Part shown: positions 1-23,906 of the stretch, piece after piece
Numbering within the stretch: the first letter of the stretch is position 1
Layout of the letters: each line of letters begins with the position of its first letter
Virus record (IMG/VR): IMGVR_UViG_3300000405_000981
Coordinates: 1 to 23,906 of that record
Direction: 5' to 3' (one strand)
DNA from: a virus
DNA: 23,906 nucleotides
Notes under the pieces: model-generated
What the model was told of the DNA's origin: nothing
Databases searched by the model: none
Seen by the model: the letters and a program-made list of their open reading frames with translations, nothing else
Translations under genes and position numbers: made by a program

Positions 1-56
1 TTTTTTAAGATCGTCAAACAACGGTGCCTATATATATGGTTACTTAAAAACAACAT
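1..56 (-). CDS. possible start of a further gene, cut by the window edge
   Basis: An open frame begins at an ATG at 56-54 on the minus strand and stays open for 18 codons to the window edge. A GGA lies four bases upstream of the ATG, a weak ribosome binding site. Position and strand fit the next gene after the CgeB-like glycosyltransferase. The visible peptide is too short to assign. A TATATATA string (36-29) lies inside it and may instead be a late-type promoter box. Neither reading is secure. Confidence 0.2.
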   Translation of the reverse strand, partial: MLFLSNHIYRHRCLTILK

Positions 57-80
57 CTTGTCCAGCACTATCTGGAATAA

Positions 81-953
81 TTACGGGAATATCCTAGTCA
101 AAATAGCCGAACATCTATTCCTGTAGGTATGGTTCTTCAAGCAATGCTCTTGGCCCTGAGTGGCAATTCTCTTGGAAAGACTTTCTCCCACAGAAAACAT
201 TTTTGGAATATTGCCAACGAGATCGTTTTCGTCTTGAAATGAAATAAAGTGCTCAAGATCATTGCCAATGGTATGCAGGGCCGAATCTTGTACACTGAGG
301 AGCACACTACACGCCGCCATGGTTTCGGTGCATCTCATGGGTAATAAACCACCCCCTCCACCAGCAACATCATTTACAACATAATGAGATCTAGCTATCT
401 CATCAATGTACTGCTCTCTAAACACGCCATGCAAAAAATCTGTTCTTGCTGCCGGACAATATTGTCTAATTAGATTGTAAAGGTGGCGACGTTCTGGTCT
501 ATCAGAACCTATGATTAGAAAGTCACGAACCTTTTCTTGATAAGATCTAAAATGCAACTTCTCGTCGGCGGCGTATGGCAAGTACATTCCATCGTAGATC
601 ATATTGGCGTTGGCCATAAAGTTAACATCAAAGCCAAACATGTTATTGATTGCTCGCCAACGATCAGGATAGAGTGCGGCATCAAAAAACCAGCTAGCTC
701 GCTTACGTGACCGTACATTCATTAGCTCTGTATAGACAGGATCGCCATCGCCGCATTCAAGAAATAAGAATAAGTCCCAGTCTTCTTCTAAGACCTTCCG
801 TGAGCCCTCTAGTCTCTCTTGTGTCTGATAGTAGTTACCATATGGAACAGCTTCGTGCCCAAGTTCTTGAAAAGCACGAACGACGCAATCCCCAGTCGCC
901 CAGCCACGAGACTGAGGAATTCCTCTGTATGAAACTAGAATACGCATTGTCAT
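81..953 (-). CDS. CgeB-like glycosyltransferase (GT-B fold, GT1/GT4-like)
   Basis: The product is 290 residues when started at the ATG at 953-951, which overlaps the stop of the Fe-S carrier gene as ATGA. An in-frame start 21 bases further upstream would run deeper into that gene and is less likely. The N-terminus (MRILVSYRG) looks like the first Rossmann strand of a GT-B enzyme. Around residues 203-220 the pattern GLLPMRCTETMAACSVLL matches the donor-binding C-terminal half of CgeB/spore-maturation-type glycosyltransferases, and the tail TYRNRCSAIL matches their usual ending. The family transfers a sugar from a nucleotide-sugar donor; donor and acceptor cannot be told from sequence. It lies downstream of the main glycosylation island, separated by the Fe-S carrier and the GMP reductase fusion. 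A bases-only reading cannot exclude a non-sugar role. Confidence 0.75.
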   Translation of the reverse strand: MTMRILVSYRGIPQSRGWATGDCVVRAFQELGHEAVPYGNYYQTQERLEGSRKVLEEDWDLFLFLECGDGDPVYTELMNVRSRKRASWFFDAALYPDRWRAINNMFGFDVNFMANANMIYDGMYLPYAADEKLHFRSYQEKVRDFLIIGSDRPERRHLYNLIRQYCPAARTDFLHGVFREQYIDEIARSHYVVNDVAGGGGGLLPMRCTETMAACSVLLSVQDSALHTIGNDLEHFISFQDENDLVGNIPKMFSVGESLSKRIATQGQEHCLKNHTYRNRCSAILTRIFP

Positions 954-1279
954 GCCGAAAACGACTCGCCGCATCCACAGCTTTTAACTGCGTTAGGATT
1001 GATGAACTTAAAACCACGATTCATTAAAGTGTTCTCAAAGTCAACACTCATACCACTAAGATACAAAAAACTCTTTGGATCACAAACAACTGTAATGCCG
1101 CCATGTTCATTAACTTGATCTACTTCATTCACAGTGTCATCGAATTCTAAAATATAGCTAAAGCCTGAACAGCCGCCTCCTCGCACTCCCAAACGAAGGC
1201 ATGTATTTTTTGAAAGATTCTGTTCTAACATAATACGATCTAATTCTTTAATAGCACTCTCTGTTAAAGTTATTGACAT
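950..1279 (-). CDS. A-type iron-sulfur cluster carrier (IscA/ErpA/SufA-like)
   Basis: This 109-residue protein has the full length and all hallmarks of the HesB/IscA family. There is a central LRLGVRGGGCSGFSY segment with the first ligand Cys37, a CDP-x-S-xx-YL-x-G-xx-VDF core around residues 66-81, and the C-terminal SCGCGESFS with Cys101 and Cys103. A-type carriers accept Fe-S clusters from a scaffold and hand them to client proteins; they act in the cytoplasm, usually as dimers. The start ATG at 1279 has an AGAAGGA element about ten bases upstream. The gene stands after a 116-base gap with a late-type promoter box and hairpins, and overlaps the next glycosyltransferase by ATGA. No IscU or cysteine desulfurase is nearby, so it probably plugs into host machinery. 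A-type carrier homologues are known from some marine phages. Confidence 0.93.
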   Translation of the reverse strand: MSITLTESAIKELDRIMLEQNLSKNTCLRLGVRGGGCSGFSYILEFDDTVNEVDQVNEHGGITVVCDPKSFLYLSGMSVDFENTLMNRGFKFINPNAVKSCGCGESFSA

Positions 1280-1383
1280 TTACAGTCTTCCTTCTCCATG
1301 TGCTGAGTTCTCGCGAACTCCGTTTGCTGTGACCTCAATGAACTCGGCGTTACGTTGCAATGCTGCGACGTGTTATTCATCAT
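1270..1383 (-). CDS. possible 37-residue ORF in the Fe-S carrier leader
   Basis: An ATG-ATG start at 1383/1380 opens a 37-codon frame that ends 10 bases inside the Fe-S carrier gene. The peptide is polar, with Cys9 and a C-terminal MEKEDCKCQ. Against it being a gene: the ribosome binding site is poor (AGAAGA close to the ATG), the composition looks random, and two good hairpins lie in the same bases, which suggests a structured untranslated leader. For it: the start/stop overlaps fit the packing of this operon. It could also be a short leader peptide coupled to the carrier gene. Confidence 0.22.
   Translation of the reverse strand: MMNNTSQHCNVTPSSLRSQQTEFARTQHMEKEDCKCQ
1305..1320 (-). promoter_or_regulatory. 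leader hairpin with a GCGA tetraloop
   Basis: On the minus strand GAGTTC-GCGA-GAACTC forms a perfect six-pair stem closed by a GNRA tetraloop, 25 bases before the Fe-S carrier start. It is not followed by a U tract, so it is not a classical terminator. It could stabilise the transcript, limit access to the ribosome binding site or bind a protein. Confidence 0.45.
1353..1372 (-). promoter_or_regulatory. second leader hairpin (one mismatch)
   Basis: The minus strand reads ACGTCGCA-GCAT-TGCAACGT: eight-base arms with one C/A mismatch around a four-base loop, upstream of the GCGA hairpin. Together they make this leader unusually structured for the window. The role is unknown. Confidence 0.35.
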
Positions 1384-1392
1384 AGTCTTCTT

Positions 1393-1400
1393 TATTTATA
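1393..1400 (-). promoter_or_regulatory. T4-late-type promoter box TATAAATA
   Basis: The minus strand reads TATAAATA at 1400-1393, identical to the T4 late promoter -10 consensus. It overlaps the stop codon of the GMP reductase fusion and faces the Fe-S carrier gene, with room for a leader of roughly 105 bases. T4-type late promoters need no -35 element, and the phage encodes its own sigma factor. That this factor reads this box is inference. Confidence 0.45.
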
Positions 1401-3045
1401 CACGAATAAATTTCACATTGGCCTGAAACGACTGAATGTCTTTTCCGCCAGCATATGTAACGCCACTTCGTAATGCTCCCTGATATCGTTCAATTAATTT
1501 TTCAACTGACTCTCCAATATCAAGATATCGAACACTGCCCTCGGGACATGTACCGGCTTTCATACCACGCCATTTGTCCTGTACGTAACGACTGGCCATA
1601 CCGGCATATACTTTTTTAGCCACACCATCAACATGCACAATTTCTGCTGCTGATTCTGGACAACGAGCAAAAATAGACCCGGCCATCACAGCGTTCGCAC
1701 CAGCAGCAATTGCCTTAGTGTAATCAGCGGGTTCTCGAATACCACCATCACTGATCATTGGCATGCCAAAATCACGACATATAGCGGTCATTTTAGCAAT
1801 AGCAGAAAATTGTTTCTCTGTACAACCAGCAGTATTTTTTGTTTCACATGCCAAGCCTTGTGCAATACCTAATTTTATACCATCAACATAATCATTAAAA
1901 TATGGTATAGCTTCTGGACAAACAAAATTGCCAACAATAATTTTTGTTGTTGGACTAAATACTTTGATGGCCTTGGCGGTGTCTAGCACGCCAGAACTAA
2001 AACCATGTGCAATATCAATAACTACTATAGTTGCACCTGCACGAATTATTTGTTTTGCCAATTGCACCTGAACGTCTCCGACGCCAACCGAAACGGCAAT
2101 ATGCTCTAAGTAACTAGCCATGGATTTTGCAGATTGTATAAGTATATCATCGGGTGCGGCACGATGCATAATGCCCATAGCACCATATTTACTAAGTAAA
2201 ATACAAAAATCAGCATTAACAACAGTAGACATGTTTGAGGCGACCAAAGGCACATTAAGCCAAACGCCACGACAAATCTCGCTTTTTGTATCTACATCAA
2301 GTCTAGATTGACATTGATTAAATGACTGTTGAATTGCTATATCTTCAAAACCTAATGAGCGTGGCATCAAATCAGATCGTAATCTATATTGTCCAGGCGA
2401 GCGATCAAAGAAAATAAAACCGCTTTTTACAGCCTGCATAGCTACAGACTCTAACTGTTTATGTAATTTACTATGGTCAACGTCTGACGCACACAAATGT
2501 AAATTATGGGCGAGATTATTTAATTTGTCTCCATCAATATGATGAACTTGTTCAACATTGGTCAATGGGCGTTGCAATACTTGCTCCATCACAACTCTAT
2601 GTTGTCTGTGATATTCTATACCGTCATGCACTAAAACATAACCGTGTTCACCTTGCGATAGCTTCGTGCCACAAAGTCGTGGATTTTTTCCATCTTTAAA
2701 ACGCTTAGACTTACCTCTCATAGCGTTCGAAATTTTTCGACGCACATCTTGACGTTTAGAGGCATTCATGTTACCTGTATTCTTAATTTTCATACTACAT
2801 CCAAAACAAAAATCAAGATATGAAGATTGATTCGATTCATGCCTTGCTAACCATTTGCGACGAGTTTTGTTAATCGTATCAAGTGTAGTCTCAGACTGAC
2901 CGCCGCATACGTCGCATGTTTTAATAACACGTTTTTTACTGCCGTTAGTTAAAGAACTAACGGCAATTCCACATATAGTTTTATCAGATATAGTCATCGA
3001 ATGAATAACCCTTACGGATCGAGGATTACACGCCTTTCTAGCCAT
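1396..3045 (-). CDS. HNH endonuclease fused in frame to IMP dehydrogenase/GMP reductase-family enzyme
   Basis: One uninterrupted 549-codon frame holds two unrelated parts. Residues about 17-225 are a homing-type HNH endonuclease: a zinc-finger-like pair of CxxC (44/47 and 80/83), a NUMOD-like linker (about 92-120), then the HNH core VHHIDGDKLNN with His168/His169, Asn178 and His191. Residues about 227-549 are a CBS-less IMPDH/GMP reductase barrel: LGFEDIAI at the start, VASNMSTV (268-275), IDIAHG (344-349), the catalytic loop with Cys400 (GLACETKNTAG), ISDGGI (431-436), YAGMAS, GALRSG, and an FIRV end as in GuaC. Length (about 323) and ending favour GMP reductase over IMP dehydrogenase, but the family split is not certain. 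Met227 (ATG at 2367-2365) sits exactly at the enzyme boundary and could be a separate start, though I see no strong ribosome binding site. The frame starts with ATGGCTAG overlapping the upstream glycosyltransferase stop. The block looks AT-richer than its neighbours. Confidence 0.85.
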   Translation of the reverse strand: MARKACNPRSVRVIHSMTISDKTICGIAVSSLTNGSKKRVIKTCDVCGGQSETTLDTINKTRRKWLARHESNQSSYLDFCFGCSMKIKNTGNMNASKRQDVRRKISNAMRGKSKRFKDGKNPRLCGTKLSQGEHGYVLVHDGIEYHRQHRVVMEQVLQRPLTNVEQVHHIDGDKLNNLAHNLHLCASDVDHSKLHKQLESVAMQAVKSGFIFFDRSPGQYRLRSDLMPRSLGFEDIAIQQSFNQCQSRLDVDTKSEICRGVWLNVPLVASNMSTVVNADFCILLSKYGAMGIMHRAAPDDILIQSAKSMASYLEHIAVSVGVGDVQVQLAKQIIRAGATIVVIDIAHGFSSGVLDTAKAIKVFSPTTKIIVGNFVCPEAIPYFNDYVDGIKLGIAQGLACETKNTAGCTEKQFSAIAKMTAICRDFGMPMISDGGIREPADYTKAIAAGANAVMAGSIFARCPESAAEIVHVDGVAKKVYAGMASRYVQDKWRGMKAGTCPEGSVRYLDIGESVEKLIERYQGALRSGVTYAGGKDIQSFQANVKFIRV

Positions 3046-3706
3046 GCAAAGCTTTCAGTTGTGCCGGGTCAATATTATCGTTCTCATCATATGTGGCACC
3101 AATAAAATGTCCAGGCGTCATTGGAGTAGGAAATGGAACACCCGGCCAAATATTAGTATGAAAGTCAGCATGATTCAAAGTGTCGTGCTTAACAATAGGC
3201 CAGACAATTTCCTTTAGAAAATCTTGATCAATCTGCCATCGAGATTCACGAGCCTGAGCCCATTCAATAGCGTGTCGAGACAACTCAGAAAACAGTCCTT
3301 TTTTAATGCCAAACATTCCACCAAGTATCGGCACCGAATGATGAAAGTGACAGTGCATAGTATGAAATGATTTATCACTAGCCAACCACTCGTTAACTGC
3401 AAGCTTTTCTCGCAAAGAAAGACGAGAGTCGCAATCACGACTCATCATGACTTCTACATCATTTTCACCAATAGGGCTAAAGCGATACAACATCATACGC
3501 CAATCACCCGGCTCATCCACGCAAACAACCTCAACATTATCTCTAGGGATAAGCAATTGCTTAATAGTGTCGCTCGGTACTGACTGACCAACATAAAAAC
3601 GACAGGTCCAGTCTGGAAATAGTGTACGTGCGAGTTCAATATTTTTCATTGCACCAACAAGATATTTTGGATTATTCCCCCAAAGACAGAATGATATGAC
3701 TTTCAT
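3038..3706 (-). CDS. GT-A-type glycosyltransferase with DxD motif
   Basis: The 222-residue protein starts with MKVISFCLWG and carries the block RDCDSRLSLREKLAVNEWL around residues 90-108. In it Asp91 and Asp93 form the metal-binding DxD of GT-A enzymes. The same RDxDSR...RE...EWL signature occurs in small capsular and viral glycosyltransferases. It would transfer a sugar from a nucleotide-sugar donor in the host cytoplasm. The start ATG at 3706 overlaps the previous stop as ATGA, and its own stop lies within the start of the HNH-GMP reductase frame. The acceptor is unknown. It closes the glycosylation island on its downstream side. Confidence 0.75.
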   Translation of the reverse strand: MKVISFCLWGNNPKYLVGAMKNIELARTLFPDWTCRFYVGQSVPSDTIKQLLIPRDNVEVVCVDEPGDWRMMLYRFSPIGENDVEVMMSRDCDSRLSLREKLAVNEWLASDKSFHTMHCHFHHSVPILGGMFGIKKGLFSELSRHAIEWAQARESRWQIDQDFLKEIVWPIVKHDTLNHADFHTNIWPGVPFPTPMTPGHFIGATYDENDNIDPAQLKALHG

Positions 3707-3948
3707 TTGTAATACTCTTTTTCAAGTATATTCCAAACCGTCATAGGAATCTCGTCGCGTGCTATAGTGTCTAAATCATTTGCCAAGTCGAATGCCTTAC
3801 ATAATTGACCATTACGAATAGCTTCAATGATTTTCTTGTAATCAAATATATCACCTATTGGAGTATGGCCGCCAAACTTACCTCTTCCTGTTTTTAAAGC
3901 TAAGTTGAGTTTTTTATCCCAGCCATCTATAATTTTGATAATATTCAT
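3703..3948 (-). CDS. hypothetical small protein in the glycosylation island
   Basis: An 81-residue protein of unknown function. I chose the ATG at 3948 because it overlaps the upstream stop as ATGA; another in-frame ATG at 3966 exists. It is mostly helical in appearance, with a basic N-terminal half (WDKKLNLALKTGRGKFGG) and an acidic C-terminal half (LANDLDTIARDEIP). There is no signal peptide, membrane segment or cysteine pattern. Its stop overlaps the next glycosyltransferase by ATGA, which supports real translation. No function can be named. Confidence 0.65.
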   Translation of the reverse strand: MNIIKIIDGWDKKLNLALKTGRGKFGGHTPIGDIFDYKKIIEAIRNGQLCKAFDLANDLDTIARDEIPMTVWNILEKEYYK

Positions 3949-5099
3949 TTGTTTGCCAATGTCCAATCGTAGATTTGCATCAACTGTCCTGTCACGGTAC
4001 TTGCTTCAAAGTGTCGCATAGCACGACGACGGGCTTCGCGACCGAAGTGCTGTCGTAGACGAATAGTAGACTTCTCGTCTTCCGTCGCGAGTTCAGGATT
4101 GGCAATAAGCTGCATTAGTACGTCACGATAAGCTTCGTGATTGCCAACAGGAACAACAAAGCCACTTTCAGCAAGGATCTCAGACTGACCGTTATAGATC
4201 ATGCTCTCGTGTGACACCACCGGCAGACCATGCATCATGGCTTCCTGGATGTTGCACGGACAGCACTCTCCATCATGACGAGCGTGAGCGTAAATGTCAA
4301 GTCCCATATAGAATTTTGACAGTTCATCGTCTTTGACGATAGGGCTTGAAAAGCAAACGTTCTTAATGCCTAGCTGACGCACCGTATCGTGCCAACCCTG
4401 ACAAGGATTTACAACAATGTAGTAGGCGTTCGAATAGACATCTTCAATAGCCTTAAACGCTCTTAGAGAGATAGGATCAAAGTTGTCTGCTCGACCTACA
4501 CGTCCAAGTATAACTGCATTATGAGGTAGCTTGAAAGTTGAAAGAAGATGTTCGCGACATACTTCCTTGTTCTCTGTCGTAACGTCGAGTACCGGCACTT
4601 CAATCGGGTTGTATAATACCGGACCATCAACGCTACCGGCACGTAAGGCGGTGCTGCGAATGTACTGGGAGATATAGACGTTAACGTCGATCTGCGGCTC
4701 AGGTGCGTTATCTTTAAAACCGAAGATGTTAGTCTCTATCCACTTAGCCTTGGGTGCCATGTAGCGAAAGGCGGGCCATTCTGTGTAGCCGCTGCGATGG
4801 ACGTGCATAATCTGTGGGTCGATCTGCTTTAAAACGTCGTAGAGGTTGTCCGACTCTGGCAGGTAGGGGGCTTGCCGCCCCTTCTTTCCAGGGGTCCATT
4901 GGTACGGAATTACGTGGTCATCGCCAAGCCACGACTTCACGATCTCTAAACGATTGTTCGCCAGATCACCTTCGCGATAGACGATAAACGGCTCGTACTT
5001 GTCGCTTTTAGCGAGGTACTTGCAAAACAATTGGGCTGTACGGTCGGTCCCGCTAAAGCCTACTGTCTTACTGTGATGACAAACGCGAATTTTAGACAT
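3945..5099 (-). CDS. GT4-family glycosyltransferase, paralog A
   Basis: A 384-residue GT-B enzyme. The N-terminal domain begins with RVCHHSKTVGFSGTDRTAQLF, and residues 99-105 carry HVHRSGY. The C-terminal domain has the donor-binding ARHDGECCPCNIQEAMMHG stretch with Glu278 and Glu286 in EX7E spacing, followed by LPVVSH. It is clearly paralogous to the product encoded just upstream: both share HVxRSGYxExP, IETNxFGF, xNPxExP and GRxGRxDN at matching positions. It should act in the cytoplasm as a retaining transferase. The start ATG at 5099 follows AAGGAC, with a further AAGAGA upstream. Donor and acceptor are unknown. Confidence 0.88.
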   Translation of the reverse strand: MSKIRVCHHSKTVGFSGTDRTAQLFCKYLAKSDKYEPFIVYREGDLANNRLEIVKSWLGDDHVIPYQWTPGKKGRQAPYLPESDNLYDVLKQIDPQIMHVHRSGYTEWPAFRYMAPKAKWIETNIFGFKDNAPEPQIDVNVYISQYIRSTALRAGSVDGPVLYNPIEVPVLDVTTENKEVCREHLLSTFKLPHNAVILGRVGRADNFDPISLRAFKAIEDVYSNAYYIVVNPCQGWHDTVRQLGIKNVCFSSPIVKDDELSKFYMGLDIYAHARHDGECCPCNIQEAMMHGLPVVSHESMIYNGQSEILAESGFVVPVGNHEAYRDVLMQLIANPELATEDEKSTIRLRQHFGREARRRAMRHFEASTVTGQLMQIYDWTLANK

Positions 5100-5193
5100 G
5101 TCCTTGATCTCTTAACTTTCTACAAACCTTACGAAGACGATATTCAGTATATTTATGATACCAAACATTGTAACCAATTAACTCGCTAGCCAT
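5092..5193 (-). CDS. possible 33-residue basic small protein
   Basis: An ATG at 5193 opens a 33-codon frame between the two GT4 paralogs. It begins with ATGGCTAG, so the upstream stop TAG sits inside its start, and it ends with TAA overlapping the next gene's start by eight bases. The peptide is rich in Tyr, Arg and Lys (YHKYTEYRLRKVCRKLRD) and would be strongly basic. The overlaps on both sides match the packing of confirmed genes here, including the same ATGGCTAG junction at 3045-3038. The size is too small for a homology call. Confidence 0.4.
   Translation of the reverse strand: MASELIGYNVWYHKYTEYRLRKVCRKLRDQGHV
5150..5157 (-). promoter_or_regulatory. weak late-type promoter box CATAAATA
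   Basis: The minus strand reads CATAAATA at 5157-5150, seven of eight bases of TATAAATA, about 50 bases ahead of the start of the downstream GT4 gene. In this AT-rich spot it could be chance, and it lies inside the possible 33-residue ORF. Confidence 0.2.
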
Positions 5194-6274
5194 TGACAAT
5201 CGCCCTATAGATATTTTCAAGCTTATGCATACATACACTAACTTCATACTCCGCTTCTGCCTTGCGTCTACCAAATTCTCCCATAGTGCGACGCATAGAT
5301 TCATCGTCAATCAAGGTTTTTAAGGCTTCCGCATATTCACTCGGTGTGTTGTTGACAACGAATCCAGTCTTGCCAGTATCCACAAGCTCCGTCTGTGACT
5401 GGAATACACCCATGTCTGGCACGCTTGGGGTAGCGATATGCGTAATCACTGGCTTGCCATGAATCATGGCCTCGGCAATGTTCACGCCGAAAGTTTCGCC
5501 GTCCGCTCTAGCATGCGTATAAACGTCTACGCTATTATAGAACGTACTGAGAATTAATTGACTGGTGGTTGGTTCAATGACATAAAAAGGAATGTCGTAA
5601 CGTGCAAGATCATCAATCATGTTCGATGGCGGTGCCACAACTAAGAAGCGTATGTCGTATCCCTGCATGCGTAACAATCGAACCGCATCGACACTCACGG
5701 AATTGTAGATACCATTGTCTGGACGACCGCAACGCCCTACTACAATAGCACCTTCAGCTTTCCAGCGTTGCGAGACACCTAGCTCAGCGTTAGTGCATGG
5801 CATTTCCACAGGATTGTTCACAAAATCAAAACGATCAGGCTGAACGCCCATCTGCTTGATAGTGTTCTTCATGAGCCACTTACTCATAAACAATGAACTG
5901 TCAATACGAATATTGCTGTCATAAAAACCAAAGACATTCGTCTCGATAAAGTGCGGCACGTCAATATGGTATCCGGGTACAGGAAATTCCTGATAGCCAC
6001 TGCGATAGACATGCAAGATGTCGGGTTTAAAATCGTCAATGACGCTTTGTAACCCAGTACCGTCTGTGTGCTTCTGAGTGTCTACTTCAAAAAGCTTGCC
6101 TCGACACATCTTGGCGGCATGCTCAAATTCGGCCTTGCGAGGATGCGTACCATTAACATCGTAAACAATCGCCACTTCAAACTCGCTAACGTCAGCGTGC
6201 TCGAAAAAGAGTTGGCATGTTTTTTCGGTACCACCTAACCCAAGGTGACGCAGATAGTGAAGAACTTTGATCAT
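5186..6274 (-). CDS. GT4-family glycosyltransferase, paralog B
   Basis: A 362-residue GT-B enzyme. It opens with IKVLHYLRHLGLGGTEKTCQ, the usual glycine-rich GT4 N-terminal loop, has HVYRSGY at residues 88-94 and GRCGRPDN near 180. The donor site is ARADGETFGVNIAEAMIHG, with Glu260 and Glu268 in EX7E spacing followed by KPVITH. Sequence and spacing match the downstream paralog at 5099-3945 closely enough to suggest a tandem duplication. The start overlaps the upstream stop as ATGA. A second copy suggests two successive sugar additions with related donors, but that is inference. Confidence 0.9.
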   Translation of the reverse strand: MIKVLHYLRHLGLGGTEKTCQLFFEHADVSEFEVAIVYDVNGTHPRKAEFEHAAKMCRGKLFEVDTQKHTDGTGLQSVIDDFKPDILHVYRSGYQEFPVPGYHIDVPHFIETNVFGFYDSNIRIDSSLFMSKWLMKNTIKQMGVQPDRFDFVNNPVEMPCTNAELGVSQRWKAEGAIVVGRCGRPDNGIYNSVSVDAVRLLRMQGYDIRFLVVAPPSNMIDDLARYDIPFYVIEPTTSQLILSTFYNSVDVYTHARADGETFGVNIAEAMIHGKPVITHIATPSVPDMGVFQSQTELVDTGKTGFVVNNTPSEYAEALKTLIDDESMRRTMGEFGRRKAEAEYEVSVCMHKLENIYRAIVNG

Positions 6275-6645
6275 TGTGCTCGTTCAAAATACTCTTTCCG
6301 CTTGTCAAACGGAAGGGCGTTAAATACTTGGCCAGGGTTGTGACATATAAGACTGTCCTCTAAGAAGAGCGAGTAAGCCTTTTCATGCTTCAAGGCGTCG
6401 CGTACAAGACTCATCTTCGCAAGGTCATGCTCTAGAGCAACGATACGTTGCTTCGCGGCATGGGATTGTGATGCTACCCAACTGCCAATATACGTAGGTA
6501 GCTCAAGTCTATTGATTTCACATTGAAGCTTGAGTACTTCGTCACATTTATCTAGAAAGAGTTGATGTGTTTCACGCTCTCTACGATAGAGCTTAGAAGC
6601 AAATACCTGATACCACAATTTCTTGAAAATCATTTTATCGACCAT
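6271..6645 (-). CDS. hypothetical protein, helical/coiled-coil-like
   Basis: A 124-residue protein with no recognisable family. Three nearby starts exist (6651, 6645, 6633). I chose the ATG at 6645 because AGGA (6654-6651) lies exactly five bases before it; this start overlaps the cupin stop. The protein looks helical and charged, with a stretch from about residue 20 to 95 that could form a coiled coil (RRERETHQLFLDKCDEVLKL). It ends in a basic/acidic mix. It lies between the isomerase-like cupin and a GT4 enzyme, with an ATGA overlap downstream. An accessory or scaffolding role in the island is conceivable but unsupported. Confidence 0.65.
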   Translation of the reverse strand: MVDKMIFKKLWYQVFASKLYRRERETHQLFLDKCDEVLKLQCEINRLELPTYIGSWVASQSHAAKQRIVALEHDLAKMSLVRDALKHEKAYSLFLEDSLICHNPGQVFNALPFDKRKEYFERAQ

Positions 6646-6982
6646 AATCATCCTGTAGTCTTACGACATCACCCAGTTCTGGCGAGCTTGCTTCCATGAC
6701 CGCAAGTGGCGACGTTTCGCTAGCTTCTAAACGATGAATCTCGAAAGGCAAGATAGTAATGTACCGCCCTGGCAATAGAGTAATCTTACGTTGCGTATTA
6801 TCTTTGATGATAGTGAGAGTGCCACTGCCATACAGACAGTACATTGTTTCACACTTCACTTCGTGGTACTGTAAACTCAAACGCTTGCCAGGATCCACTT
6901 CAAGAATCTTGAAAGCGTACTTGTTGTTAGCTTCCAGAATCCTCTCTCGACCCCATGGTTTGACTATAACTTCTTGCTTCAT
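6635..6982 (-). CDS. cupin, mannose-6-phosphate isomerase type II-like
   Basis: A 115-residue single-domain cupin resembling the C-terminal isomerase domain of ManC/AlgA-type bifunctional enzymes. It shows KPWGRE at residues 8-13, LSLQYHEVKCETMY with likely metal ligands Gln38, His40 and Glu45, the turn LPGRYITILPFEIHRLEA with the fourth ligand His83, and an ELGDVVRLQDDYGR ending that matches the family. That family interconverts fructose-6-phosphate and mannose-6-phosphate, the first step toward GDP-mannose. Other sugar cupins share this fold, so the exact substrate is open. I chose the ATG at 6982 (ATGA overlap with the GT2 stop) over an in-frame start at 7024. No pyrophosphorylase partner is in the window. 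Confidence 0.82.
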   Translation of the reverse strand: MKQEVIVKPWGRERILEANNKYAFKILEVDPGKRLSLQYHEVKCETMYCLYGSGTLTIIKDNTQRKITLLPGRYITILPFEIHRLEASETSPLAVMEASSPELGDVVRLQDDYGR

Positions 6983-7818
6983 GATCGCTTCCATTTCTTG
7001 CCAGCTTGCATAGTGGCAATCCATTCGTCACGCGGTGGGAGGTTCTTGAAGTCTTCGAACTCGATCGCGTGCTTCAAGTGTCCCTTGAAATTATGACCGA
7101 AGAACTCGGAAATGGCCGAGTAAGTCTCGTAATTGTTCGCAGACTTGTTGCTGTTCTCGATCGAATCGGGTCTTTGAGTGTAAATCGTGAGCACCTGTGG
7201 GATCACATAACCGTGATAGCCCAGGGACATGAAATACAGCCATAGCCAGTAATCAAACGCCGATCGGTATTGTTCGGAACGAGCGAACATTAAGTCCCAG
7301 TCTAGGGACTTCTTGAAGGCCGGATCATTCCGCCAACACACTTGAGGGCCTGCCCAACACTCACGACTCATTAGTTCAAAGTCGAAGAGCGGCTTAATAC
7401 CACCGCCAAGTGGAACGCCATGATCGTCGATGACATGAATGCCAGCATATCCGAAACCAATCTTGCGACCGGCGTGCATGCCGCTGGTAGCAAAGCTCAT
7501 GTGCTTATGAAACTCAGTAGTAGTAGTCGGTGCGTGGTAATCGTCTGTGTTGCTATTGATCACGAAATCGCCAGTGGCACTCTGCCAAGCTCTTAGCCAC
7601 GACGTACCGTACCATTCTCGCGTTGGCCAATAAAGATACTTGACTCGCAAGTCAAGCTCGGCCCACTTCCTACCAATGATGTCATCGGTGCCAGGAGAAG
7701 CGGGATTCATAACAACGATCTCGAAGTCGGGATCCGTTTGCTTTTCAAGCAAGTCGGCAATATGCCGATCAAGATAAGAACCTGAATCAAAAGTAGACAC
7801 CAAGTAACTAATTTTCAT
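6979..7818 (-). CDS. GT2-family glycosyltransferase
   Basis: A 279-residue GT-A enzyme. It starts with KISYLVSTFDSGSYLDRHI, the classic GT2 nucleotide-binding strand and loop, and reads VVMNPASPGTDD near residues 35-46. At about 84-93, GDFVINSNTDD occupies the position of the metal-binding acidic motif. The segment WDLMFARSEQYRSAFDYWLWLYFMSLGY resembles the acceptor-side block of chain-type GT2 enzymes. There is no membrane segment, so it is likely soluble. It follows a 23-base gap after the other GT2-like gene and overlaps the cupin by ATGA. The upstream ribosome binding site is weak (GGTCACAG). Confidence 0.85.
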   Translation of the reverse strand: MKISYLVSTFDSGSYLDRHIADLLEKQTDPDFEIVVMNPASPGTDDIIGRKWAELDLRVKYLYWPTREWYGTSWLRAWQSATGDFVINSNTDDYHAPTTTTEFHKHMSFATSGMHAGRKIGFGYAGIHVIDDHGVPLGGGIKPLFDFELMSRECWAGPQVCWRNDPAFKKSLDWDLMFARSEQYRSAFDYWLWLYFMSLGYHGYVIPQVLTIYTQRPDSIENSNKSANNYETYSAISEFFGHNFKGHLKHAIEFEDFKNLPPRDEWIATMQAGKKWKRS

Positions 7819-7841
7819 ATCTGTGACCGTCCAGGTCTAGC

Positions 7842-8951
7842 TTAACAGGATCCTACATGAGCCCAGGAATCACCAAGCTTATTTAACCCGGCGTCTTGCG
7901 GATTACCACACGGCATATCTATCGGCGGTAACATCAACGTCATTCCATTATGGTAGTGGTGCATATGCGGCTGCGACTGTCGAGTCATACAGAGCCAGAT
8001 GTTACCGTACTCTTCGCCAGCAAGTACCTTAGAATAGAATTGATCGCTGTCCCACTTTGGGATATTGGTATGATCACACTCAAACTCAGGATCTAGCTTT
8101 CCATACAGTGTATGTGCGTGCATTACTTTTGGATGAAGTCCAGTAAATTCCAATACTGGCTCGGTCTTAGAAAACCAATCCTTAACCTTCTGATCAAACT
8201 TCTTGTTGGCGGCACCATGTGCCGCGAGTTCCTTCTCGTAGTATTCCTGCTTGGCTTTCATAATGTCATTCATGTTCGAACGAGCATAGCCATAGTGGAA
8301 AATGAAAAAGTCATTCAGCATCACTCTACGATGCTGATAGTGAGGCGAGAAATATGTACAGTGACCAGCCGGATCTGTTACAATAGGATGACTATTGTAC
8401 TTCATGCCACGCACGTACTTGAAAACACGCTGATGCTGCGGTTGCCATTCAGGACCGGGCACAGCAACGTGATTGAAGTCACGATAGAAATGTAGGAAGT
8501 TCGGCACAAACTCACAGGCCGCAGGATTAAGATCAATAGCACTACGAAGACGTTCAATGTCCTGCGGCCTGTAGAACTCGTCAGCGTCATTGATCAAAAT
8601 CCAATCACCGGGAATGGACATATCCAAGAACGTCTGCTTCATCTCTTCCAAGTTTTTCCAATGCTTGTTGATAGAGATGATAACAACCTTTTTCTTGGGG
8701 TCGTGATTCGCTTTGAAGTCCGCTAGGATTTCACGAGTCTTGTCGATCGAATGCCCATCGGGCGTCGATCGAGGGTTGTTTGCGACCGCCCCTTCGATAA
8801 CTAGGATGCGGTCTACCTGATCATAGATCGAACGCAGAACCAAGGGAGCAAACTCTTCTTCGTTCAGCATCTGAATACACTGTACCAATCGCGGCTTGCG
8901 ATTCACTCGCTCCGCAATCGACTTCATTTGTGGTTCATAAAACTGATTCAT
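7842..8951 (-). CDS. GT2-like glycosyltransferase with DADEF motif
   Basis: A 369-residue protein with a GT-A N-terminal domain. QCIQMLNEEEFAPLVLRS near residues 24-41 and ILVIEGAV correspond to the GT2 donor-site strands. GDWILINDADEFYRPQD around 115-131 holds the DxD (Asp122/Asp124) plus the DEF triad seen in many viral and bacterial GT2-like enzymes. The C-terminal half (about 140-369) is rich in His, Tyr and Trp, ends in HVGSC, and is not assigned; it may bind the acceptor. The start overlaps the upstream stop as ATGA. Confidence 0.8.
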   Translation of the reverse strand: MNQFYEPQMKSIAERVNRKPRLVQCIQMLNEEEFAPLVLRSIYDQVDRILVIEGAVANNPRSTPDGHSIDKTREILADFKANHDPKKKVVIISINKHWKNLEEMKQTFLDMSIPGDWILINDADEFYRPQDIERLRSAIDLNPAACEFVPNFLHFYRDFNHVAVPGPEWQPQHQRVFKYVRGMKYNSHPIVTDPAGHCTYFSPHYQHRRVMLNDFFIFHYGYARSNMNDIMKAKQEYYEKELAAHGAANKKFDQKVKDWFSKTEPVLEFTGLHPKVMHAHTLYGKLDPEFECDHTNIPKWDSDQFYSKVLAGEEYGNIWLCMTRQSQPHMHHYHNGMTLMLPPIDMPCGNPQDAGLNKLGDSWAHVGSC

Positions 8952-9292
8952 TCTACATCATCCTCTTTACGTAGCTTGCGTCCTGATTCACGCTGCTTAT
9001 CACTAACACTATCGTCAATCATTTCATTATAGTCTGCCTCGCTAGGAATGCCCGGCGGACGCACACCTTTTTTGCCACCCGGTCTGAACTGCCAAAGTGG
9101 ACAACTCTTAGATGTACAGGCAACTACATCAGCACGGCAGCCGCCCATGCAAGACAAACAAAACAACTGAATGGCGGCGGTACGACTACCTTGATAATCT
9201 GCCTTAAGACCGCGTTTCGGATACGAAACACGCATCTCGTTTTCAAGACGATTTGTTAGGTTATACTTAGCTATTCTCTTGGACGGTTTCAT
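8948..9292 (-). CDS. small cysteine-rich phage protein
   Basis: A 114-residue protein with a compact cysteine module: AIQLFCLSCMGGCRADVVACTSKSC followed by PLWQFRPG, with Cys45, Cys48, Cys52, Cys59 and Cys64. The same A-I-x(4)-C-xx-C-x-GG...C....CPL..FR.G pattern recurs in small phage and plasmid proteins of unknown function. It probably binds zinc. The N-terminus is basic and the C-terminus charged, so a nucleic-acid or protein adaptor role is possible. I chose ATG 9292 (AGGAG twelve bases upstream), which overlaps the previous gene by 26 bases; an ATG at 9235 is the alternative. Confidence 0.75.
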   Translation of the reverse strand: MKPSKRIAKYNLTNRLENEMRVSYPKRGLKADYQGSRTAAIQLFCLSCMGGCRADVVACTSKSCPLWQFRPGGKKGVRPPGIPSEADYNEMIDDSVSDKQRESGRKLRKEDDVE

Positions 9293-10502
9293 TGAATCTC
9301 ACGACTCCTGTTTGTTTCCACATATCGAGCATCGTATGAATTTGTTTCGTAATTATAGACGAAATACGTCTGTAGTCATGCTTCTGTCCAACAAGCTTGG
9401 CGTTCTCACGCCGCGTCAAAACAGACCTCCATTGTTCTTTATTGGAATCGTCAAGCACTCCTTCTTTGTCTCCCTTGCGAAGGAAATGAAAGTTACGCAT
9501 GACCATGGCCATTTCTGGAACACATGGCTCGAAACACTGTTCGACACCAGTGTAAAGTCCTGGATCACTATGAGGCGTATCAAAGAAGTATGTTGGCATA
9601 CCACCATATACGAGAGCATTATCACGAGTCACGAAATCCGCCATACCACCAGCGACATTTGTGATTACTGTCTTGCCATATCCAAGAGCATCAAAAACGG
9701 GGATACCCCATCCTTCGGCACGAGAAGAACAAACGTAAGCGTCGCCACGAGCATGAAGACTATGAAGCTCGTCATCGCTCATTGTGAATACTAACGGCAA
9801 CACGGGCGGAAAACGATCAGCAGGAATGCGGCAACGTTGACGAATATTCTGAATGTATTGCTTAACTTGCTCTTGCTCATTATTCCGTCCAGACATCTGA
9901 ATGTACGTTTTAAGAACAAGCAAAACTTCGTCTGGACGGTCCCAGAAGGCCGCATGATAAGCACGTAACAGGGCGTCAATCCCCTTCTTGTTACTCAACT
10001 GACAGATGTTGTAGAACACCGTGCGGTCGCCAGCGTGCTCAAGAGTGTACGGCTCATACTGCTTGGTGTATACATCTTCGTCACATGGAAGACCGCACAC
10101 AACAATAGGCTTAACCACGCCAGAGTTAAGCATCGCTTCTGCGTTAGATTTAGATGGCACCATCAAGAAGTCAAACTCATTAGCCTTGGCTACCCAAGAC
10201 AACTGCATATGACTGCTTTCTAAGAACGTATACAATCCATTCAGGATGCCAGGAATTGGTACAGCCTCGACATTACATGTTGTCATTTGAATAGCTACAT
10301 CAACATCCTGCAAATCTCTTGCGAGAACGGCGGATAGCCAAGCGTCTGGCTTGAAAGCCTGACCAACGTCTAGCTGATCGTATTTAAGTGCCCGTGCTGT
10401 CACGACAATATTATCATCTTGCAAGAGCGTACGCAGAAAGATACGTGAGGCATGAGCGAATCCACTAAAATCCAATAGCGGGCCAGTGAATAGTAATTTC
10501 AT
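9267..10502 (-). CDS. GT4-like glycosyltransferase (GT-B)
   Basis: A 411-residue GT-B enzyme starting MKLLFTGPLLDFSGFAHASR. The C-terminal Rossmann domain begins near residue 160 (TVFYNICQLSNKKGIDALLRAY) and has the donor-site block SSRAEGWGIPVFDALGYGKTVI around 259-280. Glu263 is followed seven residues later by Asp271, a conservative change from the usual EX7E. Basic C-terminal helices (HDYRRISSIITKQIH) follow. It overlaps both neighbours (ATGA upstream, 26 bases downstream). Like the other island enzymes it lacks membrane segments and should act in the cytoplasm. Substrates are unknown. Confidence 0.87.
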   Translation of the reverse strand: MKLLFTGPLLDFSGFAHASRIFLRTLLQDDNIVVTARALKYDQLDVGQAFKPDAWLSAVLARDLQDVDVAIQMTTCNVEAVPIPGILNGLYTFLESSHMQLSWVAKANEFDFLMVPSKSNAEAMLNSGVVKPIVVCGLPCDEDVYTKQYEPYTLEHAGDRTVFYNICQLSNKKGIDALLRAYHAAFWDRPDEVLLVLKTYIQMSGRNNEQEQVKQYIQNIRQRCRIPADRFPPVLPLVFTMSDDELHSLHARGDAYVCSSRAEGWGIPVFDALGYGKTVITNVAGGMADFVTRDNALVYGGMPTYFFDTPHSDPGLYTGVEQCFEPCVPEMAMVMRNFHFLRKGDKEGVLDDSNKEQWRSVLTRRENAKLVGQKHDYRRISSIITKQIHTMLDMWKQTGVVRFNETVQENS

Positions 10503-12304
10503 ACAAACTCCTGCGACTTCTTCGTCGGCAAAGCCGACAGCTTACCACCCATTTCAAGTCGCACTTGATCACGCATCTTGCTAGCACTTGATTGCTGATT
10601 ACCGATCGAGACAAATTGCTGCATGAGTTGATCGCGTGTTACGCCCTGTTGAATGTGAGAGATCCACATTTTGGCTCCTTCGGTATCCACCGAAGGATAC
10701 TTAAGAATGTTCAAGTATAGCCAATTCACAAACTGCTCATCGCTAAGGTTAGCCGGAACAGGAATGCTACGCACTTCGTCAACCTGAGCGATGGGACTAT
10801 CCCATGTGTCGGCACGATCCAAAATTTTGACATTATCCAACACGTACTCCCACTGATGCCACAACTCATCCCAGTTGTAGTTTTCTTCAACGCATTCACG
10901 AGCCTCGTTACTAAGTGCCGCTAGACGCACTGGATCCTTAATCATGTTACGCATTTTAAGTGCTAGATCAGCGATATCAGGCAACGCCCTCTTGCATGAA
11001 GTTTCAGGTTCATAATAGTATCTATCAACGTTAATTACTTCACCACCCTTGTGGCACGTATAATTACGTTCATTGATATCAGATTCCTTGAAATGAGAGT
11101 AATCAGGGTAACGGCCCTTCTCTCGCATGGCGGTGTAATCCATAACCAAGGCTGGGACACCACAAGCCTTGGCTTCTTGAATAGGCATGCCGTCGCCTTC
11201 ACAAATAGAACACTGAACGTAAACATCCATCAGATTGTATAGCTTAGCTAGATCGTTGCGGTCGAAGCCAACACTCGTGCTCGGCGGCGAAGCGTCCGTC
11301 TTGCCGCAATAACAGCACGGTAGCTTAATGCGTCCTTCTTGAACCGGACGACCAAAGAGGTTGGCGGCAAAAGTGACAGACGGCTGCTTACAAGAATGAC
11401 AATAGAGAGATTGCAAGACGCTACCGCGAATGCCCTTATGATGATTGGCCATCCACTCATAACGATCTAGGCGTGCTACGTGACGAGGATAGTCATATGA
11501 ATGCATGTTGTCTGGCCAACACGAATGAATGAGTAATACAGCCTTGTCAACTTGTGACTCGCCCTTATACTTATTCTTCATTAACGCAAAAGCGTCAATA
11601 AGATCGGGATAGAGTTTGCGACTTTGATTACGCATAACGGTACCAATAATGGGTACGTCAGCGGCCAAATTCCAGTGTTCGCGACTCGTCTTCTTGTCAG
11701 TTGGCTTGAAAGAGTTAATGTCTACGCCAGGACGCATCGGCTTCGGGAAAATCTTCATGGCACGCTTCCCGTTTGTAGCTAGCGAAGATTGGCGACGCAA
11801 CGTATGAATGCCATAATCCGAATACGCCAAAACCATGTTGGCATTTTCATATGACTGAATCCACTCTTCTTGTTGAGGTTCAGCGTCAACCGTTGGCATT
11901 ACAAGCCACTTGTACCATGAGCGAAAGATGTTACGTTCTTGGAATTCAAGCATCCACCAGTCACGAATATCAATAACGATATCCGGCTTAAAATCAACAA
12001 GAGCGTAAGCAAACTTGTGTTCACCAAACTGATTAGTGTTTTGTCCGCGTGTACGTGGGTGCGGACTTGGCTGTTGAAAAACTCGATTCTCTTCATCAGT
12101 GGTTGGCATCACGCCATAAAAACGCCAACGACCAGCAATAAACTCTTGTACACGAGGATCGTCCTGACGTGCATACGAGCCAAGCTCAGCAATTTCATAC
12201 TTGCCTGTAGCGGCTAATCGAGGCAACAACTCACGATAGTAGGTTGAAAAACCAGTACTCAAAAAACTAGCTTCACCAACAAATAGAATTCGTTTCTTAT
12301 ACAT
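10499..12304 (-). CDS. long GT-B glycosyltransferase with inserted CxxC pair and DUF4214-like C-terminus
   Basis: A 601-residue protein. KRILFVGEASFLSTGFSTYYREL opens a GT-B N-domain, GTVMRNQSRK near 221-230 starts the C-domain, and SICEGDGMPIQEAKACGVPALV (366-387) is the donor site with Glu369/Glu377 in EX7E spacing. Between these, residues about 300-335 carry CHSC (302/305) and CCYC (330/333), a zinc-ribbon-like insertion not normal for this fold. Residues about 522-570 (DEQFVNWLYLNILKYPSVD...GAKMWISHIQQG) match DUF4214, usually found in secreted or glycan-related proteins. The tail is basic. The start ATG shares one base with the sigma factor stop (TAATG). It is the longest island enzyme and follows the sigma gene, so it may be expressed first in the island. 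Confidence 0.87.
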   Translation of the reverse strand: MYKKRILFVGEASFLSTGFSTYYRELLPRLAATGKYEIAELGSYARQDDPRVQEFIAGRWRFYGVMPTTDEENRVFQQPSPHPRTRGQNTNQFGEHKFAYALVDFKPDIVIDIRDWWMLEFQERNIFRSWYKWLVMPTVDAEPQQEEWIQSYENANMVLAYSDYGIHTLRRQSSLATNGKRAMKIFPKPMRPGVDINSFKPTDKKTSREHWNLAADVPIIGTVMRNQSRKLYPDLIDAFALMKNKYKGESQVDKAVLLIHSCWPDNMHSYDYPRHVARLDRYEWMANHHKGIRGSVLQSLYCHSCKQPSVTFAANLFGRPVQEGRIKLPCCYCGKTDASPPSTSVGFDRNDLAKLYNLMDVYVQCSICEGDGMPIQEAKACGVPALVMDYTAMREKGRYPDYSHFKESDINERNYTCHKGGEVINVDRYYYEPETSCKRALPDIADLALKMRNMIKDPVRLAALSNEARECVEENYNWDELWHQWEYVLDNVKILDRADTWDSPIAQVDEVRSIPVPANLSDEQFVNWLYLNILKYPSVDTEGAKMWISHIQQGVTRDQLMQQFVSIGNQQSSASKMRDQVRLEMGGKLSALPTKKSQEFV

Positions 12305-12963
12305 TATGCCGCGTCCTCAAGGGCTCGCTTGATTCTGGTCTTAAGACAGGTCTCCTTTTTGGAAACCGCCCTTCTTGAAATATGAAGAATAGCCGCTATC
12401 TGTTCTACAGAGAGGCCACCCAGTATGCGTCTATAAAGGATGATACGATCTGTCTCGTCCTTTACAACACTGTCTAGTATATCCTTGATCGAGAAATCAT
12501 TCTCAATACCGTCTACCGTGATATCTTCTTTGACTTGTGTATAGTGTCTACGACTATAGGTCATACGCAGGTCGCGAGCATGATCTGCATCGAAATTGCG
12601 ACCATACTTGTTAGTTAACGTAACTGCAATCTCTTCGTCACTCTGTCCTTTTTCGTGCAATTTTGACGCCATAGACGCCAAGGCAGTCGTTCTAAAATCA
12701 ACTGTCAATACACCAATAAAACGAGCCGCCTCGTTAAAGATCGCGTTTCGAATGGAGCTTGTAACAAACGACTTGATGTTACTACCAGATGAAGGATCAT
12801 ATGCTTTAACCGCTCGTAAAACAGCCATATCTCCAACCTGATACAAGTCGTTGACATCAAGCGTCGCAGATGAGCAACAGGCACGTTTAGCAATGTAGCG
12901 AACAAAGGGATGATACTGTTCAAGAATCTGTGCTACTATGTCGTCAGGTACATCAACCATCAT
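12304..12963 (-). CDS. sigma-70-family RNA polymerase sigma factor
   Basis: A 219-residue protein with regions 2 and 4 only, the size of phage or extracytoplasmic-type sigma factors. Region 2 (about 14-85) reads YHPFVRYIAKRAC...DVNDLYQVGDMAVLRAVKAYDPSSG..IKSFVTSSIRNAI, matching the core-binding and -10-recognition helices. Region 4 (about 170-215) reads RIILYRRILGGLSVEQIAAILHISRRAVSKKE, a helix-turn-helix for -35 or activator contact. It should direct host RNA polymerase to phage promoters. The ATG at 12963 has AGAGGA seven bases upstream and a strong promoter candidate just ahead. It sits between the replication genes and the glycosylation island. A gp55-like late role is inference. Confidence 0.92.
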   Translation of the reverse strand: MMVDVPDDIVAQILEQYHPFVRYIAKRACCSSATLDVNDLYQVGDMAVLRAVKAYDPSSGSNIKSFVTSSIRNAIFNEAARFIGVLTVDFRTTALASMASKLHEKGQSDEEIAVTLTNKYGRNFDADHARDLRMTYSRRHYTQVKEDITVDGIENDFSIKDILDSVVKDETDRIILYRRILGGLSVEQIAAILHISRRAVSKKETCLKTRIKRALEDAA

Positions 12964-12986
12964 ATCTAAGTCCTCTATCCATCATT

Positions 12987-13015
12987 ATGATATCACCAAT
13001 CAACATAACTGTCAC
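12987..13015 (-). promoter_or_regulatory. sigma-70-type promoter ahead of the sigma factor gene
   Basis: On the minus strand GTGACA (13015-13010; five of six to TTGACA) is followed by exactly 17 bases and TATCAT (12992-12987; five of six to TATAAT). Transcription would start near 12980, leaving a leader of about 17 bases that contains AGAGGA (12976-12971). It overlaps the stop of the upstream 71-residue gene, one of the few gaps in the operon. Confidence 0.5.
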
Positions 13016-13227
13016 TTAGTTTTTCGTTTTTGTGTGGGAGGAATTCGTCTAAACCACATGAGCGGTACAGAGAATGGATAAAGTGGTTCCCAGCCGTTTT
13101 TTGATCGTGCGTTAATTGCTTTCTTGATGATGACATTAAGATCTTCAACCTTTGCCATACCCAATTCAACAAGTTTGCGTTGATCTTCCGTGAGACCAAT
13201 ATCTTCAAAATCGTATTCGTAATTCAT
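13012..13227 (-). CDS. small phage protein, DUF4177-like ending
   Basis: A 71-residue protein with ATGA overlap to the DnaE stop. It has an acidic N-terminus (NYEYDFEDIGLTEDQ), a helix with KAINARSKNGWEPLYPF, and ends in VPLMWFRRIPPTQKRKTK. The order NGWEPL...PFSVPLMWFRR resembles the C-terminal half of small DUF4177-type proteins common in phages, but the match is only by eye. The basic tail could bind nucleic acid. A second reading frame of similar size overlaps it (13208-12993) but lacks a fitting start. Its stop overlaps the -35 element of the sigma factor promoter. Confidence 0.65.
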   Translation of the reverse strand: MNYEYDFEDIGLTEDQRKLVELGMAKVEDLNVIIKKAINARSKNGWEPLYPFSVPLMWFRRIPPTQKRKTK

Positions 13228-16200
13228 TTAAGTCTTTCCACAACGTCGGCGATCAGTGAGCCACGATCATCAACTTTACCTTTAATGCGAATGACATTGC
13301 CAGATTCCAAAAGCCCTTTAGATAGAGCAAATGTTCTTGGAAAAACGACGATGTTGTCCATTTGATAGGTATTGTCACGAGCCGTCACAAAGGCCATGTC
13401 ATCACCCTTCTTGGTTGTAATTTGACGTACGCTATCAACACATACGGCAATCTCGAAAGCCATATCAGCAGATGCGTTCTTCACTAAGTCCACGCACTTG
13501 TGGCGGGCTTTGTAGATGTCGGCTTCGCTACCACTAAGTGAAATACCAAGATAAAACTGCTCCCAGGCAATGCGTTGAGCCTTACTGTCAAAGAGTTCGC
13601 CAGCATCGTACTCTTGTAATAGCTCACGAATTGTAGCACGACGACGTACGTTCGGAATTGTCACGCCATATTTCTCTTTAATCTGATCAACCTTGTTGTC
13701 ATCGGACAATGATTTCACGAAACGCACCCAATCAGTGACATCAGTTTCAATTTGCATCAACTGCGTCACAGTCTCGCGTTCCTTGTCGGTCAAATTGTCA
13801 AGCAACTTCAAACGTGAAATGCCACGAACGCGATTTTCTTGCACGTCATCAAGTGCTCCACCTTTAATGAACGCCATCATAGTGGCACTCGTCACCTTAC
13901 TCTTGGTGGTCGCCCACTTCCAGATGATCTCGTCGAAAGTCTTGAGTCCCTTCGATAACTTGATCATGTCGCCTACAGCGGCCACACCAACACCCTTAAG
14001 GGCTGTGAGACCGAAAGCGATATGCCTGTCTGTGACCACATCGAAGTCTTTATTTGCGTGCGTAACACGAGGCGGTGTGACTTCGATACCAAATAGTTTG
14101 GCATCGTACACCAAACCACTCAGTTTCTCGGCTTCGCCGTCTGAATTCGAAAGCTTAGCACACAAGAACTCAACCGTATAGTTGGCTTTGAGATAAGCGG
14201 TCTCATACGCCATCAAAGCATAACCGATACCGTGAGATTTGTTAAATCCATACCCCGCGAACTTATCAATGTAGCTCCAGATAGCCAAGGCAATGTCAGG
14301 GTCTATGCCACTCTTACTGCACCCAGTAATAAACACCTGCTCCCACTTCTTCATCTCTTCGGGCTTCTTCTTGCCCATCGCCTTACGCACCTTGTCGGCG
14401 TCGATCAAAGACATGCCAGCAAGTACACGACAGATCTCAATTACCTGTTCTTGATATAAAAGACCTGAATAGGTGTTCTTGAGAATAGGCTCAAGAGCAG
14501 GATGAATATAGGTCGGATCCGCCCCCTTCATCTTCACGTCGCGATATTGAGTTGCCATACCAGAGTCAAGCGGACCAGGACGAATAATACTACATAAGTC
14601 ACTTAGCTGTTCTATACTTTCCGGCCTAAGATTCTTGCTCCATGTTCTACCAAGCTGCTTTTCGATCTGGAAAACACCAACTGTAAACCCTTGGCCAATC
14701 ATAGCATAAGTAACCGGATCATCCAAAGGCATGGAAGCACGAGCAATATCAATCTTGCGACGCTCAGCAACCAAATCCATGGTAACCTGAATGTCATCAA
14801 GAGTGTTCAAGCCCAAGATGTCCAGCTTAAGCAGATTCAAAGAATCGACCGTGTTCATGTCCCAGCCGAAAATTAGATCGCCATCCTTTGAACGAGTCAA
14901 CGGATAGGCACTCTCGTCGAACGGAACGTCCGAGATCACAACGGCAGCGGCGTGCAAGCCGGTTGACTTGTAGCAACCTTCGAGGGCACGAGCGATGGTG
15001 AACCATGGCTTGTACTTCTCGGCGTATTCCTTGAGTTCCTTGACGGACTCGATAGCCTCGTCCAGACTGATAGCAACGTGCTCGTCGTTCTTCGCAGGAA
15101 CCAACGCGGTGATCTTGTTAGCCTCATCGAACGGCATGTTATACACACGAAACACTTCCTTGAGCACGGCTCTCGCTTGCAAACCATTGAAGGTTACAAG
15201 CTGAGCAACGTTGCCAGCACCGAAGCGATTACGAACATACTCCAAGACCTTCTGACGCTTCGAACGTGGCACGTCCGTGTCGATGTCAGGCAATCCATCA
15301 CGTCCCTTGTTCAGGAAGCGTTCCCAAATCAAGCCGTACTGGAGTGGATCAATGTCGGTAATCCCGAGGGCGTAACTCACAAGGCTACCACCAGCAGAGC
15401 CACGGCCACGCCCGAGTAAGATTTCCTTACTGTGAATCCACGAGATCACGTCGTGAACGATGAGGAAGTAGTCAGAGAACCCCATTTCGCGAATGTCATT
15501 CAATTCACGATCGAGACGATCCTGATAGTCTTGTTCTGATCCAGCAACCTTGAGAATACGAGAAAGCCCATCGTTGGCAATCTCAACCAAATACTCATCA
15601 GAAGTCTTGCCATCTGGCACGAAAGCGTACTTAGGTAAGCGTCTCTTGTTAATGTCAATCGTGACGTTACAACGCTCAGCAATCTCATTCGTAACGTCAA
15701 GCTCAGCTTCTTGTAGACCAGCCGCAAGCATTTGCTCGCGAGACTTGATGTAGTATTCTTCGTGCGAAAAGTCAGTGTACGTGAGCTTACTGTAGGCATT
15801 CTCGCTCATAGCCAGCAACGTCTTATGAGACTCCGCGTCATGCTGATGAACGTAGTGAACGTTGCCGGTCGCCACGGTCTTAATGCCATACTTGAGTGCC
15901 ATAGTACGCAAGCGACTATTGATCTGTTCTTGCTGCACTAAGCCAGTAGATTGCACTTCGAGGAAGAAATGAGATTGATCGTAGATCTTCAAGAAGCGAC
16001 GTACCATGCCCTCGGCTTTAAAAATAGCTGCGGGCTCAACGTCATTGCCGCCCTCAGTAGGCTTATCATACAGATGCTTTGCAATCACACCATCAAGACT
16101 ACCGCCAGTCAAACAAATCACACCCTCTTTGTACTTTTCAAGCAACTTAAAGTCAACACGGGGATTGTAATAATAGTTAGCTTCGCTATTCGCCTCCGAA

Positions 16201-16511
16201 ACAATCCTCGCGATATTCTTCCAACCTTCGTCCGTCTCCGCCAACAGAATCAAATGCGAAACCTGTCGTACCTTTTGAATACGTAGCTGCTGAGCGTCCT
16301 CACAGAAGAAAATATCAACGCCAAGAATAGGCTTTAGTCCAGCAGTCTTAGCCTGCTTGTAAAACTCAATCGCATTAAAAAGATTGGAATAGTCTGTTAG
16401 TGCGACGGACGTTTGCCCCAAGTCTTTGACACACTTGATGATGTCCTTGACGTTGGCCGATCCATATAGCATCGACGCCTTCGAGTGAACGTTTAGGTGA
16501 GTGAAATTCAT
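13224..16511 (-). CDS. dnaE: DNA polymerase III alpha subunit, DnaE-type
   Basis: A 1095-residue family C DNA polymerase, close to the usual 1100-1160. It begins with a PHP domain ([17 protein letters not shown]). The palm has [25 protein letters not shown] (366-390), the catalytic PDIDTD with Asp411 and Asp413 and [10 protein letters not shown] further on for the third Asp. Fingers and beta-binding regions follow: [17 protein letters not shown], and [23 protein letters not shown]. A helix-hairpin-helix ([13 protein letters not shown]) and a C-terminal OB fold (about 1020-1080) close it. The first PHP motif reads HLNVH rather than HLHVH, so the PHP metal site looks impaired and PHP proofreading is doubtful. 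It should replicate the phage genome in place of host alpha, probably using the host clamp. ATGA overlap upstream. No intein is visible. Confidence 0.97.
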   Translation of the reverse strand: [1095 protein letters not shown]

Positions 16512-17188
16512 TTGAGTCTGTCTGGATTTACGGACGACTTGTTGCGATGTCCGTAATCTGTTTTCGTGGCCTTATTGATTGTCTTGCCGGGCTGACGGTC
16601 CTTCGACGTATTGCGTGCTCTGCTCATACGAGCCAACCGATCGTTGTTAGCTTTCTGTGAACGACTCTCATTATAGCCGCCCTGTCCGTCATAGTTGCCT
16701 GTACGTACCGGCTCGATACCATGACGATCCCACACATCACCAATACGCATTCTGGTTTTGATACCAGGAGACGACGGGTAATTCAGAACAAAGTCATCAA
16801 TAGCGGTTAGCTTACAGTCGCACATCTTTCCATCCACTACATGATTACACGCAATGTGACCCTCGTCAACCCGATTCGGCAAGTCGGCCAGCGATCCTGC
16901 AACGTTTACAAATTCATCATTACTGGGGCCAAAACAGACGTTTAGTTGCTCGCCGAGCGTCGAGATTAGACTCAAGTGACCATGCTCGCAACGATAGCCT
17001 TTCGCTGGACTAAACACTGTTGCACCACTCACAATCGTAATGGCAGAATTTTCTGGCTTACAATCAGGACACACCTTCTTCATCTTAGGAATATCCGATT
17101 CAAGTTTCTGCTCCTGACTCCTATTCATGACAAATTCGGTAACGTGTGAGCGTTTCCAACACATAATACGTACTACTGATTTCGACAT
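16508..17188 (-). CDS. zinc-binding protein of unknown function next to DnaE
   Basis: A 226-residue protein. The ATG at 17188 follows AGGCGGA by five bases; longer in-frame starts would run through the exonuclease gene and are rejected. Cysteine pairs suggest metal binding: CPDC (40/43) with CEHGH (67-71), then CNHVVDGKMCDC (114-125). The N-terminus carries a basic WKRSHVTEF segment. The C-terminal third (about 170-226) is polar and basic, rich in Asn, Ser, Arg and Lys, and probably disordered. It overlaps DnaE by ATGA, so it is likely a replication accessory, but no function is recognisable. Confidence 0.75.
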   Translation of the reverse strand: MSKSVVRIMCWKRSHVTEFVMNRSQEQKLESDIPKMKKVCPDCKPENSAITIVSGATVFSPAKGYRCEHGHLSLISTLGEQLNVCFGPSNDEFVNVAGSLADLPNRVDEGHIACNHVVDGKMCDCKLTAIDDFVLNYPSSPGIKTRMRIGDVWDRHGIEPVRTGNYDGQGGYNESRSQKANNDRLARMSRARNTSKDRQPGKTINKATKTDYGHRNKSSVNPDRLK

Positions 17189-17189
17189 A

Positions 17190-18158
17190 TCATTCCGCCT
17201 TGAACTTTCCCGTCCACTTAGACGCACACACTTCCGTATCGCAAAGCGACTTACACTTCCAAGCCCAACGCTGAGAGAAGTCTTCGTTACTACGAACAAT
17301 ACGATCAATCCAATTAGTGTTTTCAATCTCATGAATCTTTTTAACTGTCGAAATTTCCGTCTCAGCATCCTCTTCCGCTGTAAAAGCGATAGTAATGGGG
17401 GTGCTGGTAAAGTAGTCGAAAGTCAACATGACATTCTTGTATTTGTATCCCTTGTTGTTCACGTCTTCAATGAACTCCTTACGGCTCGCCATTGAATAGA
17501 TCTTTACTTGAATGTCTTCGCGACACTCAGCATAATTTTGTACCCAAGCACCACTCTTATAGTCAATGATGTGAATCGTTTCGGGATCTTCTTCGATCAC
17601 GAGATCCATAATGCCGATCAGAGGAACGTCCGTGCCTGTAAGCTTGATATTAAATGAGTACTCAGTGCCGATAGGAACGCCCTTCGCGTCCCGAAGCATC
17701 TTGTCCCAAATGCCATTTCTATACTTCTTGATGGTCGTCTCAAGCATACTGACCGAACCATCAAACAAGTTCCGTGGACAGCCCGTTAGATCATCAAGCT
17801 TCTCTTTAGAGATGCCACATATATCGCCCTGCTTATATGGACAGGTATCACAGTAAGGCTTCTTGTCATGATAGTCTTTAGTCTTCGCCCAGACTAGAGG
17901 TGACTCCATAATCTCAGACTGACCCTTGCGGTCTAACGTAGCAAGTTCACCAGCATACCCCCTGTACAGACGACTCATCCAATCTGTATCATTTTCATTA
18001 GCAAGATTCTCCAAGACATCATGCAACAAAGATCCATGTACCGCCCCCCAATTTGTCTTAAGCTTTAGACCAGGACAATTATAGGTAAGCCAGTATTTAA
18101 ACTTACACATGTCGTACGTCTTGATACGGCTAGGTGAACATGATTTGAGTTTTAGCAT
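17190..18158 (-). CDS. RecB/Cas4-like PD-(D/E)XK exonuclease
   Basis: A 322-residue nuclease of the PDDEXK_1 type. It starts with SPSRIKTYDMCKFKYWLTY, the N-terminal helix with Cys18 typical of this group, then GAVHGSLLHDVLE with the two histidines. The catalytic core has GTEYSF (Glu166), GIMDLV (Asp185) and IIDYKSG (Asp199, Lys201), followed by ECREDIQVKIYSMA, the motif QxxxY equivalent. The C-terminal WKCKSLCDTEVC provides Cys302, Cys306 and Cys311, which with Cys18 could hold a 4Fe-4S cluster as in Cas4/AddB. A second set, YCDTCPYKQGDICG plus Cys127, lies in the middle. AAGGG six bases upstream of the ATG supports the start. It probably processes DNA ends for the RecA-like recombinase. Confidence 0.88.
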   Translation of the reverse strand: MLKLKSCSPSRIKTYDMCKFKYWLTYNCPGLKLKTNWGAVHGSLLHDVLENLANENDTDWMSRLYRGYAGELATLDRKGQSEIMESPLVWAKTKDYHDKKPYCDTCPYKQGDICGISKEKLDDLTGCPRNLFDGSVSMLETTIKKYRNGIWDKMLRDAKGVPIGTEYSFNIKLTGTDVPLIGIMDLVIEEDPETIHIIDYKSGAWVQNYAECREDIQVKIYSMASRKEFIEDVNNKGYKYKNVMLTFDYFTSTPITIAFTAEEDAETEISTVKKIHEIENTNWIDRIVRSNEDFSQRWAWKCKSLCDTEVCASKWTGKFKAE

Positions 18159-19207
18159 CCTACACCCTTGAAAATGAGTTGAAGTTGTTCGACAGGAAGT
18201 TCGCCGCAGTCGTGCGATCCATTGAGATCAACTTGATGAACGTTAAAGATGTCACCAACAACACGCTTAAGTCTCGTGAGTCCCCTGTCACCGGCATCGT
18301 TTTCATCATCATCATAAGCGACGTACACGTCAGTAATGCCATACTTAACCAATAGAGTTCTGTGGTTGGCACAAAATGTCGTTCCGAGGGTCGCTACCCA
18401 ATTATGAATGCCGGACATTTCCAGCTTCATGCCATCAAGCGGCCCCTCTACTACGATCATCTTCTTCTGCTGACCCATAAAACGCTTTGCTCTATTAAGA
18501 TTGAATAGTAATGAACTAATCAAAAGTTCGCCACGCTTTGGCCATAGATTGTAGTTGCGACCATGAATCCATTTGCGATACTCGGTACCCTTCTCAGTGA
18601 AGTATTTCTCTGAATGAATAGTACGGCCACTATAGCCAACCAAGAATCCATCATGGTCTCGAATCGGAAACACTACACGATCATGCATGAATGTTCCAGG
18701 ACGTTGCCACAATCCAGCGTTGTAGTCTCTTAGTACTTCCTTGCTAAAGCCACGCTTAATCAGGTACTCGGGATCCATCTGCAAGAAACGCAGATTATCC
18801 TCCTTGAGTGGTTCATGTGTATGAAGTGCCGTTCCACGATAAAGATTCTCGGGCGGGGCTGCGACTTGAGTTACGTCAATACTCTTCTCAGATAGACGAT
18901 CATGAATCCACTTAGAAGTGCCGAGAAAATTGGTGCCGAGAATGCTACTTACAAGACCAAAAATGTCGTTGCCTCGTGACTCTTCGCAGTGATGAGTCCA
19001 ACACACCCACCTACCGAGACCTGGACGCCAACTAAAGGCGGTGGGATTATCACGATCTCCACCATGTTGTTGACACTTGCAACACGACTGAATAAGACCA
19101 TCTCCACGATCGGTATAGTTGATTGCAAGCTTATCAAGTAGATAAGTAATGTTGCGATTTGCGTGATTACGTAAAGCCCCTTTTTCGTTTTCAGTCATCT
19201 TCATCAT
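18152..19207 (-). CDS. dnaG: DNA primase, DnaG-like
   Basis: A 351-residue primase with both key parts. The N-terminal zinc-binding domain has CCKCQQHGG (Cys42/Cys43/Cys45) and WVCWTHHCE (Cys69, Cys74), as in phage DnaG/gp4-type primases. The TOPRIM domain has VVEGPLDGMKLEMSG with Glu254 and VYVAYDDDENDAGDRG with the Asp299-Asp301 run. It makes RNA primers for lagging-strand synthesis and would act beside the DnaB-like helicase encoded just upstream. It is shorter than bacterial DnaG and lacks an obvious helicase-binding C-terminal domain. AGGGGA precedes a cluster of ATGs (19207, 19204, 19198); 19204 has the best spacing. Confidence 0.93.
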   Translation of the reverse strand: MMKMTENEKGALRNHANRNITYLLDKLAINYTDRGDGLIQSCCKCQQHGGDRDNPTAFSWRPGLGRWVCWTHHCEESRGNDIFGLVSSILGTNFLGTSKWIHDRLSEKSIDVTQVAAPPENLYRGTALHTHEPLKEDNLRFLQMDPEYLIKRGFSKEVLRDYNAGLWQRPGTFMHDRVVFPIRDHDGFLVGYSGRTIHSEKYFTEKGTEYRKWIHGRNYNLWPKRGELLISSLLFNLNRAKRFMGQQKKMIVVEGPLDGMKLEMSGIHNWVATLGTTFCANHRTLLVKYGITDVYVAYDDDENDAGDRGLTRLKRVVGDIFNVHQVDLNGSHDCGELPVEQLQLIFKGVGC

Positions 19208-20693
19208 CGGTCCCCTTTCTCTTCGAGGCTACGTCACGACTCTTCTTAAACTGATCTAACCGCTTTTGACGCTCTTCATTGAAGTTCACGGTACTAAGGC
19301 CGATCTCTTTGAAATCACCACAACTCAAATCAGCGTCAAAATTGATGTGACCAATCGGTGTACCCGCACCATAACGTGTAACAAATACACGTAAATAGTG
19401 AGAACCATTGCCGTCAAACGCTCTTTCATCATCTGTCTTTCTTTTAAGATAACTCACCGACGTAACGTTTTCGCTAATACGCTTACCACCAGCAACACAC
19501 TTGATGCCTTCGTCAACCTCATTATTTGTCTGGCCAAACGCCAGACAAGGAATATTATACTTCTTCATGGTGTCATGTAACAACGCTACGTTGATACCGT
19601 GCATCTGCCACTCAGCTAAATTATGATTAGCCTTAAGTTCAGAAACGGTCGCCAACTTAATGTAGTCGTAGACGACCAAACACTGTGCATTCTTTGTAGT
19701 ACGGTCTGGCTTAACGTCTTTTAGAATCCAGCGACGTAGATGCGGAATGACGGCAGATACATCCATGCCCGAAATAGATTGGTACGTAATGGGTAAGGCC
19801 AAAACACGCTCACGTAACTCAGGGTCACGAATGCGGCGACCACATTCCATAATGTGCGAAATCTGCTGCTCATCAGTTACTCCATGAAACTTCAACTGCT
19901 CTGGGGTCATCTTCCAAAAACCAGTTTCAATGTACTGGAATGGTACACGAGCCATCAAAGCCACAAGACGAATCTGTTGATCATTCTTGTTAAGTTCACT
20001 ATCACACAAGATGACCGGCAGTCCTTTCCGGGCTGTATTGAGAGCTGCACGTAACGCAAACTGCGACTTACCAGCCTTAGCTGTAGCCACCACAAAAGTT
20101 ACAGACCCGTTTCTGAATTGACCCACACGATCTTGCCATATTGGGAAACCCAAATCTATTCCTAAATTTCCAGGGTCGTTCGCGAGTGCGTCAATGAACT
20201 CGAAAATGCCTTTAGTCAGGAGTACAGGAGCGTTTTCGCCACGATCAAGTGTATTAACTTGGCTAATGATCGCATCTTCGACCTTACCAATCATGATCGA
20301 CAAAGGATCAGACGTAGTTGTCAGATAGTTGTTGGTGTCTTCAAAGGCACGCCTGTAACTACCTTTAAGTGTCTGACGCTTAATCTCCAGGAAGAGGTCG
20401 GTTAGTTCTTGTTCACCAACTTTTTCCCTATAGAGTTCATCAATCCACGCCCCATCCTTGGTGGCTGATAGATAGTTCTGGTGACCAAGAGCTTTGGCCT
20501 CCGCTACCAGCTTGGACTTCGTGATGTTAGTTGCTTCCTTATTCAGAACCAACGAACGCAAAGCCTCGAATGTCATCTTCGTGGCTGAGTGCTGAAAATC
20601 TGTATCATCTAGATAGTCTAGATAATCAAACAGTTTGGTTGGGTTCGCAATAACCCCGGCCAAAAAGACCTGCTCGGCGGCAATATTACTCAT
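19191..20693 (-). CDS. replicative DNA helicase, DnaB-like
   Basis: A 500-residue RecA-fold hexameric helicase. Residues 1-130 form the helical N-terminal domain that contacts primase. The ATPase domain carries a Walker A, ATAKAGKS (203-210), CDSELNKNDQQIRLVALMA (230-248) like the DnaB H1a segment, a Walker B region CLVVYDYIKLATV (338-350), and FGQTNNEVDEG (387-396) plus RISENVTSVSYLKRK toward the arginine finger. The Walker A deviates from the usual GxxxxGKS only in its first residue. The tail is charged (KRKGTDDEDD). AGGGA lies five bases before the ATG. It sits between the nuclease and primase genes with small overlaps. It unwinds the phage replication fork. Confidence 0.93.
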   Translation of the reverse strand: MSNIAAEQVFLAGVIANPTKLFDYLDYLDDTDFQHSATKMTFEALRSLVLNKEATNITKSKLVAEAKALGHQNYLSATKDGAWIDELYREKVGEQELTDLFLEIKRQTLKGSYRRAFEDTNNYLTTTSDPLSIMIGKVEDAIISQVNTLDRGENAPVLLTKGIFEFIDALANDPGNLGIDLGFPIWQDRVGQFRNGSVTFVVATAKAGKSQFALRAALNTARKGLPVILCDSELNKNDQQIRLVALMARVPFQYIETGFWKMTPEQLKFHGVTDEQQISHIMECGRRIRDPELRERVLALPITYQSISGMDVSAVIPHLRRWILKDVKPDRTTKNAQCLVVYDYIKLATVSELKANHNLAEWQMHGINVALLHDTMKKYNIPCLAFGQTNNEVDEGIKCVAGGKRISENVTSVSYLKRKTDDERAFDGNGSHYLRVFVTRYGAGTPIGHINFDADLSCGDFKEIGLSTVNFNEERQKRLDQFKKSRDVASKRKGTDDEDD

Positions 20694-21108
20694 CGTCTTC
20701 CCTGTTCGATTGAATCAAATCTTTGAGTTCATCAGTAGAAAGTGTATCACGCACTTCAATCAATAGGATTTTATTGAGCACGCACCAGTCTCGCTTACGT
20801 TGATCTCTGCCCCTTGAACGCTCGAAGCCATCTTTATCGCCATGAAAGAATTTGTTAAAACTGTCATGTTGTACGCCCTGAAACTCAAATGCAAGATTGT
20901 TGTGTGGCATATAAAAGTCAAGAAAAAGTCTTTCTTCTGGAATAGGAAACTCTTCTAGAACTAAAGCTTGCATACCATAAATAGAACGGATAGCACGTCC
21001 CAGATTGTACTGACCTATAGACTTAGACTGAGTTCTGGACCGAACAGGATACTTACTCGGCAGAATCTCAAGACGCACTTCTTTTTTACTGAGGGTCAGA
21101 AACTTCAT
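20686..21108 (-). CDS. Vsr/DUF559-like PD-(D/E)XK endonuclease
   Basis: A 140-residue nuclease-like protein. After a basic N-terminus (YPVRSRTQSKS), the core reads LFLDFYMPHNNLAFEFQGVQH: Asp64 and the Glu75-x-Gln77 pair give the PD-(D/E)XK signature. FFHGDKDGF and RGRDQRKRDWCVLNKILLIEV (ending near residue 119) complete the Vsr-like fold. Similar phage proteins are found near recombination genes, and a role as a repair or junction nuclease is plausible. The gene overlaps the recombinase by 23 bases at its start and the helicase by eight at its end. The ribosome binding site is weak, as often in coupled genes. Substrate unknown. Confidence 0.78.
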   Translation of the reverse strand: MKFLTLSKKEVRLEILPSKYPVRSRTQSKSIGQYNLGRAIRSIYGMQALVLEEFPIPEERLFLDFYMPHNNLAFEFQGVQHDSFNKFFHGDKDGFERSRGRDQRKRDWCVLNKILLIEVRDTLSTDELKDLIQSNREDDE

Positions 21109-22252
21109 CTGTAAGATCGTCTAAAGCATCATGGCGTCCATCTGTCTTAAGGAATGCTTTTAACCCTTGATCAAGTTTAAGTGTCAATGCCGGATCAAGC
21201 AATAGTTTGCGTGACGCATTGAATTGAGACATCCATGTACCATCTAGTTCCGTAACATCTTTCTTGACAAATTCATTGGTGGCACGATCTAGCTTGGGTA
21301 AATAAACTTGTTTACCACCCTTGCCACCCAAACGCAAGATACCAAAGTTACAGCACTGAATCACAAGTTCTTGCTCGCGAAAAATACCGCTATTATAGAG
21401 TAGAGGTATGGCATTTTCTGCCCCCTCTGGTGCAAACTTGTTCTTGACTACCTTATAATTGATCAGCTTGCCAATAATGTGACCATCCGCCATCGTAATC
21501 ATATCTGCCTTAGTTGGCTTCTTAAGACGAATACGTTGAGACGCATAGAATGCAACGGCAGCACCACCCGGCGTTGTAGTTGGATCACCATACAACGTAA
21601 TCTTGCTACGAGTTTGATTGGTGAAGATTAACGCAACATTGTTCTGTTCGGCTACACCGATAAGTTTACGCATAGCATCAGACATTAACTTACCATGATT
21701 ACCAACTCGGTTCTCGCCAATAGCACCAGCTAGAACGGTCTCGGGTTGTGCCGCATCAATAGAGTCAAGAGCAGCAATGCCACCTGGACACATGGCAGCA
21801 AACTGACGCATTGCCTCAAGAGCTTGTTCGCCATTTGTAGTATTGACGATCCAAAAACGACAATCATTCTTTTTCGAGACAGCCTCTTCCACGAATGGAC
21901 GTAGACTACGAATCGTTCTCATGAGCGAAACATTCAAACTCTTCTCCATATTGACAAACATGCATCGCTTAGTCGGATCAGTAGACAACGCTCTTCCTAT
22001 AATTTCAAGAATGATAGTTGTCTTGCCCGTGCCCTCATCTCCATAAAGTTCGGTAATACGACCCGCTGGAAATGGAACAACTAGGTCGTAGTCTAGAGTA
22101 TACGATCCACTTTCATTACCCGGCGGATCTTCCATTGCGTTGGCACCAACAACGTACACGCCCGTTTCTTCGTTGCTTAGCTCACCACTAAAGAACTCAA
22201 GCGAAACTTGTGCGGGAACATTGGGCTGCTTATCAGTCTTTGACTTCGCCAC
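21086..22252 (-). CDS. RecA/UvsX-like recombinase
   Basis: A 388-residue strand-exchange protein. Its ATPase core has a Walker A, GDEGTGKTT (71-79), followed by RCMFVNMEKS (96-105) where RecA has its catalytic Glu segment. GGIAALDSIDA (157-167) is the Walker B. FTNQTRSKITLYGDPTTTPGG (210-230) holds Asn212/Gln213, the switch that couples DNA binding to ATP, and AFYASQRIRLKK the second DNA-contact region. The start is GTG at 22252, supported by AAGGAG seven bases upstream, the best ribosome binding site in the window. It would handle homologous recombination and recombination-dependent replication with the neighbouring nucleases. The C-terminus is acidic (DDLTDEVSDPQ), as in RecA. Confidence 0.95.
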   Translation of the reverse strand: MAKSKTDKQPNVPAQVSLEFFSGELSNEETGVYVVGANAMEDPPGNESGSYTLDYDLVVPFPAGRITELYGDEGTGKTTIILEIIGRALSTDPTKRCMFVNMEKSLNVSLMRTIRSLRPFVEEAVSKKNDCRFWIVNTTNGEQALEAMRQFAAMCPGGIAALDSIDAAQPETVLAGAIGENRVGNHGKLMSDAMRKLIGVAEQNNVALIFTNQTRSKITLYGDPTTTPGGAAVAFYASQRIRLKKPTKADMITMADGHIIGKLINYKVVKNKFAPEGAENAIPLLYNSGIFREQELVIQCCNFGILRLGGKGGKQVYLPKLDRATNEFVKKDVTELDGTWMSQFNASRKLLLDPALTLKLDQGLKAFLKTDGRHDALDDLTDEVSDPQ

Positions 22253-22670
22253 GTTCTAGCTCCTTCAAAAAAGTCAGGAATGACTTCGGTTTTTCTTGCT
22301 TGTATGATGCCTTTTCAAGTCCGGGTTTCATGGACTCGCGGCGTTGATCGGAATAGAGTCTACATACTTCGTCTATGTTATAGCGTCTAAACAGCTTGCG
22401 GGCTACGACAGCCATCTTGGCAAACTCTGGTGGATTTATGTAGTGCGGCTTACACTTGAAAACGTAGAAAGCAAGTTGCTCGGAGGATAGGCCAAACGAT
22501 GGCCCCATGAGCTTCTTGAAGGCCGAGACGAATCGACCCCACTCTTTGCCGTTGTCGCCACGCCACGGGAAGATGTCTGATCGTAGATCACGATTCAGCC
22601 ACAGCATCTCCGTGAGAATATTGGCTTCATCATGCTCAATTTCGGGCGTTGTAATCGACTTGTACTTCAT
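22233..22670 (-). CDS. hypothetical protein upstream of the recombinase
   Basis: A 145-residue protein, function unknown. The ATG at 22670 overlaps the upstream stop as ATGA; a start 21 bases further upstream is possible but less fitting. The middle (PWRGDNGKEWGRFVSAFKKLMG, SSEQLAFYVFKCKP, INPPEFAKMAVVARKLFRRYNIDEV) looks helical and basic, and the C-terminus is rich in Lys and Glu. Its end overlaps the recombinase start by 20 bases and contains the AAGGAG that serves that gene, so the two are likely translationally coupled. A replication or recombination accessory role is inferred only from position. Confidence 0.75.
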   Translation of the reverse strand: MKYKSITTPEIEHDEANILTEMLWLNRDLRSDIFPWRGDNGKEWGRFVSAFKKLMGPSFGLSSEQLAFYVFKCKPHYINPPEFAKMAVVARKLFRRYNIDEVCRLYSDQRRESMKPGLEKASYKQEKPKSFLTFLKELERGEVKD

Positions 22671-23128
22671 ACTGCGTCGTTCACTATGCACGCGAGATTA
22701 GTCTCGCTATACGGCTTTATTTCGTAGGAGACGTTGCCAGCATGATCAATCCACGTCACATGAATTTCGCGACCTTTAATCAGGCCAATGCCAACCCAAT
22801 TAATCTGGTCAACCTGTGTTGCATTCAGTAATGCCCCAGCCTTCTTGGATTGCCAGTAGCCATTAATCTGGGGATTGCCACTATCGTCTCGATAAGGCAT
22901 AAGTACAACACGACGACCGTACGCTTCTAGTCGTAGATTCGTAAGCTTGAACTTATGAACCTTAACGTACTCGCTAAGACGAACCCAGGCCGTTCGTTCT
23001 CCTGGCGTAACGTCCTCGAAAACGGTTGTACCGTCAGAGAGGGAGGCAATCCAACGACTAGCGGTCGGATCCTTCGCAGGATTAGGAACAAATGGATGTT
23101 TTGAAGAGAATGCCAGCATATTGATCAT
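22667..23128 (-). CDS. hypothetical protein opening the replication block
   Basis: About 153 residues, function unknown. The start is uncertain: GTG at 23134, ATG at 23128 and ATG at 23119 are all in frame, and none has a clear ribosome binding site. The sequence looks like a mixed beta fold, with WIASLSDGTTVFEDVTPGE near the start, LRLEAYGRRVVLMPYRD in the middle and GREIHVTWIDHAGNVSYEI toward the end. There are no catalytic motifs, signal peptide or cysteine clusters. As first gene after a gap with a promoter-like site, it would be an early product. It ends with an ATGA overlap. Confidence 0.75.
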   Translation of the reverse strand: MINMLAFSSKHPFVPNPAKDPTASRWIASLSDGTTVFEDVTPGERTAWVRLSEYVKVHKFKLTNLRLEAYGRRVVLMPYRDDSGNPQINGYWQSKKAGALLNATQVDQINWVGIGLIKGREIHVTWIDHAGNVSYEIKPYSETNLACIVNDAV

Positions 23129-23165
23129 GTCCACGAGTGAAAATCATCTTCGTGATTGACACTAC

Positions 23166-23194
23166 ATTATGACCAACAGACATAGACTCGTCTA
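23166..23194 (-). promoter_or_regulatory. promoter-like site ahead of the replication block
   Basis: The minus strand reads TAGACG (23194-23189; four of six to TTGACA), 17 bases, then CATAAT (23171-23166; five of six to TATAAT). It lies in the 118-base gap before the first replication gene, the natural place for an early promoter. The -35 is weak and overlaps a 14-base palindrome, so it may be regulated, or the match may be chance. Confidence 0.35.
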
Positions 23195-23195
23195 T
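23182..23195. repeat. 14-base palindrome ATAGAC-TC-GTCTAT
   Basis: Perfect six-base arms around two bases, covering the candidate -35 element. The symmetry fits a repressor or activator dimer site. It is short enough to be chance, and I see no second copy in this gap. Confidence 0.35.
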
Positions 23196-23229
23196 CGAAA
23201 AATGTTGCCACGCATCAAGATAGAGTTTA

Positions 23230-23245
23230 ACGCCTCTAGACGTTG
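23230..23245 (-). terminator. hairpin just after the stop of the rightmost gene
   Basis: On the minus strand AACGTC-TAGA-GGCGTT forms a six-pair stem (one G/T pair) with a four-base loop, starting two bases after the TAA at 23249-23247. No clear run of T follows, so termination would be weak. It may only protect the 3' end of the transcript. Confidence 0.3.
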
Positions 23246-23246
23246 C

Positions 23247-23906
23247 TTACAAATACTCTAACAATAACAAGTACGCAAAGTTGATCTTACGTCCAGCAGC
23301 AGTCGGCGTACCACTGATAATCAAGTGAAAATCGTGTACGTTTGTGGCAACCGTCTGAGACTGTAATGATAAAGCAGAGCCACTACTGTCGATATTTTGC
23401 CACGAAGCATTTCCAGCAAAGCCTTGCGTATCTCGAAGTTGAGCGGCCTTGATCAAAATACCAGCACTCACGAGATTGGCAACGTTTGGAGCACCAGATC
23501 CAGGCGTCAAGCCAATAGCACTGAATGTTGCATTCTGCGTGACGACAGCAGTGTTGTTCGGCTCGGTGAAACGACACAAGAGAGTGCCAGAAGTCGAAGG
23601 AATATTAGTGAGACCGGCTGTAAATGGCACGCCAGATACACTAGCAGTGCTTGCTCCCGTAAACTTAACGTTGATCATCGTACCGAAGTCAACACCAGTC
23701 TCGTCACAACGATGTGTACGATCTTGGTACTGACCAACAATTACAGCACTATTTGGAGCACCAGCAAGTCCAAAAAAGCCCATACGATTGGGGTTATTTG
23801 TAGCTCCAGCTTCGAGATTGAAAATCTCAAGATTGGGTGTTGCTCGTGTACTGGGCGTCCCGCCCATAGCACCAGAGCATGCAAAAAAACGAATTCCGCT
23901 TGCCAT
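23247..23906 (-). CDS. probable virion structural protein
   Basis: The frame of 219 residues starts with an ATG that is exactly the last three bases of the window, so it may be complete or continue upstream. It is rich in Gly, Ala, Thr, Ser and Asn with few charges and several beta-type segments (INVKFTGASTASVSGV, TLLCRFTEPNNTAVVT, DFHLIISGTPTAAGRKINFAYLLLLEYL). That composition is usual for phage capsid-decoration, tail or fibre proteins. No specific family is recognised. Four or more cysteines or metal motifs are absent. It ends before the hairpin and gap that precede the replication block. Confidence 0.65.
   Translation of the reverse strand: MASGIRFFACSGAMGGTPSTRATPNLEIFNLEAGATNNPNRMGFFGLAGAPNSAVIVGQYQDRTHRCDETGVDFGTMINVKFTGASTASVSGVPFTAGLTNIPSTSGTLLCRFTEPNNTAVVTQNATFSAIGLTPGSGAPNVANLVSAGILIKAAQLRDTQGFAGNASWQNIDSSGSALSLQSQTVATNVHDFHLIISGTPTAAGRKINFAYLLLLEYL

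Follow-up and report, generated by a model that had tools for sequence, protein, structure and literature searches.

A recurrent in-frame fusion of an HNH endonuclease to an IMPDH/GMP reductase-like enzyme in phage loci, most likely a homing endonuclease at the N-terminus of a metabolic enzyme

Results

Gene content and features of the locus

The window is the whole stretch of viral DNA that was analysed, 23,906 nucleotides of IMG/VR virus record IMGVR_UViG_3300000405_000981. On its minus strand, a single frame of 549 codons (1396-3045) contained no internal stop and led from an HNH nuclease part into a complete barrel. The features of the region were as follows, in the direction of transcription.

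3038..3706, minus strand: upstream gene, with an 8-nt overlap between its stop and Met1 of the fusion
1396..3045, minus strand: HNH endonuclease-IMPDH/GMP reductase fusion ORF (Pfam and PHROG matches; same join in L042/L002)
2993..3013, minus strand: KGYSFDD codons in another frame, a possible 5'-end remnant of an earlier unfused enzyme gene (suggestive)
2995..2997, minus strand: Met17, the preferred putative start of the fusion over Met1, with TAAGG 12 nt upstream
2938..2967, minus strand: 13-bp inverted repeat (one G-U) with a 4-nt loop, inside the first HNH codons
2797..2916, minus strand: zinc finger C44-x2-C47 ... C80-x2-C83, in all 8 aligned full-length fusions
2461..2601, minus strand: HNH motif H168 H169 ... 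N177/N181 ... H191, H195 (residues 149-195)
2380..2454, minus strand: C-terminal HNH module LE..A..xVxxGxIxFDxxxxxYxL (residues 198-222; from the alignment)
2356..2379, minus strand: junction or linker, residues 223-230, including Met227 (2365-2367) without a Shine-Dalgarno sequence
1399..2361, minus strand: complete IMPDH/GMP reductase barrel, residues 229-549, with Cys400 and Thr402
950..1279, minus strand: IscA/HesB-like gene (Pfam Fe-S_biosyn), downstream of the fusion

Pfam analysis of the whole fusion ORF assigned residues 231-549 to IMPDH (5.1e-62), and PHROG 9582 (dehydrogenase) covered residues 230-549 (3.8e-68). The N-terminal part was matched by PHROG 19902 (HNH endonuclease) over residues 77-225 (3.2e-20) and by Pfam HNH_3 over residues 149-185, the latter at 21.2 bits with the whole ORF and 22.6 bits with the N-terminal part, which just missed the curated cut-off of 24.8. 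The C-terminal HNH module was common to free-standing and intron-encoded cousins. An earlier note on this DNA had described the fused ORF, its coordinates, Cys400 and the FIRV end, and all of these were recovered. The NUMOD domain that it also named found no counterpart among the Pfam matches at E<=1, and its barrel, placed at Met227, proved complete with homology setting in at about residue 229-231.

The active-site Cys-x-Thr loop was present, with C400 and T402 invariant across 7 aligned subfamily rows, and together with the barrel it places the protein in the IMPDH/GMP reductase superfamily. The best NCBIfam models scored 157 bits for GMP reductase (barrel alone 159, equivalog cut-off 344) and 173 bits for IMPDH (barrel alone 176, equivalog cut-off 481.5), and neither cut-off was reached. 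The upstream gene gave no Pfam match (E<=1) and no PHROG match (E<=0.1).

The hairpin at 2938-2967 had a z-score of -2.19 in a 131-nt fold, with 5 of 200 shuffles folding as well, and was deleted in two related contigs (L003 and L004). A terminator early in the coding region is reported for T4 mobE in excerpts of PMC2988022. Elsewhere in the window, a glycosyltransferase-like gene (3945-5099) lay within a run of such genes; against named phages it gave weak matches of 28-29%, to 4 Prochlorococcus phage records and 1 marine virus record.

Distribution of the fusion in the enzyme subfamily

IMG/VR was searched by a DNA pattern scan followed by an enzyme profile scan. Eight phage enzymes that had diverged strongly gave a profile too variable for searching, and the pattern scan and a closer alignment were used in its place. 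The best 80 loci were kept per scan, from 147, 83 and at least 404 confirmed, and conserved motifs were required, so that sampling is incomplete. In the profile scan (best 80 of 147) the enzyme subfamily comprised 18 loci at 46-100% identity, the next locus being at 33%. The N-termini of the 18 loci were distributed as follows.

8 of 18, full HNH fused in frame (stop-to-stop frames): L042 (window type), L046, L047, L051, L052, L055, L056, L059
2 of 18, truncated HNH: L043, L044
1 of 18, different nuclease family (PHROG 8790 and 3377) plus a helix-turn-helix-like stretch: L048
1 of 18, helix-turn-helix-like leftover only, by our reading and with no family match: L050
2 of 18, short extensions of 34-37 aa: L054, L045
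4 of 18, no nuclease: L049 (contig edge, 132 nt upstream only), L053, L057, L058

The homologues with the same N-terminal fusion for which the earlier note had called thus exist in 8 of the 18 loci, and in the seven besides L042 the enzyme was 52-57% identical. In the enzyme tree L050 was the sister of L048 (support 98/97). The second nuclease family of L048 (PHROG 8790/3377), at its positions 5530-6000, stands in frame with the same enzyme subfamily. ORFs clustering with the fusion proteins also occur elsewhere in these phages, for example at L047 9752-10393, where a similar motif was seen.

An ATG-led N-terminal extension of at least 100 aa was found in 11/18 subfamily loci against 0/140 other family loci (61 viral, 79 cellular), or in 9/16 against 0/140 when the lineage of the window was counted once (p 1e-12 and 1e-10, kinship ignored). 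None of these 140 loci had an ATG-led extension above 52 codons. Counted back from the enzyme as far as the first ATG in the open frame, the preceding codons numbered at most 26 in all 61 other viral loci, of which L082 and L101 had less than 140 nt upstream, too little to show a long extension, and at most 52 in 79 of the 80 cellular loci; the remaining one, L197, was left out since its match begins within the enzyme. The fusion has the same barrel and active-site Cys as the phage PHROG 9582 enzymes, and differs from the other 61 viral loci compared, which carry no ATG-led extension above 26 codons.

The earlier note had also named, as a refutation, related phages with the two genes separate at this place. 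Across 159 loci (L042-L200) searched with 44 HNH queries, no HNH of this family lay directly before an unfused enzyme (132 nt being all that lies upstream in L049), and relatives were fused, truncated or unfused. An HNH of this family lay about 1.8 kb from the enzyme in L069, and fused L051 carried a further HNH gene on the opposite strand, some 0.8 kb upstream. Among named phages no member of the subfamily was found: 50 of 50,697 records matched the enzyme, all at 36.4% identity or less, and none of the 16 named-phage records matching the HNH was among these 50.

The short N-termini of L054 and L045 looked convincing by eye as remnants of the C-terminal HNH module, though they scored 2.0 and 0.6 bits with a broad profile. 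With a module profile from the eight fusions and their linkers they scored 3.1 and 4.4 bits, with 5 and 34 of 2000 shuffles and 6 and 2 of 356 other ORF starts scoring as good, so that the likeness is suggestive only. The short extension of L058 showed no likeness to the module.

A second contig, L002 (IMGVR_UViG_3300020192_000279), carried the fusion with 99.1% identity to the window over the 5111 nt around it, and in two more contigs, L003 and L004, the frame was unbroken across the HNH-enzyme junction. Because L002 has the same fusion and L003 and L004 keep the frame, the join is not an assembly error, and the hidden stop that the earlier note had named as a refutation is contradicted. A recent accident, in which a free-standing homing gene lost its stop codon or the join arose in assembly, has nothing in its favour beyond the oddity of the join; given the second contig and the seven diverged relatives, it is scarcely credible.

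Translation start sites

Translation of the fusion may start at Met1, which overlaps the upstream stop, or at Met17, with the Shine-Dalgarno-like TAAGG 12 nt away; the ATG corresponding to Met17 was the first start of the open frame in L043. Strong Shine-Dalgarno sequences preceded the HNH start in fused L051 and L056 (TAAGGAG and GGAGGT), and no clear one was seen at the HNH start of fused L046, L047, L052, L055 and L059, in which the start ATG is our choice. The unfused L049, L053 and L057 had a Shine-Dalgarno sequence and an ATG 3-4 codons ahead of the barrel, and unfused L058 had ATGs 21 and 33 codons ahead of the enzyme.

The last 40 codons before the barrel bear on the proposal that one frame makes two products, the enzyme being made also or mainly from an internal start at Met227 with the HNH form as a read-through partner. 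The window/L042, L047, L052 and L059 did have an ATG, 2 to 5 codons short of the barrel, but in each case without a Shine-Dalgarno sequence. In fused L051 and L055 the last 40 codons held no ATG, GTG or TTG, in L056 the only ATG was at -39, and in L046 there were only GTG/TTG codons from -18 upward. Four of the eight fusions therefore lack a nearby ATG (none within 38 codons of the enzyme), and the fusion product is the simplest source of enzyme in at least those four. The internal start that the earlier note had suggested is thus possible for the window (ATG at 2367) and fails as a general explanation; overall we regard it as improbable.

Search for introns and inteins

No Rfam model reached its gathering score in the whole window or in the 18 subfamily loci. 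At E<=10, positions 1300-3800 of the window gave three chance-level matches (a plastid group II model, U4atac and a snoRNA) and none to group I; the plastid group II match lay inside the enzyme at E 5.1 and 17.5 bits, the gathering score of that model being 140. The same search detected group I introns around the cousin HNHs of Vibrio phage pVa5 and Alteromonas phage AD45-P1 (99.2 and 105.7 bits), which served as controls, so a group I or II intron in the fusion is without Rfam support. At the third named-phage cousin locus, Schatzie (L005), no intron match was obtained at E<=1; its cousin HNH lies within a methylase annotated with undetermined intron boundaries. In AD45 (L007 2401-4666), an HNH gene, the core of a group I intron and a GIY-YIG gene together interrupt thyX.

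The HNHs in the thymidylate synthase-gene introns of pVa5 and AD45 are homologous to that of the fusion and have the same C-terminal module; they differ in lying in Rfam-detected RNA introns, none of which was detected at the fusion. In both phages the intron core starts at the end of the C-terminal module, with an overlap of some tens of nucleotides, and in the window this position is occupied by the barrel. A remnant or cryptic group I intron, whose ribozyme core was lost or escaped detection and from which the real enzyme would be spliced, could draw on these intron-encoded cousins and on the enzyme-like 5' end that precedes the HNH in L003 and L004. Against it, besides the Rfam result, the HNH homology abuts the barrel, too closely for a core of about 240 nt to fit between them, and the frame is kept in 8/8 fusions, which makes such an intron very improbable. 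An intein was likewise rejected, as Pfam reported no intein family for the entire ORF (E<=1) and the barrel is complete and unsplit. The earlier dismissal of both a group I intron and an intein therefore stands.

Another phage IMPDH-type gene, at L034 8541-10869 and also in L026, L031 and L033, is broken at its active-site Cys by intein-like ends that enclose a separate endonuclease-like ORF, as read in L034. This arrangement resembles that of the split 'IMPDH-1' intein.

Conservation of both halves and predicted structure

The residues HH...N...H and the two zinc-binding pairs were present in 8/8 aligned fusions (the window standing for L042). HNH_3 scored above the cut-off in 7/7 fused relatives scanned, in contrast to the window. 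Between L047 and L059 the HNH with linker gave pN 0.165 and pS 0.79 (saturated), and the enzyme pN 0.118 and pS 0.672. These values point to purifying selection on both halves in this one pair, at saturated synonymous sites. From the conserved residues we infer that both halves may be functional. The recurrence of the join in diverged relatives and the selection in this pair support the real two-domain protein that the earlier note had offered as one option, as do the four fusions without a nearby ATG.

AF2, run with a 38-row alignment, predicted that both halves fold (mean pLDDT 86.7, pTM 0.63), a result that applies to each half and not to their relative placing. The pLDDT was 85-95 over the HNH core and C-terminal module (141-220) and mostly above 90 in the barrel, with 71 in the linker block 221-230 against 91 and 96 in the adjoining blocks; it was 46-72 over residues 61-130 and below 50 over residues 1-20. 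The 50 PDB matches listed by Foldseek were IMPDH barrels, and among the 50 matches listed against BFVD none extended over the greater part of the query, the highest query TM being 0.55.

Decayed forms and a possible displaced 5' end

L003 and L004 had lost about 335-345 nt of the HNH part, comprising the zinc finger and what follows it, and the HH pair was reduced to a single histidine (HHID to HYID). Between the window and L043, which is on the same contig as L003, differences amounted to 8/282 nt in the HNH remnant and 4/969 nt in the enzyme (Fisher p 0.0013). Non-synonymous differences were 5/225 sites in the remnant against 2/749 in the enzyme (p 0.009). By our reading the remnant is probably decaying beside a constrained enzyme; local recombination is also possible, because synonymous differences were denser in the remnant as well (3/57 sites against 2/220).

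Directly before the HNH, L003 carries AAGGAAGG and, in another frame, an ATG that opens the codons MIRKGYSFDD. In L004, from which another 10 nt are lost, MIRKGYSFDE reads straight into the HNH remnant. These codons resemble the first ones of unfused relatives, MILPRKLSFDN (L053) and MFYQSYGFSD (L057). In the window the KGYSFDD codons remain and the ATG and Shine-Dalgarno sequence are lost, whereas the stretch in L003 and L004 is still preceded by both. KGYSFDD scored 10.2 bits with a 7-column profile, a score equalled in the same sequences by 11 unrelated 7-mers (10 distinct) of 321,782. We estimate a chance of about 0.004 over roughly 110 possible upstream places, for a likeness noticed after the fact. 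No upstream remnant of an enzyme start scored 8 bits or more in the other seven fusions. A search for an unfused close relative starting GY(S/T)FDD gave a single match, L281, which was off target. The earlier statement that no upstream enzyme exon is missing is therefore right in rejecting an intron and has to be qualified by the Shine-Dalgarno sequence, ATG and enzyme-start-like codons that L003 and L004 keep before the HNH.

The same locus with and without the nuclease

Flanking genes were common to the fused L047, L055 and L059 and the unfused L053 and L057, with families F1, F2 and F3 in 5/5 of these loci and F5 and F6 in 4/5; the presence of the nuclease therefore varies at one locus. In a 44-row tree the fused HNHs grouped with modest support (75/96), and 0/500 label shuffles were as clustered. 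A single clade of fused HNHs was not rejected (p-AU 0.243), and in the best tree the free HNHs L232 and L242 fell weakly inside the fused group. Gains and losses are not separable because the enzyme tree is star-like; our preferred view is one old fusion with several losses, and the HNH tree is weakly compatible with such a single origin, repeated gain being the less favoured alternative.

A domesticated fusion, in which the HNH/zinc-finger half serves the phage by bringing the enzyme to DNA or attacking competing phages or host DNA and does not spread by homing, would agree with the recurrence of the join over large divergence, the grouping of the fused HNHs and the purifying selection in one pair. 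The life cycle of a homing element better accounts for the patchy presence of the nuclease in syntenic relatives, for the decay to a truncated HNH in L003 and L004, with differences concentrated in it, and for the nuclease of an unrelated kind that L048 has in this position. We consider it unlikely, though not negligible.

HNH cousins at iscA

Cousin HNHs lay directly 3' of iscA in 9/80 listed loci (L208-L210, L214, L218, L227, L233, L255, L261), of which L208 and L209 look like near-copies and L218 has a short HNH. L214 has an intact iscA, and the frame of the HNH behind it terminates in a repeat of the iscA end (KCGCGESFAV). No displaced iscA tail was found within 400 nt behind the other eight. 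The KGYSFDD trace and the iscA tail copy of L214 suggest that such elements may carry a replacement gene end.

Comparison with known systems

The closest published phage case found was the ShiLan domain, which excerpts of PMC11855218 describe as an HNH concealed within an in-frame insertion in the DNA methylase of a mycobacteriophage. Going by those excerpts, both cases have an HNH element inside a phage gene, no stop codons, no detectable intron or intein, and homing that is inferred. The ShiLan HNH is in a different frame and internal to the methylase, whereas in the window HNH and enzyme share one frame and the HNH is N-terminal and begins the protein.

Fungal mobile ORFs with a replacement gene end are described in the consulted part of PMC3630166 for Glomus atp6, atp9, cox2 and nad3 and for Allomyces atp6. 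In these, the endonuclease lies at the gene end and the new end displaces the old, sometimes in phase with the host gene. The Glomus cases concern LAGLIDADG or GIY-YIG nucleases at C-terminal ends in mitochondria, as far as that part of PMC3630166 goes; the phage fusion differs in having an HNH at the 5' end that recurs over large divergence, and 5'-end replacement is only suggested. The KGYSFDD and iscA traces would fit elements that insert at a gene end with a replacement end, as in these fungal mitochondrial ORFs.

The locus also resembles T4-type mobE as presented in the excerpts of PMC2988022, a promoter-less HNH gene beside a nucleotide-metabolism gene with its start overlapping the upstream stop, but mobE is there a separate gene, unfused to its neighbour. 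No fusion of an IMPDH/GMP reductase to a homing endonuclease was found in the open-licence full-text literature, as judged from search listings.

Discussion

The nuclease-enzyme fusion is real and recurrent, and most likely represents a homing endonuclease that has become the N-terminus of a metabolic enzyme. We give a probability of about 0.6 to one two-domain protein derived from a homing endonuclease gene living in frame at the 5' end of an IMPDH/GMP reductase-like gene. Translation would start at the HNH start codon and give a zinc finger, the HNH, a short linker and a complete TIM barrel. The barrel would tolerate the N-terminal attachment, and the phage would therefore keep the enzyme activity. 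The nuclease domain would cut gene copies lacking it and be copied in by recombination. Since the enzyme would depend on the start signals of the nuclease, loss of the nuclease would require a deletion that keeps both frame and start, and L003 and L004 show such a deletion. That unfused alleles are cut, that the gene homes and that the fused enzyme is active is putative, as is any reaction assigned to it, and the long persistence of an intact nuclease could instead reflect a function useful to the phage.

A wider and more tentative idea, to which we give rather less than even odds, is that these HNH genes are phage 'home-and-rescue' elements. They would cut the conserved end of a metabolic gene (5' in the guaC-like gene, 3' in iscA) and carry its replacement; in the guaC-like case the rescue would have become a permanent N-terminal fusion, one protein being both selfish nuclease and enzyme.

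A homing endonuclease that resides within a gene ordinarily relies on an intron or intein, by which the host protein is left unharmed. The join, recurring in diverged relatives among these uncultured phages, looks like a means for a selfish gene to reside in a useful one with no need of such splicing. If conserved, the fusion would be an alternative to both, with the nuclease simply borne at one end of the host protein. It would also offer a natural model for drives in which a needed gene is both cut and rescued by the same element. Nucleases can moreover go unnoticed behind 'guaC/IMPDH' annotations in phage metagenomes.
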